Under the pieces are notes generated by a model that worked only from the letters and a program-made list of their open reading frames with translations, did no database searches and had not been told where the DNA came from. From an uncultured Eggerthellaceae bacterium (lineage in GTDB: Bacteria > Actinomycetota > Coriobacteriia > Coriobacteriales > Eggerthellaceae), in the NCBI GenBank assembly GCA_944321455.1, contig CALULI010000004.1:124001-188000 (forward strand): 64,000 bases of DNA, in the 5' to 3' direction. Each line of letters begins with the position of its first letter. The stretch's first letter is position 1. Made by a program: the position numbers and the translations under genes. Of the stretch, positions 1-64,000 are shown piece after piece.

Positions 1-3000
1 GATCAAGCGATGAACCTGATCTGTTTGCAGGCCATAATGGGCTGCCTGAATGCGAATATCATCAAGAGTTGGCGCCTTAAGGCCATCTTCGGTTGCATAG
101 AGAATGCCACGTTGCGCTAAACGGTGAAACGCCGAACCTAACGAAACGGCATCAGCTTGTGCGTCGCGCTCAAAATCATCAGCAAACAGCGACTCGAGCG
201 TTTCGGTTGATTCATCATCAAAGAGCGCTGATACTTCATCCAAAAGAGCAGGCCCACCAGATTGCGAAGCTGTGCTATCAACATAGGCAGAGCTGTTATC
301 TGATGTATCGCATTTCTCTTGTTTGGGATCATCAACGTGAGCGGCATGCGGTTTATCTGTATGCGGTTTATCTGTATGCGGTTTATCCGAATGCGCATAT
401 TCCGAAAGCGCCGAATAGGAGACCAGGTTGTGTGATCGTACTCTTTTCAGAACAGCACGATTAAGTGAGTCGGGCAAGGTCTGCGACACAACAAAAACAG
501 TAGATGTTTCTTGGACTGCCTCTGCGGATTCCTGTTCTACAACTTCGTCTGCACGTTCATTACCTACAGAATCTGTTTCAACAGATCCGCCCGCTGATCC
601 GCTGCCTGCGAAAGCTTGTTCAGCAGATCCGTTATCTTCAGATTCTGATTCTTGTGGTTCGTCCTCTTCTTTTTGAAGGACGGTCAGTTCAAACTCCAAA
701 GGATGGGTTCCACCATACTCAATACGCTGCTTTACATGATTGTCGCCCGTCTCCCACTGCAGCGCGGTAAACAGATCAAACAAAACGCCCTTGCTGGCAT
801 AGTTAAAGTCTTTGTTGCCCTCTATTGCCAACGAAAGGCACAACGATTTACTTGCGCGCGTAAGCGCAACATAGAGTAGACGACGCGCTTCTTCACGCTC
901 TTGTGCAAGCTCATAGTCGCCTAACGCAGCACTTCTCTCTCCTGCTGTTGGTGCTGAGATAACCGCTTGAGCACTGACCTCTTCTTCACGCGCAATCATT
1001 TGCTTCAGCTTCGAAAGATCAGTAACGCTATCAACCTTTTCAGCGGCTATAAACGCATACGTCTTGCCTTCGATGTTGTCAACCATAAAGGTTGTCGAAG
1101 AGGAATTACCCAAGCGCATTTCACCAACAGCAACATGAGGAAATTCCAGACCCTTGCTGGCATGAATGGTCATAATGCGGACAAAGTCAGAGTTGTCCGT
1201 ACTCAAAACGCCAGGAGATTCTTTCAGCGCTGCAAGATTGAGGGAATATTCCTGTGCAGTTTCAACAACACCAAGCCCTTCGTCGCGATAATCTTGCGCA
1301 AAGCGAAGCGCTTTAAGCAGATTGCCCGCACACGCCATTCCTTCGGCACCACCACGCTGCAGGCGCAGCCAATAGCCTGATGCCTCAACAATCCAATAAA
1401 GAGCTTCAACAACCGATTGCTGCTTGGTAATTACCAAGTATGTTTCTAGAAGTTTCAAGGCGTGCGTCACAACAGACGAAGCACTGGAGCCGAATTCCTG
1501 CGTAAAACAATCCCAATAATCATACGAAACAAGGCTTGTTTCAGCGTGGCGTGATGCAAAGGTTTTAAGCTGCAAAAGATCAGCATCGCTGCAGTTAAAG
1601 AGAGGCGACGTGAGCACTTCGAATCCCGCCGACAAATCTAAAGGATTTGCCGCAAAACGCAACAGCGAATCAACCAGCGCTGCTTCACCAGAAGATGAAA
1701 AGACCGTACCACCTGCGATAGTTGCTTCAAACCCCGCAGAGCGCAGGGCTTCAAGATAATAGCTCACATGAGTTAAGCTGCCTAGCAGCACGACCATGTC
1801 ATCAGCTGGAACACCCACGTCTCTTAAACGAGCAAACGTTTGAGCAATATGTTTGGCAGCGCAGGTGCGCGCTTGATCAAGACTAGATTGCGAACGACGT
1901 GTTTCAAACAAGCTCATCGAAATGCGCGGATGAGTGTCGAAATGCCCATCAGCTTTTTTGTTTACGTCACCGCGGGGCGCCAGCGACAAAAAGCGATCAC
2001 CAAAAACGCTCTTCTGCCCAAAAATAGTGTCAACAAATGAAAGAACATCGCGATGACTGCGGAAGTTATCAGGAAGCGAAACAAGCTGAGCCTGTTCATT
2101 AATCGTACTCAGGCGTTCCTGGTAGCCAAAAAATACCTGCACATCAGCACCGCGGAAGCGATAGATACTCTGCTGCGCATCGCCAACCGTTGTCACATTG
2201 CCAAAATGATCCGTTGACAGCAGATCAATTAAGCCGACTTGGAGCGCATCGGTATCTTGGAATTCGTCAACCATGATAAGTTTGAACTGATCACGATACG
2301 ACTGAGCAATTGACGGATGATTGCGCAAAGCAGCATATGTCTTAGTCAGCAGGTCAGTGTTGTCAAGCACTTCACTACCCTTAAGAGCGTCATACGCCTG
2401 ATCTATCATGCGCATGAAGCGGACAAGTTTTCCCAGCTGAATACAGCTGATCGATGACTCTGCTTCGCTGGCTATACGAACATATTCCGCACGATAGTCC
2501 GCGAAAAACGCCGCGTCGTCTTTTTTGGCATGAAACGATGGAGACGTTTTAGGAAAAGCCAAAAGCGTCGCTAAATAGGCACGCGCATCAAAGTTGGTAT
2601 CTTCAAAGGTGCTCTGTACGGAATTGAGATACTCCAGCGCACCTTCGAGCGCACTATCAAGATCATCAAGCGCTTTATTTTCCGCTTTCCCCTTCTTTGT
2701 CCACGCCTGAGCAACCTCGCGAAATTCGTATCCCAGATCAAGTAATTCTCTAAGCAACGCATTTGCCGAAGAAGCAGGCTTATCAATAACCAAGGAATTA
2801 AATCCATCAGGCAAGGCATACACTTTATCGCGCAGCGCGAGCGCTTGCGAAACAACCGACGATGAAAGACCGCCACTGGAACGCTCTTGCACAAACGACA
2901 GCACATCTACCTGCACTGGATCTTCCTCAAGCTGCTGATACACCTGATTAAGAGCAGTCTCAAGCAGCGTTTTCTGTTCAACATCGCTCAGTAACTCAAA

Positions 3001-3345
3001 GGCAGGGTCAAGCCCTAATTCAAGGGCATGCTCTTTCAAGATACGCGAACACATCCCATGAATAGTGGATATCCATGCATCATCAATACGAAGAGCCTCA
3101 TCGGTCAAACCCATGGATAGCAGCTGCTTTTTAATGCGCGTTTTTAACTCAGAGGCGGCTTTCCTGGTGAAGGTAATAGCAAGAATCTGATCAATTGAGT
3201 TAAGGTATCCCGTCTCAAAGGCATACGCAATGCGCTGCGTTAGCGTAAACGTCTTGCCACTACCAGCGCCTGCAGAAACCATGAGCGGCTTATCAAGCGT
3301 GGTGATAATTGTTTTCTGCCCTGGAGTGCACGTATCTAAGTTCAT
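1..3345 (-). CDS. addA: ATP-dependent helicase/nuclease subunit A (AddA-like), 3' end outside window
   Basis: UvrD/AddA-family helicase-nuclease that would pair with the AddB product to resect double-strand breaks for recombination. About 1115 residues are visible and the frame is open to the left edge, so the C-terminus is missing. Walker A AGAGSGKT is at residues 25-32, motif II VDEFQDTD near 357, and motif VI LLYVALTRA near 822. LGSAFHRLAQ near 1070 resembles the entry to the PD-(D/E)XK nuclease domain. The ATG overlaps the addB TGA as ATGA, which implies translational coupling. A low-complexity linker near residues 980-1000 carries 15-bp tandem repeats. The family is clear. Naming it AddA rather than another UvrD-type nuclease rests on the adjacent addB. 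Confidence 0.88.
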   Translation of the reverse strand, partial: MNLDTCTPGQKTIITTLDKPLMVSAGAGSGKTFTLTQRIAYAFETGYLNSIDQILAITFTRKAASELKTRIKKQLLSMGLTDEALRIDDAWISTIHGMCSRILKEHALELGLDPAFELLSDVEQKTLLETALNQVYQQLEEDPVQVDVLSFVQERSSGGLSSSVVSQALALRDKVYALPDGFNSLVIDKPASSANALLRELLDLGYEFREVAQAWTKKGKAENKALDDLDSALEGALEYLNSVQSTFEDTNFDARAYLATLLAFPKTSPSFHAKKDDAAFFADYRAEYVRIASEAESSISCIQLGKLVRFMRMIDQAYDALKGSEVLDNTDLLTKTYAALRNHPSIAQSYRDQFKLIMVDEFQDTDALQVGLIDLLSTDHFGNVTTVGDAQQSIYRFRGADVQVFFGYQERLSTINEQAQLVSLPDNFRSHRDVLSFVDTIFGQKSVFGDRFLSLAPRGDVNKKADGHFDTHPRISMSLFETRRSQSSLDQARTCAAKHIAQTFARLRDVGVPADDMVVLLGSLTHVSYYLEALRSAGFEATIAGGTVFSSSGEAALVDSLLRFAANPLDLSAGFEVLTSPLFNCSDADLLQLKTFASRHAETSLVSYDYWDCFTQEFGSSASSVVTHALKLLETYLVITKQQSVVEALYWIVEASGYWLRLQRGGAEGMACAGNLLKALRFAQDYRDEGLGVVETAQEYSLNLAALKESPGVLSTDNSDFVRIMTIHASKGLEFPHVAVGEMRLGNSSSTTFMVDNIEGKTYAFIAAEKVDSVTDLSKLKQMIAREEEVSAQAVISAPTAGERSAALGDYELAQEREEARRLLYVALTRASKSLCLSLAIEGNKDFNYASKGVLFDLFTALQWETGDNHVKQRIEYGGTHPLEFELTVLQKEEDEPQESESEDNGSAEQAFAGSGSAGGSVETDSVGNERADEVVEQESAEAVQETSTVFVVSQTLPDSLNRAVLKRVRSHNLVSYSALSEYAHSDKPHTDKPHTDKPHAAHVDDPKQEKCDTSDNSSAYVDSTASQSGGPALLDEVSALFDDESTETLESLFADDFERDAQADAVSLGSAFHRLAQRGILYATEDGLKAPTLDDIRIQAAHYGLQTDQVHRLI
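346..405 (-). repeat. 15-bp in-frame tandem repeat in addA linker
   Basis: Four consecutive 15-bp units occupy 346-360, 361-375, 376-390 and 391-405. The first two are identical, the third has changes near its end, and the fourth is more diverged. The unit is a multiple of three, so copy-number changes would add or remove five residues (DKPHT-like on the minus strand) without a frameshift. The repeat lies in the acidic linker between the helicase and nuclease parts. Confidence 0.9.
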
Positions 3346-6074
3346 GATTGCCTCCTTGGACAGTAGACGGCAGGACAATAACGACATGCGAAAGTATCAT
3401 GCGGAGCCATTTCAATGCAGCCATCTTGCATGCGATCAAGAGGCGTTTTGAGTGCGTCTTCAATCTGATCGAGATAGGTTATAAAGTTCATCGACACAAC
3501 GTCTTTCTTTCCCGCCTGATTATCAAGGCACAGCGCCGATGGATCATAGGAGCCAGCAACAGCACGTTGTGAAGGCGCGGCCTTATACGAAAGATAGAGC
3601 GCGCCAACAGGACGGTGTTCGCTATATACCTGACGAAGCGCTTGGGCATAAATAAGCGTTTGCACCTTTGACGGAATAACAAATTCATCATCAGGGTTAT
3701 ATCCTGCCGAATGACCCGCAATGGATCCCTTATAGTCCAAGACCAGATAGTGATGAGCGGCATCGTTGATATCAACACGGTCAACGCGCCCGTTCACCAC
3801 AATCCCTGCATACTGAATGTGCATCTCAGGTGTTAGCGTTAGTTCGCAGGCATAGGGCTTAAAGCCATCAAAGAGTACGCTCTGCTGTTCAAGACTTGCA
3901 AGAAGTTGGTTTTTTAGTTGTTGCACAGAAAACTGCTCATATCGATACACAGGAACATAGCGCTGCTGGGTTTTGGTTTTAGCAGGTTGTTCTTCAAGTA
4001 CTGTGTCAAACACATCTGCCAAAAGCTCTTTTGCGCTATCAAGATTAGTGCTGCTTACGCGCTCCTGGCCACTTTCGCGCAACGTATCATAGAAACGCGC
4101 AAACACGTCATGACAGAAAGATCCTTGTTCAAGAGGACCAAATCCTTCATCAAGACCTTCGGGAGAAAGCTTTCGTGAGACAAACCAACGATAGGGACAT
4201 TTCAGATACTCTTCGATAGCAGAAGGAGACACAATAGCCGCTCCCCCTTCGTCATAACGAAGAAGAGATGAGAGCTGTTTAGGCGTAAGCGTGGCGTTAT
4301 TGAGCACAACCGAACCAGGCACAAACTCATCCGTTTCACGTGTTTCTGCATCAAAACCCTGGGATATGTTTTGAGCAAACGTCTCTTCGCCATGGGTTAT
4401 GACGCAATCCTGCAGCTGAGCAGGCACATCAAAGCCGTGTTCGTCTTCTCCATCTTGGCGATACGCCGACAAAAATTCATCAAAGAAAAATGCGGGATAC
4501 GTTTCTTCACCTTTGTCGTTTGCTAAGGCTACGGCACAATCGAAGGTTTTACGTGAACCTTGTTGAAGTGCTGCAAACGTCAAGCGTTGTTCGTTTAAGG
4601 TTTCTTCCACAAGAGGAATGGCTAACTTGCGTTTGAGCGTAACAAGCGCCGAATGATCACCGCGCGCAGGAAAGGATTGATCGTCCAAATCACAAGCGAT
4701 GACATGATTAACGCCCTCCAGCGCAAGATCGCGCGCATAAGAATACGATGCAATGAAAATGTCCACATCAGACGTTGAATAGTCGCGCTTTTCAGGACCT
4801 GTAGCCACAGAAACCGCAACAACAACTGAACCTAACATATCAAGAAATTCAGCAGGACTTAAACTTAAGCGGCGCGCCGCATCATAGAGCGACCGAAGCG
4901 CATGGATGGCTTGGCGCTGCTCAGATTTGTAGGCTGGATCAACATCGGAAAGCGTATTAACAATATCCTCAAAATACCCCAGCACAATTGAGGCATCTGA
5001 CGATTCAAAAAGCTCTTCGAAATAACCGTAGTTATCATTGATTGACCGCACGTAGTTTCGAACCTGGTCAGGCGCCATCAAACGGTCACCGCGCATCTGC
5101 GCACTAAGTTTATACGCTTGACTGCGACTAAAGCCCGAATACAGCGTCAGCAAATAATCACTTACGGCAGACACCGAAAGTTCGTCATCGGCCCACAGCG
5201 AATAAGCACCAAAAAAGGCGTGACCAAAATCAGTTTGGTCAAAGCGCTTCGTCCATCGCGACGCTACCGTATATCCTTCGCGAACCAACATGCGTGCACA
5301 GCCATCAAAGTAACGCTGCGGGTTTTGCGCGGCAACAAGAACAGAAATCCCTGATGATTTAGCGGTTTTGTTGTCTTCACCCTCCAAAAGTGAAAGCGCG
5401 CGCAACCCCACTAAATACGGCAAGGCACTTGGCCCTGAAGCGTAAAGTAAACATGGCTTAACTGACGCATCAAGTGATACAGCCACCAAATCAGGCTCAT
5501 GACTGATCAGGGTTGACTGAGATTTTTGACAACATACAACAAAAGCAGGCGGAAGATCTAGAAAACCGAGCGTTTCTAGATGCTCGGGAAGCATGGTTGT
5601 AGCCAGCGCAGAATAGGCATCGCCTGGCTCGATCAAGTTGTAGCGATACAGACATTTCTGATAATCCCGTGCAAGATCAAAAAGCGCCCGCTCCTGATCA
5701 GACAGCTGACTTTGAAGGTTAGCCAGAAATTCGTACTGGTCTTCGCCTAGAAAATCATCTTGAGCGCTCTCGCGCAAACAAGCTTTCAGATTGGGATGCC
5801 CCCACACCTCTTGGAAAAAGCGTGCAATTAAGCGTGCCGTATTATGCCCCTTTGGTAAACAATCTTGATTATTCAACAGATGCTTAACCAATAAAAGACG
5901 CTGATCAGAGGTAATTAAGCGCTCTTCGCTCCCGTATAAATCCCAGCGATCTTCCAGCCAAAGCCCAAGCGTGGTGGCCTCTACGCCTAGCTGCACGCCA
6001 TCATGAAACTGGGTATGAGATTTGTAGTGGGATACGTAAGGATATGAAGGAAAAAGTATGACGCTACGGTTCAT
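3342..6074 (-). CDS. addB: ATP-dependent nuclease subunit B (AddB-like, Fe-S PD-(D/E)XK nuclease)
   Basis: This 910-residue protein has an inactivated helicase-like N-terminal half and a C-terminal RecB-type nuclease. EEYLKCPYRWF lies near residue 621, DRVDI and LDYKGS near 765-785, and the C-terminus carries CRYC-PAVYC. The early cysteine plus the CxxC-x4-C tail match the 4Fe-4S cluster ligands of AddB nucleases. No intact Walker A motif is evident, and AddB/RexB proteins vary in this. The gene precedes addA and overlaps it by 4 bp, so the pair should be one transcript making a heterodimeric resection enzyme. The start has a modest AAGG-type ribosome binding site. Confidence is high for the nuclease family and slightly lower for the exact subunit name. 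Confidence 0.85.
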   Translation of the reverse strand: MNRSVILFPSYPYVSHYKSHTQFHDGVQLGVEATTLGLWLEDRWDLYGSEERLITSDQRLLLVKHLLNNQDCLPKGHNTARLIARFFQEVWGHPNLKACLRESAQDDFLGEDQYEFLANLQSQLSDQERALFDLARDYQKCLYRYNLIEPGDAYSALATTMLPEHLETLGFLDLPPAFVVCCQKSQSTLISHEPDLVAVSLDASVKPCLLYASGPSALPYLVGLRALSLLEGEDNKTAKSSGISVLVAAQNPQRYFDGCARMLVREGYTVASRWTKRFDQTDFGHAFFGAYSLWADDELSVSAVSDYLLTLYSGFSRSQAYKLSAQMRGDRLMAPDQVRNYVRSINDNYGYFEELFESSDASIVLGYFEDIVNTLSDVDPAYKSEQRQAIHALRSLYDAARRLSLSPAEFLDMLGSVVVAVSVATGPEKRDYSTSDVDIFIASYSYARDLALEGVNHVIACDLDDQSFPARGDHSALVTLKRKLAIPLVEETLNEQRLTFAALQQGSRKTFDCAVALANDKGEETYPAFFFDEFLSAYRQDGEDEHGFDVPAQLQDCVITHGEETFAQNISQGFDAETRETDEFVPGSVVLNNATLTPKQLSSLLRYDEGGAAIVSPSAIEEYLKCPYRWFVSRKLSPEGLDEGFGPLEQGSFCHDVFARFYDTLRESGQERVSSTNLDSAKELLADVFDTVLEEQPAKTKTQQRYVPVYRYEQFSVQQLKNQLLASLEQQSVLFDGFKPYACELTLTPEMHIQYAGIVVNGRVDRVDINDAAHHYLVLDYKGSIAGHSAGYNPDDEFVIPSKVQTLIYAQALRQVYSEHRPVGALYLSYKAAPSQRAVAGSYDPSALCLDNQAGKKDVVSMNFITYLDQIEDALKTPLDRMQDGCIEMAPHDTFACRYCPAVYCPRRQS

Positions 6075-6118
6075 AAACCTACCTTACACACGAAAAAGCC
6101 ACCCCCGCCACAGGATGA

Positions 6119-6139
6119 ACCCACCTCTTCTAGGTGGGT
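6119..6139. other. Perfect 8-bp inverted repeat between nrdG and addB
   Basis: ACCCACCT (6119-6126) and AGGTGGGT (6132-6139) are separated by a 5-nt loop. On the minus strand the T-rich stretch begins only some 20 nt downstream, so this is not a clean intrinsic terminator. It could be a weak terminator or an mRNA hairpin between nrdG and addB. Confidence 0.4.
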
Positions 6140-6302
6140 GCCCGCAACAACCTTCCTGGCTTTCGTATCAACAGATGCGAATCTCCATTCCAATTGTAAT
6201 GTAGAGCTCCCTATGTATATGCATCGGTCCATCGCGAACACGGGAGTGACTACCTTGAGTATAGAGAAGCTTTTTTCAAAGAAAAAGTCTTGACAGAGCA
6301 AT

Positions 6303-6839
6303 TTACCAAGATTCTGGAATCTGAAAATCAAGTTCCTCTTCTTGCCAAAGAACAATCGAGCCTTGCTTGCGGGTTTCATTAAGATCAATCACGCGCTGAT
6401 TAGACGAACCCTTCCATTTCAATTCGTAAGAATTGAGCGCCTGAACAAACGGTCCATCAACTAACACGTCGCAAACATCAATCAAATCACGCGCCGCAGG
6501 AGAGGGTTTACCTTCAAGAATATCTTCGTAGAGGTATCCCGAATACACCCAGAGGTTATAGCCTTTTTCCTTTAAGATTTTTGCAAGTTCAAGACAACCT
6601 TCTGCCTGCTCAAGCGGCTCCCCGCCCGTCAGCGTCACGCCACTGATAAGTTTGTTTTCGCAAATATCGTTAACAATGTCTTCAATCTGAGCGGTATAGC
6701 CGCCTTCGCGTGGCTGAGATTCCTCATTGTGGCATCCAGGACAGTGGTGAGAACAGCCCTGCACAAACACGGAATAGCGCAATCCTGGTCCATCAACAAT
6801 GGAATCGTTGGCAGTACCAAACATCTGAAGTGTTGTCAT
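6303..6839 (-). CDS. nrdG: Anaerobic ribonucleoside-triphosphate reductase activating protein
   Basis: Radical SAM enzyme that generates the glycyl radical on NrdD, using S-adenosylmethionine and a reduced 4Fe-4S cluster. At 178 residues it has the normal NrdG length. The cluster cysteines C29, C33 and C36 form CSHHCPGC (Cx3Cx2C), and a TGGEPL motif follows in the middle of the protein. It lies 87 bp downstream of nrdD on the same strand, as is usual for class III reductase loci, and the two are probably co-transcribed. The ATG is preceded by an AGGAG-like site. Confidence 0.96.
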   Translation of the reverse strand: MTTLQMFGTANDSIVDGPGLRYSVFVQGCSHHCPGCHNEESQPREGGYTAQIEDIVNDICENKLISGVTLTGGEPLEQAEGCLELAKILKEKGYNLWVYSGYLYEDILEGKPSPAARDLIDVCDVLVDGPFVQALNSYELKWKGSSNQRVIDLNETRKQGSIVLWQEEELDFQIPESW

Positions 6840-6926
6840 AAAAGCTCCTCGTGTACATAAACACCCGTACTCCTGTTGCTAAGAGCACGGGTGTTGAAAA
6901 TCGCGTATTAAAAGTTCAAGCGCTGC

Positions 6927-9284
6927 TTATTCGTTATCCCCAAAAGCAATGTGAGCATCGTTGCGGTTAATACCATGCTTTACACGATCTGCTTCTTCGG
7001 AACGCTTAGCGTCATTGAAACGATCCAAGGTGCCTACCAAATAACCCGTGATGCGGCGAATACGCTCGAAACGAACACCATCGTCTTCGGTACGACCACA
7101 CTTAGGGCAACGGTCACCAATGATGCCGTTGTAGCCACATTCAGGGTCGCGATCAACCGGATGATTGATAGAGCCATAACCAATACCCGATTCTTTCATG
7201 TAGCGAATAACGGATTCGAAGGCATCAAGATTGTCAGTTGGGTCTCCGTCAAGCTCAATGTAGGAAATATGACCTGCATTAGTAAGAGCATGATAAGGAG
7301 CTTCAAGGGAAATCTTATCGAATGCGTTGATGTCAAAGTAAACCGGAATATGGAAGCTGTTGGTGTAGTAGTCACGATCCGTAACACCAGGAATAGAACC
7401 ATAGCGTTCGCGGTCCATCCTTACGAAACGACCCGAAAGACCTTCAGCAGGGGTTGCAAGCAAGGTGTAGTTCAGCTTGCGTTCCTGAGAGAGGCGATCC
7501 AGGTAGGAACGCATGTGACCAACAATCTCAAGACCGAGCTTCTGAGACTCTGGGTTTTCACCGTGGTGATGACCCGTCAGAGCAACAAGTGTTTCTGCCA
7601 AGCCGATAAAGCCAACAGACAAGGTGCCGTGCTTCAAAACCTCACGCTGTTCATCGGTTGGAGAGAGCTTATCAGAGTCAATCCAAACACCCTGACCCAT
7701 CAAGAATGGAGCATTGTAAACCTTCTTGCGGCACTGAATTTCAAAGCGTTCATCAAGCTGAGCAACAACAAGGGCAAGCTTAGAATCCAGCAAGTCAAAG
7801 AAGAGTTCCTTGTCACCCTTAGAGCGGATAGCCAGACGAGGCAGGTTGATTGAAGTGAAGCTCAAGTTGCCACGACCAGGGGTAATTTCGCGGGAAGGAT
7901 CATATACGTTGCCCATTACGCGGGTACGGCATCCCATGTAGGAAATTTCAGTCTCTGGCGTGCCCTTGTAGTACTGCAGGTTGAACGGCGCATCAACAAA
8001 GCTGAAGTTAGGGAACAGACGCTTTGCGGAGCAGCGCATAGCCAACTTGAACAGATCGTAGTTAGGATCGCCAGGATTGTAGTTAACGCCTTCCTTAACA
8101 CGGAAAATCTGAACAGGGAAAATAGGAGTCTCGCCGCTACCAAGACCAGCTTCAGTTGCAAGAAGAACATTCTTAACAACCATACGACCTTCAGCGGACG
8201 TATCCATACCATAGTTGATAGAAGAGAATGGCGTCTGAGCACCAGCACGTGAATGCATGGTGTTGAGGTTGTGAATCAAAGCCTCCATTGCCTGGAAAGT
8301 TGAGCGGTCAGTATCACGCTTAGCTGCCTTTTCAGCATACGCCATAGCACGATCTACAACGCCTTCTTCAATACCTGCATCAAGCAATTCAGAACGAACG
8401 GCAGAAACAAAGGTGGTGTTCATTACCAGTTCAGCCTGCTTGCCTGTTTCGCCTTCTACCCTACCCAAGATAGATGCAGCAACGTCCTTTGGATCTTCGA
8501 TGTCCGTCAGAAGTTCAAGACCTTCTGCAAGGTGCTTCTTGTACAGACGGCGATACGTCTTGCGAACACCAAGAGCCAGACCGTAGTCAAAGTCGCAAAT
8601 TGACTGACCGCCATGCTGGTCATTCTGGTTAGACTGAATAGCGATACAAGCCAATGCGGAATAGCTTGCAATGTCATTAGGCTCACGAAGAACGCCATGA
8701 CCCGTTGAGAAGCCGCCCTTAAACAGCTTGCGAAGATCAATCTGGCAGCAGGTTGTGGTCAGCGTATAGAAGTCCATATCGTGAATGTGAATGTCGCCTT
8801 CACGATGTGCCTTTGCGAAGCGAGGATCAATAACGCACATCTCATAGAACTGCTTTGCTGATTCAGAGCCATACTTCAGCATGGTGCCCATAGCAGTATC
8901 TGCGTCGATGTTAGCGTTTTCGCGCTTCATGTCAGAATCGCTTGCCTTAGAAAACGTAATGTCTTTAAGGGTCTGAACAAGACGGCTGTTAACGTCACGT
9001 ACACGATTGCGCTCAGCGCGATACAGGATATATGCTTTAGCGGTCTGAGAAAAATTAGCTTCGATCAAAGCTTCTTCTACTAGATCCTGAACGCCTTCAA
9101 CGGTAGGAGTGCCTTCAATTGCACCATTTTCGATCTTTTCAACAACGGTGTTGCTAATCTGCTCAGCAACACTTCTTCCCTGCATAGCACCCGATGCCTG
9201 GAATGCTTTTTCAATAGCATCGGTGATTTTGGCTTGATCGAATTCGGTGGTTCGACCATCGCGCTTAACAATAGTGCTAATCAT
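6927..9284 (-). CDS. nrdD: Anaerobic ribonucleoside-triphosphate reductase
   Basis: Class III ribonucleotide reductase that makes dNTPs without oxygen. An N-terminal ATP-cone (about residues 1-95, starting MISTIVKRDGR) is followed by the glycyl-radical barrel. The C-terminus has a zinc-site pattern CGYN...CPKCG near 715-728 and the glycyl-radical motif RRITGYLV near 745. The open frame extends 16 codons further upstream to 9332. I chose the ATG at 9284 because it matches the usual NrdD N-terminus and has an AGAGAGGA site upstream. A candidate promoter and an NrdR-like box lie 125-175 bp upstream. With nrdG it forms a complete anaerobic dNTP-synthesis unit. Confidence 0.96.
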   Translation of the reverse strand: MISTIVKRDGRTTEFDQAKITDAIEKAFQASGAMQGRSVAEQISNTVVEKIENGAIEGTPTVEGVQDLVEEALIEANFSQTAKAYILYRAERNRVRDVNSRLVQTLKDITFSKASDSDMKRENANIDADTAMGTMLKYGSESAKQFYEMCVIDPRFAKAHREGDIHIHDMDFYTLTTTCCQIDLRKLFKGGFSTGHGVLREPNDIASYSALACIAIQSNQNDQHGGQSICDFDYGLALGVRKTYRRLYKKHLAEGLELLTDIEDPKDVAASILGRVEGETGKQAELVMNTTFVSAVRSELLDAGIEEGVVDRAMAYAEKAAKRDTDRSTFQAMEALIHNLNTMHSRAGAQTPFSSINYGMDTSAEGRMVVKNVLLATEAGLGSGETPIFPVQIFRVKEGVNYNPGDPNYDLFKLAMRCSAKRLFPNFSFVDAPFNLQYYKGTPETEISYMGCRTRVMGNVYDPSREITPGRGNLSFTSINLPRLAIRSKGDKELFFDLLDSKLALVVAQLDERFEIQCRKKVYNAPFLMGQGVWIDSDKLSPTDEQREVLKHGTLSVGFIGLAETLVALTGHHHGENPESQKLGLEIVGHMRSYLDRLSQERKLNYTLLATPAEGLSGRFVRMDRERYGSIPGVTDRDYYTNSFHIPVYFDINAFDKISLEAPYHALTNAGHISYIELDGDPTDNLDAFESVIRYMKESGIGYGSINHPVDRDPECGYNGIIGDRCPKCGRTEDDGVRFERIRRITGYLVGTLDRFNDAKRSEEADRVKHGINRNDAHIAFGDNE

Positions 9285-9408
9285 ACTGCTACATTTCCTC
9301 TCTGGTTTTGCACCATGGACGTTTGCATACAACGCTGTTTAGGAGACACAAGCAAGAGATAAATCCACGTTTCCTATCTCTGTGCTTTTGTATATGTTTT
9401 CCCCAAAA

Positions 9409-9437
9409 ATCTAAAGTTTTCCACATACTGTAAGCAA
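9409..9437 (-). promoter_or_regulatory. Candidate nrdD promoter
   Basis: Read on the minus strand, TTGCTT (9432-9437) is followed after 17 bp by TTAGAT (9409-9414), a fair sigma-70-type pair. It sits about 125 bp upstream of the nrdD ATG and directly downstream of the NrdR-like palindrome, which supports but does not prove the call. Confidence 0.4.
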
Positions 9438-9442
9438 TCTAT

Positions 9443-9458
9443 CCACTATATATTGTGG
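9443..9458. promoter_or_regulatory. NrdR box upstream of nrdD
   Basis: The 16-bp near-palindrome CCACTATATATTGTGG closely matches the known NrdR consensus (acaCwAtATaTwGtgt). NrdR is the ATP/dATP-sensing repressor of ribonucleotide reductase operons. The box lies upstream of nrdD and abuts the candidate -35. NrdR boxes usually come in pairs about 31-32 bp apart, and I see only one good copy here. The nrdR gene is not in this window. Confidence 0.65.
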
Positions 9459-9582
9459 TTCATGCTTTTCTTACGGTGTAGATATAGTATTGCGTGCATT
9501 ATAGACTTGCAAGAGCAAACACAAAAATAATTGTGAAATTTGAATCAAACACACATTTGTAGAATTTTCGCGTGGGCGTTTT

Positions 9583-9597
9583 GAGCGCACTGCGCTC
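9583..9597. other. GC-rich perfect palindrome downstream of the 82-residue gene
   Basis: GAGCGCA and TGCGCTC flank a single central base at 9590. The site lies between the 82-residue gene (ending at 9635) and the nrdD promoter region. A one-base spacer makes an RNA hairpin poor unless the stem opens, so it could be either a protein-binding palindrome or a weak terminator. The rest of 9285-9634 is AT-rich promoter DNA with no supported gene. Confidence 0.4.
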
Positions 9598-9634
9598 TGA
9601 GGCTACGCTGGAGCAGTTCTCTTAGATCAACCGC

Positions 9635-9883
9635 TTACGCTACCGTGCCGTAGTAGTAGCCCCATCCATGAGATGACAAAGAAGAATTAATTTGAGAACA
9701 CAATTTCACACGGGTATAAATACCGGGTGGCAACAAACTAATAATTTCAATCAGGTCTTCGTTTAAACCATACGATTCAGCCATGACCACAATATCAATA
9801 CGCGCAACTTCTTCGTCACGAAGAAAAAGCGCATCGACAAATTCTTGAAGGAGCCCATAATGGGCACTTTGTTCAGGTGCCAC
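9635..9883 (-). CDS. Small protein of unknown function (82 aa)
   Basis: I do not recognise this protein. It is acidic in the first two thirds, predicted soluble, has no signal peptide, and ends in an aromatic/serine-rich stretch (SSHGWGYYYG). It lies 10 bp downstream of the homocysteine-methyltransferase-like gene on the same strand and has a good upstream AAGGAG site, so it is almost certainly expressed from the same mRNA. The tight linkage suggests a role tied to its neighbour, perhaps as a partner subunit or regulator. No catalytic motif is visible. Confidence 0.7.
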   Translation of the reverse strand: MAPEQSAHYGLLQEFVDALFLRDEEVARIDIVVMAESYGLNEDLIEIISLLPPGIYTRVKLCSQINSSLSSHGWGYYYGTVA

Positions 9884-9893
9884 AGATTTCTCC

Positions 9894-10781
9894 TTATTTC
9901 ACAACAACAGAGCTGCCCGCTAAAACAGCATTAAGGGTGCCTGTATAACTTGGTGTTGCGTTACCAACAGCACGCAAAAACTGAACGCCTGCACGCTGAA
10001 GCTGAAGGGCGGCATCATACATGGTGCTGGCTACGTAGTAAGGATTGTCGTCAGTTGCTTCAAACTGACGCTGCTCGACGCTTTTCACAACAAGCTCAAC
10101 AATCAACGGCTTGTCAGTGGCCTCTTTCATTTCTTCAACAAGTTCTAGAACACGACCAAGCGGCAATGCCGTGGTAATACCAAGCGCGTCTGCACCATAT
10201 TCATCACCAAGTGCAATGGCATCTTTGAGGGTATGAGGTGAAGAAAGCTTACCGTTTTCATCAAGACAATACGAAAGCATGACAGGTCCATCATAGATGC
10301 TACGCGCACCCATCAAAGCACACTGCGCGTCATAGGCATTGGTGATATGAGTAAAATACATCGCATCAAACGGATAGGCCCTGAGCGCTTTAACTGCACG
10401 CTGGTACTGGTCTTTCGATTGCTTGAGCGAAGTCTTGCTTTCAGGATCAAGCGGAAGAGCCGTTGAGGCAATTTCTGCCAAGATATGCTGAGGCTTGAAC
10501 GCTGCAGCAGTCTCATAAGCATTGCGCGCCATATCATCCATACAATCAGTGAAATTGGAATAGGCAATATGGGCAGGCGTAATAAGGTTTGAAGGAGCCA
10601 CGAAGCATGGTGTTTCAATCATAGCTTCGGTGCGGAAGGCTTCTTCGAAAAGTTCTGGCTCACACAAAAGCGCATAAATTTGATCTGCATCATCAGTAAA
10701 GCCTTGCTCATCAAGCACGCGGTCAAACGATGTTGACAACGCAAGCATGTCAAGATTAAAACGCAATTGAATATCTGCCAT
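9894..10781 (-). CDS. Homocysteine S-methyltransferase-like protein lacking the zinc cysteines
   Basis: This 295-residue protein resembles the homocysteine S-methyltransferase (TIM-barrel) family in its overall layout: an AETA-like segment, a SYCLDENGKL strand, a DALGITTALP strand and a C-terminal RAVGNATPSY segment. In active family members these last two positions read roughly GxNC and GGCCGTTP, supplying three zinc-binding cysteines. Here they are GITT and AVGNATP, so the metal site appears lost. It is probably not a standard methyltransferase and may be a non-zinc relative with another ligand. It forms a two-gene unit with the downstream 82-residue gene. The fold assignment is by eye and needs a profile search. 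Confidence 0.6.
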   Translation of the reverse strand: MADIQLRFNLDMLALSTSFDRVLDEQGFTDDADQIYALLCEPELFEEAFRTEAMIETPCFVAPSNLITPAHIAYSNFTDCMDDMARNAYETAAAFKPQHILAEIASTALPLDPESKTSLKQSKDQYQRAVKALRAYPFDAMYFTHITNAYDAQCALMGARSIYDGPVMLSYCLDENGKLSSPHTLKDAIALGDEYGADALGITTALPLGRVLELVEEMKEATDKPLIVELVVKSVEQRQFEATDDNPYYVASTMYDAALQLQRAGVQFLRAVGNATPSYTGTLNAVLAGSSVVVK

Positions 10782-10869
10782 AGCACACCTCGCACCTAAT
10801 ATTTTTCGCTAGTAATAATAGCGTATTGCATCGAGGAAATTGAATTCTGTTGAACCATAATCATGCCTC

Positions 10870-10888
10870 GATCGTGTGCGCCACACGA
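10870..10888. other. Perfect 8-bp inverted repeat in the divergent intergenic region
   Basis: ATCGTGTG (10870-10877) and CACACGAT (10881-10888) flank a 3-nt spacer. The site lies about 90 bp upstream of the methyltransferase-like gene and about 160 bp upstream of the opposing promoter. There is no T-run on either side, so an operator is more likely than a terminator. Confidence 0.45.
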
Positions 10889-11044
10889 TAAAGCGAACAC
10901 CACGCTGCATGGTCGTCATGAATGTGCTTTGTATTTGTCAATATGCCATTCGTTAAAAATGTGTACAAATCTTGAAGAAAGAATCGCGTGAACCCGTTCA
11001 ACCGTACAAATCAAACGCTTAATTCCAATTTTGTATGAAATGTA

Positions 11045-11073
11045 ATGACAAAGCAAAGCGTCCTTTTTATAAT
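11045..11073 (+). promoter_or_regulatory. Strong sigma-70-type promoter for the 2-hydroxyacid dehydrogenase
   Basis: ATGACA (11045-11050) and a perfect TATAAT (11068-11073) are separated by 17 bp. This predicts a transcript starting near 11080 and therefore a 5' leader of about 190 nt before the ATG at 11271. Confidence 0.65.
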
Positions 11074-11079
11074 TCAATC

Positions 11080-11270
11080 CAGCAAATATGGTCCCCTCCC
11101 AAATTTGCTCTGCTAATGCAGAGGCACCTCATCCCCAAACATAAAGGTGCCGACACTCCCTCCTTGCGGGCCTGACGAGATCCCCTCTTGCAGGCCCCTC
11201 CTCTTTTAATAAGGCTTTTAGTAATAAAGCTTTATACCCGCATATTCTGCTACCAAGGAGTACGGTCCTT
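11080..11270 (+). ncRNA. Structured mRNA leader of unknown class
   Basis: Three consecutive hairpins lie between the promoter and the start codon. The first is CTCTGC/GCAGAG (11108-11123). The second is GGCACCT/AGGTGCC (11123-11151). The third is a longer one, GGGCCTG/CAGGCCC (11168-11197), with inner CGAGA/TCTTG pairing, followed by a short pyrimidine/T stretch to 11207. Four pyrimidine CCCTCC-like motifs (near 11093, 11157, 11182 and 11196) could pair with a Shine-Dalgarno sequence. I cannot assign it to a known riboswitch or leader family. The real ribosome binding site AAGGAG is at 11255-11260. Confidence 0.45.
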
Positions 11271-12230
11271 ATGAACATTACGGTACTTGATGGCTACACC
11301 ACTAACCCTGGCGATCTTTCCTGGAACAACCTGTCGGATCTTGGTCAAACAACCATCTACGATCGCAGCCCTCGAGAAACTATCGCTTCGCGCCTGAGTG
11401 AAACCGAAATTGCCGTATCGAATAAGGTGGTGTGGGATGCAGAGCTTTTTGATCAAGCTCCGCATCTTAAAATGATTGCGCTTCTCTCAACGGGGTTTAA
11501 CGTGGTAGACCTACAAGAAGCTAAACGCCGTGGTGTTTTAGTTACAAACGTGCCTGCTTACTCAACTCCTGATGTGGCGCAAATGACCTTTGCGCTCCTT
11601 CTTGAAATAACCAATCAGGTAGCCACTCATGCACAAAGCGTTAAAGAAGGCGCCTGGTGTTCCTGTCCTGATTTCACCTACAGCTTGACTCCCTTGATTG
11701 AACTTTCAGGTAAAACCTTAGGAATTATTGGCATGGGAAGCATTGGGCAAGCAGTTGCCAAGATTGCTCAAGCCTTTGATATGAAGGTACTCTTTGCCAA
11801 CCGCTCTCAAAAACCAGCGTGTGAAAACGCCAGCACGACTCAAGTTGACCTGGAGACCCTCCTTCGCCAGGCTGACGTGATTTCGCTTCACTGCCCTGCC
11901 ACTCCTGAAACGGAAAACATCATCAATGAATCTACCCTTGCGCTGATGAAGCCAGGAGCTATAGTACTCAACACAGCACGAGGAACCCTTGTTGATGAAG
12001 CCGCTATGGCTGCCGCGCTTCAGAGTGGCCACATTGCAGCTTTCGGTGCTGATGTGGTAAGTACCGAACCCATGACCGAAAATAATCCTTTGAAAGAGGC
12101 ACCTCATACGTTTATTACGCCTCACATTGCTTGGGCAACAAAAGAAGCGCGACAGCGCCTGTTAGACACTGTCGCGTGCAACATCAAATCGTATTTAGAA
12201 GGGCATCCTCAAAACATCGTTTCTGAATAA
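11271..12230 (+). CDS. D-2-hydroxyacid dehydrogenase (glycerate/lactate dehydrogenase type)
   Basis: NAD(P)-dependent cytosolic dehydrogenase of 319 residues that interconverts a D-2-hydroxyacid and its 2-oxoacid. The Rossmann motif GIIGMGSIG is near residues 150-158. The substrate-binding arginine is in NTARGTLVDE near 236, a glutamate lies near 265 (STEP), and the catalytic histidine is in PHIAW near 284. It is closest by eye to hydroxypyruvate/glyoxylate reductases, but the substrate cannot be read from the sequence. It stands alone behind a strong promoter and a long structured leader, so its expression is probably regulated post-initiation. AAGGAG is well placed for the ATG. Confidence 0.88.
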   Translation: MNITVLDGYTTNPGDLSWNNLSDLGQTTIYDRSPRETIASRLSETEIAVSNKVVWDAELFDQAPHLKMIALLSTGFNVVDLQEAKRRGVLVTNVPAYSTPDVAQMTFALLLEITNQVATHAQSVKEGAWCSCPDFTYSLTPLIELSGKTLGIIGMGSIGQAVAKIAQAFDMKVLFANRSQKPACENASTTQVDLETLLRQADVISLHCPATPETENIINESTLALMKPGAIVLNTARGTLVDEAAMAAALQSGHIAAFGADVVSTEPMTENNPLKEAPHTFITPHIAWATKEARQRLLDTVACNIKSYLEGHPQNIVSE

Positions 12231-12318
12231 ATTTTATACAAGTCTTGCATAAGGCCTCTAAGCAAGATTCCTGAATGAAAAGCACATCAAGAAACGATGA
12301 TGCGGAAAAGCCTGCGCT

Positions 12319-13131
12319 CTAACCCTTGAAACGCTTGTAGAGACGGTTGTTGGTATCAAGCCAGCTTTCAACCGTGCCAGTATCGAAGCCATCTTCTTCA
12401 TCAATAACAAGCGCGTACATTTCTTCTTCCTCAAGAAGTTTATCAAGCGCATCAGTAAGCTGAATTTCTCCGCCAGCACCAGGCTTTACTTCAGCAAGCA
12501 ATTCCATAACGCGTGGCGTTAACAGATAGCGACCAAAGACTGCCAAGTTAGTAGGAGCCTGATCCACAGGAGGCTTTTCTACAAGAGATGAAATTTTCCA
12601 CACGTCGTCTGAAATTTGTGTGCCGTCAATAACACCAAAACGATCAACCTCATCATGAGGAACAGGCAAAACAGCAATAACGCTTGCGCCATTATGTTCG
12701 TCTGAAACTTCCTTCATGCGAATAAGCATCTGGTTGTCAGGAACAAGAACATCACCCAGCAAAACGAAGAAAGGCTCTCCTTCGATCTTGTCATGAGCGC
12801 AGTAAACAGCATGACCGAGCCCTAGAGGCTCTTCTTGATACACGTAGCTCACATTCAAATTGCCCGCATAGGCAACTTTATCAGCATAGGAATCCTTACC
12901 GCGCGAACGAAGTTCTGCTTCGAGCGCAGGATTTGGGGTGAAGTGTTCTTCGATTGACTTCTTGTCATGACTATTAATAATGATCACTTCATCAGCTGCA
13001 GACGCAAGCCCTTCTTCAACAACGTATTGAATAGCTGGCTTATCAACGACCATGAGCATTTCTTTTGGTTGAGCCTTCGTAGCAGGCAAAAAACGGCTAC
13101 CTAAGCCTGCAGCAGGAATAAGTGCTTTCAT
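12319..13131 (-). CDS. galU: UTP--glucose-1-phosphate uridylyltransferase
   Basis: GalU makes UDP-glucose from UTP and glucose-1-phosphate for envelope glycans. The N-terminus has the nucleotidyltransferase motif AAGLGSRFLPATKA with the lysine pair near PKEML. A VVEEGLASAADEVI segment follows, with EKPP in the middle and a GAGGEIQLTDAL stretch near the end, all typical of GalU. The frame is open to 13197, but the ATG at 13131 gives the canonical N-terminus (270 residues) and has an AAAGGA site seven bases upstream. It is convergent with the dehydrogenase gene and appears monocistronic. Confidence 0.95.
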   Translation of the reverse strand: MKALIPAAGLGSRFLPATKAQPKEMLMVVDKPAIQYVVEEGLASAADEVIIINSHDKKSIEEHFTPNPALEAELRSRGKDSYADKVAYAGNLNVSYVYQEEPLGLGHAVYCAHDKIEGEPFFVLLGDVLVPDNQMLIRMKEVSDEHNGASVIAVLPVPHDEVDRFGVIDGTQISDDVWKISSLVEKPPVDQAPTNLAVFGRYLLTPRVMELLAEVKPGAGGEIQLTDALDKLLEEEEMYALVIDEEDGFDTGTVESWLDTNNRLYKRFKG

Positions 13132-13305
13132 GAATGTCCTTTCACTACCTCGTACTATAGGTATATTAGCAAAGTATGACGCTCGCGCGAACCTCATCAG
13201 CGAACCGCATGCTTTGTTGAAGCCTTTATGTTGAGGCTAGTATTATTCAGCAGCACTCCCCCATTCTTGACATCTCACCACTCTGGCGTACAATGACAAT
13301 TCGCT

Positions 13306-13381
13306 GGGGATGTAGCTCAGTTGGGAGAGCGCAGCGTTCGCAATGCTGAGGTCGTGGGTTCGATCCCCATCATCTCCACCA
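13306..13381 (+). tRNA. tRNA-Ala (anticodon CGC)
   Basis: A 76-nt cloverleaf including an encoded CCA. The acceptor arms GGGGATG and CATCTCC pair with one G-U. The D-arm is GCTCAGTTGGGAGAGC, the anticodon loop TTCGCAA gives CGC (decoding GCG), the variable loop is AGGTC, and the T-arm contains GGGTTCGATCCCC. An intrinsic terminator follows 12 nt downstream. Confidence 0.95.
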
Positions 13382-13393
13382 GCAAATTTTTCA

Positions 13394-13417
13394 CGGCAGT
13401 TCATCTGCCGTTTTTTT
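13394..13417 (+). terminator. Intrinsic terminator after tRNA-Ala
   Basis: Stem CGGCAG (13394-13399) and CTGCCG (13405-13410) with a 5-nt loop, followed by seven T (13411-13417). Confidence 0.92.
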
Positions 13418-13473
13418 ATGCCTTTTATTTCCTGATTTCACCCGTTTGCCCCCTAGATAAACAATTTAATAAA

Positions 13474-13497
13474 ACGGAAATAATTCCGTCATACAAT
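13474..13497 (+). promoter_or_regulatory. Inverted repeat overlapping a possible promoter of the glycine-riboswitch transcript
   Basis: ACGGAA (13474-13479) and TTCCGT (13484-13489) form an inverted repeat just upstream of a -10-like TACAAT (13492-13497). No convincing -35 is present at 17 bp, so the promoter may need an activator or be weak. The palindrome is a plausible operator. Confidence 0.35.
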
Positions 13498-13529
13498 GAG
13501 CACACAATTTCAAAGCGATCCCCAATGAT

Positions 13530-13647
13530 GCATCCTGAATCGAAAACGAAACTGGATGCGGACGGGGCCTCTGGAGAATCCTGCGCAAGGCAGGTGCCGA
13601 AGGGGCAAGGTTTTACCAAACCGAAACTCTCAGGCAAAAGGACAGAG
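13530..13647 (+). ncRNA. Glycine riboswitch (single aptamer)
   Basis: The core reads CTCTGGAGA (from 13569), GCCGAAGGGGCAA (13596-13608), ACTCTCAGGCAAAAGGACAGAG (two abutting pieces, 13626-13647), which is the conserved glycine aptamer. Only one full aptamer is present. A flanking hairpin (GCATCC 13530-13535 with GGATGC 13554-13559) lies 5' and may be a remnant or ghost aptamer. It precedes an alanine/glycine symporter, a known target of this riboswitch class. Downstream, a 10-bp stem can hide part of the ribosome binding site, which suggests translational control. Confidence 0.88.
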
Positions 13648-13677
13648 ATCAAACTGTCGTAGCAGACATGCTTATCT

Positions 13678-13728
13678 TTCCTTTGTTCTCGCTCGCCTTT
13701 GATACTTATTTCATACACAACAAAGGAA
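13678..13728 (+). promoter_or_regulatory. Ribosome-site sequestering stem (riboswitch expression platform)
   Basis: TTCCTTTGTT (13678-13687) is perfectly complementary to AACAAAGGAA (13719-13728). The latter overlaps the Shine-Dalgarno tract AAGGAAGGAGA (13723-13733) of the symporter gene. Pairing would reduce ribosome access. Whether glycine favours or breaks this stem cannot be read from the sequence. Confidence 0.55.
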
Positions 13729-13738
13729 GGAGACAATC

Positions 13739-15250
13739 TTGGACGCTATTAATGAAGTACTTGCTGTTATCGATAGCTTCATTTGGGGTCCACCCCTCAT
13801 TGCCCTCATTCTCATTGGCGGTATTTTTCTTACCATCCGTCTAGGAGGCATTCAATTCCGTTGGTTACCACGCGCTCTTCGCTACACCTTCAGCAACGAA
13901 GAAAATGGCAAAGGTGAAGTAACCAGCTTTGGCGCTTTATGTACAGCTATGTCTGCTACGGTTGGTACGGGTAATATCGTTGGCATTGCTACCGCAGTTG
14001 TTGCTGGCGGTCCTGGTGCTTTGTTCTGGATGTGGCTTGCTGCATTGTTTGGCATGGCAACCAAGTTTTCCGAAGGCCTTCTGGCGGTAAAGTTTAGGAC
14101 CATCGACTCTAAGGGTCATGTTTTAGGTGGTCCGTTCTACTACATTGAAAATGGCATGGGCCAAAAATGGCGCTGGCTTGCTAAGCTTTTCGCCTTCTTT
14201 GGCATGTGCGTAGGCCTTTTAGGTATTGGTACGTTTACCCAGGTAAACTCAATTTCAAGCGCGGTAACGGGCTTCTTTGATCCTGAAAAAGCCTACACCG
14301 TAAGCATCTTAGGCATGGATTATTCCATCGCTACTATTATTGGTGGCTTGATTACGGCCATATGCGCAGCATTGGTTATCATCGGTGGCGTTAAGCGTAT
14401 TGCTAACGTTTCACAGCGAATTGTTCCTGCCATGGTTGTTGTATTCTTGGCATTTTCATTCCTGTTGATTTTCTACAACATTGCTGCCCTTCCTCAGGCT
14501 TTGATCACCATTGTTGAGCACGCTTTTGGTCTGCAGGCATTCGGTGCTGGCATGTTTGGCGCAATCTTAATTGCAATGCAGATGGGTCTTGCTCGTGGTA
14601 TTTTTGCAAACGAAGCAGGTCTTGGTTCTGCCCCTATTGCTGCCGCAGCTGCACAGACCAATGAGCCTACCCGCCAGGGTCTTGTTTCCATGACGCAGAC
14701 GTTTATTGACTCTATGATCATCTGCTCCATGACTGGTCTTGCTCTGGTTATGACGGGCACCTACGACATTCCTGGTCTTGAGGGCGCTGATGTTACCAAC
14801 GCTGCTTTCCAGGCTGGTCTGCCCTTTATGCCACCTGAGCTTGTTTCCTTTATTTTGATGATCTGCTTGGCTCTCTTTGGTTTCACGACTATTTTGGGTT
14901 GGAGCTATTATGGCGAACGCTGCTTGGAATATTTAAGCAACCGCAGCATTCGCGGCGTTAAAATTTATCGCTGGCTCTACATTGCTTGCATCTTCATTGG
15001 TCCTTACATGACCGTTTCTATGGTATGGACCATCGCTGACATCTTTAACGCTTGCATGGCTGTTCCTAACATGATTGCTCTGTTTGCCCTCTCAGGTGTA
15101 TGCGCAAAAGAAGCCAAGAGCTATTTCACCCGTTTGAAAGCCGCCGATAAAGACGAATCGAAGTTAGCTGAACGTCCTGACGATTCCGAAGACTGGAAAA
15201 CACCAAAGGCTCAAGTCCGTCAAAAGGTGTTGGAACAAACGCAAGATTAG
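13739..15250 (+). CDS. Sodium:alanine/glycine symporter (AGCS family)
   Basis: Inner-membrane Na+-coupled importer of alanine or glycine, 503 residues with about 11 hydrophobic segments. The family signature FANEAGLGSAPIAAAAAQT is near residues 290-310, and an N-terminal ATVGTGNIVG repeat binds substrate and sodium in family members. A short basic/acidic C-terminal tail follows the last membrane segment. Translation starts at TTG (13739) behind a strong AAGGAAGGAG. The glycine riboswitch in the leader supports glycine as a physiological substrate or signal. A strong terminator follows, so the gene is monocistronic. Confidence 0.94.
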   Translation: MDAINEVLAVIDSFIWGPPLIALILIGGIFLTIRLGGIQFRWLPRALRYTFSNEENGKGEVTSFGALCTAMSATVGTGNIVGIATAVVAGGPGALFWMWLAALFGMATKFSEGLLAVKFRTIDSKGHVLGGPFYYIENGMGQKWRWLAKLFAFFGMCVGLLGIGTFTQVNSISSAVTGFFDPEKAYTVSILGMDYSIATIIGGLITAICAALVIIGGVKRIANVSQRIVPAMVVVFLAFSFLLIFYNIAALPQALITIVEHAFGLQAFGAGMFGAILIAMQMGLARGIFANEAGLGSAPIAAAAAQTNEPTRQGLVSMTQTFIDSMIICSMTGLALVMTGTYDIPGLEGADVTNAAFQAGLPFMPPELVSFILMICLALFGFTTILGWSYYGERCLEYLSNRSIRGVKIYRWLYIACIFIGPYMTVSMVWTIADIFNACMAVPNMIALFALSGVCAKEAKSYFTRLKAADKDESKLAERPDDSEDWKTPKAQVRQKVLEQTQD

Positions 15251-15301
15251 TGAGCTTATTAGTTTGAAACTAATTACTTCAAAACTGATTTTTTCGAAAT
15301 G

Positions 15302-15338
15302 AAAAGCCTGCTGTCACGTTATTGACAGCAGGCTTTTT
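15302..15338. terminator. Bidirectional intrinsic terminator
   Basis: AAAAGCCTGCTGTCA (15302-15316) pairs with TGACAGCAGGCTTTT (15323-15337), with T or A tracts on both sides. It serves both the symporter gene and the convergent veg gene. Confidence 0.9.
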
Positions 15339-15401
15339 CAAAAAAATAGCCATCGCATGATGGCTATCAATAACAAGGATATTCAGTTGTAAAACACGAG
15401 A

Positions 15402-15770
15402 TTAGAACGATTCAGATTCTTCGGTCTCTTCTTCTGCTTCTTCGTCGGTTTGAGACTCCAGTGAAGCTTCGTCAGCTTTTTCGTCAGATTCCTCTTCAAT
15501 AAAGGAATCAAAAAGAGGTTCGCCCTCTTGGCTTAATTCAACCATGCCAGTCAAGATGTCAACATACTGATATGATTGACGCGCAGAAGCGCCACGCTTG
15601 CGCTGAACTTCCATGATGAAGAGCTGTGGATGAACCTGCAGCAAAACACCTTCGTTTTCAATGATTTTCGAACGGCCCATATTGGCACGTACGCGAAGTT
15701 TCTGTCCAACATAGTTGCTTAAAGTATCATGAATGGTATCGATAATTTGAGCTTGCTTTTCGAGATCCAT
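15402..15770 (-). CDS. veg: Veg family protein
   Basis: A 122-residue protein whose first 80 residues (QIIDTIHDTL, GQKLRVRANMGRSK, EGVLLQVHPQLFI) match the Veg family (DUF1021), small cytoplasmic proteins linked to biofilm gene expression in Bacillus. The last 40 residues are an acidic Glu/Asp/Ser-rich tail not typical of the short Bacillus protein. It lies just downstream of rsmA, as in Firmicutes, where veg follows ksgA closely. The start has an AAGGAAAG site. Family membership is solid and the function in this organism is inferred. Confidence 0.88.
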   Translation of the reverse strand: MDLEKQAQIIDTIHDTLSNYVGQKLRVRANMGRSKIIENEGVLLQVHPQLFIMEVQRKRGASARQSYQYVDILTGMVELSQEGEPLFDSFIEEESDEKADEASLESQTDEEAEEETEESESF

Positions 15771-15864
15771 AAACTTCTTTCCTTAAAAGTGCACAGTAAA
15801 ACTCAGTTATTCTAGCACAGAGCATTCGTAAAGTCAGAATGCGCCACAAAGAGATGTTAAATTA

Positions 15865-16746
15865 TCACTTATTTTTTAAGGCAAGGTATGCTTTCCCCAA
15901 TTCTATGAAGGCTTCTTCGTCAAGCGCCTCACCACGCACGCGCGGATCAATCTGGGCACGCTCAAATAACTCTGGAAGATGATCAGCTATCACAGCATCG
16001 CTTGTGAGAGGGTTAGTGAAGTACGTCTTCATGGAATTGTTGATAGTCTTTCGCCGCGTAGCAAAAGCAGCGTCTGCCATAACCATGGTTGCGTGGAGCA
16101 GATCGTCGGGCAACATCTCTTCTTTTTTATCAAGGCGAACAACCGCGCTTTTAACGCGAGGAGGAGGAAAGAAATTGCCCTCGGCAACTGAAAAACGCCC
16201 TGTTGCTTTCGTCAGCAAACCGAGCTTAACGGTATAGGCTCCATAATTTTTGGAACCTGGCTGCGCACACATCCTATCAGCTACTTCTGCTTGAACCATA
16301 ACAGTTGCGCTTTCAAGAGAGGGAAAGCGCAAAAAGAAATCAAGCACAATGGTTGCTGCAACCGCATACGGAAGGTTAGAAACTAACTTGTTAGGTGCTT
16401 GGGGCAAATCTTCAAATTGAACAAGCAGTGCGTCATTTTCAAGCAAGGTAAACGATTGCGCCCAAGGCGAGCAGGTTTGCTGAAGAACAGCGGGCAAATC
16501 AGAATCTCGCTCAATGGATATGACCGAACCCGCTAACTGCAAAAGAGCAACGGTTAAGGTGCCAATACCAGGACCCACCTCAACCACACAATCATGCTTA
16601 GTAATATCAGCAAGATCACAAATGCGAGACACAACGCCATCATTTATAAGAAAGTGCTGACCAAGTGCCTTTTTCGTGGACAGACCAAACTGATCAAGCA
16701 CACGACGCGTTTCTGAAACGCTTGCCAAAGAAGAAAGTTTAGCCAC
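15865..16746 (-). CDS. rsmA: 16S rRNA (adenine1518/1519-N6)-dimethyltransferase
   Basis: KsgA/RsmA dimethylates two adenines near the 3' end of 16S rRNA during 30S maturation. At 293 residues it has the usual length. KKALGQHFLIND near residue 25, the SAM-binding VEVGPGIGTLT near 56 and the catalytic NLPYAV near 120 are present. It overlaps the upstream flavoprotein gene by 8 bp and precedes veg, within a metG-tatD-rsmA-veg run. Confidence 0.96.
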   Translation of the reverse strand: MAKLSSLASVSETRRVLDQFGLSTKKALGQHFLINDGVVSRICDLADITKHDCVVEVGPGIGTLTVALLQLAGSVISIERDSDLPAVLQQTCSPWAQSFTLLENDALLVQFEDLPQAPNKLVSNLPYAVAATIVLDFFLRFPSLESATVMVQAEVADRMCAQPGSKNYGAYTVKLGLLTKATGRFSVAEGNFFPPPRVKSAVVRLDKKEEMLPDDLLHATMVMADAAFATRRKTINNSMKTYFTNPLTSDAVIADHLPELFERAQIDPRVRGEALDEEAFIELGKAYLALKNK

Positions 16747-17290
16747 GAAGTACCTCCGGTAATTCGAGAGAAGAGGTTTTAGTAAAGCGCTGGTTACCTA
16801 TGTAGGCTATTGTTTGACTCAGAGAAAAATCTGCCAGCGCAAAGGATGAACGAACAACACTTTCAAGGCCTTCAAAACCGTGCGGATCTCCCCCTTCCCC
16901 CACAACATAGAGCACTAACGGTTTTTTGGGTGGTAAATCACGCTTGGCGCGCAACAGTTCCTGGCGCTTCCAAAAGAGTGGCTGAAAGCGATCAAGGAGC
17001 GCCTTAAACTGCGAAGGAACGCTTGCGAAATAGATGGGCGAAACCACTACAACACCATCGGCCGAGCACACATCATCAAGGATAGCCGCCATGTCATCCT
17101 GATAGACGCACGATCCTCCTTGGCAGAAATCACAACCAATACAGCCTTTGAGCGAAAAATCGCTCATCGCATAGGTGTGAAAGACAATTTCAGGATGAAG
17201 CGCGGAGAGCTGCTCAACCAAGTAGTCAGCAAGTAACGCAGATGTGCCGTTTGCTCGAGGAGATCCTATGAATACAACCCATTTTGTCAT
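16739..17290 (-). CDS. Flavodoxin-like NAD(P)H reductase (iron-sulfur flavoprotein type)
   Basis: A 183-residue flavodoxin-fold protein of the NADPH-dependent FMN reductase family. The phosphate-binding loop GSPRANGTS is at residues 9-17. A cysteine cluster GCIGCDFC...C followed by YQDDM near 49-66 matches the pattern common to this family and to iron-sulfur flavoproteins. A VVVSPIYFASVPSQ segment near 85 is also typical. It probably binds FMN and moves electrons in the cytosol, with no identifiable substrate. It sits between tatD and rsmA, where Firmicutes often carry rnmV. It shares an 8-bp overlap with rsmA, so the two are co-transcribed. Confidence 0.85.
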   Translation of the reverse strand: MTKWVVFIGSPRANGTSALLADYLVEQLSALHPEIVFHTYAMSDFSLKGCIGCDFCQGGSCVYQDDMAAILDDVCSADGVVVVSPIYFASVPSQFKALLDRFQPLFWKRQELLRAKRDLPPKKPLVLYVVGEGGDPHGFEGLESVVRSSFALADFSLSQTIAYIGNQRFTKTSSLELPEVLRG

Positions 17291-17299
17291 GTGAACACC

Positions 17300-18298
17300 T
17301 TAGCCTTGATGGCGCAGTTGCCATGGTGTTGGCGGCCTATCTTGCAAAGAGAGAGCATTAGCATAAAGCTGAACTAAAACAGCGGCTTCATCAAGCGTTT
17401 CATCCGTAACAAGACGAGCCATCATATCTGCCGTAAAAATTACATGCTCAGGCCCGCATTCCATACCACGAAGCGGCTCAGGAGTCATATAGGGACTGTC
17501 AGTTTCAGTCAGCAAGCGATCAAGCGGCACACAACGAAGCGAATCACGAACATAATCTGACTTTTTAAACGTTAGCGGACCGCCGTAGGCAATATAACAT
17601 CCTGCATCAACCCACGGTTGCAGCGTTTCGCTATCTAAATTGAAGCAATGCAGCAACACTCCTGCCTCAGGAAAGCCCTCTTCGGTAAGGATTGAAAACG
17701 CTTCATCATGTGCTTCACGAATATGCAAGAAAATAGGAAGTCTAGTTGTATGTGCCAGGTTGATTTGGCGCTTAAAGACTTCTCGTTGCACCTCACGTGG
17801 CGAAAAATCGTAGTGATAATCAAGCCCAATTTCCCCAATTCCGCAGGTAATAGGCTGCGAGAGCTGCGCTAACAGATGATCCTCTACCTCCTGCGTATAG
17901 CGAGAAGCGTTATGAGGATGGCAGCCACACGCAAGGCGCAGCTTTGGTACAGCTTCACGGTATTCATCCAGATCAGCTGCGCAAAGGGCTTTGCGTGCCT
18001 GACGTTGCCACAGGGCATACGAATCGTAGGTTAACGCGTCGTTTTCGGTAGGATCAGTAATAGAGCAGACAAACGTCACCCCGAAATAAGCGCAGCGCGC
18101 TAAATGATAGTCGGGATGATTGAGCATACTCAAATGAGCATGAGTATCAGCAACGGGGCCCGCAAGCTGCGGAGCGTCAATCTCACGAAATTTGCCCTTC
18201 TTACGTTTTTGATGAAAACGCATGGTTAAACCAAAATCAGATTCTGACGGCATACGGTCAGAATCTGATGATTGGTTGATAGTTTCTTGGGTGTGCAT
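17300..18298 (-). CDS. tatD: TatD family metal-dependent hydrolase/DNase
   Basis: TIM-barrel metallo-hydrolase with metal ligands in DTHAHL near residue 50, GEIGLDYHYD near 155, HIREAHDE near 190, HCFNLD near 216 and TETDSPYM near 262. The family includes 3'-exonucleases acting on DNA and RNA. The protein has about 45 N-terminal residues before the barrel, which is long for the family. The frame is open to a TTG at 18316, but I prefer the ATG at 18298. No good ribosome site precedes either, so a later start is possible. It lies immediately downstream of metG, a widely conserved arrangement. Confidence 0.9.
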   Translation of the reverse strand: MHTQETINQSSDSDRMPSESDFGLTMRFHQKRKKGKFREIDAPQLAGPVADTHAHLSMLNHPDYHLARCAYFGVTFVCSITDPTENDALTYDSYALWQRQARKALCAADLDEYREAVPKLRLACGCHPHNASRYTQEVEDHLLAQLSQPITCGIGEIGLDYHYDFSPREVQREVFKRQINLAHTTRLPIFLHIREAHDEAFSILTEEGFPEAGVLLHCFNLDSETLQPWVDAGCYIAYGGPLTFKKSDYVRDSLRCVPLDRLLTETDSPYMTPEPLRGMECGPEHVIFTADMMARLVTDETLDEAAVLVQLYANALSLQDRPPTPWQLRHQG

Positions 18299-18319
18299 GT
18301 TTACCAACAAGAACAAGGT

Positions 18320-19900
18320 CTATTCGATTGACAGATCAATAGCTTCTGCATCAAGACGTGGGAACAGTGGATCGCCAATTGAAATTTCAAGACCAGGCGC
18401 AAGTTGTCCCCAAGCAGAAGCGGACTCAATGTCGGTGGTATCAAAAACATCACCTAAGCTCATACGCTTAAATACCTCAGCGGAGGTGTTAGGCATAAAG
18501 GGAGCCATGTAGAGCGCAATGATGCGAATTGCCTCAAGCGAATTGTAGATAACCGCTGCAAGTTCATCGGCGGTTTCTTCGCTTTTTGCCAAGTTCCATG
18601 GTGCTGAATCTTCAACGTAGAGATTAACGCGACTTGCCAACTTCTGAACAGCAGCAGCTGCACCCGTAAAGTCAGCATCACCCATGCATGCATCGTATTC
18701 CTGATAAAGCGTATCAGCTAATTCGTGCAGAGGATTGTCACTTGCAAACGAAGGAGGCTCAGGCACATGACGATCAAAATACTTCTTGGTCATATTAAAG
18801 ACGCGCGAGCACAAGTTACCCCACGTATTAGCCAAATCTGCGTTATAAACCTGGACCATACGTTCAATTGAAATTGAGCCATCGTGACCAAATTGAACGT
18901 CACTTAAGAAGTAATAACGATACGCATCAACACCAAATACGTTAACCAGGTCAGCAGGCTTTACCGCATTGCCCTTTGATTTAGACATCTTTTCGCCCTT
19001 GGTCAAAAGGAAACCATGACCAAAAACGGTGTGAGTAATAGGCATTCCTGCAGCCATCAGCATTGCGGGCCAAATTACGCAGTGGAAACGAATAATGTCC
19101 TTGCCAACAAAGTGGTATTTCATAGGCCAAGCAGCCCTAAATTCATCCTGACGTTCAGGATCGCTGTAGCCAATACCTGTCAGATACGCAAGCAGCGCAT
19201 CTGCCCATACATACGCAACATGACCTTCGTCAAAAGGCAGAGGCACACCCCAATCAAACGTAGAACGAGAAATTGAAAGATCCTTCAAGCCACTTTTAAC
19301 GAAAGAAACAACTTCGTTGCGGCGCGTTACGGGACGAATGAAATCAGGATGTTCGTCGTAGAATTCAAGTAGCTTATCCTGGAAATCAGACAGTTTGAAG
19401 AACCAGTTCTCTTCCCCGCTTGAGCGCTGAACAGGACGCTTGCAATCAGGGCACACATAAACGCCCTCTTCGTCTTTTAACAAGTCAGATTCAGCGTAGT
19501 AGGTTTCTTCGTGAACGCAATACCAGCCCTCATAAGCACCTTTATAGAGATAGCCTTTTTCGTAGAGATCATTCCAGAATTTCTTAACAGTCTCAGCGTG
19601 ACGAGGCTCAGTTGTACGAACAAAATCAGAATAGGTAATGTCGAGCATCTTCCACGTATCACGGAATGCAGGCTCCATGGAATCGCACCACTCTTGAGGA
19701 TTCATATCATGAGTTGCTGCCGTATCAGCTACCTTTTGGCCATGTTCGTCCATGCCAGTAACAAACGAAACGTCATAGCCGTTCATACGCTGATAACGCG
19801 CAACAGCGTCTGCTGCAATCGTGGTATACGCCGTACCCAGATGAGGTGCAGCATTTACATAATAAATAGGGGTCGTTAATGCGTAAGATCCTTTGCTCAT
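18320..19900 (-). CDS. metG: Methionyl-tRNA synthetase
   Basis: Class I synthetase that charges initiator and elongator tRNA-Met. The HIGH-equivalent HLGT is at residues 20-23 and KMSKS (GEKMSKSKGN) near 305. A knuckle with CPDC near 149 precedes a second CxxC-like position that is not obvious, so the zinc site may be of the reduced type. At 526 residues it lacks the C-terminal tRNA-binding (EMAP-like) extension seen in some bacteria. It heads the metG-tatD-flavoprotein-rsmA-veg cluster. Confidence 0.96.
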   Translation of the reverse strand: MSKGSYALTTPIYYVNAAPHLGTAYTTIAADAVARYQRMNGYDVSFVTGMDEHGQKVADTAATHDMNPQEWCDSMEPAFRDTWKMLDITYSDFVRTTEPRHAETVKKFWNDLYEKGYLYKGAYEGWYCVHEETYYAESDLLKDEEGVYVCPDCKRPVQRSSGEENWFFKLSDFQDKLLEFYDEHPDFIRPVTRRNEVVSFVKSGLKDLSISRSTFDWGVPLPFDEGHVAYVWADALLAYLTGIGYSDPERQDEFRAAWPMKYHFVGKDIIRFHCVIWPAMLMAAGMPITHTVFGHGFLLTKGEKMSKSKGNAVKPADLVNVFGVDAYRYYFLSDVQFGHDGSISIERMVQVYNADLANTWGNLCSRVFNMTKKYFDRHVPEPPSFASDNPLHELADTLYQEYDACMGDADFTGAAAAVQKLASRVNLYVEDSAPWNLAKSEETADELAAVIYNSLEAIRIIALYMAPFMPNTSAEVFKRMSLGDVFDTTDIESASAWGQLAPGLEISIGDPLFPRLDAEAIDLSIE

Positions 19901-20013
19901 TAATTCTGCCTTTCTTTTGCCTTACAGCCAATGGTGCTGCGGCAAATGACAAGATATACACCTGTGCTCGCCTGTTTCCATTTGAGCCTATCTATAGTAC
20001 CACGCTTATATAT

Positions 20014-20586
20014 TTAGAGGCGCAGTTTTGCTTGACGCTGTTTCCAGTCAGGCATGACGCGCGTTAAGAGTTCTTTGAAGTCTTTGCCATGGTGAGGAAC
20101 TAACAAGTGGCACATTTCATGAACTACAACAAACTCCAAACACTCAGGAGGATACAGGGCAAGGCGGGTGTTAATGCACACACGTCCCGTTGACGGCTGG
20201 CAACTTCCCCATCGGCTCTTCATGTTGCGATAGGCAATTGTTTTTACCTTCACGCCTAAGATTGGCTCCCACGCTTTGACCAGCGGAGGAACACAGGCAC
20301 TCACAATTTCTTTCCACTGCTGACAATCATCAGGTGTGGCACGGTCAGCTTCAGACATGGTTGAGTGCGTGACGGCGTATTGCTTGCGTTTAATCCAATC
20401 GATGCGCGATGAAAGTAGTTCTTCGATTGTTGCAAGCGGTGTTCCAAAAGGCGCTGAAACTGAAACACTACCAGAAGGGGCTGCAACCTTAATGCGAATA
20501 TTCTTTACCTGCTTGTAGATTACCTCTACTTCAACATCTGAAACCGTAATGGTAACGCACTGTTCTTTCCTCATAGCTATGACCAC
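20014..20586 (-). CDS. YgjP-like zinc metallopeptidase
   Basis: A 190-residue protein of the YgjP/DUF45 (M48-related) type. The zinc motif VVHEMCHLLVPHHG near residues 155-168 supplies HExxH (HEMCH) and a third histidine in PHHG. RNMKSRWGSC near 118 is the conserved family stretch. No membrane segment is seen. The first codon used is a GTG that overlaps the end of the macrodomain gene by 10 bp. An ATG at 20574 is an alternative. Overlap with the upstream hydrolase gene implies co-expression. The substrate is unknown. Confidence 0.85.
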   Translation of the reverse strand: MVIAMRKEQCVTITVSDVEVEVIYKQVKNIRIKVAAPSGSVSVSAPFGTPLATIEELLSSRIDWIKRKQYAVTHSTMSEADRATPDDCQQWKEIVSACVPPLVKAWEPILGVKVKTIAYRNMKSRWGSCQPSTGRVCINTRLALYPPECLEFVVVHEMCHLLVPHHGKDFKELLTRVMPDWKQRQAKLRL

Positions 20587-21368
20587 ACATCATCCAGATC
20601 AAGAAGTTCTTGGTAGAGTTCGAAATCCTTATCAAGAAACACGTTGAATACTACCTGTTCTATAGTCGAATCATGCGTATCAAGCCATTCAATCACGGTA
20701 TCAACAGCAATGGCCGCTGCTTCTTGTTGTGGAAAACCAAACACACCGGTACTGATGCAACAGAAGGCAACACGAGCTAACTGATTTTGTGCCGCAAGGT
20801 CCAAACACGAGCGATAGCATTGAGCAAGCGTCGTACAATCCTTGCGCGTTAAGCCTTCCATAACAATAGGTCCTATTGTGTGGAGCACGTAGCGCGCTGG
20901 CAAATTAAAACCAGGCGTAATCTTTGCCTGACCAGCAGGTTCATCATGACCTTGTTTTTGCATGATTTCGTTACAGGCATATCTCAGCTGAACCCCCGCA
21001 TAGGTATGAATTGCATTATCAATACAATGATGACCAGGAATCCAACAGCCAAGTAACTTAGCGTTGGCCGCATTCACGATTGCATCAATTTCAAGGGTGG
21101 TAATATCGCCTTGCCAGAGCGAAAGGCGCTTATCGCAGCGGCTAGCAGGCAAATCACAGGCATGAGTAATGCCCTTGTGGGCAATTTCTTCTTGCAAAAG
21201 TTGATCCTGAATGGAAAGAAATTCATCATCAGGCCACTTGGGTGGACGCGTATTAACTAAAGCGCGAAACGATTCCCATGAATAATCAAGACGCTCATCA
21301 TCAACCGTTGTATTGCGCTCCTTGCAAAGTGCATCTATCAAATAAGTAAGCATCTCGGTCCGTTTCAT
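20577..21368 (-). CDS. Zn-dependent macrodomain protein-ADP-ribose hydrolase
   Basis: A 263-residue macrodomain protein. LWQGDITTLEIDAIVNAANAK near residues 93-113 is the macrodomain ligand loop (given here as adjoining motifs), and STGVFGFP near 205 is the diphosphate loop. LLGCWIPGHHC near 112-122 carries the extra Cys-His-Cys set that marks Zn-macro domains, which remove ADP-ribose from proteins in Staphylococcus and Streptococcus. The usual partners there (sirtuin, lipoylation genes) are absent, and the co-transcribed neighbour is a YgjP-like peptidase. An N-terminal helical extension of about 85 residues is present. A 13-bp tandem array lies just upstream. Confidence 0.85.
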   Translation of the reverse strand: MKRTEMLTYLIDALCKERNTTVDDERLDYSWESFRALVNTRPPKWPDDEFLSIQDQLLQEEIAHKGITHACDLPASRCDKRLSLWQGDITTLEIDAIVNAANAKLLGCWIPGHHCIDNAIHTYAGVQLRYACNEIMQKQGHDEPAGQAKITPGFNLPARYVLHTIGPIVMEGLTRKDCTTLAQCYRSCLDLAAQNQLARVAFCCISTGVFGFPQQEAAAIAVDTVIEWLDTHDSTIEQVVFNVFLDKDFELYQELLDLDDVWS

Positions 21369-21415
21369 GTCCCACGTCTCCCTGAAAGTGTTTCACTGCG
21401 GTAGTCTTCTCGAGC

Positions 21416-21506
21416 ATTGTTCTGAAATATCGTTCTGCAATATCGTTCTGCGACATTGCTCTGCGGCATTGCTCCGTTAGATTGTTTAGCAACATTGCTC
21501 TGTGCC
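21416..21506. repeat. Seven-unit degenerate 13-bp tandem repeat
   Basis: Seven consecutive 13-bp units fill 21416-21506 exactly, with consensus near ATTGCTCTGCNAY. Units two and three share the first ten bases, and units four and seven share ATTGCTCTG. The array starts 48 bp upstream of the macrodomain start codon. The period is not a multiple of three and no credible gene covers it. Confidence 0.85.
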
Positions 21507-21524
21507 TATTATCGTTGAAAACGC

Positions 21525-21557
21525 AAAAAACGATAAGGCCGCTCTGCGACCTTATCG
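21525..21557 (-). terminator. Intrinsic terminator downstream of trpB2
   Basis: On the minus strand CGATAAGG (rc of 21550-21557) pairs with CCTTATCG (rc of 21531-21538) and is followed by six T (rc of 21525-21530). It ends the TrpB2 transcript and separates it from the 13-bp array. Confidence 0.85.
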
Positions 21558-21656
21558 CCTTGTTTGTGTTTAATACCTACATCCAAGCCACATGCTCTTG
21601 AGCTGGGCTATTCTCTTGCAACAGCTTTCACTGAATACCTTTTCTCGAAAGCCCTC

Positions 21657-23045
21657 TTACTGAATACCTGCAATGTGCGGAATATTTTGTAAGCTGCGCT
21701 GCAAGTCTTCTTCGGTAGGAATGTAGTCTGTCATAGTGCCGTTGCGATACGAAGCATATGCGGCCAAATCGAAATAGCCCGTGCCCGTAAGGCCAAACAC
21801 AATGGTTTTCTCTTCACCTGTTTCCTTACACTTCAGAGCCTCATCCATAGCTACCCTAATGGCATGAGCTGATTCAGGAGCTGGTAGCGTACCTTCAACA
21901 CGAGCAAACGTGGTTGCCGCTTCAAATACCTTCGTCTGCTCAACGGCGCGTGCTTCATCCAAGAAACCATCATGGTAGAGCTGAGACAAGATAGGACTCA
22001 TACCGTGATAACGAAGACCACCAGCATGGTTAGACGAAGGAATGAAGCCCGATCCTAAGGTATACATTTTTGCCAAAGGCGTTACCTTTCCTACATCGCA
22101 AAAATCGTAAGCGAAGGTACCGCGCGTAAGCGTTGGGCAGCTAGCAGGCTCAACCGCAATGAAATACGGTGCTTCCTTGCCCGCCAAGCGATCCCTCATA
22201 AACGGCGCAATCAAACCACCCAAGTTGGAGCCGCCGCCCGCGCAGCCAATCACAATATCAGGAGTTACGCCAATCTTTTCAAGCGCAGCCTTGGTTTCAA
22301 GACCAATGATTGATTGGTGAAGCAGCACCTGATTAAGCACGCTTCCCAAAACGTAGCGACAATTATCAGTAGCAAGCGCTTCTTCGACTGCCTCTGAAAT
22401 GGCCGTGCCCAAAGATCCTGAATTATCGGGATCCTTTTCCAAAATAGCACGACCAACCTTGGTTTCAAGAGAGGGCGAAGGGGTTACACGCGCGCCATAG
22501 GTTTCCATGACCGCTTTACGGTAGGGCTTTTGTTCAGCGGAGCACTTCACCATATAGACGTGAAGATCAAGACCAAAGAAGCCACATGCCATAGCTAAAG
22601 CGGTACCCCATTGGCCTGCTCCTGTTTCAGTGGTTAGCGATGACAGGCCCTGCTCTTTCGCGTAATATGCTTGCACAATTGCTGAATTGAGCTTGTGGGA
22701 ACCGCTGGTGTTATTGCCTTCAAACTTGTAATAGATCTTCGCTGGTGTATCCAATTCCTTCTCTAAGAATTTCGCATGAACCAACGGTGAAGGACGATAC
22801 ATCTTATAGAAGTTGCGGACCTCTTCGGGAATTTCAATAAAGCGGTCGGTGTTGTTGAGCTCTTGCTTTGCAAGCTCGGTCGCAAACACAGGCTCAAGAT
22901 CACTAACGGTTACGGGCTTTTGATTGCCAGGATTCAACATTGGTGCAATATCTTGCTTCATATCTGCACGAATGTTGTAAAAGTGCGTTGGCAACTCCTC
23001 TTCTGAAAGATAGGTCTTGTAATCGGTCGAATGTCGTTTGTTCAT
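21657..23045 (-). CDS. TrpB2-type tryptophan synthase beta subunit
   Basis: PLP enzyme of 462 residues of the TrpB-related (TrpB2) family, which makes tryptophan from serine and indole. The PLP lysine is in SGSHKLNSA near residue 115 and the glycine-rich phosphate loop GCAGGGSNLGG near 263-273. RPSPL near 80 and TETGAGQWG near 140 are typical of the longer TrpB2 form. No trpA is nearby, consistent with a stand-alone enzyme using free indole. A tryptophan-type T-box in the leader supports the call. AGAAGGAG precedes the ATG. Confidence 0.92.
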   Translation of the reverse strand: MNKRHSTDYKTYLSEEELPTHFYNIRADMKQDIAPMLNPGNQKPVTVSDLEPVFATELAKQELNNTDRFIEIPEEVRNFYKMYRPSPLVHAKFLEKELDTPAKIYYKFEGNNTSGSHKLNSAIVQAYYAKEQGLSSLTTETGAGQWGTALAMACGFFGLDLHVYMVKCSAEQKPYRKAVMETYGARVTPSPSLETKVGRAILEKDPDNSGSLGTAISEAVEEALATDNCRYVLGSVLNQVLLHQSIIGLETKAALEKIGVTPDIVIGCAGGGSNLGGLIAPFMRDRLAGKEAPYFIAVEPASCPTLTRGTFAYDFCDVGKVTPLAKMYTLGSGFIPSSNHAGGLRYHGMSPILSQLYHDGFLDEARAVEQTKVFEAATTFARVEGTLPAPESAHAIRVAMDEALKCKETGEEKTIVFGLTGTGYFDLAAYASYRNGTMTDYIPTEEDLQRSLQNIPHIAGIQ

Positions 23046-23078
23046 CTTCTTCTCCTTCTAATCGGGAGACGAAGGCAT

Positions 23079-23345
23079 AAAAAAACGCCCTGTCTCCTAC
23101 AACTACTGTGCAGGGACAAGAGCGTGAATAAACTCCTGCGGTGCCACCACTGCTTGACGTATAAAACGCCCACTCACGAAATGCCATCACATTTCTGCTC
23201 TATAACGGGAGCTGCCGTCTTTTGCTACTACCGAATGGTTTTGCAAAAGCCCTCGGAGGCCCATTTGGTGATTCGCTTTCTGTCAGGTTCCCAGCATCCC
23301 CGACTCTCTGGAAGTGCGCAACCACCGTTACTTCCTCGTCAACGG
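23079..23345 (-). ncRNA. Tryptophan T-box leader with terminator
   Basis: Read on the minus strand, stem I begins with GACGAGGAAGTAA, carries AGAGAGTCGGGGATGCTGGGAA (two adjoining motifs) and ends around the specifier. ATGGG at 23260-23264 offers TGG (Trp, 23261-23263). A stem III hairpin is followed by the T-box bulge sequence TGGCACCGC (23138-23146), then a terminator with CAGGGCG (23086-23092) and seven T (23079-23085). This is a canonical transcriptional T-box that would allow trpB2 expression when tRNA-Trp is uncharged. Confidence 0.92.
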
Positions 23346-23433
23346 TTTGTTGGTGACACTTTATCAGAAAAGAGTAGCGAAGCAACCCCCAATTCGATAA
23401 ATGTTGCGCCTTTAACGAAGTGTTTACAATCAC

Positions 23434-23529
23434 GCGTTGTGCTGTCGCTGGCGGTCCGCAAAACGAGATGCACCACGAATGCCGCTTCGGTAAAACGAGT
23501 TGTGCTACTAATGGCGCTTCGGCAAAAAC
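23434..23529. repeat. Three degenerate 31-33 bp tandem copies across the MFS stop codon
   Basis: On the minus strand, three head-to-tail copies start with GTTTTTGCCGAAGC (23497-23529), GTTTTACCGAAGC (23465-23496) and GTTTTGCGGACCGC (23434-23464). They share a C-ending boundary (CACAACTC, GCATCTC, CACAACGC). The first copy contains the last codons and stop of the MFS gene. The array ends about 90 bp before the T-box begins. Confidence 0.7.
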
Positions 23530-24923
23530 TTGATAGCCAAGATAAAACCAACCAAATAGAACAGCGCTTGTACACCAAAGCTTATATCAAAGCCGAAATC
23601 GTCAACGCCCAAAGGGCTGGTTGCCAATACCGACATTAAGGTAACCAGCATAGATACAATCAGGGCAGAAAACATCTGACGCATGGCAGTAATAATGGCC
23701 GTTGCCTGGGAAAGCTCTGATTGAGGAACTTCCGAACACGCAAATCCCGTAAGCGGCATCATCAAGCAAGCAATACCAATGGTTCTAAAGCCATACAACA
23801 GCGTAATTACCCATGGTGGGGTGTCTGCCGTACAAGGAAGAAACGCAACGGTTCCTACAATCAAAATGATAAAGCCCGTCAGCGCAACAAAACGAGGACC
23901 AAATGTGTCCATGAGTTTGCCCGTTATGGGATTGAATATACCAAGCAAAATAGCACCTGGCGTAATAGTAAGGCCAGAAATTGCAGCGTTATAGCCCTGT
24001 ACGTCCTGGACAAACAGCGGCACCATAATGGAACCGCCCATCATGGCAGACTGAGAAAGAACCACCAAAATAGTGGCAACAGCGAAGGTGGTTAACTTGA
24101 AATGACGCAAGTGCAAAAATGGCTCAGGTATGCGAAGCTGCCTTCTTACAAACAGCGTCAATAAAATAAGGGCTGCCGCACCAACTACTGCGATAACAAG
24201 ACCCATCGAAGAAGCCGACTCAAACAGCGCAACAGCAACCAAAAGCGCACTCAAGCTGATGTAGAACAAAATAATTGAAGGGATATCAAGATGAACGTCA
24301 TGCTGAACAGTGACGTTTTTCTGAGCAAATATACTGATGACGAAAATAACCAATGCCAGTACAGCAAGAATAATAAAGATTCCCTGCCAGCACCATACAT
24401 CAACAATCACACCTGAAATAGCAGGTCCAACAGCAGGAGCAACACCTACGATAAGACCAACTAACCCCATGGCGTAGCCGTAGCGTTCTTTAGGATAAAT
24501 CAGCAGCGCTACAACCTGAATCAGCGGCAAGGATATGCCTGCACCAGTTGCTTGTACCAAGCGCGAAGCAAGCAACAGCTCATACGTAGGAGCAAAAACC
24601 GTTCCAATACAGCCAAGGGCAAAAAAGCCAATCGAAAACAAAAAGAGATATTTCGAATTGAAGCGACTAATTAAAAACGCTGTCGTAGCGGAAAAAAGAC
24701 CTAAAACGAAGATGTAGGCAGTCGTCAACAGCTGGCCCATACCTGCAGTAATGCTAAATTGATGCATGATGGTTGGAAGCGCAGTGATAATCATCGACTG
24801 CGAAATGCACGTGATAAACGCGCCAACATAGATAGACACAAATATGAAGCGACGTCTCGTAGGAGATAGCGAATGCACTACTGAGGCTTCATCGGTTTCT
24901 TGTGCTGCTGCGTTCTCCATCAT
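23508..24923 (-). CDS. MFS transporter, EmrB/QacA-like
   Basis: Inner-membrane major facilitator of 471 residues with about 14 hydrophobic segments, which places it in the DHA2 drug-efflux group rather than the 12-helix sugar porters. SRLVQATGAGISLPLIQ near residue 118 is the motif C-like antiporter helix, and ISRFNSKYLF near 84 is the motif A region. A cationic or amphipathic drug is a likely substrate, but nothing in the sequence defines it. The start overlaps the rsmI stop by 4 bp (ATGA), so it is expressed with rsmI and ridA. A short tandem repeat spans its 3' end. Confidence 0.88.
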   Translation of the reverse strand: MMENAAAQETDEASVVHSLSPTRRRFIFVSIYVGAFITCISQSMIITALPTIMHQFSITAGMGQLLTTAYIFVLGLFSATTAFLISRFNSKYLFLFSIGFFALGCIGTVFAPTYELLLASRLVQATGAGISLPLIQVVALLIYPKERYGYAMGLVGLIVGVAPAVGPAISGVIVDVWCWQGIFIILAVLALVIFVISIFAQKNVTVQHDVHLDIPSIILFYISLSALLVAVALFESASSMGLVIAVVGAAALILLTLFVRRQLRIPEPFLHLRHFKLTTFAVATILVVLSQSAMMGGSIMVPLFVQDVQGYNAAISGLTITPGAILLGIFNPITGKLMDTFGPRFVALTGFIILIVGTVAFLPCTADTPPWVITLLYGFRTIGIACLMMPLTGFACSEVPQSELSQATAIITAMRQMFSALIVSMLVTLMSVLATSPLGVDDFGFDISFGVQALFYLVGFILAIKFLPKRH

Positions 24924-25795
24924 GCCTTCTGTCCTGAGCTATGAACTAACTCATACGCATCATTGCGCGACAGGCCATAGCGTTGCTGAAGCTGTTTGAC
25001 CATATCTTTTTTGGTAAGCGTGCCTTCATTGCGCATCTGTTCAAGAAGCGCCTGTGCATCTTGAAGGGTGCTTTGATGGGTCTGCTGCGCTTCTTCTTCG
25101 TTGGGCGCATCAATCACAAAAGCAATTTCGCCTTTAATTCCGCCCGCTAATTCACGGTCCTTTAGTTCCTTATAAACATCACGAATTGGTCCGCGAAGAA
25201 CTTCTTCATGAACCTTCGTCAGCTCGCGGCACACCGCAACCTGACGGTAGGGATAAACGTGTGCAACACGTTCTAGCGCCGCAACAATGCGGCGAGGGCT
25301 TTCATAAAAGATCAGCGCAGCATCAAGATTTTTCAGCTTCTCAAGACAACGAAGCTGTTCGGCAGCTTTGCGCGGGAAAAACCCGCCGAAGTAAAACGAA
25401 GGGCTGGAAAAGCCGCTTGCCACATAGGCAAGGGTTACAGCGCTAGCGCCAGGAAGAACCTCCACCGAAGCACCTTGCTCATAGGCGGCATCAATAAGGC
25501 GTAAGCCTGGGTCGGACACACCAGGCATACCAGCGTCGCTACAATACGCAATTACCTGGCCCGCAAGCACACGCTCTACAATATGCTGAGCCGACGTAGA
25601 GATTTTTGCTTCATCCAATCGCTCAAGAGGACGCGAAATATCAAACGCACGCAACAACTTACCCGTGACGCGCGTATCCTCACAACACACCACATCAGCA
25701 CGTGCAAGCACGTCAAGTGTTCGTTGCGTCATATCCCCCAAATTCCCTAAGGGAGTAGGACAAATAATGAGTTTCCCCTCACGCTGAACAGCCAT
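24920..25795 (-). CDS. rsmI: 16S rRNA (cytidine1402-2'-O)-methyltransferase
   Basis: RsmI is a tetrapyrrole-methylase-fold SAM enzyme that 2'-O-methylates C1402 of 16S rRNA. The N-terminus CPTPLGNLGDMTQR, then CEDTR near residue 37, YCSDAGMPGVSDPG near 83-96 and LPGASAVT near 113-120 are the conserved family motifs. At about 291 residues it is of normal length. I use the ATG at 25795. A TTG two codons earlier is also open. It is 8 bp from the ridA stop and overlaps the MFS gene, so it is the middle gene of a ridA-rsmI-MFS transcript. Confidence 0.94.
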   Translation of the reverse strand: MAVQREGKLIICPTPLGNLGDMTQRTLDVLARADVVCCEDTRVTGKLLRAFDISRPLERLDEAKISTSAQHIVERVLAGQVIAYCSDAGMPGVSDPGLRLIDAAYEQGASVEVLPGASAVTLAYVASGFSSPSFYFGGFFPRKAAEQLRCLEKLKNLDAALIFYESPRRIVAALERVAHVYPYRQVAVCRELTKVHEEVLRGPIRDVYKELKDRELAGGIKGEIAFVIDAPNEEEAQQTHQSTLQDAQALLEQMRNEGTLTKKDMVKQLQQRYGLSRNDAYELVHSSGQKA

Positions 25796-25803
25796 ACGCA
25801 AGC

Positions 25804-26181
25804 CTAATCAAGCGCTGCAATAACTTCTACTTCAACAAGGGCACCCTTAGGCAAGCCAGCAACACCTACCGCTGAGCGCGAAGGAAGGCTTTCGCCAAAC
25901 GACTGCGCATAAACCTCATTAAACGCAGCAAAATCGTTGATGTCCTTCAAAAAGCAGGTTGTCTTAACAACATTGTCAAAGCTGCAACCCGCGGCTTCCA
26001 GTAGGCCTGCGACATTTTTCATAACCTGCGCTGTCTGTTCCTCAATGGTGTTGCCAACCAGCTCTCCCAACTGAGGATCCAGCGCAATTTGACCCGAAGC
26101 AAACAAGAAGCCGTTCACCTTCATGCCTTGCGAATAAGGACCAATAGCTGCTGGTGCTTGGGTAGTTGAAATAGGCTCCAT
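25804..26181 (-). CDS. ridA: RidA family reactive intermediate/imine deaminase
   Basis: Small homotrimeric deaminase that hydrolyses 2-aminoacrylate and 2-aminocrotonate, the enamine/imine products of PLP dehydratases. Family motifs include APAAIGPYSQG near residue 10, SGQIALDP near 30 and the arginine in PSRSAVGVA near 104. The ATG at 26181 is preceded by AAGGAG at ideal spacing, so nine earlier in-frame codons are excluded (125 residues). It is divergently placed next to a threonine dehydratase gene, the enzyme that makes its substrate, a functional pairing known from other bacteria. Confidence 0.95.
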   Translation of the reverse strand: MEPISTTQAPAAIGPYSQGMKVNGFLFASGQIALDPQLGELVGNTIEEQTAQVMKNVAGLLEAAGCSFDNVVKTTCFLKDINDFAAFNEVYAQSFGESLPSRSAVGVAGLPKGALVEVEVIAALD

Positions 26182-26419
26182 TTTGCACTCCTTCATAATC
26201 GTCAACAAATTCCTAAATCAACAAATTCATTGACGAACCTCTTTAACAAATCGAATACATCTCATACCTTACCGCTAATTTGATGCTTTGGGCTTAATCA
26301 TTGCCATTACGAAAACAAATTAATGTTTTAGAAAAATTTATCTTCCCCCCTTGCTCCTGATAATTTGGGTCGTAAGATAATCATCAGACCAATTCGAAAA
26401 CTAAGAGATAGAGAGACGC

Positions 26420-27631
26420 ATGCTTACTATTCAAACCTTTGAAGAAGCAGCCAAAAAAGTAAAAGAAGTTACCCAAGAAACGAAGCTGATTTACAGCCCT
26501 CACTTTAGTAAAGAAACGGGTAACGAAGTTTATTTGAAACCTGAAAATATGCAGCGCACGGGAGCCTACAAGGTTCGTGGCGCCTATTATAAAATTTCAA
26601 CCTTGACTGACGAAGAGCGCGAACGCGGATTGATTACCTCTTCAGCAGGCAACCATGCTCAAGGCGTTGCTTTCGCGGCGCGCAAATACGGCGTTAAAGC
26701 AACTATTGTTATGCCAACCACCACTCCCCTTATCAAGGTGGAGCGCACTAAAGAACAAGGGGCTGAGGTAATTCTTGAAGGCGATGTTTATGACGAAGCC
26801 TACGATTACGCTTTGAAGCTTGCTGAAGAGCGCCACTTAACCTTCATTCATCCTTTCAACGACCCTATTGTTGCAGCTGGCCAAGGAAGCATTGCCATGG
26901 AAATTGTTCAAGAACTTCCCTTGGTTGACTACATCCTTGTTCCTATTGGAGGCGGCGGTTTGGCAACGGGCGTTGCAACACTTGCCAAGATGCTTAATCC
27001 ACGCATCAAGGTTATTGGCGTAGAACCTGCTGGCGCAGCGTGCATGAAAGCATCGCTTGAAGCGGGACACGTTGTTAAGCTCCCGCACGTTAACACCATT
27101 GCTGATGGCACAGCGGTACAAGAACCAGGCGATCAGATTTTCCCCTATATCCAGGAAAACATTGATGACATCATTACCATTGAAGATGACGAAATTATTG
27201 TTTCATTCTTGGATATGGTCGAAAACCATAAGATGATCGTTGAAAATTCAGGCCTCTTGACTGTTGCCGCTCTGAAGCACCTTGACGTTCAAGACAAAAA
27301 AGTGGTTTCCATTCTTTCTGGCGGCAATATGGACGTCATCACCATGTCAAGCGTTATTCAGCATGGCCTTATCCAGCGTAATCGTATCTTTACGGTTTCC
27401 GTCTTGTTGCCTGACAGACCAGGAGAGCTCGTTCGTGTTGCTTCTGTTATTGCCGAAGAAAACGGCAACGTTATCAAGCTTGAACACAATCAGTTTGTTT
27501 CAGCAAACCGCAACGCCGCTGTTGAATTGCGCGTAACTATTGAGGCCTTTGGTACCGATCATAAGAAGCACATTGTTGAAGCACTTGAAGAAAACGGATT
27601 TAGCCCTCGTTTGATTCAAGCAAGTCTCTAA
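26420..27631 (+). CDS. ilvA: Threonine ammonia-lyase with ACT domain
   Basis: PLP enzyme that converts threonine to 2-oxobutyrate and ammonia, and often serine to pyruvate. The PLP lysine is in RTGAYKVRGA near residue 51 and the phosphate loop GGGGLATG near 177-184. A C-terminal ACT domain (about 328-403, starting with SVLLPDRPGELVRV) suggests allosteric control. The length of 403 residues fits the single-ACT form used for isoleucine synthesis or threonine degradation. No other ilv genes are nearby, so catabolic use (tdcB-like) is equally possible. It is divergent from ridA and ends before a bidirectional terminator. Confidence 0.92.
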   Translation: MLTIQTFEEAAKKVKEVTQETKLIYSPHFSKETGNEVYLKPENMQRTGAYKVRGAYYKISTLTDEERERGLITSSAGNHAQGVAFAARKYGVKATIVMPTTTPLIKVERTKEQGAEVILEGDVYDEAYDYALKLAEERHLTFIHPFNDPIVAAGQGSIAMEIVQELPLVDYILVPIGGGGLATGVATLAKMLNPRIKVIGVEPAGAACMKASLEAGHVVKLPHVNTIADGTAVQEPGDQIFPYIQENIDDIITIEDDEIIVSFLDMVENHKMIVENSGLLTVAALKHLDVQDKKVVSILSGGNMDVITMSSVIQHGLIQRNRIFTVSVLLPDRPGELVRVASVIAEENGNVIKLEHNQFVSANRNAAVELRVTIEAFGTDHKKHIVEALEENGFSPRLIQASL

Positions 27632-27697
27632 CAACCTGATTGACGTGATTGAAGTAAGTCTAAAAGCCGGAAATCATGTCAAGCACTCTTAGCAACA

Positions 27698-27721
27698 GAA
27701 AGCCCCCAAATGGGGGCTTTC
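27698..27721. terminator. Bidirectional terminator between ilvA and DAACS genes
   Basis: GAAAGCCCCC (27698-27707) pairs perfectly with GGGGGCTTTC (27712-27721) around a 4-nt loop. T content after the stem is modest on either strand, but the position between convergent genes fits. Confidence 0.75.
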
Positions 27722-27742
27722 CTGGGTTTTATAAGGCTAACG

Positions 27743-29110
27743 TTAGCTCATTTGCGGTCGCGCTTCGTTAAGTTCGCTTCCCGCTGTCGGGTCTTTAAAC
27801 ACATCAAGATCAACCGATCCATTCTGTTTAGCAACCACCATGGTACATACCGCGTCACCCGTGATGTTAACAGCCGTACGTGTCATATCAAGAACACGGT
27901 CAATACCCATGATCAAAGCAATGCCTTCAAGCGGCAGACCAACGGAATTGAATACCATAGACAGCGTGATAAGACCAACCGAAGGAACGCCAGCTGTACC
28001 AATAGAAGCAAGCGTTGCCGTTGCAATAACGGTGAGGTATTCCACAGGACCCAGAGGCACACCAAACAGCTGAGCAGTAAAGACTACTGCCACACCCTGC
28101 ATGATAGCCGTGCCGTCCATGTTAATGGTTGCACCCAGCGGAATAGTGAATGAAGAAATGCGACGGTCAACACCCATCTTGCGCGTCAGTGTTTCAATAT
28201 TCAGAGGGATTGTAGCGTTTGAAGAAGCGGTTGAGAATGCAAATGCCATAACCGAAATAAACTTCTTCAAGAAAGTGATTGGATTGATACGTGCAAAAAC
28301 AAAGAGCAAAATCATGTAGACAACCAAGCACTGAATTGCCAGAGCACCCAATACACCAAACATGTACTTCAACATTGGGATAAATGCTTCAAAGCCAATG
28401 TTAGAGAACGTACGAGCGAGCAGGCAGAAAACGCCAAAAGGAGCAACCAGCATAACCAGGCTGGTCATCTTCATCATGATGTCATTGAACTGCTCGAAGA
28501 AACGGTGAACCATCTCAGTCTTGTTGCCCAAAATTGCCAAAATAATACCGACAAACAGAGCAAAGAAGATTACCGGCAACATATCGCCTTCAGCTAAAGA
28601 CTGAATAGGATTCGTTGGGATAATGCCCAGCAGGGTATCAATGACGGATACCTCTTCAGCTTCACCAACAGAAGATGTGTCAGACGCCACCAGCGATGAC
28701 ATATCAACACCAAAACCAGGGTTGATTAAGTTCGCAAAACCCAGTGCTACGGTAACAGCCAATGCGGTTGTTAACAGATAGAAGCACAGCGTTTTTACGC
28801 CAATCTTACCAAGCGTTTTCGTATCACCAATAGATGCTGCGCCACAAACAATAGAACAGAATACCAGTGGTACAACAAGCATCTGCATTAAGCGAATAAA
28901 GCCCTGACCAACAACGTAGAAGACGCCTTCTACCACAACATCGTCTCTAATTGAGCTTTCAGGGACACAGTAATGAATAAATACGCCGACAAGCAAACCT
29001 AAAATCAAAGCAATAAAGATACGACTGGTTAGACCCAGCTTCTTGCGCTTTTTCTTTTCAGGCTCTTCAGCGTTTTGATTAGCTTTGACAGCCTCTGCAT
29101 TAGCAGCCAT
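27743..29110 (-). CDS. Dicarboxylate/amino acid:cation symporter (DAACS)
   Basis: Inner-membrane importer of the GltP/SLC1 family, 455 residues with eight membrane helices and two re-entrant loops. SSNATIPLN near residue 300 is the serine-rich HP1 loop. IPLGATINMDGTA near 325-337 is TM7 with the Na+-binding NMDGT motif. The substrate is probably glutamate, aspartate, a C4-dicarboxylate or serine/threonine, which cannot be settled here. Proximity to ilvA hints at threonine or serine. About 28 charged N-terminal residues precede the first helix. The RmlD-like gene lies 13 bp upstream, so the two are co-transcribed. Confidence 0.93.
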   Translation of the reverse strand: MAANAEAVKANQNAEEPEKKKRKKLGLTSRIFIALILGLLVGVFIHYCVPESSIRDDVVVEGVFYVVGQGFIRLMQMLVVPLVFCSIVCGAASIGDTKTLGKIGVKTLCFYLLTTALAVTVALGFANLINPGFGVDMSSLVASDTSSVGEAEEVSVIDTLLGIIPTNPIQSLAEGDMLPVIFFALFVGIILAILGNKTEMVHRFFEQFNDIMMKMTSLVMLVAPFGVFCLLARTFSNIGFEAFIPMLKYMFGVLGALAIQCLVVYMILLFVFARINPITFLKKFISVMAFAFSTASSNATIPLNIETLTRKMGVDRRISSFTIPLGATINMDGTAIMQGVAVVFTAQLFGVPLGPVEYLTVIATATLASIGTAGVPSVGLITLSMVFNSVGLPLEGIALIMGIDRVLDMTRTAVNITGDAVCTMVVAKQNGSVDLDVFKDPTAGSELNEARPQMS

Positions 29111-29123
29111 GCGTCAACCTCCT

Positions 29124-29975
29124 TTACGCTAATAGTCCCTGACTTTGCATATATGCTTTCAGATCATCTTCCCAATGGGGCATGGTAAGTATGCCCGTCA
29201 ATTCAAGCATAAGATTCTCAAGGTCAAGGTAATAGGAATCTTCAGAGTTGTAGTCGCCCACCACGCAGTCAGTTGACAAACCAGCCAACTCAAGAATGCG
29301 TTTTGCGAACTCAAAACGGCTTACGGTGCCTTCACATGAAGCATGGAAAAGACCAAATTCGCCGCTTTCGATAACAGAAATAACAAACGAGGCAAAGGTT
29401 GCAACAGACGTTGGCGAAGAAATCTGCGTTGCAGACACTGGCATTTTTTCACCCGTTTTAGCTGCGTTGATAACCTGACCGAAGAAATTGTCATCGCGAT
29501 TTGCATACACCCAAGAAGAGCGAATGATGATGTGATGCTCATTTAATTCACGAACGAAATTTTCACCAGCAAGTTTAGATTTACCAAACACATCACGAGG
29601 ATGAGCCGTATCAAATTCGTTGACCGAAGTCTTCGTGTTGCCAGCAAAAACATCATCGGTGGAAAAATGAACCAAGAGTGCGCCAGTCTGTGCACTTAAA
29701 ATAGCCAAGTTTCGTGCACCAAGCGTGTTAACACGGTAGGCCTCAAGCGGATTAGCAAGAGCCTGTTCACGTGAAGAAAGACTTGCACAATTGACAATGA
29801 TGTTTGGTCTATTTCTGTTTACATAGGTTTTAACCGCATCAAGATCGGTCACGTCAACTTCGGAGTCAGTCGTAATAACAATGTAGCGGCTGCGGTCAAA
29901 CAGCGGCTCTAGTTCACGACCAATTCGACCAGAAGCGCCCGTAATCCAGACAACGTCCTGAGGTCCAAATTGCAT
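29124..29975 (-). CDS. RmlD-like sugar-nucleotide reductase with altered catalytic site
   Basis: Extended SDR protein of 283 residues similar to dTDP-4-dehydrorhamnose reductase. The nucleotide-binding GASGRIGRE is at residues 13-21. The family YxxxK motif is F130-G-K-S-K134 here, so the catalytic tyrosine is phenylalanine, and the usual STDYVF reads STDDVF at 105-110. No other rhamnose genes (rmlABC) are close. It may be a reductase with a different proton donor, a regulatory paralogue (as MAT2B is), or an inactive homologue. It is upstream of and close to the DAACS gene. Confidence 0.78.
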   Translation of the reverse strand: MQFGPQDVVWITGASGRIGRELEPLFDRSRYIVITTDSEVDVTDLDAVKTYVNRNRPNIIVNCASLSSREQALANPLEAYRVNTLGARNLAILSAQTGALLVHFSTDDVFAGNTKTSVNEFDTAHPRDVFGKSKLAGENFVRELNEHHIIIRSSWVYANRDDNFFGQVINAAKTGEKMPVSATQISSPTSVATFASFVISVIESGEFGLFHASCEGTVSRFEFAKRILELAGLSTDCVVGDYNSEDSYYLDLENLMLELTGILTMPHWEDDLKAYMQSQGLLA

Positions 29976-30129
29976 AGAACCCTCCTTGCTTGAAACAATA
30001 AATTGTTACATGAAGATATAAAAAGATAGTGATTAAGTTTAACAATCTCGAATTTTGTAGACAATATAAAATGCCTGACCAATCGGCGAACGCGAAAAAG
30101 TAGCTGTATAAATTAACTCTCTGGAAACA

Positions 30130-30924
30130 TTACAGGAAATAAGGAGAGGCTAAATCGTAGATAACCTTTACGAAGAACACGCAGAGAACCACGATAATGA
30201 TGGGTCGCGCAACAGATCCCCCGCTCTTGGTGAAGGTTCGCGCACCTAAGAAATTGCCCGCAATACTAAAGCAGCCTGCTAAGAGCCCAATAAGAATAAG
30301 TACCTGACCATTGAGAAGAAACACAAAAAGTGATGAAAGATTGGTTGTCAGATTAATTACTTTCGTAATGCCCGCAGCCGCATCTAAGCGCAAATGAGCA
30401 ACGCCACTTAACAACAAAATCAAAAACGTTCCCGTGCCAGGACCGTAAAATCCGTCATACGCACCAATGATAAGTGCGCAGCCCATAGCAATAATGAGTG
30501 TCTTTTTAAGCGGATACGACTCTTTGTCAGTCTGCTGAAAATTCTTGCTCTTAAACACGTAAAACGCCGTGAGCGGAAGGATGATAAGCATGAGAATTTG
30601 CAAGATGTCAGCATCAATGAGCAGCACCAGCTGCGCACCAAGAGAGCCGCCAACCAGCGCGCACAGCACACATGGTATAGCAAGTCGCAGCTGGATAAAC
30701 CCACTTCGCGCATAATGCCAGGTAGAAACAATGGTCCCCATAGCAGAGCTCAGCTTGTTGGTGGCAATGGCCGCATGAATAGGCAATCCTGCAATCATAT
30801 AGGCAGGAAGCGAAATAAGGCCACCGCCACCAGCTATAGCATCAACGTATCCCGCTAAAAATACGAGACCGCAAATTATTACTACCCCAACAACCGATAT
30901 GTCTCCGAAAAATGCTTCCAACAC
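30130..30924 (-). CDS. TauE/SafE (TSUP) family membrane transporter
   Basis: Inner-membrane protein of 264 residues with about eight hydrophobic helices and the duplicated family motif: AGYVDAIAGGGGLISLPAY near residues 24-42 and GAYDGFYGPGTGTF near 158-171. Members export sulfite, sulfoacetate or other organosulfur anions, or import sulfur compounds. The substrate is unknown here. It starts 10 bp downstream of the large dehydratase-activator gene and probably shares its transcript. A sulfur link with that gene is not evident. Confidence 0.9.
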   Translation of the reverse strand: MLEAFFGDISVVGVVIICGLVFLAGYVDAIAGGGGLISLPAYMIAGLPIHAAIATNKLSSAMGTIVSTWHYARSGFIQLRLAIPCVLCALVGGSLGAQLVLLIDADILQILMLIILPLTAFYVFKSKNFQQTDKESYPLKKTLIIAMGCALIIGAYDGFYGPGTGTFLILLLSGVAHLRLDAAAGITKVINLTTNLSSLFVFLLNGQVLILIGLLAGCFSIAGNFLGARTFTKSGGSVARPIIIVVLCVFFVKVIYDLASPYFL

Positions 30925-30934
30925 TCACATAGAC

Positions 30935-33900
30935 TTATAATTCAACCTTTGTCGTAACTTCATCTTCGGTGTGGAAGTCTTCCGTCACAACACAACTGGT
31001 ACCACGAGCAGCCGCTTTTTGAGCTTCAACGAACTGCGCACGAGCACCACGTGCTTCGGTTTCTTTTTCGGCCATGTTTGCCTTAGCAACAGAAATCATC
31101 AGCTTAATACGGTTGAGCTGGTTAACTTCTGATGCGCCTGGGTCATAGTCAACAGCAACAATGTTGGTGCCCACATAGCGACGACGCAATTCCTTGATAA
31201 CCGCCTTACCCACAACGTGGTTAGGAAGACAAGCAAACGGCTGAGCACACACAATGTTAGGAGCACCCGACTTAATAAGTTCGATCATCTCTGCTGTTAA
31301 CAGCCAACCCTCACCCATGGAATTACACAGCGACAGAATTTCTTCAGCATAGCCAGCCAGCTTAAAGATGTCTGTTGGAGGTTCAAAACGAACCGAATCC
31401 TCAAGTGCCTTATTCATAGGCTTGCGCAGCTTAGCAATAGCCTTCAGCGCAATGTTTGCACCAATGGCGCCCTTCTTTGACTTGCCAACACCTTCCTGCT
31501 GGAAGATTGAACCTGCAATAGCGAACAGGAAGAAGTCAACAAGACCAGGTACAACCGCTTCGCATCCTTCGGATTCAATAACATCAACAACCTGATTGTT
31601 TGCCGTTGGGTGGAACTTAACCAGAATTTCGCCAACAACACCAACGCGCGGCTTCGTGCCTTCTCCTTCAAGAGGCAGCGCGTCAAAGTCGCTTACAATT
31701 TCGCGAACCGTCTTCTTGTAGCGCGCAAACTTCTCGCCTTCAGAAACTTGCTTTTTGCAGATTGCCATCCAGTGATCAAACAAGTTCTGGGCAGCACCTG
31801 GCTCAATTTCGTAAGGACGCGTGCGATAGAGACACTGCATCAGCAAGTCGCCATAGAACAATGCGAAGATAGCGTTGTAGAGCATGGTGCCCGTAATCTT
31901 GAAACCAGGGTTGGTTTCGTCTAGCTTCTTAAACGCAAGCGAAATAACAGGGATATGAGGAAGACCTGCAGCTTTGAGCGCCTTACGAATAAGCGAAATG
32001 TAGTTGGTTGCACGGCAGCCACCACCCGTTTGCGTAATGATAACGGCAAGCTTATCAGTGTCGTACTTACCTGAAAGGACGGCCTCCATAATCTGGCCCG
32101 TAACCAGGATGGATGGGTAACAAATGTCGTTGTTAACATACTTCAAACCTGCATCAACAGCACCGTGGTCTACCGCAGGCAAAAGTTCCATGTTGTAGCC
32201 ATTGGCCTGAAAGACAGGCAGCAGCAATTCGAAGTGGATAGGAGCCATCTGAGGACAGAGAATGGTATAGCCCTGTTCCTTCATTTCTTCGGTGAATTGA
32301 ACCTTTTCAAATGCAGTCGATGAAGCACTGCGTGCAATTTCTTCCGCTACCGCTGCTCCTGCCTCAGCTTCACGCTTGCCCGTCTTTGCATCAATAATGA
32401 CCTCACGTGCGGCAACGTCAGCTTCAAGCGCATCAGCATCAATGCTGCAGACAGGACATCCGCCCTCAAGTGCAGCGGCCTCAGCACGTTCATCTGCCTG
32501 ATCCTTAAGCGCAGCAAGCAAAGAACGAACGCGAATACGAGCAGCACCCAGGTTAGAAACTTCGTCAATCTTCAAGACGGTATAAATCTTGCCCGATCCT
32601 TCAAGAATTTCCTGAACCTGGTCGGTGGTAATAGCGTCAAGACCGCAACCAAAACTGTTGAGCTGAACCAGATCAAGGTCGTTTCGTTGCGTCACAATTT
32701 TTGCGGCGCGATACAGACGGGTGTGATACATCCACTGGTCAACCGCACGCAACGGACGCTCAAGCTGACCCATATACGCGATGGAGTCTTCGGTAAACAC
32801 CGCAAGACCAAAGCTGGTCAAAAGCTCAGGGATAGCATGGTTAATTTCAGGGTCGTTATGATAAGGACGACCAGCCAAAACAATGCCGTGTACGCCATTT
32901 TCTTCAATCCACTTCAGCGTTTCCATACCCTTTTCGTGGATATCTTCATGGAACTTTTCGTCCTCTTCCCATGCAGCGTCAACCGCTTCGGCAACCTCTT
33001 TCTTTGTAGGAGGCTTGCCCTCGCCCATCAGCTCAGGATGCTTTTCTACCAGTTCAACATAGAGGCGCTCTTTAAGCTTGTCCTTCAGATGATAAGGAAC
33101 AAACGGATTGAGGAACTGAATGTCCGTTTCATTCAACGCGTCAACATTTAACTTCAACGCCTCTGAGTAGCTCATAACAATTGGGCAGTTGAAGTGGTTG
33201 CCTGCTGTTTCATCTTCGGAGCGTTCGTATTTTGAACACGGCATCCAGATAAAGTCGATATCTTTTTCAAGCAGGTTCATGATGTGGCCGTGAGAAAGCT
33301 TCGCTGGATAGCACACACTTTCAGAAGGCATAGATTCAATACCTGCTTCGTAGGTTTTCTTCGTAGAAGGATCTGAAACCAACACACGGAAGCCCAACTT
33401 CGTGAAGAACGTGAACCAGAACGGATAGTTCTCATACATATTAAGCGCACGAGGAATACCAACGGTTGCGCGCGTGGCTTCTTCTTTTGAAAGCGGTGTA
33501 TAGCCAAACAGGCGCTCGGTCTTGTAGTCAAACAGGTTAGGAACCTTAACTTCCTTATCAAGCGCACCTGCACCCTTTTCACAACGGTTACCCGTGATGA
33601 ATCGACGATGCTTGCCCGTTTTTTCATCAATACCAAAGTCGTTGATGGTCAAGCGGCAGTGGTTCGAGCACGCCTTACAGTGGATGGAGCGCTGAACAGG
33701 CTCAAGTGCTGCAAGTGCATCAGCCTTAAGCAAGGTAGATTCCGTAGCTTGGCCGCTTCGTGAAACTGCCAAGTGGTAGCGGTCACGAGCAAGCAAGGCT
33801 GCACCAAAGGCACCCATGTTGCCTGCAATATCAGGACGAACAGCATTCTTTTCGCTCAACTGTTCAAAGGCACGCAAAACAGCATCGTTTAAGAAGGTGC

Positions 33901-35575
33901 CACCCTGAACAATTACCTTGTCACCAATTTCACGAGGGTCGCGGATTTTAATAACCTTAAACAGAGCGTTTTTAATAACAGAAAGCGCAAGACCTGCTGC
34001 AATATCGCCAACCGTAGCGCCCTCTTTTTGCGCCTGCTTAACACGGCTGTTCATAAAGACCGTACAACGGCTACCAAGATCAACAGGATGTTCTGCCTGA
34101 ATTGCAGTTTGCGCAAATTCAGATACATCCAGGTTAAGACCTGATGCGAAGCTTTCAATGAAGGATCCGCAACCAGACGAGCACGCTTCGTTAAGCATGA
34201 TGTGATCAATAACGCCATCCTTAACGCGCAGACACTTCATGTCCTGGCCACCAATATCAAGAATGAATTCAACGCCAGGAAGCATTTCTTGTGCACCACG
34301 AAGGTGAGCAACAGTTTCAATTTCACCCGAGTCAACACGAATTGCTTCAAGCAGCAACGCTTCACCGTAGCCCGTTACCGTTGCATGGCCAATGGTTACG
34401 CGGGGGTTGCCCTGATCATCCTTGGGAAGTTCGTCATACAGTTCAGTGATAGCACGCTTAGCACACCCCAAAACGTCACCACGATTATTCATGTAGCTGG
34501 TCCAGAGTAAGCTGCCATCTTCAGCAATAAGAGCCGCTTTAAAGGTGGTTGAACCAGCATCAATACCCAAAAATGCCACACCTTCATACGTTGCTAAATC
34601 GCTGCGACGAACCTTTTCGCTGTTGTGGCGGTCCTTAAACTCCTGATATTCTTCTTCGTTAGCGAACAGCGGATCAAGGCGAACAACTTCGCTGCCTTGA
34701 ACATCACCTAAGTTCTCAAGGCGCGCAACAACATCGCTTAACAGCTCTGCCCTATCCGTCTCAGAGGCAAGCGCACAACCACTTGCAACAAAGAGGTGGG
34801 CGTTATCAGGGACAATGATGTGTTCATCATCCAAATTGAGTGTTTCATAGAAGCGCTTACGCAGTTCTGAGAGATACTGCAGCGGGCCACCCAAGAAAGC
34901 CACATGGCCTCTAATGGGTCTGCCGCATGCAAGACCAGAGATAGTCTGCGTTACGACTGATTGGAAAATAGAAGCGGCAATGTCTTCTTTTTTAGCGCCT
35001 TCGTTAAGCAGCGGCTGAACGTCAGTCTTTGCAAATACACCGCAGCGCGATGCGATGGGATACAAAATGGCATAGCTTTTAGCCAGTTCATTAAGACCAC
35101 CTGCATCGGTATCAAGCAGGGATGCCATCTGGTCAATGAACGCGCCCGTACCGCCAGCGCAGGTGCCGTTCATGCGCTGTTCGATGCCGTTGTCAAAATA
35201 AATAATCTTCGCGTCTTCGCCACCAAGCTCAATAGCAACATCGGTATCAGGAATGAAATACTCAACTGCCGTTTTTGATGCGATAACTTCCTGAACAAAT
35301 TCCAAGTTAAGCCACTGGGAAAGCAGCAAACCGCCCGAACCCGTAATAGCTACCGTAGCCTTAATGCCAGGAAACTTTTCAGCAGTTTCGCGCAGAACTT
35401 CTAAAACCGTTGCACGAACGTCAGCATGATGGCGTCGATAGAGCGAAAAGACAACCTGTTCGTCAGCATCAAGAACAGCTACCTTTACCGTTGTTGAGCC
35501 TACGTCAATGCCCAAACGCAAAATATCAGAGTCGCTTACAGAAGGCGCCTGAACTGTCGTGACTTCATTTTCCAT
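30935..35575 (-). CDS. Acyl-CoA dehydratase activase fused to HgdB-like domain (BadF/HgdC-DUF2229)
   Basis: A 1546-residue cytosolic protein. Two ASKHA ATPase domains are visible: [16 protein letters not shown] near residue 22 with CAGGTGAF near 144, and [15 protein letters not shown] near 336 with DIGGQDMK near 443 and ACSSGCGSF near 469. A CKACSNHC cluster near 638, a DUF2229 region (about 690-920) and an HgdB-like C-terminal half follow. Stand-alone activators use ATP to drive single-electron reduction of 2-hydroxyacyl-CoA dehydratases through a 4Fe-4S cluster. This is the large fused form common in anaerobes, whose substrate is generally unknown. A TetR regulator lies 41 bp upstream. The gene is intact. 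Confidence 0.92.
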
Positions 35576-35616
35576 GATGTGTTCTCCTCAAAATCGCAAT
35601 GCTTGGAAAAAGCACG

Positions 35617-36234
35617 TTATAACGTAATTGATTCGCCTGGTTTGATGAAAAACAGGCGCATCGCAATAAGAGCCATCTCTTCCGAAGACTCTTTCATATC
35701 GGTATCTATCCAATGGGTAATAACCCCAAGATAGGCATTGGCATAAAACGAAATGTAGTACTCAACAAAAGGTGTTGGATGTTCCTGGTAGCGCTTGTGC
35801 AAAAGCGAATAGATAAAATCGCGGCACACATAATCACGCAGACGAACGCTAAAGCGCGCATCCCCGCCAGGACCCATAACCGCGTGAAGAAAATCACCCT
35901 GATTGCGCAGACGATCAAACAGCTCAACCAACAATGGATAGGGTTCTTGCTTTAAGCGTGTGCGCACAAATTCAAGAACGGAAAGGTCTTTGAGCTGATC
36001 TTTGATGTCATCCAGATCATCAATGACTTCATTTTCAAACGTGGTTAGCAAATCCTCTTTGTCATGAAAGTGGTTATAAAACGTTCCCCTGTTAAGATCT
36101 GCGTAGACACAAAGATCGTTAACAGAGATGCTGTCATAACCCTTTTCTTCCATAAGGTCGATAAGCGCCGTTCGAAGCGCTTGACGCGATCGCGTAATGC
36201 GACGATCGACACCTTGGCGAGAAGCAAGGGGCAT
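35617..36234 (-). CDS. TetR/AcrR family transcriptional regulator
   Basis: DNA-binding regulator of 205 residues. The N-terminal helix-turn-helix reads SINDLCVYADLNRGTFYNHF-like (residues about 35-56 with RGTFYNHFHDKEDLL), a classic TetR recognition helix. The C-terminal helical ligand domain has no recognised family. It lies immediately upstream of the dehydratase-activator gene on the same strand and is divergent from the DUF711 gene, so either could be its target. An inducer cannot be inferred. Confidence 0.93.
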   Translation of the reverse strand: MPLASRQGVDRRITRSRQALRTALIDLMEEKGYDSISVNDLCVYADLNRGTFYNHFHDKEDLLTTFENEVIDDLDDIKDQLKDLSVLEFVRTRLKQEPYPLLVELFDRLRNQGDFLHAVMGPGGDARFSVRLRDYVCRDFIYSLLHKRYQEHPTPFVEYYISFYANAYLGVITHWIDTDMKESSEEMALIAMRLFFIKPGESITL

Positions 36235-36437
36235 TAAGCCCTCCTATTCGACAGATAGACCAGTAATGAACAATGTGTTCAAAATCTAATCCTATTGTAC
36301 GTAAACAGCGCAAAAACGCAATCGAAGAGTTGTTAAGAAAGCGTAATGTTTTCGTAATACCGAAATGCTTCTATACAATATGAGAAAACGTGGCAAACTT
36401 ATACGGTGTCACGTTAAAAAATACGATAAGGATCCGT

Positions 36438-37802
36438 ATGCAAATTACACCAGAAGAAATTTCCGAAACGCTTGCAATGGTAAGCAAGCAACATCTTGAT
36501 ATTCGAACCATCACCTTAGGCCTCAATTTGCGAAGTTGTACTCATGAAGACGTAAGCGTAATGGCTCGTAAGGTCTATGACCGTATGACGAGTGCTGCAC
36601 AGCACCTTGTTCCCACCGCCGAACAGCTTGAACGCGAATACGGCATCCCCATTGTTAACAAGCGCATTTCCGTCACTCCTATTGCTGAGATCTGTGCCGC
36701 CACCAACGCAACTGACCTTTCCCCTATTGCGGTTGCTATGGACAACGCTGGCAAAGAAGTAGGCGTTGACTTTGTGGGCGGTTTTTCTGCTCTTGTTCAT
36801 AAAGGTATTTCACGTGCAGATAAAAACTTGATGGAATCAATCCCTCAAGCGCTCGCAGAAACCGATAACGTTTGTTCTTCTATCAATGTTGGCTCAACAC
36901 GTGCAGGTATCAACATGGATGCAGTGCACACAATGGCGCACATCATCAAAATGACTGCCGAGTTAACCGCAGATCGCGACTGCATTGGTGCAGGCAAGCT
37001 TGTTGTTTTCTGCAACGCTGTTGAAGACAACCCCTTCATGGCAGGCGCTTTCCACGGATCAGGAGAGGCTGATGCTGTTGTTAATGTTGGCGTTTCTGGT
37101 CCTGGTGTTGTTAATGCCGTGTTGCGCGGCATGCCACACGATGCTGATCTGACCAGTATTGCTGAAGCTATCAAAGCAACTGCATTTAAGATCACTCGTG
37201 CTGGTGAACTTATGAGCCGCGAAGCAAGCAAACGCTTAGGTGTTGAAAAAGGCATTCTTGACCTTTCGCTTGCTCCAACTCCTGCCGAAGGAGACTCGGT
37301 TGCAGAAATCTTAGAAGCTATTGGTGTTGGCACTTGCGGTGGCCCTGGTACCACTGCGGCACTGGCAATGCTCAATGATGCCGTTAAAAAAGGTGGCGTT
37401 ATGGCGTCATCTTCAGTTGGTGGCTTATCGGGTGCATTCATCCCTGTTTCAGAAGACGCTGGCATGATCCGCGCCGCTGAAAAGGGTGCTTTATCGCTTG
37501 AAAAACTTGAAGCTATGACCTGTGTCTGCTCTGTAGGTTTAGACATGATTGCTATTCCTGGCGATACCAGCGTTGAAACTATTGTGGGAATAATTGCTGA
37601 TGAATGCGCTATTGGTATGATCAACAATAAAACAACAGCAGTGCGTGTGATTCCTGCTATTGGCAAATCAGTTGGAGATAAGCTTGATTTTGGTGGCTTG
37701 CTAGGATACGCACCTATTATGCCTGTTAACCAATTTGCAGGAAGCGTGTTTGCAAACCGTGGTGGTAGGATTCCTGCACCACTTAATTCGTTGAAAAACT
37801 AA
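36438..37802 (+). CDS. DUF711 (PFL/UPF0210) family protein
   Basis: A 454-residue cytosolic protein of the UPF0210/DUF711 family, often annotated PFL family because its fold resembles pyruvate formate-lyase barrels. No conserved glycyl-radical motif is present, and the biochemical role is unknown. Conserved stretches include [11 protein letters not shown] near 118, [15 protein letters not shown] near 152, [14 protein letters not shown]-like near 305 ([10 protein letters not shown]) and the C-terminal [11 protein letters not shown]. The ATG at 36438 has AAGGAT seven bases upstream. The open frame extends 16 codons earlier. An AIM24 gene follows 17 bp downstream on the same strand. The DUF711 partner with an ACT domain that often precedes it is absent. 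Confidence 0.88.
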
Positions 37803-37819
37803 CGAGCAAGGAGATTTCT

Positions 37820-38581
37820 ATGTACCAGATAAGCAACTACACCGACAACGACGACGTAACCATCCTTGATACGCTTGGTGCATTCAAGGTTATTGAATGG
37901 AAGCGCGATTTAAGTGTTTCGCCCGAATCCGCTATGGTTGCTTACTTTTCTAGCGAAATGAATGTTCGCCGCCGTCAAGTTATTTGCGACCTGAGTCAGG
38001 CTCCTGTTACCATCCAAGCAGGCGCAATGCAATGGATGGTTGGTGACGTTACGGCAACCACCGGCGTTCAAGGTGTTGGTGACTTTTTCGGTAAAGCGGT
38101 ACGCGGTGCTGTTACAAAAGAATCTGCCATCAAGCCTGAATACGTAGGTAGTGGTTCTTTGGTTCTTGAGCCAACGTATAAATACATCCTGCTTATTGAC
38201 GTTGCTGACTGGGGTAACAGCATCGTTCTTGACGATGGCTTGTTCCTTGCGTGCTATTCAAGCTTGCAGCATAAAGCAGTCATGAGAAGCAATATCTCTT
38301 CTGCTGTTGCAGGCAATGAAGGCTTATTTAACTTAAGTATTAATGGCTATGGTGCTCTGTGCCTTGAATCACCTTGCCCTAAGGAAGAACTGATTGAAAT
38401 CACCCTTGATAATGATGTCTTGAAGGTTGATGGCAACATGGCTTTGTGCTGGAGCGGTAGCCTTAATTTCTCCGTTGAACGCTCTGGTAAAACGCTCATG
38501 GGATCTGCTGCTTCAGGCGAAGGTTTGGTCAACGTTTATCGTGGCACGGGCAAAGTGCTTCTTGCTCCTACCATCTACTAA
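37820..38581 (+). CDS. AIM24 family protein
   Basis: A 253-residue beta-rich protein of the AIM24 (TIGR00266/DUF124) family. GAMQWMVGDVTATTGVQG near residues 67-84 and GSGSLVLEP near 110 are typical of the double-stranded beta-helix repeats. No signal peptide or membrane helix is seen, so it is likely cytosolic. The function is unknown in bacteria. Mitochondrial AIM24 affects cristae organisation, which may not carry over. It has AAGGAG and is 17 bp downstream of the DUF711 gene, so both are expressed together. Confidence 0.9.
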   Translation: MYQISNYTDNDDVTILDTLGAFKVIEWKRDLSVSPESAMVAYFSSEMNVRRRQVICDLSQAPVTIQAGAMQWMVGDVTATTGVQGVGDFFGKAVRGAVTKESAIKPEYVGSGSLVLEPTYKYILLIDVADWGNSIVLDDGLFLACYSSLQHKAVMRSNISSAVAGNEGLFNLSINGYGALCLESPCPKEELIEITLDNDVLKVDGNMALCWSGSLNFSVERSGKTLMGSAASGEGLVNVYRGTGKVLLAPTIY

Positions 38582-38635
38582 TCCAAAACCTCCTCACGCC
38601 CACAATTTTACAAGGTGCACGATTCCATAAACCAC

Positions 38636-38663
38636 AAAAGCCTACCGCCTGCGGTAGGCTTTT
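38636..38663. terminator. Bidirectional terminator after AIM24 gene
   Basis: AAAAGCCTACCG (38636-38647) pairs with CGGTAGGCTTTT (38652-38663), followed by T on the plus strand and A-flanked on the other, so it serves both AIM24 and the convergent tlyA. Confidence 0.9.
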
Positions 38664-38696
38664 TCTGTCCCAGTATCTTGAATAATCGAAAATGGT

Positions 38697-39455
38697 TTAT
38701 TGAGAGATTCTGCGAACGGCCCGCACAAGATACTCCACATTACCTTCAGGACCTTTTAGCGTTGAAGTTACAACCCCATCAATAACAAATCCAACTTCAG
38801 CGAATGCGTACGTAACTTCGTTAATAACGCGCTCACGCACATCTTCGCGCACGACTACCCCGTGGTCAGTTTCGTCGTGACGACTTTCAAACTGCGGTTT
38901 AATAAGCCCTAAAAACACGCCGTTTTGACCGCAGAGCTGTGCGAACACTGGGGCTAGTTGCGCTAAACCAATAAAGCTCACATCACAGACCGCCAAATCA
39001 AAAGGAGCACCCAGTTGAGCGGGATCAGCTGTTCTGATGTTGGTTCGTTCAAAGACTTTAACGCGAGGATCTTGACGAAGCTTCCACGCAAGCTGACCGT
39101 AATTCACATCAACACAGGTTACTTCCGCAGCGCCTGCCTGCAATAAGCAATCGGTAAAGCCACCCGTTGAAGATCCCACATCAATACAGCGCAAACCATC
39201 GACCTTTTGTTGAAAGTGATCAAGGGCACCTTGCAATTTGAAACCACCACGCGAAACAAAATGACGACCATTTTTGATAAATATATCGGCATCAGGCAAA
39301 ATCTTAACTGCTGCGCTGGTTACATAGACATCATCTACGCGTACTTCTTTTGCAATAACCGCACGTAAAACAGCATCCTTATCAGAAAAATATCCCTGTT
39401 CAACCAAGAAATCATCAAGGCGCACTTTTCGTTGTTTTTTAACTGAAGGACTCAT
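38697..39455 (-). CDS. tlyA: TlyA family rRNA 2'-O-methyltransferase
   Basis: A 252-residue protein with an N-terminal S4 RNA-binding domain (VRLDDFLVEQGYF near residue 10) and a C-terminal FtsJ-like methyltransferase (CIDVGSSTGGFTDCLL near 75, with KxDK-type residues implied later). TlyA 2'-O-methylates 16S and 23S rRNA cytidines and sensitises mycobacteria to capreomycin. The frame is open to 39518, but MSPSVKKQRK at 39455 matches the family start. It follows ligA at the end of the glmS-acpS-nnrD-ligA run. Confidence 0.92.
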   Translation of the reverse strand: MSPSVKKQRKVRLDDFLVEQGYFSDKDAVLRAVIAKEVRVDDVYVTSAAVKILPDADIFIKNGRHFVSRGGFKLQGALDHFQQKVDGLRCIDVGSSTGGFTDCLLQAGAAEVTCVDVNYGQLAWKLRQDPRVKVFERTNIRTADPAQLGAPFDLAVCDVSFIGLAQLAPVFAQLCGQNGVFLGLIKPQFESRHDETDHGVVVREDVRERVINEVTYAFAEVGFVIDGVVTSTLKGPEGNVEYLVRAVRRISQ

Positions 39456-39480
39456 GATGTTCACAGAACTTTCTTGTGCC

Positions 39481-42457
<2,977 letters not shown>

Positions 42458-42480
42458 ACGCCTTCCCTCCCCGTACAAAG

Positions 42481-43053
42481 CTATGAGACACCAAGATTCG
42501 GAAGTGTTGGTTGTTGGTCTTGTGCCTCTTGTTCATCAAGATCATCGGAATCAAGATCATCTAAGAGCTGGCGTGCTTCTTTAAATTGACGCGCCAACTC
42601 CTGGGTAGGATCCGTCTGTTTTGCCAATTTGTCCACATCACGATTGGTAATAGCCAACGCACACGCCACCGCTTCTTTATGGGTATAGGAAAGCGACAGC
42701 GGAATTTCGCGAATATCACGATCGGCGGCAATAAGCGCAGCCTTGCGATGAAGGCGAACATGGGGCTTGCCCTTACTATTGAGCACTACCTCAACATCTT
42801 TAAGGCCAATGCCTTCGGAAAAACCTGTGCCCAGCGCCTTAAGCACTGCTTCTTTAGCAGCAAAGCGCGTAGCGTAGTGGTTTTCTGGCTGCGATGTCTT
42901 GTTGCAATATGCCTGCTCGTCTTCGGAAAAAGCGCGCGTAGCAAACGCAGGTGAGCGCTTTAATATAGCCCTTATGCGTTCGATTTCAACAATGTCAACG
43001 CCCATTGAAATGGAGCCATCAAGCGAAAAGTCTTGCTGAATGTCCTCTGCCAT
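42481..43053 (-). CDS. acpS: Holo-[acyl-carrier-protein] synthase with C-terminal acidic tail
   Basis: AcpS transfers 4'-phosphopantetheine from CoA to acyl carrier protein for fatty acid synthesis. MGVDIVEIERI near residues 17-27 and ATRFAAKEAVLKAL near 65 carry the metal-binding aspartate and glutamate. Typical AcpS is about 120-130 residues. This one continues for about 55 more with an acidic DDLDSDDLDEQEAQ-rich tail of unknown purpose. The start overlaps the glmS stop (TAATG), and the gene is 2 bp from nnrD's open frame, so it is part of the glmS operon. Confidence 0.93.
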   Translation of the reverse strand: MAEDIQQDFSLDGSISMGVDIVEIERIRAILKRSPAFATRAFSEDEQAYCNKTSQPENHYATRFAAKEAVLKALGTGFSEGIGLKDVEVVLNSKGKPHVRLHRKAALIAADRDIREIPLSLSYTHKEAVACALAITNRDVDKLAKQTDPTQELARQFKEARQLLDDLDSDDLDEQEAQDQQPTLPNLGVS

Positions 43054-44876
43054 TATTCCACCGTTACCGATTTAGCCAAGTTGCGTGGCTGGTCAACGTC
43101 ACAACCACGAGCAACCGCAACAGAGCGAGCCAGAAGCTGCAGGGGAACACTTGCGGTAATAGGCATGAACGAATCGCGAACACGAGGGATATAGATCACG
43201 TAGTCAGCTACCTTCTTGATTTCTTCGTCACCTTCAGTGGCAATGGCAATAATGGTAGCGCCGCGCGTCTTCGATTCAGCCAAGTTAGAGATGGTCTTGT
43301 CATACGTTGGACTCTTTGTTGCAACAGCAACAATAGGGAATCCATCTTCAAGCAAGGCAATAGGGCCGTGCTTCATTTCACCAGCGGCATAAGCTTCAGC
43401 GTGGATATAGCTAATTTCTTTAAGCTTCAGCGCGCCTTCATAACACGTTGCTTCACCAAGACCACGACCAATATAGAGCGCTGAGGTGCGTCCTTCGAAG
43501 TACTTGGCAGCTTCATCAATAGCAGAGGTGTCCTGCAAGATATATTCAATTTGCTCTGCCGTATCAGCCAGTTCGCTAAACAACATACGCGTCTGGGGCA
43601 AAGTCAGCTTACCCTTTACGCGCCCAAGAAGCATGGCCAAAAGCGTTAAGCTGACAACCTGACCAATAAAAGACTTAGTGGAAGCAACCGCAATTTCCTT
43701 GTTGGCTTTGGTATAGATGACGCCATCAGATTCGCGCGCAACGGGAGACCCCAACACATTGGTAATACCGAATACCTTTGCGCCCTTAACGCGTGCATCG
43801 CGAATTGCAGCAAGGGTGTCTGCCGTTTCACCTGATTGAGACACTGCAACAACCATGGTGGTAGGCGTAATAATAGGATTGCGATAGCGAAATTCGCTGG
43901 CAACTTCTACTTCGGTAGGAATACGCGCCCACGCTTCAATCAAGTTCTTGGCAATCAGACCTGCATGGTAGCTAGTACCGCACCCAATAATGTAGACGCG
44001 ATCAACATAGTTAAGTTCCTTGCGGGAAAGCGTCAATTCATCAATGACGATTTCATTGCCTGACATACGACCCGCAAGCGTATCACGCACAACACGAGGC
44101 TGCTCGTGAATTTCTTTGAGCATGAAGTCGGGATAGCCGCCCTTTTCAGCAACATCAACGTCCCAGTCAATATGGGTAATTTCAGGTTCGAATGCATTGC
44201 CAATGCGGTCGTAGTACTCAATTGAATCAGGTGTCATAACCGCAAATTCGTTATCTTCCAAAACAACAACATCACGTGTTGCGTCAATAAGCGCAATGAT
44301 GTCTGATGCTACATACGCGCCCTTTTCTCCCTGGCCTAAAACAATAGGAGAATCCTTGCGGGTAACAACAATCTTGCCTGGCTCATGAATGCACATGACA
44401 GCAAGACCATAGGCGCCAATCATCTGAGAGGCAGCGCTGCGAACAGCATCAAGCAAGTCACCCTTGTAAGCTTCTTCAATAAGGTGTGCGGCAACTTCGG
44501 TGTCCGTATCGGAGGTAAACGTATGACCGCGACCTTCAAGGACCTCACGCAGTTCGAGATAGTTTTCAATGATGCCATTATGGACAACGGCAATGTCTTC
44601 AGCGCAGCTGGTGTGAGGATGAGCATTGCGCTCACTTGGCGCACCATGCGTTGCCCAACGGGTGTGACCAATACCGCAGCCACCCAAGCAATCGTTTTCG
44701 CCTACTGAAGAAACCAGCTCTGACACTTTTCCAACACGACGAATAACATTGATACGAGAATCATCTTCGACCGCAATTCCCGCCGAATCGTAGCCGCGAT
44801 ACTCGAGGCGCTTAAGACCATCGAGCAAGATATCTTTTGCATCAACATGACCCGTAAAGCCAACTATTCCACACAT
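43053..44876 (-). CDS. glmS: Glucosamine--fructose-6-phosphate aminotransferase (isomerising)
   Basis: GlmS makes glucosamine-6-phosphate from fructose-6-phosphate and glutamine, the entry to peptidoglycan and amino-sugar synthesis. The N-terminal nucleophile cysteine is residue 2 (MCGIVGF), with HTRWATHG near 72, and two SIS domains follow (CGTSYHAG near 300 and IGRGLGEATCYEGAL near 471). At 607 residues it is full length. A promoter (TTGAGG-18-TACAAT) lies 40 bp upstream. I found no glmS ribozyme in the leader. It heads the run acpS-nnrD-ligA-tlyA. Confidence 0.97.
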   Translation of the reverse strand: MCGIVGFTGHVDAKDILLDGLKRLEYRGYDSAGIAVEDDSRINVIRRVGKVSELVSSVGENDCLGGCGIGHTRWATHGAPSERNAHPHTSCAEDIAVVHNGIIENYLELREVLEGRGHTFTSDTDTEVAAHLIEEAYKGDLLDAVRSAASQMIGAYGLAVMCIHEPGKIVVTRKDSPIVLGQGEKGAYVASDIIALIDATRDVVVLEDNEFAVMTPDSIEYYDRIGNAFEPEITHIDWDVDVAEKGGYPDFMLKEIHEQPRVVRDTLAGRMSGNEIVIDELTLSRKELNYVDRVYIIGCGTSYHAGLIAKNLIEAWARIPTEVEVASEFRYRNPIITPTTMVVAVSQSGETADTLAAIRDARVKGAKVFGITNVLGSPVARESDGVIYTKANKEIAVASTKSFIGQVVSLTLLAMLLGRVKGKLTLPQTRMLFSELADTAEQIEYILQDTSAIDEAAKYFEGRTSALYIGRGLGEATCYEGALKLKEISYIHAEAYAAGEMKHGPIALLEDGFPIVAVATKSPTYDKTISNLAESKTRGATIIAIATEGDEEIKKVADYVIYIPRVRDSFMPITASVPLQLLARSVAVARGCDVDQPRNLAKSVTVE

Positions 44877-44913
44877 ATTGGTAAAACTCCTTGCATCATT
44901 AAGTCATCTGTTT

Positions 44914-44943
44914 ATTGTACCCCAATGACCCGATGAGCCTCAA
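44914..44943 (-). promoter_or_regulatory. Promoter of the glmS operon
   Basis: On the minus strand TTGAGG (44938-44943) and TACAAT (44914-44919) are separated by 18 bp, about 40 bp upstream of the glmS ATG, leaving a short leader with no room for a ribozyme. Confidence 0.55.
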
Positions 44944-45107
44944 AACAGCTTGTAAAGATACGCTGATCCCTTAATAGAAACACCATATATTCATGCACTG
45001 CCTGTATGAGCTCAACCTTGCATAAAATTGCCCTCACAAGCAAGCCATTCGTCATGCAACACGATTCGCAAATAAACGTTAAGGCTGCCTGGAGGGCATC
45101 TTCTAAT

Positions 45108-45133
45108 TACGTAGGTATATAAATACCTACGTA
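45108..45133. other. Perfect 11-bp inverted repeat between the EF-G-like and glmS genes
   Basis: TACGTAGGTAT (45108-45118) and ATACCTACGTA (45123-45133) flank a 4-nt spacer. The stem is AT-rich and lacks a following T-run on either strand. It ends 14 bp from the end of the EF-G-like gene and may be a weak terminator or a protein-binding palindrome. Confidence 0.55.
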
Positions 45134-45146
45134 CATGATGAGGTAA

Positions 45147-47204
45147 TTACTTACGGCTTTGTTGATACTGCTCAACTAACTTCTGCTGAACATCATAGGG
45201 AGCTGGCTCATAACCATTAATCTCAAGCGTGTAAGAACCGCTGCCACGAGAAATGGAGCGCAGATCCTTGGTGTAGGTAATAACTTCAGCGTAAGGAACG
45301 CGAACGACAATAATGGTGTCGCCCGCATCGTCAGAGTCAGTACCAACAATGCGACCACGCCTGGTAGAAATATCACCCATAACAGCACCAGCATATGCTT
45401 CACCAACGGTAATATTCATATCTGCCATTGGTTCCAAAATCACAGGATCTGCCTGTTCACAAGCAGCGCGGAACGCAATGCGAGCTGCCGTCTTAAACGC
45501 CATTTCGTTTGAGTCAACCGCGTGATAAGAACCGTCATAGACAACACAATCAATATCAACCATAGGATATCCCGCCAAGAAGCCTTCAGCCATTGCTTCC
45601 TGAACGCCCTTATCCACAGCAGGAATCAGATTCTTAGGAATACGGCCACCAACCACTTCGCTTTCAAAGCTATAGCCATTGCCTGGGTTTGGCGAAAGAC
45701 GAAGCCAGCAATCACCGAACTGACCAGAGCCGCCTGTCTGTTTCTTATGACGACCCTGAGCTTCAGCAGTCTTGCGAATAGTCTCACGATAAGGGATACG
45801 CACAGGTACTTGATTAACCTCAATACCAACCTGGCTCTTCAAACGATTCAGCAAAACATCAACCTGCATGTCGCCCATGGTGTAGAGAACCTGCTGATGG
45901 GTTTCTTCATCGCGAACAAGACGAATACTTGGATCAACTTCTGCCTGACGAGACAGGAACGTACCCAATTTATCTTCGTCGTTTTTATTCTGCGCCTCAA
46001 ACGCAACAGGATAGAGCGGTACCGGCATTGGCAAGGGGTCTACTTCGATAGCACCCGATTGCGAAAGCGTATCTCCTGTTCTGGTTTCATTGAGCTTAGG
46101 AACAACAATGATATCGCCCGCCTTAGCGCTCTTAACATCACTAGGCTCTTTACCCATCATGACATAGAGATGGCTCAGGCGCTCCTTGCGGTTGGTACGA
46201 GCGTTAGTCAATTCCATGCTGGGCTCAAGATAGCCTGAGAGAACCTTAATAAAACTCAAGCGACCAACATAGGGGTCAGATAGAGTCTTAAAGACAAATC
46301 CTGCAGGCTCTCCTGTTTCGTCAACATAGAGCTCCTGACCATCTGCCAGATAAAATGCGCCATGAGCACGAGGATGAGGGAAGTAGCTCGCAACGTCTTC
46401 CATAAGGCCTTTGATGCCCTGCTTAATGATGGTAGAGCCCACAAAAACAGGAATAAAGATTTCTTGAGCAATAGCTTTGTCAAGAAGCTGTTCAAGTTCT
46501 TCCTGACTTAGCTGCTCTTCCCCATCAAGGTATTTCATCATTAATTCGTCATCAGCTTCAGCAACCAAATCGCACAGCTTTTCACGAGCAACGTTAGCAG
46601 CATCCAGGTATTCTTCAGGGATGTCCTCAACGCGCTCATCATCACCCTCAAAGTAACGAGCTTTCATACGCAAAACATCAATAACACCCTTGAAGTCTTT
46701 ATCAACGCCAATAGGGATGGTTACAGCACCCAAACGAGAACCAAAACGAGCATGAAGCGTTGCCATAGCAACGTCATAGTTAGCATTTTCTCGGTCAATA
46801 TGATTGATGAATACGCAGCGCGAAATACGCATAGTTTCAGCTTCTTGCCACAGGCGAGTTGTCATAACCTGAGGTCCTTCAACTGCGTCAATAACAAACA
46901 TTGCCATTTCAGCTGCCTGCATGGTTGCTAAGGTGTCACCAAGAAAGTCAGGCTGCCCTGAAGTATCTAAAAGATTAATCTTGTAATCCTTATAAGGAAT
47001 AGGCGCAATGGAGGTTCCCAGCGTAAAACGACGACGAATCTCTTCTTCGTCATAGTCAAGATAGGACTTGCCATCATGCGTTGTGCCCATGCGTGGTGTC
47101 TTACCCGATACGTAGAGCATTGCTTCAGCCAGCGATGTTTTACCAGCACCATCTTGACCAACCAAAGCAATATTGCGGACATGTTCTGTGGCAGGAGCAG
47201 CCAT
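45147..47204 (-). CDS. Elongation factor G-like GTPase (EF-G2)
   Basis: EF-G paralogue of 685 residues from the ATG at 47204. It has the P-loop GQDGAGKT, an EF-G domain order and a C-terminal EF-G V-like region with AYAGAVMGDISTRRGRI. Residue numbers here count from the upstream TTG at 47216. The GTPase switch differs from translational EF-G: DTPGH is D-T-S-G-Q (84-88), replacing the catalytic histidine with glutamine, and the guanine-specific NKxD is NHID (138-141). Actinobacteria often carry such second EF-G genes, whose role in ribosome function is unsettled. It is unlikely to be the main translocase. Confidence is high for the family and moderate for function. Confidence 0.9.
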   Translation of the reverse strand: MAAPATEHVRNIALVGQDGAGKTSLAEAMLYVSGKTPRMGTTHDGKSYLDYDEEEIRRRFTLGTSIAPIPYKDYKINLLDTSGQPDFLGDTLATMQAAEMAMFVIDAVEGPQVMTTRLWQEAETMRISRCVFINHIDRENANYDVAMATLHARFGSRLGAVTIPIGVDKDFKGVIDVLRMKARYFEGDDERVEDIPEEYLDAANVAREKLCDLVAEADDELMMKYLDGEEQLSQEELEQLLDKAIAQEIFIPVFVGSTIIKQGIKGLMEDVASYFPHPRAHGAFYLADGQELYVDETGEPAGFVFKTLSDPYVGRLSFIKVLSGYLEPSMELTNARTNRKERLSHLYVMMGKEPSDVKSAKAGDIIVVPKLNETRTGDTLSQSGAIEVDPLPMPVPLYPVAFEAQNKNDEDKLGTFLSRQAEVDPSIRLVRDEETHQQVLYTMGDMQVDVLLNRLKSQVGIEVNQVPVRIPYRETIRKTAEAQGRHKKQTGGSGQFGDCWLRLSPNPGNGYSFESEVVGGRIPKNLIPAVDKGVQEAMAEGFLAGYPMVDIDCVVYDGSYHAVDSNEMAFKTAARIAFRAACEQADPVILEPMADMNITVGEAYAGAVMGDISTRRGRIVGTDSDDAGDTIIVVRVPYAEVITYTKDLRSISRGSGSYTLEINGYEPAPYDVQQKLVEQYQQSRK

Positions 47205-47366
47205 AGATACCACCAACTTTCCTGATCTATTACGTGCGGTTTTATCGAAACCTTACTGCTTGATGAAAACCGCTTCTCTCAATTGATGAGCAATAAAAAA
47301 AGAACGTGTTCAAAAACACGTTCTTAGTGTATCGCAAGGTATGGTGTAAAGAGAACTAAAATGCGG

Positions 47367-48416
47367 CTATACTTCTTCGATATGAGAAGAATTTAGCAGC
47401 CAAGCTGCTGCTTTTAAGCGTGAAGCACTCTCTCGCAGCAAAAAGGCACGACCACTTTTCTCAAGTGCCTCAAGCGTTTCTTCTTCCCTACCGGGCGCAA
47501 TTCCATGAACAGCAGCCTTAAGATCAGAAAGATCAATAGATAAGTTTTCGTGACGATAAATTGCATCCAAAATAAAGCCTTGGATCAATTGGTCTTTTGC
47601 TTGTGCAGCCAGCGAAGAACGAATATCGTCTTCGCTCATGTTCTGCTGAGCTAAGAAATCTTCAAGAACTACACCTTCTTGCGCAAGCTGAGACTGGAAG
47701 GTTTCAAACAGTTCTTCAGTCATAGCATCAAGCATCTTTTCTGAGATTTCGTCGGAAAAGCGAGGAAACCAAGCCTGCATAATGGCATCCATTTTCATCT
47801 GTTCACTACGAGCAGCAAGTTCTTGCTCGGATGCTTGGCGCATCTGTTCGCGCAGTGCAGCAACCGAAATAATCTCCGAGCTTTGAAAATGTTCTTGAAC
47901 CCATCCGTCGGTGATTTCGGGAACAATCAATTCCTCTTCAGACGCATTGGGCTGAGACATGTGAGCAAATTGGTGCGCCAGCATTTCAATTTGCTGATCA
48001 ATATCAGATTCGCTAACAGAGCCTACCGCAGGAATTGTTACTTCAACAGGCTCATACGATGTCAGTTCGTATTGCGGACGAGGCAACACCGTCATACTGA
48101 ATACAAACGGCTCACCCTCTTTAAGCTCAGATTCTGCTTCGATGTTGTAGGTAGAAAGCGGAAGGATATTTTGCTCATGCAGGGCAAATGGTACAAGAAA
48201 GTTAACGGCCGCAGAAAAAATAGCATCCTGGGCGTTTTCTTCACCAAAAACCGAGATAATTTTCTCACGCGCCGTTTCACCTTCAGCATCAAAGAGATTG
48301 TACTGGACAACAAACGAATCCAAGCCGTCCTTAAATGCTCGGTCAGTTTCATTCGGTGTTGTTTCTACGCGAATAACCAGCTCTTCTCCCTGACGCGCAG
48401 TAATAGTAGTGTTCAT
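47367..48416 (-). CDS. Trigger-factor-like chaperone lacking the PPIase domain
   Basis: A 349-residue protein whose N-terminal part (ETTPNETDRAFKDGLD near 18) and strand PRPQYELTSYEPVEV near 131 resemble the trigger-factor ribosome-binding domain. The rest is the helical C-terminal arm (ALREQMRQASEQELAARS, FSDEISEKMLDAMTEEL, then helices to the end). The FKBP PPIase domain normally between them is absent: the stretch from about 155 leads directly into the helices. PPIase-free trigger factors are described in some lineages. The true substrate is unknown. It is divergent from the 80-residue acidic gene. Confidence 0.75.
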   Translation of the reverse strand: MNTTITARQGEELVIRVETTPNETDRAFKDGLDSFVVQYNLFDAEGETAREKIISVFGEENAQDAIFSAAVNFLVPFALHEQNILPLSTYNIEAESELKEGEPFVFSMTVLPRPQYELTSYEPVEVTIPAVGSVSESDIDQQIEMLAHQFAHMSQPNASEEELIVPEITDGWVQEHFQSSEIISVAALREQMRQASEQELAARSEQMKMDAIMQAWFPRFSDEISEKMLDAMTEELFETFQSQLAQEGVVLEDFLAQQNMSEDDIRSSLAAQAKDQLIQGFILDAIYRHENLSIDLSDLKAAVHGIAPGREEETLEALEKSGRAFLLRESASRLKAAAWLLNSSHIEEV

Positions 48417-48498
48417 AAAACAGTTCCTTTCAAATCCCTCATGCCCTTCTATCCGAGTACAATATCTAAAGAAAGTTCACTACTCGAAAGGTCAGCGC

Positions 48499-48741
48499 AT
48501 GAGCGATGAATCATGTGATAATCAGCGTCCGAAATTCTATACGCTAAAGCCCGTCACCACGCCTTTGCCTTCGCGCAATAAACGCGATGATTCACCTGAA
48601 TCTTCAACTAAACACAAAGAAGAAACATCTTCGCAGACTGCTCCTCATATTAGAGATATCAACGAAGACGACGATGGTTACGATCCGTATTCGGACTACC
48701 ATGAACCTTCACGGCTATTCGAAAAAGACCCCTGGCGCTAA
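48499..48741 (+). CDS. Small acidic protein of unknown function (80 aa)
   Basis: I do not recognise this protein. It is hydrophilic and acidic, with a Ser/Lys-rich middle and a C-terminus rich in Asp, Tyr and Pro (DINEDDDGYDP). The ATG at 48499 has GAAAGGT upstream; an open frame reaching to 48409 would overlap the trigger-factor-like gene on the other strand and is not favoured. It is divergent from that gene. A hairpin with the stop codon in its loop serves the opposite strand's ribosomal-protein operon. No domain is visible. Confidence 0.65.
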   Translation: MSDESCDNQRPKFYTLKPVTTPLPSRNKRDDSPESSTKHKEETSSQTAPHIRDINEDDDGYDPYSDYHEPSRLFEKDPWR

Positions 48742-48754
48742 ACACCAGGGGTCT
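48726..48754 (-). terminator. Intrinsic terminator of the infC-rpmI-rplT operon
   Basis: On the minus strand AGACCCCTGG (rc of 48745-48754) and CCAGGGGTCT (rc of 48726-48735) pair around a 9-nt loop, followed by TTTTTC. It overlaps the 3' end of the convergent 80-residue gene. Confidence 0.85.
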
Positions 48755-48780
48755 ATTCATTGAGCTTCTATGAAAGGTGA

Positions 48781-49134
48781 CTACAGAGCCTTCTTAGCAA
48801 CTTCAACCAAAGATGCAAACGCATCAGCATCATTTACTGCCATGTCAGCAAGAACCTTACGGTCAAGTTCAACGCCAGCCTTCTTCAAACCGTTCATGAA
48901 AACAGAATAAGAAAGACCATTCAGACGAGCTGCAGCATTGATACGCGTAATCCAGAGACGACGAATCTCACGCTTCTTAGCACGGCGATCACGGTACTGA
49001 TATTGCAAGGAATGCTGAACCTGTTCCTTAGCAGCACGGTAGGAACGAGACTTTGCACCGTAATAACCCTTCGCACGGTTAAGAACGGTACGGCGCTTCT
49101 TATGAGCATTAACTGCACGTTTTACACGAGGCAT
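48781..49134 (-). CDS. rplT: 50S ribosomal protein L20
   Basis: L20 (117 residues) binds 23S rRNA early in 50S assembly and, in many bacteria, represses its own operon. Basic N-terminus ([16 protein letters not shown]) and family motifs [13 protein letters not shown] and [20 protein letters not shown] (two adjacent pieces) are intact. It is the last gene of infC-rpmI-rplT, 18 bp after rpmI. Confidence 0.98.
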
Positions 49135-49152
49135 GTGATATTCCTCCTAGTT

Positions 49153-49350
49153 CTATCGAAGTCCAAGATTGCGTGCGATTACTTTATTGTCAGATGCAGC
49201 AACCTGGGTGTCGTGACGGAAATTACGCTTACGCTTTTGGCTTTTCTTAGTCATGATGTGGCTCTTGTAAGCCTTAGAGCGCATGATTTTACCGGAACCC
49301 GTTACGCGGAAGCGTTTTGCAGTACCGCGATGAGTCTTCATCTTGGGCAT
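49153..49350 (-). CDS. rpmI: 50S ribosomal protein L35
   Basis: L35, 65 residues, typical basic sequence ([22 protein letters not shown]). The ATG overlaps the infC stop as TAATG, showing coupled translation. Ribosomal component, second in the infC operon. Confidence 0.98.
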
Positions 49351-49901
49351 TAGTTGTCCTTTCCCTTTGCATCTTTTTTCTTCACCGTTTGAGGTAATGG
49401 AGCGATCAACATATGCATGTTGCGACCTTCCATTTTTGGCTGATTTTCAATGACTGCTACATCTTTCAAATCATCAGCCAAACGTTCAAGGATACTTAAA
49501 CCTTGTTCGGGGTGAGACATTTCACGGCCACGGAACATGATCGTGATTTTGACTTTGGCACCCGATTCCAAAAAACGCATAACGTGCTTTTTCTTCGTGG
49601 TGTAGTCTCCAATGTCAATCTTTGGACGAAACTTCATTTCTTTAGTTTCGACCTTGCTCTGGTTCTTGCGAGCCTGCTTCGCCCTAATTGCTTGGTCGTA
49701 CTTGAACTTTCCGTAGTCCATAATGCGACAAACAGGTGGCGTAGCCTGCGGTGCAATTTCAACCAGATCATACCCTTCGTCTTCAGCGATACGAAGAGCC
49801 TGCTCAATTGGGTAAATACCCATCTGAGATCCGTCATAAGCAATAAGACGGCATTCCTTGACTCTAATAGCATCATTGAGTCTTGGTTCTTGAGCAGCTA
49901 T
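49350..49901 (-). CDS. infC: Translation initiation factor IF-3
   Basis: IF-3 keeps 30S subunits free and checks initiator codon pairing. It has the family N-terminal [12 protein letters not shown], the linker with [17 protein letters not shown] and the C-terminal [13 protein letters not shown]-like end ([15 protein letters not shown]). A GTG at 49910 is in frame, but the strong AGGAGG at 49911-49916 would be adjacent to it. Eight bases further lies an in-frame ATA (49899-49901) at ideal spacing. infC in many bacteria uses rare ATT/ATC/ATA starts for autoregulation, so I take ATA as the start (183 residues). The leader holds an attenuator. Confidence 0.95.
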
Positions 49902-49923
49902 TGCGCCCACCTCCTACTTTCCT

Positions 49924-49946
49924 GATTTCTGCATCCAGCAGAAATC
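49924..49946 (-). promoter_or_regulatory. Hairpin immediately upstream of the infC ribosome binding site
   Basis: GATTTCTGC (49924-49932) and GCAGAAATC (49938-49946) form a perfect 9-bp stem with a 5-nt loop, ending 7 bp before the AGGAGG. It would not itself cover the start but may position it or bind L20. Confidence 0.5.
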
Positions 49947-49963
49947 AAATTCGTGCTAAAACT

Positions 49964-50035
49964 AAAAAACCCGCGACAAAAGGTCACAGGTCATAAAACA
50001 CCCTTTACTAAAAGGTTAATTCTATTCATGTGACC
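49964..50035 (-). promoter_or_regulatory. Attenuator in the infC leader (terminator plus competing antiterminator)
   Basis: On the minus strand CCTGTGAC (rc of 49983-49990) pairs with GTCGCGGG (rc of 49970-49977) including two G-U pairs, followed by six T (49964-49969): an intrinsic terminator within the leader. GGTCACA (rc of 50029-50035) is complementary to TGTGACC (rc of 49982-49988), which overlaps the terminator's 5' arm, so the two folds are mutually exclusive. This resembles the attenuated L20/infC leaders of Firmicutes. The regulator (L20 or IF-3) is not shown by the sequence. The rest of 50036-50270 holds no supported gene. Confidence 0.65.
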
Positions 50036-50270
50036 CATCAGCTTTTCGCCGAAACAGGTGGAAACAAATTGTTTCACTTCATTAGCAGCCTTGAAATAAT
50101 AGCACACTTCGCGCCACGCGCAAGGCGTGCACCACATTATTTTCACAAGCAGCTATAAAACAAAACCGTAAGCCGAATGTGGCCCCTTTTGTTTCTTTAC
50201 ACAACTATATACCTACCCTTTTCGCGAAAGGCGTTAATTCGGTAGAGCGCTTGTTAAAAGAAGGTAAGTT

Positions 50271-51065
50271 CTATTCGGCAAGAGGGGTAAGCGTTACGTG
50301 AACCTGCTTGATCGTGTTTGCCAAATTGCCCGTTTCGTTTGCTTGCGTGTAGTCATAGGTCAACATGACCGACCAGGTATATGCCTGATTAGCTGCACTG
50401 CCCTGACCGCTAAACGTATATTCTTCGGATGCCAGCGTCTTTCTGTCGCTTTCATACGTTGAGTACTGGCTTTTGTCAGGCAACGCAAGCTGGGATGTAT
50501 CAAAGCTGGTCAGACCAACAGACGAAAGCACGTAATCAACAAGGTCTTCGTCTTCAATGGCTGAAATAAACGACAGCGAACCATACCCTAAAAGCGATGT
50601 GGGTGCCTGATAGGATGCAGATTGCACCTGTCCTTGGCTGTTAAGCCACACCACCACGGTTGGCGTTCCTGCATAGACACTCGCGCGTTCATCAGCAAGA
50701 GCAATGGTTACCTCTTTAGCGTGTCCCATCGCATCAAGCGAAGAGGTGTGCTCAACCGTGGCACCATGACCAATAGCATTGATGGCCTGATCTTGGGTCA
50801 TGCCCATAAGATCAACCAGGTTAACAATGGGATACGTTGCACGCGTTACTTCAGTGCTGTTTTCTTCCTCTTCTAAAAGAGCTGCATCATCTTGCGCCGC
50901 ATGAGCATAGGATTGACGCTCAGAGACCTGATTGATCAAAACAAGACTCACACAAACCACCGCAAGCAACACCGCTATCACAATGCAAACCAAAGCGATG
51001 CGTGCCTTCAGGCGCGATCGATAATGAACAGAGGGTTGATTGGTGGTATGTGGAGTTTCAGACAC
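50271..51065 (-). CDS. Unknown membrane-anchored protein (about 264 aa)
   Basis: I do not recognise this family. A short cytoplasmic N-terminus is followed by one transmembrane helix (about residues 25-48, IALVCIVIAVLLAVV) and a large outside domain with a PASTA-like or beta-rich mix (VDLMGMTQDQAINAIGHGA near 90). The start is a GTG at 51065, one base after the upstream stop and preceded by GGGGAG. An ATG at 51089 lies inside the previous gene. It is the third gene of pgm-119aa-264aa and is probably a cell-surface or sensing protein. No enzyme motif is seen. Confidence 0.65.
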   Translation of the reverse strand: MSETPHTTNQPSVHYRSRLKARIALVCIVIAVLLAVVCVSLVLINQVSERQSYAHAAQDDAALLEEEENSTEVTRATYPIVNLVDLMGMTQDQAINAIGHGATVEHTSSLDAMGHAKEVTIALADERASVYAGTPTVVVWLNSQGQVQSASYQAPTSLLGYGSLSFISAIEDEDLVDYVLSSVGLTSFDTSQLALPDKSQYSTYESDRKTLASEEYTFSGQGSAANQAYTWSVMLTYDYTQANETGNLANTIKQVHVTLTPLAE

Positions 51066-51066
51066 C

Positions 51067-51426
51067 TTAGACTCCCCACGCAATGACATAAATTATGAAA
51101 GCAACCACAAGCGCAATAAGAGCAAAGATAATGCCATATTTCATGCGCTCATGAGGAACTTCGCCATCTAAATTATCCAGCTCAAACGAGTCATCAAAGG
51201 CGCTTGTCGATCCAACGCCTTTGTTCTTGTGCTTCTTAGGCGTGACGAAATCATCATCGTCAAACGGATCCGATGAATCAAACACCGAAGGATTTGTCAC
51301 CTGTTTGGACGAACGCGCTGGCTTAGCAGATCTATCCTGCACGCCGTCTTTGCTGACATAGATAACGTCTTCGTCTTCTGCTGTATCAACTGAAATGTAT
51401 GAATATGTTTTCTTGTTGTCTGTCAT
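51067..51426 (-). CDS. Unknown tail-anchored membrane protein (119 aa)
   Basis: I do not recognise this protein. It has about 90 hydrophilic, acidic residues (many Asp/Ser, DSSDPFDDDDF) and ends in a single transmembrane helix (YGIIFALIALVVAFIIYVIAW, two overlapping pieces). The tail-anchored shape, with the acidic part in the cytoplasm, suggests a scaffold or regulator. It lies between the phospho-sugar mutase gene and the 264-residue membrane protein gene, all on one strand with small gaps, so the three are co-transcribed. Confidence 0.7.
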   Translation of the reverse strand: MTDNKKTYSYISVDTAEDEDVIYVSKDGVQDRSAKPARSSKQVTNPSVFDSSDPFDDDDFVTPKKHKNKGVGSTSAFDDSFELDNLDGEVPHERMKYGIIFALIALVVAFIIYVIAWGV

Positions 51427-51444
51427 GGTTGTATCGTATTGTAC

Positions 51445-53127
51445 CTAATTCATAAATGACGTGATATCTTCTGAGAGCGTATCGCCCACTGCAAGCGCCG
51501 CTTCAGCCGTTTTGCCAACCGTAAAGACATACGCTTTAATTTTTGGCTCCGTGCCACTGGGGCGAATAATAACCTTATGCGAATCCTCTAAGCGCAGCTC
51601 AATCACATTAGCGCACGGCAGATCGCCCACACCATCCTGGTAATCAAGCACCTCTTGTACCGCAAAGCCACCAAGAGACTTCGGAGCATCGCTTCGCAGA
51701 GAAGCCATCAATTCGCTTATGTGAGCAGCGCCGCTTACGCCCTTAAACGTGAAGGACAAGGTGCGATTCAAGTGATAACCATACTGCTTATACAGATCCT
51801 GCATAGCCTGGTAGAGGTTTTTGCCTAAGCCGCGATAGTAGCGTGCCATTTCGCAAATGAGCATTGATGCCACTACAGCATCCTTGTCACGCGCATGCGT
51901 ACCTGCCAAGTAGCCATAGCTTTCTTCAAAACCAAACACGAAGCGCTCAGGATGGCCACCTTCTTCTAAGCGAGCAATTTGATCGCCAATCCACTTAAAG
52001 CCCGTCAGTACGCGACGAACCTCAACGCCATACGTTGCTGCCACTTCTTCAACCAAGCTGGTTGAAACAATGGTGGTTACCGCAACAGGGTCAGTGGGCA
52101 TCGTGTTGTTGCTGACACGGCTGCGACAGATGAAATCAAGGAGCAGCACGCCAACTTCATTGCCAGAAAGCAGCTGATAATCATCACCATCTTTAACCGC
52201 AATGCCCACGCGGTCAGCATCAGGGTCAGTTGCCAGGAGCAAATCAGGATGAACCTGCTCACAGAGCGCTATGCCACGCTCAAGCGCATCGCGATTTTCG
52301 GGATTTGGATAGGTGCAGGTAGGAAATGTTCCATCAGGCTGTGCCTGCTCAGGAACAACATGAACATCCGTAACGTTAATCTTTTCAAGGATGCGCTTGA
52401 CACATTCAAGTCCCGTACCATTAAGAGGCGTATAGACCACGCGCAAAGGGCCTGCGTTTTCGTTATCAAGAACATGCTGTTCATAAACAGCATCTAAGTA
52501 AGCATTCAGCACTTCTTCTTCAATAAAGCTAATAAGCCCCGCTGAACAACCTTCATCAAAGGACATGGTGGCAACGTCATCAAAAGGATCTACGTGAGTG
52601 ATAGCCTCAGTAACTCCTTCAACAATATCGTCAGTGATCTGGCACCCATCAGCACCATAGACTTTATAGCCGTTATATTCACTTGGATTATGACTTGCTG
52701 TGACATTGATACCAATATCACACAGTAAATAACGCGTTGCAAAGGAAAGTGCAGGCGTTGGCTCTAAGCGCGGATACACATAAGCATGAATTCCATTCGC
52801 AGCCAGCACGGATGCAGCCGTATGGGCAAACAGTTCAGAATTGATGCGTGAGTCATAACAAATAGCAACGCTGCTTTCAGTGCCCTTCGTATTTTTTAAG
52901 TAGTTAGCAACACCTTGCGTTGCCTGACCAACTGTGTAGATATTCATACGGTTTGTGCCCGCACCTAAAACACCACGAAGGCCAGCAGTACCAAACTCAA
53001 GCGTCTGATAAAATGCGTCTTCAATTTCAGCATCATTGTTGTTTTGCGCCATCTGATTAAGTTCTTCGCGCAGCTGAGGATCTTCAACGCGATCACACCA
53101 ACGTTCGAAAACAGAGCGATAGCCCAT
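51445..53127 (-). CDS. Phospho-sugar mutase (phosphoglucomutase/phosphomannomutase)
   Basis: Cytosolic alpha-D-phosphohexomutase of 560 residues. The phosphoserine loop TASHNPSEYNGYK is near residue 144, the Mg2+ site DPDADRVGI near 305 and the sugar-specificity GFEESYGYL near 390. The phosphate-binding RPSGTEPK is near the C-terminus. The long form with this order fits Bacillus-type PgcA enzymes acting on glucose-1-phosphate. With galU elsewhere in the window it would supply UDP-glucose. It heads a three-gene run with two membrane proteins of unknown role. Confidence 0.93.
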   Translation of the reverse strand: MGYRSVFERWCDRVEDPQLREELNQMAQNNNDAEIEDAFYQTLEFGTAGLRGVLGAGTNRMNIYTVGQATQGVANYLKNTKGTESSVAICYDSRINSELFAHTAASVLAANGIHAYVYPRLEPTPALSFATRYLLCDIGINVTASHNPSEYNGYKVYGADGCQITDDIVEGVTEAITHVDPFDDVATMSFDEGCSAGLISFIEEEVLNAYLDAVYEQHVLDNENAGPLRVVYTPLNGTGLECVKRILEKINVTDVHVVPEQAQPDGTFPTCTYPNPENRDALERGIALCEQVHPDLLLATDPDADRVGIAVKDGDDYQLLSGNEVGVLLLDFICRSRVSNNTMPTDPVAVTTIVSTSLVEEVAATYGVEVRRVLTGFKWIGDQIARLEEGGHPERFVFGFEESYGYLAGTHARDKDAVVASMLICEMARYYRGLGKNLYQAMQDLYKQYGYHLNRTLSFTFKGVSGAAHISELMASLRSDAPKSLGGFAVQEVLDYQDGVGDLPCANVIELRLEDSHKVIIRPSGTEPKIKAYVFTVGKTAEAALAVGDTLSEDITSFMN

Positions 53128-53284
53128 GAAAACTCCTTTGAAAGTTTTACATCAATTCGATATACCGTATAAATGAGTATAACAAGATGAGAGAGCATTT
53201 GATATTTTGATACTCTAAAAGGTGTATAACCGTTTAGGGCAAATTATGAAACAGTTTGAAAGAAACCCTATGCAGCATTTTTCA

Positions 53285-53309
53285 ATATGTTATCTTCTGA
53301 GTAACATAT
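53285..53309. promoter_or_regulatory. Inverted repeat in front of the suf-like pair
   Basis: ATATGTTA (53285-53292) and TAACATAT (53302-53309) flank a 9-bp spacer, just before AAAAGGAG (53313-53320) of sufC. It could be an operator for an Fe-S-sensing regulator or an RNA hairpin over the leader. No promoter pair is obvious. Confidence 0.4.
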
Positions 53310-53325
53310 AAGAAAAGGAGAACTC

Positions 53326-54102
53326 ATGCTTGAATTAAAGAACATTGTTTTCGACGTTGCCGTCGAAGAAGGTTCTTCAAAAACGAAACGCATTATTGAT
53401 AACATTTCGCTCACCATTCCTGATGATAAATTTGTTGTTGTTACTGGCCCTAACGGCGGCGGTAAATCAACGCTGGCAAAGCTGATTATGGGTATTGAAA
53501 CCCCAACATCAGGACAGATTTTATTTGATGGCACCGATGTGACCGAAATGTCTATCACCGACCGCGCAAAGCTTGGTATTGGCTACGGTTTCCAGCAGCC
53601 TTCCCGCTTTAAGGGCATGAAGGTTAAAAAGCTCTTAGAAATTGCAGCAGGAAAGCGCCTTCCCATGCTTGCATGCAACGAATACTTGAGCAAGGTAGGC
53701 CTGTGTTCTGCTAACTACCTTACCCGCGAAGTTGATAAGAGCTTATCGGGTGGCGAACTTAAGCGTATTGAAATTGCAACGCTTTTGGCCGCTGATCCCA
53801 AGCTTGCTATCTACGACGAACCTGAAGCAGGTATTGACCTGTGGAGCTTTGATCGCCTAACGCAGACCTTCGAAGCCGTTTACAAACAAGGTAATGGTCA
53901 TTCGATCATCATCATTTCTCACCAGGAACGCATTATCGAACTGGCTGACGACATTGTCTGTCTGCGTGATGGCCAAATTGAAGCCGCAGGTCCTGCTGAA
54001 GAAATTATTCCGCAGCTTGGTCTTTCACGAAAAGAAAATGACTACTGCAGCTTTACGCAACCACCTGACCTTCACCTGACCACTATTTCGACGACTTGTT
54101 AG
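53326..54102 (+). CDS. sufC: Fe-S cluster assembly ATPase SufC/SmsC
   Basis: ABC-type ATPase of 258 residues. Walker A GPNGGGKST is at 41-49, signature KSLSGGELKR near 139 and Walker B AIYDEPEAGID near 162. The D-loop region AGIDLW is typical of SufC. It powers Fe-S cluster assembly on the SufB scaffold in the cytosol. It is followed 10 bp later by one SufB/SufD-like gene. No sufS, sufU, sufE or second sufD is in the window, so this looks like the minimal SufBC-type (SMS) pair seen in anaerobes and archaea. Confidence 0.93.
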   Translation: MLELKNIVFDVAVEEGSSKTKRIIDNISLTIPDDKFVVVTGPNGGGKSTLAKLIMGIETPTSGQILFDGTDVTEMSITDRAKLGIGYGFQQPSRFKGMKVKKLLEIAAGKRLPMLACNEYLSKVGLCSANYLTREVDKSLSGGELKRIEIATLLAADPKLAIYDEPEAGIDLWSFDRLTQTFEAVYKQGNGHSIIIISHQERIIELADDIVCLRDGQIEAAGPAEEIIPQLGLSRKENDYCSFTQPPDLHLTTISTTC

Positions 54103-54112
54103 GAGATCAACA

Positions 54113-55042
54113 ATGAGTGTAGATCTTTCCCCTATAGATGCTGATTTGCTTAAAACACTTACCAATGTTCATGGCATTCCTGAAGGCGCCTACAATATCC
54201 GCAAGGACGGCGAGCTGTTAACCCGCCATTCATCAGCCAATATCGAAATTGCCACCAAAACTGATTACCCTGGCATTGATATTCGCATTAAGGATGGCAC
54301 CAAGGGTGAGCGCGTCTATATTCCTGTCATTGTTTCTAAAGCAGGCATCAAAGACGTGGTATACAACACGTTCTACATTGGCGATAACTGCGATGTGGAC
54401 ATTATTGCAGGATGCGGCATCCACAATGACAGCCACCAGGCCTCTGAGCATGACGGCATTCACACCTTCCATATTGGCAAGAACTCTCGCGTTAAATACA
54501 TTGAGCGTCACTATGGCGAAGGCTCAGGCACGGGTGATCGAATCCTGAATCCCGTCACCACGGTATACCAGGATGAAAATTCTTTCTGCGAAATGGAAAT
54601 GACCCAAATCCGTGGCGTTACCTCTACTGTTCGTGACACCGATGCTGAACTGGGTGCTGGCGCAAAATTGGTTCTGACTGAAAAGCTTCTAACCGATGGA
54701 GACCAAAAGGCAACTTCTAACATGAACATTCGCCTTATTGGTGAAAACTCGAACGTCCAAATTATTTCGCGCAGTGTTGCTCAGGATAATTCCGTTCAGA
54801 TTTTCAATCCGTTGGTAGCGGGCGAAGCAGCTTGCCATGGCCACGTGCAGTGCGATGCCATCATCATGGGTAAAGCAGTGGTTAAGGCAATTCCTGGCAT
54901 TGAGGCAGCCCATGAAGATGCTCAGCTGGTTCACGAAGCCGCTATTGGCAAGATCGCAGGTGATCAGATTATCAAGTTGATGACCTTAGGATTGACCGAA
55001 GAGGAAGCCGAACAAGAAATTCTTGATGACTTCTTGAATTAA
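54113..55042 (+). CDS. sufB: SufB/SufD-like Fe-S scaffold protein (SmsB)
   Basis: A 309-residue protein of the SufB/D family with the beta-helix core (repeated Gly-rich strands such as HTFHIGKNSRVKYIERHYGEG, two pieces, near residues 115-135) and the C-terminal helices ending in EAEQEILDDFLN. It is shorter than E. coli SufB (about 495), because the N-terminal domain is absent, and matches the SMS form. The C-terminal HEDAQLVHEAAIG segment is conserved in the family. It should form the cluster scaffold with the upstream SufC. The usual cysteine desulfurase partner lies elsewhere or is supplied by other genes. Confidence 0.9.
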   Translation: MSVDLSPIDADLLKTLTNVHGIPEGAYNIRKDGELLTRHSSANIEIATKTDYPGIDIRIKDGTKGERVYIPVIVSKAGIKDVVYNTFYIGDNCDVDIIAGCGIHNDSHQASEHDGIHTFHIGKNSRVKYIERHYGEGSGTGDRILNPVTTVYQDENSFCEMEMTQIRGVTSTVRDTDAELGAGAKLVLTEKLLTDGDQKATSNMNIRLIGENSNVQIISRSVAQDNSVQIFNPLVAGEAACHGHVQCDAIIMGKAVVKAIPGIEAAHEDAQLVHEAAIGKIAGDQIIKLMTLGLTEEEAEQEILDDFLN

Positions 55043-55061
55043 CTTCATAAATTAGATCGCA

Positions 55062-55094
55062 AAGCAGCTGGTTCAATTAATGGGCCAGCTGCTT
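55062..55094 (+). terminator. Probable terminator after sufB
   Basis: AAGCAGCTGG (55062-55071) pairs with CCAGCTGCTT (55085-55094), followed by an AT-rich stretch with few consecutive T. It may also act on the opposite strand, where the EamA gene ends. Confidence 0.6.
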
Positions 55095-55151
55095 ATTTAT
55101 GGGCTGTTTTTACGTCGTCTGATTCGATGAGCTGATGTTGCAACAGCCAAT

Positions 55152-56105
55152 TTAGTGAGCTGAGGTTGCCTCAGGCGACTTGTCGTCATCTGTTTTTACG
55201 TTAAGTAGCGCAACTGCGACAATAATCAGGATCATGCCTACCACATGCAAAACCGTCAGATTGTCGTGGAATACCACAACGCCAATTATGGTGGCGACCA
55301 ACGGCTCAATGAAAGCCATGATGGATGCCTTCCCTGTTTCCATGTACATCAAGCCAACGGTATAGCACGCAAAGGGCAGCAAAGTTGAAATGCATGCCAA
55401 GGCCACCATGGTTAACGCTACCGACGGCTGCGATCTTGCCTGCATAACAAGGGCGCCTGGATCTGCAAAGGCAGCCAACACAAGCGCCGCAAACAAAAAG
55501 GTATAAAACATTACCGTCCAAGGAGCATAGCGCGCAAGCGCTACGCGGGCGAAAATGGAATAGAGCGCATACCCTATACCTGAACCTAAACCCAACAAAA
55601 CACCCACAAAAGAAAGATGCATGGTGCCACCGACTAAACCAACAACAAACAGGCACCCCACAAATGCCAGAACAAGCGCAATGATTTTTCGGGCATTTAA
55701 ACGCTCTTTAAACAAGATTGCCGACAAGACCACCACAAAACACGGAGCGGTATAGAGCAAAATCGCGGCAATAGAGAGATTACATTCCTGAATACAGGCA
55801 AAGTAGCAGATATTAAAGAAGGCAATGCTTACAATGCCCGTACCCAAAAACATCCAGATGTCTTTGAGTTTGATCTTGAAAAGCGCCCTATTTGCTATCA
55901 GTACAATGCAGCCCAAAATAGCAGCAGATAGCACATTACGAATAAAGGTAATTTGAATGGGGTTAATGCCGTGTGCTGCTAACCCGTTTGAAAACAGACC
56001 AATTAAACCCCAGCAAACACCCGCAACAATGACGAGCAATGGCGCTACGCGTGGCATCCGTGCCTGCCATGAAGCCTGAGCGCCCTCTGCTTTCTTTTCA
56101 ATCAT
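55152..56105 (-). CDS. EamA/DMT family transporter
   Basis: Inner-membrane protein of 317 residues with ten hydrophobic helices in two five-helix EamA repeats (GVCWGLIGLFSNGL near residue 31, GLGSGIGYALYSIFA near 175). The family exports amino acids, purines or other metabolites, or imports nucleotide sugars, and this one cannot be assigned. A short basic N-terminus and an acidic C-terminus are cytosolic. It is convergent with sufB and divergent from the GNAT gene and stands alone. Confidence 0.9.
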   Translation of the reverse strand: MIEKKAEGAQASWQARMPRVAPLLVIVAGVCWGLIGLFSNGLAAHGINPIQITFIRNVLSAAILGCIVLIANRALFKIKLKDIWMFLGTGIVSIAFFNICYFACIQECNLSIAAILLYTAPCFVVVLSAILFKERLNARKIIALVLAFVGCLFVVGLVGGTMHLSFVGVLLGLGSGIGYALYSIFARVALARYAPWTVMFYTFLFAALVLAAFADPGALVMQARSQPSVALTMVALACISTLLPFACYTVGLMYMETGKASIMAFIEPLVATIIGVVVFHDNLTVLHVVGMILIIVAVALLNVKTDDDKSPEATSAH

Positions 56106-56223
56106 TTCGTTGCTTTACCGCCTTTATGATCTGGAAACGGAGCCAAACAATAGACCACATCAAAACATGTAGTACGATACATAAGCATCGTACACGAATC
56201 TCAAACTATGAAAGAGGATAGCC

Positions 56224-56889
56224 ATGAAACTTCCTGGCCTTATTACTGTCTCGCCCGACCAAACGGACCTCCTTAAAGAAACTGCTGACATGATGGGCGA
56301 AAGCTTCATGGAAGAAAACTGGTTTATCACCTGGCTTTCCGCACTTGATGCGATAAACACCCCCTATGAGCGCAAACTCGAGCTCATTCGTGCAGTCTTT
56401 CTTGATGACCTGAGCGTTCATGCTCCCTATCAGGGCGTTTATGTTCTCGAAGATAAATCAGCTGCCTGCGGTGGCTATCTCTACAGTGACTTACAAGGAC
56501 ACACTCACAGCGAACTTGACACTAAAGCAGGAAAAGCACTTCTATCAATTGCTACCCAAGAAGAACTTGATCTGTTGCAACAGCAAGATGCCAAGATGCA
56601 AGCAATTTCTGATTTTGATTGGGCACGCGTTCATGCTCAAGAAACGGATCACATTTACTTCTTTGCCTGGGCGGTTGATAAAAACGCTCGTGGCACCCAT
56701 GCCCTAACTCGTTTGGTAACGCCCTTCTTTGAAAAAGCTGATGACGAAGGACTCAATTGCTATCTCGAGTGCTATGCCGATCGTTTGCAATCAATGTATG
56801 AACACTTGGGATTTGAAGTAATTGACGTGCTGAGTGATCCTCAATTTGATGTAACGGAACGCCGTATGGTGCGCTATCCCAAGCGCTAA
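56224..56889 (+). CDS. GNAT family N-acetyltransferase
   Basis: A 221-residue protein with the GNAT fold. FAWAVDKNARGTHALTRLV near residues 147-165 carries the acetyl-CoA-binding RGxxAL-like loop (RGTHAL). HLGFEVIDVL near 198 follows, as in small-molecule acetyltransferases. The substrate (amine, tRNA, protein or drug) cannot be read from the sequence. The ATG is behind AGAGGATAG at a plausible distance. It stands alone and ends at a strong terminator. Confidence 0.85.
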   Translation: MKLPGLITVSPDQTDLLKETADMMGESFMEENWFITWLSALDAINTPYERKLELIRAVFLDDLSVHAPYQGVYVLEDKSAACGGYLYSDLQGHTHSELDTKAGKALLSIATQEELDLLQQQDAKMQAISDFDWARVHAQETDHIYFFAWAVDKNARGTHALTRLVTPFFEKADDEGLNCYLECYADRLQSMYEHLGFEVIDVLSDPQFDVTERRMVRYPKR

Positions 56890-56931
56890 ATTAGCAAGGA
56901 ACATCCAATTGAAAAATGTTTAACCAAGCCT

Positions 56932-56970
56932 ACGTTCCCCCTCATTTAACGAGGGGGAACGTCTTTTTTT
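56932..56970 (+). terminator. Strong intrinsic terminator after GNAT gene
   Basis: ACGTTCCCCCTC (56932-56943) pairs perfectly with GAGGGGGAACGT (56951-56962), followed by seven T after one C (56964-56970). This separates the GNAT gene from the cyd region. Confidence 0.95.
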
Positions 56971-57076
56971 AATACTTTTTTCTTTAATTGATACAAATTT
57001 AATAACATTTCTTACCATTCCCACCCCTTTAACGCATAATCAATGCTAGGATAAAGACAGCCTAATCATGAAGGTT

Positions 57077-57112
57077 TTGTGAAGTCGTATAACGCCTGGA
57101 CAGTAGTTCACA
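57077..57112 (+). promoter_or_regulatory. Spaced inverted half-sites upstream of cydA
   Basis: TTGTGAA (57077-57083) and TTCACA (57107-57112) are inverted half-sites 23 bp apart in the cydA leader. Half-sites of this sequence occur in Rex and CRP-like operators, but the spacing is much wider than either consensus. The leader region from 56971 otherwise shows no recognised element. Confidence 0.2.
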
Positions 57113-57150
57113 GACAGCGGCGACACAACGGAACGTAAAGGGGTATACAG

Positions 57151-58653
57151 ATGGATTTCTTCTCTGACCCGGTACTTTTATCGCGATTACAGTTTGCGCT
57201 AACCGCGATGTACCATTTTATCTTCGTCCCGCTTTCGATAGGTCTTGGCTTGATTGTTGCAATTTTCGAAACCAAGTACTACCGTTCGGGCAAACCAGAA
57301 GATGCAAGCGCATCGCGCTTCTGGATTAAGGTGTTTACCGCCACCTTTGCTCTTGGTGTTGCCACGGGTATCACCATGGAGTTCTCTTTCGGTACCAACT
57401 GGGCAGATTATGCTCGCTTCGTTGGTGATATTTTTGGTGCTCCACTGGCTGCTGAGGCACTGCTTGCCTTCTTCTTGGAATCGGTCTTTTTGGGTGTTTT
57501 GCTCTTTGGCCGCAACAAGGTTGGCAAAAAATTCTACTTAGTATCTGCTTGGCTTGTTTGGTTTGGCTCCTGCCTGTCTGCACTGTGGATTATCATTGCA
57601 AACTCTTGGATGCAGACCCCCGCAGGCGCTGAGCTTTCTGCTGACGGCACCGCGGCAATACTGACGGATTTCTTTGCTGCTGCATTTAACGCAACTACCA
57701 TCCCACGCTATTTGCACACAGTAGACAGTCTTTTGATCATGGGCGCTTTCATGGCGCTTGCCATTGGTGCGTACTACCTGAAAAAAGGCGTACATAAAGA
57801 ATTCGCAATGAGAACTGTCCGTGTTGCTTCGGTGATTGCTCTTGTTACCAGCTGCTTAATGATTGTCTTCGCTCATCAGTCAGCCGTTGTCGTTGCTGAT
57901 GAACAACCCACTAAATTCGCCATGATGGAAGGTGCCTACGAAGGCGAAGCCATGCCACTGTATGCTCTTGGTTGGGTTGACGAAGAATCACAAGAGGTTA
58001 TTACCCCATTTGCCATTCCTGGCGGCACTTCATTTTTGGCTTCAGGAACCTTTGATAAAGAATATCCTGGCTTAAACGATCTTGCCGAAAGCGGCATGTA
58101 TGGTGATGCCTTTACGAAAGAAACCATTGACACGCTACCCGTTAATACGGTTTTCCAGAGCTATCATTTGATGGTCATTATGTTTGGCCTAATCTTCATC
58201 ACGGCAATTCTTGCTCTTATCTTTACCTATAAAAAAGGGCGTATTGCTTCTATGCGTTGGCTCCAAAACCTGGTTATCATCTCTCCTCTCTTCCCCTTCC
58301 TGGCTATTCAAGCTGGTTGGGTAACCGCTGAAATTGGTCGTCAGCCTTGGGTTGTTTACCCTGCAACAAGCAGTCCTGATGGCATCAGCTTGGCTACAAG
58401 CGACGCAATTTCGCTTTCGGTTTCAAGTCCTGAATTGGTTATCACCGTTGTTCTTTTCACGTTGATCTATCTGTTCTTGATTGTTGGTTGGGCTCGTATT
58501 GTTATTCAGTTAATCAAGAAGGGTCCTCACATGGACGAAAACGAGTCATTGCTGTTTGGCTTTGGCAAAAACAAGAATGCTGTTGAAGGCGCATCTGCTG
58601 CGCAAGGCTCTTTCACCTCTCAGCCTTCTTCTTCAGGAAAGGACAGTGAATAG
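57151..58653 (+). CDS. cydA: Cytochrome bd ubiquinol oxidase subunit I
   Basis: Inner-membrane heme-binding subunit of the bd terminal oxidase, 500 residues and about nine helices. The heme ligand H22 is in AMYHFIFVPL and a second set is near HTVDSLLIMGAF (residue 190), with GRQPW near 395. The quinol-binding loop is of the shorter form, without the long insert found in E. coli CydA. With CydB it reduces O2 to water using quinol, allowing microaerobic respiration or O2 scavenging in an otherwise anaerobic cell. AAAGGGG precedes the ATG. Confidence 0.97.
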   Translation: MDFFSDPVLLSRLQFALTAMYHFIFVPLSIGLGLIVAIFETKYYRSGKPEDASASRFWIKVFTATFALGVATGITMEFSFGTNWADYARFVGDIFGAPLAAEALLAFFLESVFLGVLLFGRNKVGKKFYLVSAWLVWFGSCLSALWIIIANSWMQTPAGAELSADGTAAILTDFFAAAFNATTIPRYLHTVDSLLIMGAFMALAIGAYYLKKGVHKEFAMRTVRVASVIALVTSCLMIVFAHQSAVVVADEQPTKFAMMEGAYEGEAMPLYALGWVDEESQEVITPFAIPGGTSFLASGTFDKEYPGLNDLAESGMYGDAFTKETIDTLPVNTVFQSYHLMVIMFGLIFITAILALIFTYKKGRIASMRWLQNLVIISPLFPFLAIQAGWVTAEIGRQPWVVYPATSSPDGISLATSDAISLSVSSPELVITVVLFTLIYLFLIVGWARIVIQLIKKGPHMDENESLLFGFGKNKNAVEGASAAQGSFTSQPSSSGKDSE

Positions 58654-58655
58654 CT

Positions 58656-59681
58656 ATGACTGCTTTAGGAATACTTTGGTTTGCGCTCATTGCTATCCTC
58701 ATTGCCGGCTATTTTGTCTTGGATGGCTTTGACTTGGGCAGCGGCATCCTTTCACCATTCGTTGCAAAAAACGATAAAGAAAAGGCTATTGTGCGCCGCG
58801 CCATTGGACCAGTATGGGACGGTAACGAAGTTTGGCTGCTTACTGCTGGCGGTGCTCTGTTTGCTGCATTTGCACCAGCTTATGCAACCACCTTCTCAGG
58901 ATTCTATCTGGCTATCATCTTGGTATTGTTTGGCCTGATCGTACGTGCGGTTTCTCTGGAATATCGCTCTCACGATCCTAAGTGGGGCAAGATCTGGGAC
59001 GTGCTATTCTTTATTGGCTCTCTCTTGCCAGCACTGCTCTTCGGCGTTGCTATCGGCAACATCTATCAGGGCATTCCGCTTGATGCTAATGGAGACTACA
59101 CGGGCGTTCCTCTGCTTGGTCTTATCACGCCATTTACGCTGGTTTGTGGCTTGCTTGGTCTTTCCATTTTCTTGCTACAGGGCGCTTGCTGGATTGCTCA
59201 GAAAGCTCCAAAGCCTTCTGATCTCCAGGCACGTGCTGCTAAGCTGAGGCTCCCTCTTGCTGCCGTTGTATTAGTACTCTTTGCTGCAGTAACGGGTCAT
59301 GCACTTGTGGTAACGCAGCTTGATATGGAACCAGCCTTAGAGGTTGTTCGCTGGATTCTCTTTGCCCTTATCTTGGTAGCTATTGTTGTTGTTATCGTTA
59401 AAGGCAAAGTTCAGTCTTCAAACGACTTGCTGCCCTTTATTGCAGCATCAGCAATTGCCTTCTTGTTAGTTGCTCTCTTTGCAGCTTCCATGTTCCCTAA
59501 CCTGGTTGTTGCAACGGCTGGCGAATCTATCACCATCGCTAACGCGGCATCTTCAGATCTTGCACTGACCTGGATGACCATCATTACCTGCATCGGTCTT
59601 CCTTTGGTGCTTATCTATCACGTAATTATCTACCGTGTATTCCGCGGTCGTATTACTCCTGAAGACGCTGAGACCTACTAG
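58656..59681 (+). CDS. cydB: Cytochrome bd ubiquinol oxidase subunit II
   Basis: CydB, 341 residues with about nine helices, the partner of CydA. FDLGSGILSPFVAK near residue 23 and GPVWDGNEVWLLTAGGALF near 51-69 match the family. It starts 2 bp after the cydA stop, so the subunits are translationally coupled. It carries no heme, but is needed for assembly. A small CydX subunit is not apparent in the 59682-59788 gap. Confidence 0.96.
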   Translation: MTALGILWFALIAILIAGYFVLDGFDLGSGILSPFVAKNDKEKAIVRRAIGPVWDGNEVWLLTAGGALFAAFAPAYATTFSGFYLAIILVLFGLIVRAVSLEYRSHDPKWGKIWDVLFFIGSLLPALLFGVAIGNIYQGIPLDANGDYTGVPLLGLITPFTLVCGLLGLSIFLLQGACWIAQKAPKPSDLQARAAKLRLPLAAVVLVLFAAVTGHALVVTQLDMEPALEVVRWILFALILVAIVVVIVKGKVQSSNDLLPFIAASAIAFLLVALFAASMFPNLVVATAGESITIANAASSDLALTWMTIITCIGLPLVLIYHVIIYRVFRGRITPEDAETY

Positions 59682-59700
59682 CGCACAAACGCTTCATCGG

Positions 59701-59735
59701 GCCGCTTTACTCCTCGCGAGTAAAGCGGCTTCTTT
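59701..59735 (+). terminator. Hairpin between cydB and cydD
   Basis: GCCGCTTTACTC (59701-59712) pairs with GAGTAAAGCGGC (59718-59729), followed by TTCTTT. It is likely a partial terminator separating cydAB from cydDC, or an RNA-stability element. Confidence 0.75.
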
Positions 59736-59788
59736 ATAGCGCTACCCTAATACATAACCATTCACGATTTTGAAAGAAAGGAGTTTCC

Positions 59789-61492
59789 ATGATAGATAAA
59801 GCATTGCTGTCTTTACCTGGCATGAAGAAAATCCTTCTTATTTCAATCGTGATTGCACTTATGGATGCGCTTTTGATTGTGGGACAAGCGCTTCTTTTAG
59901 CTTCTTCACTTACGGCAATTTGGTACGGTGGCGCGCTGATTGATCAGGTGCCTGTCCTTATTGCTCTTGTGATTTGTTTCACCACCCGCCAAGTCATCGC
60001 TAACATTCGCTCTAAACAGCTTGATGCCTATTCTGCTCATCTTGCAGACAGCTACCGATCACGTCTTCTACAACAAGCATTTAATCAAGGTCCTTCCCTG
60101 CTGCAAAAACAGGGAACAGGAAACTTTACGACGCTTCTTTTAGAAGGGGTCGATCAAATTGAAGGCTATATCAGGCTGACCGTTCCAAAGCTGACGGCGC
60201 TATTTGTGGTGCCAATTATTTTGCTTATCACCATCTTTGCTTTTGACTGGATTTCAGGTCTGGTTGGCCTAGTAGTATTTCCTGCCATCATCCTTGAAAT
60301 GATCTTGATTGGCCACACAGCAAAGATCGAAGCAGGCAAACAGCATTCAGAGTATCAACGCCTCTCAAATCACTTCATTGATTCGCTCCGTGGCCTTGAT
60401 ACGCTCAATTATTTTGGTCAAGACAAAGAACACAGCAATCGCATTTTTATAGCAAGCGAAAAATTCCGTAAGGCAACCATGCGCACCTTACGCGTTGCCA
60501 TTCTTTCAGGAGCGGTGCTTGATGCCTTTTCAACCATCTCTGTTGCCGCAATCGCTGTTTTGTTAGGATTTCGTCTTGTTGATGGATCAATCACCTTGTT
60601 TCCCGCACTCTTTGTGCTGATCCTTGCTCCAGATTATTTCCGCCCTATTCGCGAATTTGCTTCTGACTATCATGCCTCGCTAGAAGGAAAAAACGCCCTT
60701 GCTTCCCTACAGGCAATCCTTAATCAGTACGACGAATCATCCACAGCTGGCATGCCTGCGCTTCCTGCAGTACAGACGCTTTCGTTTAATCAGGTGAACT
60801 ATTCCTACGATTCGTACCAAGCGCTCAGTGACATTTCCTTTGACGCGCGCGCGGGTGAACATATTGGTATTGTGGGCCCATCCGGTTCGGGCAAATCAAC
60901 CTTAACGCACCTGATTGCAGGACTTGCACAACCTTCTGAGGGAACCATAACGCTCAACGACACACCCGTTAGCACCCTGCAAAATCAAAGCTGGCAAAAA
61001 CAGGTTGTGTATTTGCCGCAGAACCCTTACATCTTTCACGCGTCTCTGCGCGACAATCTTACGTTCTATCAGCCTGATGCTGCCGAAGAAGACATCCAGC
61101 GTGTCATCAAGCTCATGGAACTTGATGAATTGATTGCCGAATTGCCCGAAGGCATGGACACACTTATTGGTGAAGGTGAGCGTACCATCAGTGGTGGACA
61201 GGCACAGCGCATTGCACTTGGGCGCACCATGTTAAACAAAGACTGCCACGTGCTTATTTTTGACGAACCCACCGCGCATCTTGATATAGAAACCGAATAC
61301 GAACTCAAGAGCAAAATGCTTCCTTTAATGAAGGACAAGCTGGTCTTTTTTGCCACACACCGCCTTCACTGGCTTGCCAATATGGATCGCATTCTTGTAC
61401 TTGGGAACCATTCAATCAGCGACGAAGGAACGCTTGATTATCTCAGTCACAATAGCACCGAATTTCGTCGCCTTATCCAGGAGCTGGGGTGA
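59789..61492 (+). CDS. cydD: Thiol-exporting ABC transporter CydD
   Basis: Half-transporter of 567 residues: six membrane helices, then an ATPase domain with Walker A GPSGSGKST near 363, signature TISGGQAQR near 464 and Walker B VLIFDEPTAHLD near 485. In E. coli, CydDC exports glutathione and cysteine and is required for cytochrome bd assembly. Here it follows cydAB in the same order, although a hairpin intervenes. A GAAAGGAG site precedes the ATG, and the stop overlaps cydC's start. Confidence 0.93.
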   Translation: MIDKALLSLPGMKKILLISIVIALMDALLIVGQALLLASSLTAIWYGGALIDQVPVLIALVICFTTRQVIANIRSKQLDAYSAHLADSYRSRLLQQAFNQGPSLLQKQGTGNFTTLLLEGVDQIEGYIRLTVPKLTALFVVPIILLITIFAFDWISGLVGLVVFPAIILEMILIGHTAKIEAGKQHSEYQRLSNHFIDSLRGLDTLNYFGQDKEHSNRIFIASEKFRKATMRTLRVAILSGAVLDAFSTISVAAIAVLLGFRLVDGSITLFPALFVLILAPDYFRPIREFASDYHASLEGKNALASLQAILNQYDESSTAGMPALPAVQTLSFNQVNYSYDSYQALSDISFDARAGEHIGIVGPSGSGKSTLTHLIAGLAQPSEGTITLNDTPVSTLQNQSWQKQVVYLPQNPYIFHASLRDNLTFYQPDAAEEDIQRVIKLMELDELIAELPEGMDTLIGEGERTISGGQAQRIALGRTMLNKDCHVLIFDEPTAHLDIETEYELKSKMLPLMKDKLVFFATHRLHWLANMDRILVLGNHSISDEGTLDYLSHNSTEFRRLIQELG

Positions 61493-63501
61493 TCATGGTG
61501 AATAATCGCTCTTCGAAGTTCTCGCATTCAGCCCCATCGTCAGACGTAGCATCTGCCGCCTCTTCGGCTCCAACGTCTGCTCCAACGTCGGTCCCAACGC
61601 CTGATCCAACGTCGGTCCCAGCGTCTGCTCCAACATCGGCATTCGCATGGTTTATCAAACACGATAGCTGGGTAAAGCCCTACTTCGCCTACTACAAGAA
61701 AACGCTATTCCTTGCTCTCTTGCTAGGCACCTTGTCTATTGGGTTTGCGGCCGCACTCATGTTTACCGCAGGCTGGCTTATCGCAGGCTCTGCTGAAATG
61801 CCGTATTCCATCCTGCTTCTTAACCTGCCCTTACTTTTCGTTCGCATCTTTGGCGTAGGCAAACCAGTCATTCGCTATGCCGAGCGCCTAACCAGTCATA
61901 ACTGGGTCTTTAAGATGACCTCTCATCTGCGCAAACGCTTATTTGAGGCACTTAATACCAACGGTGTCTTTTTCAAAAGTACCCACCGCTTAGGTGATGC
62001 GCTCGGTTTGTTAGCAGAAGACATAGGACACATTCAAAACCTTTATTTGCGCACCATCTTCCCTACTGTAATTGCGTGGATTATTGGTCTTGGTCTGGTA
62101 ATTGGTCTGGGATGTTTCACCTGGTGGATAGCGCTTGTCTTTCTTTTGCTCGTTGTGATTGAAATGGGCGTTGTCCCTTATGTATCTGCGCTTATTAATG
62201 GTGCGCGCCAGCAGCAGAGAAAACACCTTACTACCCAGCTCTATGCCGACCTGACGGACAACATCATTGGTATTTCTGACTGGATTTCTTCTGGTAGAGA
62301 ACATGACTTTATGAACAGAACGCAAGATGTGCTGGACGACATGCGCCACATCGAGCGAAAAGCCCACCGCTTTGACCGCAATCGTGATCTTATTCTCCAG
62401 TTCGTTTTTGCCCTTGGATCGGTTGCTATCTTTGCCTGGGCAGCGTGGTATTTTGGTGGATCTGTTGGCGGCTCTTCAAACTGGATTTTGGCCTTTGTTT
62501 TGGGTTATTTCCCCCTGATTGATGCCGTTACTCCGCTTCCTCAGGCAGCAACAGAAGCATCGGCTCATTTTGATGCCATTAAACGTATGAACAATATTGG
62601 AACAACTGACAGTAAGACAGCTGAAAGTAAGACTCATGCCAGTAAGTCTGACAGCAAGAAGTCTACTGGCAAAAAAACTACGAATAGTAAGCCCTCTGAA
62701 AGCAAGACGCCAGTCAGCACGATTACTGAAATCGAGCCTCCTTACACCATCAAGCTGGATAACGTCAGCTTTTGCTATGGTGCTACCCCTCTGATTGAAA
62801 ACCTGTCTCTTGAGATTCCCCAAGGGCAACATCTGGTTTTGTTAGGTAAAAGTGGCACAGGTAAATCAACCCTTGCTTCTCTTATTCGCGGCGACCTTGT
62901 TCCTCAACACGGATCAGTCACGCTTGGCGGCCTCGATACCCGTCTGCTTAAAGACGAAGCGCCTCGTTGGTTTGGTGTCATTCAACAACAAACCTATCTG
63001 TTTAATACCACCTTGCGTGAAAACCTCTTATTGGGAAAGCCCGAAGCAAGTGACCAGCAGCTCATAGACATCCTTGATTCGGTGGGCTTATCCGCACTTC
63101 TCAAACGACTTGATCACGGCCTTGACACCATGGTTGATGAAGCAGGCAAGCAGTTTTCAGGCGGAGAGCGCCATCGCATTGCACTTGCCCGCGTTCTTCT
63201 TCAGGATTGCCCCATTATCATTCTTGACGAACCAACGGTTGATCTTGATCCCAAGACAGAAAAAGAAGTGCTTGAGACCATCTTTACTACCCTTCGGGAC
63301 AAAACCATTATCATGATCACCCATCATCTTATGGGTGCAGATTATGCTGACCGCATTCTCTTCATACAAAAAGGCTCCATCCTTATGGACGGAGCCCCTG
63401 AACACTTAAAAGAAACGAACCGCTACTATCAAAAGCTGTGGGCCTTCGATAAGGGTTTATCAATCAATACGAATTCACCAACAACCTCGGCTGATCGATA
63501 A
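61489..63501 (+). CDS. cydC: Thiol-exporting ABC transporter CydC with repeat-rich inserts
   Basis: Half-transporter of 670 residues: a Pro/Thr/Ser/Ala-rich N-terminal tail made of repeats (about residues 27-50), six membrane helices, a Lys/Ser/Thr-rich linker (about 373-412), then the ATPase with Walker A GKSGTGKST near 453, signature FSGGERHR near 556 and Walker B IIILDEPTVDLD near 576. CydC is normally about 550-580 residues, so the extra length is these two inserts. The GTG start overlaps the cydD stop (GTGA); an ATG at 61495 is an alternative. It pairs with CydD to form the thiol exporter supporting cytochrome bd. Confidence 0.9.
   Translation: MIMVNNRSSKFSHSAPSSDVASAASSAPTSAPTSVPTPDPTSVPASAPTSAFAWFIKHDSWVKPYFAYYKKTLFLALLLGTLSIGFAAALMFTAGWLIAGSAEMPYSILLLNLPLLFVRIFGVGKPVIRYAERLTSHNWVFKMTSHLRKRLFEALNTNGVFFKSTHRLGDALGLLAEDIGHIQNLYLRTIFPTVIAWIIGLGLVIGLGCFTWWIALVFLLLVVIEMGVVPYVSALINGARQQQRKHLTTQLYADLTDNIIGISDWISSGREHDFMNRTQDVLDDMRHIERKAHRFDRNRDLILQFVFALGSVAIFAWAAWYFGGSVGGSSNWILAFVLGYFPLIDAVTPLPQAATEASAHFDAIKRMNNIGTTDSKTAESKTHASKSDSKKSTGKKTTNSKPSESKTPVSTITEIEPPYTIKLDNVSFCYGATPLIENLSLEIPQGQHLVLLGKSGTGKSTLASLIRGDLVPQHGSVTLGGLDTRLLKDEAPRWFGVIQQQTYLFNTTLRENLLLGKPEASDQQLIDILDSVGLSALLKRLDHGLDTMVDEAGKQFSGGERHRIALARVLLQDCPIIILDEPTVDLDPKTEKEVLETIFTTLRDKTIIMITHHLMGADYADRILFIQKGSILMDGAPEHLKETNRYYQKLWAFDKGLSINTNSPTTSADR
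61567..61638 (+). repeat. 12-bp tandem repeat in the cydC N-terminal tail
   Basis: Six 12-bp units run from 61567 to 61638 with consensus near GCTCCAACGTCT. They encode A/V/D-P-T-S-type tetrapeptides. Because the period is a multiple of three, gain or loss of units would keep the reading frame. Confidence 0.9.
62605..62726 (+). repeat. Lys/Ser/Thr-rich repeat linker within cydC
   Basis: A low-complexity tract of imperfect Ser-Lys repeats (ESKT, DSKK, NSKP and similar four-residue units) lies between the last membrane helix and the ATPase domain, at about residues 373-412. The DNA is AT-rich and not an exact tandem. It looks like a flexible basic linker that expanded in place. Confidence 0.6.
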
Positions 63502-63552
63502 GAATTCGTCAACACCCTCGGTTGATCAGCACAAATTCATAAACACCTCAGG

Positions 63553-64000
63553 CTACTTGTTCTTCTTGTGATAAATAGCCCAATACATCATGCCAACAAA
63601 GAGCGCGCCACCAACAATATTGCCTGGCACGGTTGCTGACCAGTTGTAAAGCATTCCCGTAAAGGAAAGCGTCGCAGGATCAAGACCTGCAGGAGCAATG
63701 CCAAAGGAAGCAAGCAAAAGACCCATAGGCAAAAAGAACATGTTTGCAACGCAGTGCTCAAAACCACATGCAACGAACGCTGCAATAGGCAAGAGGATGC
63801 CTAGCATCTTATCAGCAATACTGCGTGAAGCATAAGCAATCCATACCGCTAAGCACACCAGGAAGTTGCACATAATACCTTTAGCGAAAAGGGTCAGCCA
63901 ATCTGGTGTCATCTTGCCAGCAGCAACACTCACCATAGTCTCACCCACAATGCCGCTGTTCATGGTGGTCATGCCTGAGAGATAGACCAACCCAACAATA
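63553..64000 (-). CDS. Formate/nitrite transporter family channel, 5' end outside window
   Basis: The C-terminal 149 or so residues of a pentameric FNT-type channel (FocA/NirC family). The frame continues to the right edge. Helices with GLVYLSGMTTMNSGIVGET, CNFLVCLAVWIAY, FVACGFEHCVANMFFLP and a GNIVGGALFVGMMYWAIY C-terminal helix match the family (each given in parts here). The FEHCVANMF motif with its histidine is the conserved central gate region. It likely moves formate, nitrite or hydrosulfide. It is convergent with cydC, with no clear terminator in the 51-bp gap. Confidence 0.88.
   Translation of the reverse strand, partial: IVGLVYLSGMTTMNSGIVGETMVSVAAGKMTPDWLTLFAKGIMCNFLVCLAVWIAYASRSIADKMLGILLPIAAFVACGFEHCVANMFFLPMGLLLASFGIAPAGLDPATLSFTGMLYNWSATVPGNIVGGALFVGMMYWAIYHKKNK

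Follow-up and report, generated by a model that had tools for sequence, protein, structure and literature searches.

The LhrC small RNAs of Listeria monocytogenes (LhrC1-5) are encoded in five copies and display the motif UCCC in a loop, a single-stranded region and the loop of the terminator; according to the LhrC sections of PMC4132741, the predicted site in lapB covers the Shine-Dalgarno sequence, and expression depends on a two-component system. The same sections connect UCCC motifs with mRNA target binding by RNAIII, RsaE, SprD and FsrA in Gram-positives (PMC4132741). In mycobacteria, the 6C RNA, or B11, carries two C-rich loops, and B11 represses via a 5' UTR containing a G tract; in the reporter experiments that form part of PMC10470900, a construct with a G-tract 5' UTR was still repressed by B11 in which either C-rich loop had been mutated. 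Finally, the streptococcal csRNAs are a related set of small RNAs under the control of CiaR, complementary to the start region of the comC mRNA, and their promoters contain the repeat TTTAAG-N5-TTTAAG with an 11-bp period (PMC8186281 and PMC4507080, in the portions that deal with these RNAs).

The stretch of DNA analysed here, referred to as the window, comprises 64,000 nucleotides from an uncultured Eggerthellaceae bacterium. On its forward strand, positions 11080-11209 match covariance models for a predicted RNA of ~130 nt and represent a copy of an RNA family found in the Coriobacteriales. Judged from comparison among genomes, it is probably a small RNA that is free-standing and acts in trans by pairing with ribosome-binding sites, a reading to which we assign a probability of roughly three in four. 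The nearest studied design is LhrC, by analogy and to the extent that LhrC is set out in the source above: UCCC likewise occupies a loop, a single-stranded segment and the terminator loop, and many relatives of the window genome have multiple copies. It differs from LhrC in having four hairpins, in belonging to another phylum, in being present as one copy in the window genome, and in showing no detected sequence relation (no Rfam match). As with 6C/B11 (RF01066), an actinobacterial small RNA with C-rich loops is predicted; the 6C/B11 RNAs are described with two such loops, whereas four hairpins and an unpaired anti-Shine-Dalgarno linker are found here, and RF01066 is unmatched. The resemblance to the csRNAs, as these are described, lies in a set of small RNAs with phased direct-repeat promoters, seen here in relatives outside the window's genus, whereas the repeat itself is different (CA every 11 bp, four times) and there is no Rfam match. 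UCCC motifs are also shared with RNAIII, RsaE, SprD and FsrA as described, although there is again no Rfam match and the mechanism is one that we infer.

Transcription would begin from a sigma-70-type promoter at 11045-11073 (+), in which the -35 hexamer ATGACA (11045-11050) and the -10 hexamer TATAAT (11068-11073) are separated by a 17-bp spacer and together match 11 of 12 consensus positions. Such sites are no commoner than chance would provide (two in 3 kb, against 3.9 expected), and the promoter is supported by its conservation, not by its rarity: in relatives, the -10 hexamer is kept a few bases 5' of a conserved CAGC. The start of the RNA in the window was placed from the -10 hexamer and its end from the T run.

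Within these limits, four hairpins are predicted. Hairpin 1 (11082-11108) has a TCCCCTC loop closed by GG/CC and shows compensatory changes; its loop contains the conserved C-rich motif TCCCCTCCC (11092-11100). Hairpin 2 (11109-11122), identified from the fold and from covariation, has a CCCC or UCCC loop in many relatives. Hairpin 3 (11123-11151) is seen in the fold, with changes on both sides at five of seven pairs among three sequences, and its loop contains ATCCCCAAA within the window's own genus. It is followed by a single-stranded linker (11152-11167), the proposed seed, whose core CTCCCTCCTTG (11156-11166) includes the anti-Shine-Dalgarno sequence CCTCCTT. The GC-rich, terminator-like hairpin 4 (11168-11197), assigned from fold and covariation, has the loop UCCCC and leads into the tail CTCCTCTTTT (11198-11207), recognised by its sequence as a terminator T run. 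Three T positions of the tail are nearly invariant across 47 sequences, and in the same-genus genome G002 nine T follow the stem of hairpin 4, with one A between. A consensus terminator scan of the window did not flag this 3' end. An additional AT-rich hairpin (11209-11235, +) lies 3' of the RNA and, except for one base, beyond the region to which the models extend.

The predicted RNA at 11080-11207 folds at -46 kcal/mol, compared with a mean of -27.4 for shuffled sequences (z -5.6), and none of 200 shuffles was as stable; the minus strand gave a weaker fold relative to its shuffles (z -2.9) and was dropped as a candidate. In a hand-made structural alignment of the three genus RNAs, standard pairs make up 97.9% of pair cells, and two-sided changes occur at 13 of the 32 pairs; shuffles gave 4.7, and sliding the partner gave no more than two. 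The C-rich sequences GGTCCCCTCCCAA, ATCCCCAAA and CTCCCTCCTTG and the CCCCT of the last loop are kept in all three, while the surrounding stems vary. An alignment of 47 sequences made with MAFFT alone (A6) gave two-sided changes in 20 of 31 named pairs (10.3 in shuffles), the structure counted being named by hand and written from the consensus of A6 itself, and its covariation score was 0.231, against 0.137 +/- 0.006 for shuffled and at most 0.086 for slid alignments. Plain RNAalifold recovered 11 pairs from A6, confined to hairpins 3 and 4, and we think that it missed hairpins 1 and 2 because MAFFT shifts them. In a further alignment, A7, all 30 of 30 pairs have two-sided changes, a figure that leans towards the model to which A7 was fitted. 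When 79 non-redundant copies were folded singly, 71 formed exactly four top-level stems. What comparison shows, then, is a predicted RNA family in which four hairpins covary, the loops are C-rich, the unpaired linker (C)CCTCCTT hardly varies and a terminator-like hairpin forms the end.

An earlier note on this DNA had proposed a structured element behind a strong promoter, with three hairpins, of which the GC-rich one is followed by a T stretch. The promoter is borne out by its 11 consensus positions and by the -10 hexamer kept in relatives, and the structured element by stems that covary around fixed C-rich loops and a fixed linker. The hairpins are likewise found, as is the GC-rich one with its T stretch, but their number has to be corrected to four, with the AT-rich hairpin as a fifth beyond them. 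A small ORF within the RNA (ATG at 11088, 18 codons, located by eye) was considered as a candidate and rejected: although the corresponding position reads ATG, GTG or TTG within the genus, the frame runs for 18 codons here and for 118 in the same-genus genome G001, and outside the genus there is no start codon at that position, again by eye.

C-rich motifs recur along the RNA, with TCCCCTCCC at 11092, TCCCC at 11132, CTCCCTCCTT at 11156, TCCCCTCTT at 11181 and CCCCTCCTCTTTT at 11195. Exact CCCTCC occurs 11 times on both strands of the 64-kb window, where 13.0 occurrences are expected by chance, so that there is no overall excess; three of the 11 fall inside the 128-nt RNA stretch. The core of the linker is nearly invariant across 47 sequences, and few parts of the RNA vary as little. 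It is also predicted to be accessible, with a mean unpaired probability of 0.957 in 78 copies, compared with 0.418 elsewhere in the RNA, and reaches 0.9 or more in 71 of the 78. As RNA, the core CCUCCUU is the anti-Shine-Dalgarno sequence of 16S rRNA and forms part of the 16S 3' end GGATCACCTCCTTTCT. This end was read in the relative G102, since that of the window's own genome was not readable: the 16S end pattern is absent from that genome, and no SSU rRNA was matched in three of the five genomes searched (G000, the near-complete genome of the window itself, G001 and G093), in a search whose control matched only 9 of 14. Either the assemblies of those three genomes lack the SSU rRNA, or it is masked there, or the search missed it.

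The earlier note had also suggested that CCCTCC-like motifs could pair with a ribosome-binding site, and this agrees with what is found: several such motifs are present, and in the linker CTCCTTG (11160-11166) is fully complementary to CAAGGAG (11254-11260), the ribosome-binding site of the downstream dehydrogenase gene. In an illustrative survey of the 42 large genes of the window, 37 have at least 4 nt of complementarity to the core, counting the best of several start codons and with no shuffled control. The longest such stretch, of 9 nt, precedes an RmlD-like gene (29124-29975), and 7 nt are found before the dehydrogenase and five other genes of the window. Pairing with particular targets is something that we infer, because an anti-Shine-Dalgarno core is complementary to almost any Shine-Dalgarno sequence. 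For the same core, the identity of CCUCCUU with the 16S tail, together with its unpaired state and low variability, would also suit a general mimic of the 16S 3' end, lowering the translation of mRNAs with strong Shine-Dalgarno sequences as a class and not of chosen targets; however, conservation extends to the C-rich loops beyond the core, as would suit an RNA with chosen targets, and we consider a general mimic unlikely.

In Rfam 15, the RNA is unmatched at gathering level, both in the window and in 15 homologue loci. None of the known riboswitch or leader families reaches a gathering score over it, in keeping with the earlier note, which had found no match to a known riboswitch. At a lax threshold, both strands of 10780-11330 gave four matches (RT-9 and three snoRNA families), all far below gathering scores. 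The 6C RNA (RF01066, with a gathering threshold of 47 bits) is unmatched in the window and the 15 homologue loci, and none of 40 relatives exceeded its cut-off, a result that is weak alone since 14 control genomes gave none either. LhrC, whose family we take to be included in the Rfam library, is not matched at gathering level in the window or the 15 homologue loci, nor in the lax scan of the locus itself. The gathering-level matches that the window does contain are a tRNA at 13306-13378 and, near it, a Glycine riboswitch (RF00504; 13561-13655, +; 67.3 bits). The riboswitch lies directly upstream of a large ORF (13739-15250) that reads, by eye, like a sodium:alanine/glycine symporter.

Literature searches on small RNAs of Eggerthella and Coriobacteriales, on anti-Shine-Dalgarno small RNAs of Actinobacteria and on candidate structured RNAs returned no title describing this RNA among the matches listed, the supplements of structured-RNA screens aside. 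The main text of PMC8040213 mentions none of Eggerthella, Coriobacteri-, Actinobacteria or Gordonibacter; its supplement may list the RNA. The RNA is a new family, of a type of RNA already known. The screen just mentioned is, we assume, that of Fremin and Bhatt 2021.

A BLAST search of 59 genomes with the DNA detected one clear homologue, in G001 (E 1e-27), and two short matches in G002, and an exact-motif pattern was confined to the window's own genus (3 of 138 family genomes). Because BLAST finds so few homologues, covariance models were needed. At E<=1, the first (R1), built from three genus sequences, matched 64 of the 138 genomes in the family and found as many as four copies in a single genome. 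The second (R2), built from 47 sequences, matched 128 of the order's 395 genomes at E<=0.1, and R3 matched 130 of the 395 at E<=0.001, of which a hand count places 105 in the family (of 138) and 25 elsewhere. The window copy scores 124 bits with R1, of which it is itself a part, 66 bits with R2 and 74 bits with R3. Among the 25 genomes outside the family, 16 belong to family f5, and the weakest match, in f4, may be due to chance. R3 found no match in 33 of the 138 family genomes; G003, a 63% complete genome of the same genus, had no model match. In a sample of the phylum, R3 matched 12 of 396 genomes at E<=0.01, 11 of them from the window's own family and the remaining one weak.

The linker, as GCATCCCTCCTTGT or GCATCCCCTCCTTGT, and the same order of hairpins are found in f5 (L152, L156, L157, L160), f2 (L153) and f6 (L163). 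In named genomes, an exact pattern for the core yielded 17 stretches, where R3 finds 32 copies; the names are Eggerthella sinensis, an Eggerthella MAG, Paraeggerthella, Gordonibacter, Enteroscipio, Rubneribacter and other Eggerthellaceae, and we take all 17 to belong to Eggerthellaceae. The same pattern gave no match in viral contigs, and a phage origin was dropped. Genomes often have two to four copies, and that of the window has one only. In G002, a second, diverged copy lies at a different place (L078:6100-6224). As comparison shows, roughly three of every four family genomes sampled have the predicted RNA, which also occurs in some of the order's other families and is often present in multiple copies.

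These multiple copies in many genomes, and the recurrence of a single short motif in the linker and the hairpin loops, could also be explained by a protein decoy, in which the repeated CCUCC/UCCCC loops bind an RNA-binding protein instead of mRNAs, much as RsmZ-type RNAs bind CsrA through GGA motifs, the motifs here being C-rich. The nearly invariant core, however, is precisely anti-Shine-Dalgarno, which base pairing explains without an extra protein. We therefore regard a decoy as distinctly unlikely.

Under the preferred reading, a small RNA that pairs with ribosome-binding sites, the sequences upstream of many copies would point to regulated expression. Many copies outside the window's genus are preceded by an element consisting of T-CACAA, CA, CATA and TTCAA, followed by TATA-T. 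The four CA dinucleotides have an 11-bp period and are found in 44, 46, 45 and 43 of 49 non-redundant sequences, and the autocorrelation of information content peaks at 11 and 22 (0.26 each). Direct repeats with such a period are characteristic of response regulators of the OmpR/PhoB type. With one mismatch allowed, the element pattern is found at 73 sites, which belong to 63 of the 137 family genomes (L055 and L061 are examples), and the reversed control pattern gave none in the matches listed. Matched by hand, 66 of these sites lie just upstream of an R1 or R2 match, and four more lie just upstream of a model match by other checks; the other three comprise two that precede sRNA-like sequence without a model match, one of which is cut by a contig end, and one that lies at a contig end. 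As nearly all sites precede the RNA, the element is nearly private to it at that stringency. In the examples seen, each of the neighbouring copies has an upstream element of its own. A changed core, CCCTCCTAA, was observed directly after the promoter element in a second copy in G121 and in a copy-like sequence in G122 that no model matched (L154:625-750, L151).

The element was found in none of four genomes of the window's genus and, at one mismatch, is absent from 74 of the 137 family genomes; regulation may accordingly differ widely. Better -35 hexamers occur instead in the window and in G001 (TTGGCA-17-TATTAT, by eye). A DNA-binding regulator of the 11-bp repeats, perhaps an OmpR/PhoB-type response regulator, would induce the RNA in the relatives that carry the element, and in the window's own genus the better -35 hexamer would replace this regulator-dependent induction.

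The gene downstream of the RNA in the window encodes a D-2-hydroxyacid dehydrogenase (11271-12230, +; Pfam PF02826/PF00389), and the earlier note had proposed that the RNA is its leader and senses a related metabolite. This proposal is mostly not supported, since the gene is not a constant partner of the RNA. Neighbouring genes were surveyed with four marker genes in 60 copies with at least 700 nt downstream, a part of all matches from which the window copy was left out. Seven of the 60 copies are followed by the dehydrogenase on the same strand at a distance of no more than 600 nt (once 25 nt past the model end), a recurrence that suggests an old neighbour; in the other 53 it was not found within that distance on the same strand. 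Five copies (L075, L085, L095, L098, L100) have a convergent galU 83-156 nt downstream, an arrangement in which a cis-acting leader is not possible. Single same-strand cases include a methyltransferase at 120 nt (G002), nrdD at 281 nt (L090) and galU at 75 nt (L158), and many of the 60 copies have no marker gene of the four nearby. Some copies are at most 700 nt apart, and in examples each has an upstream element and an end of its own. All three genus genomes that carry a copy place the RNA between a methyltransferase-like gene and galU, in opposite orientation in G002, and the dehydrogenase is absent from the locus in both same-genus relatives with the RNA (G001 and G002).

A cis-acting leader or attenuator, in which hairpin 4 would terminate transcription or the linker would sequester the ribosome-binding site of the dehydrogenase, in either case responding to a metabolite, is thus very improbable: the gene does begin ~60 nt past the RNA on the same strand, its ribosome-binding site is fully complementary to the linker and the arrangement recurs in seven copies, but it is missing in the other 53 and in both genus relatives, convergent galU and copies near each other argue against it, and the linker pairs here with a generic Shine-Dalgarno sequence. 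Transcription may possibly read through into the dehydrogenase in the window genome, and the same-strand genes close after some copies make control by read-through possible.

For the free-standing small RNA, the proposed mechanism is that the linker and the C-rich loops would pair with the Shine-Dalgarno sequences of target mRNAs and so block ribosome binding, and that multiple copies, where present, would act redundantly. Repression at ribosome-binding sites is proposed because the designs of LhrC and B11/6C are similar, and it stands by analogy with them. A further-reaching possibility, which we hold to be doubtful, is that many Coriobacteriales possess a dedicated switch of regulator and small RNA, in which one signal would raise one to four copies with anti-Shine-Dalgarno linker and C-rich loops and re-set translation across the cell, and that this RNA would be the main post-transcriptional regulator in gut bacteria, Eggerthella and Gordonibacter among them.

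The Coriobacteriales include drug- and diet-metabolising gut bacteria, and the RNA would be a widespread small RNA in a group for which no regulatory small RNA was found described among the matches listed. The comparison offers hypotheses in the form of a seed, a promoter element that points to a regulator, and copies to delete; the CA-repeat element should lead to that dedicated regulator. It also suggests that the multicopy, C-rich, anti-Shine-Dalgarno design with repeat-driven promoters, described in Firmicutes, is present in these bacteria as well, without detected sequence relation.
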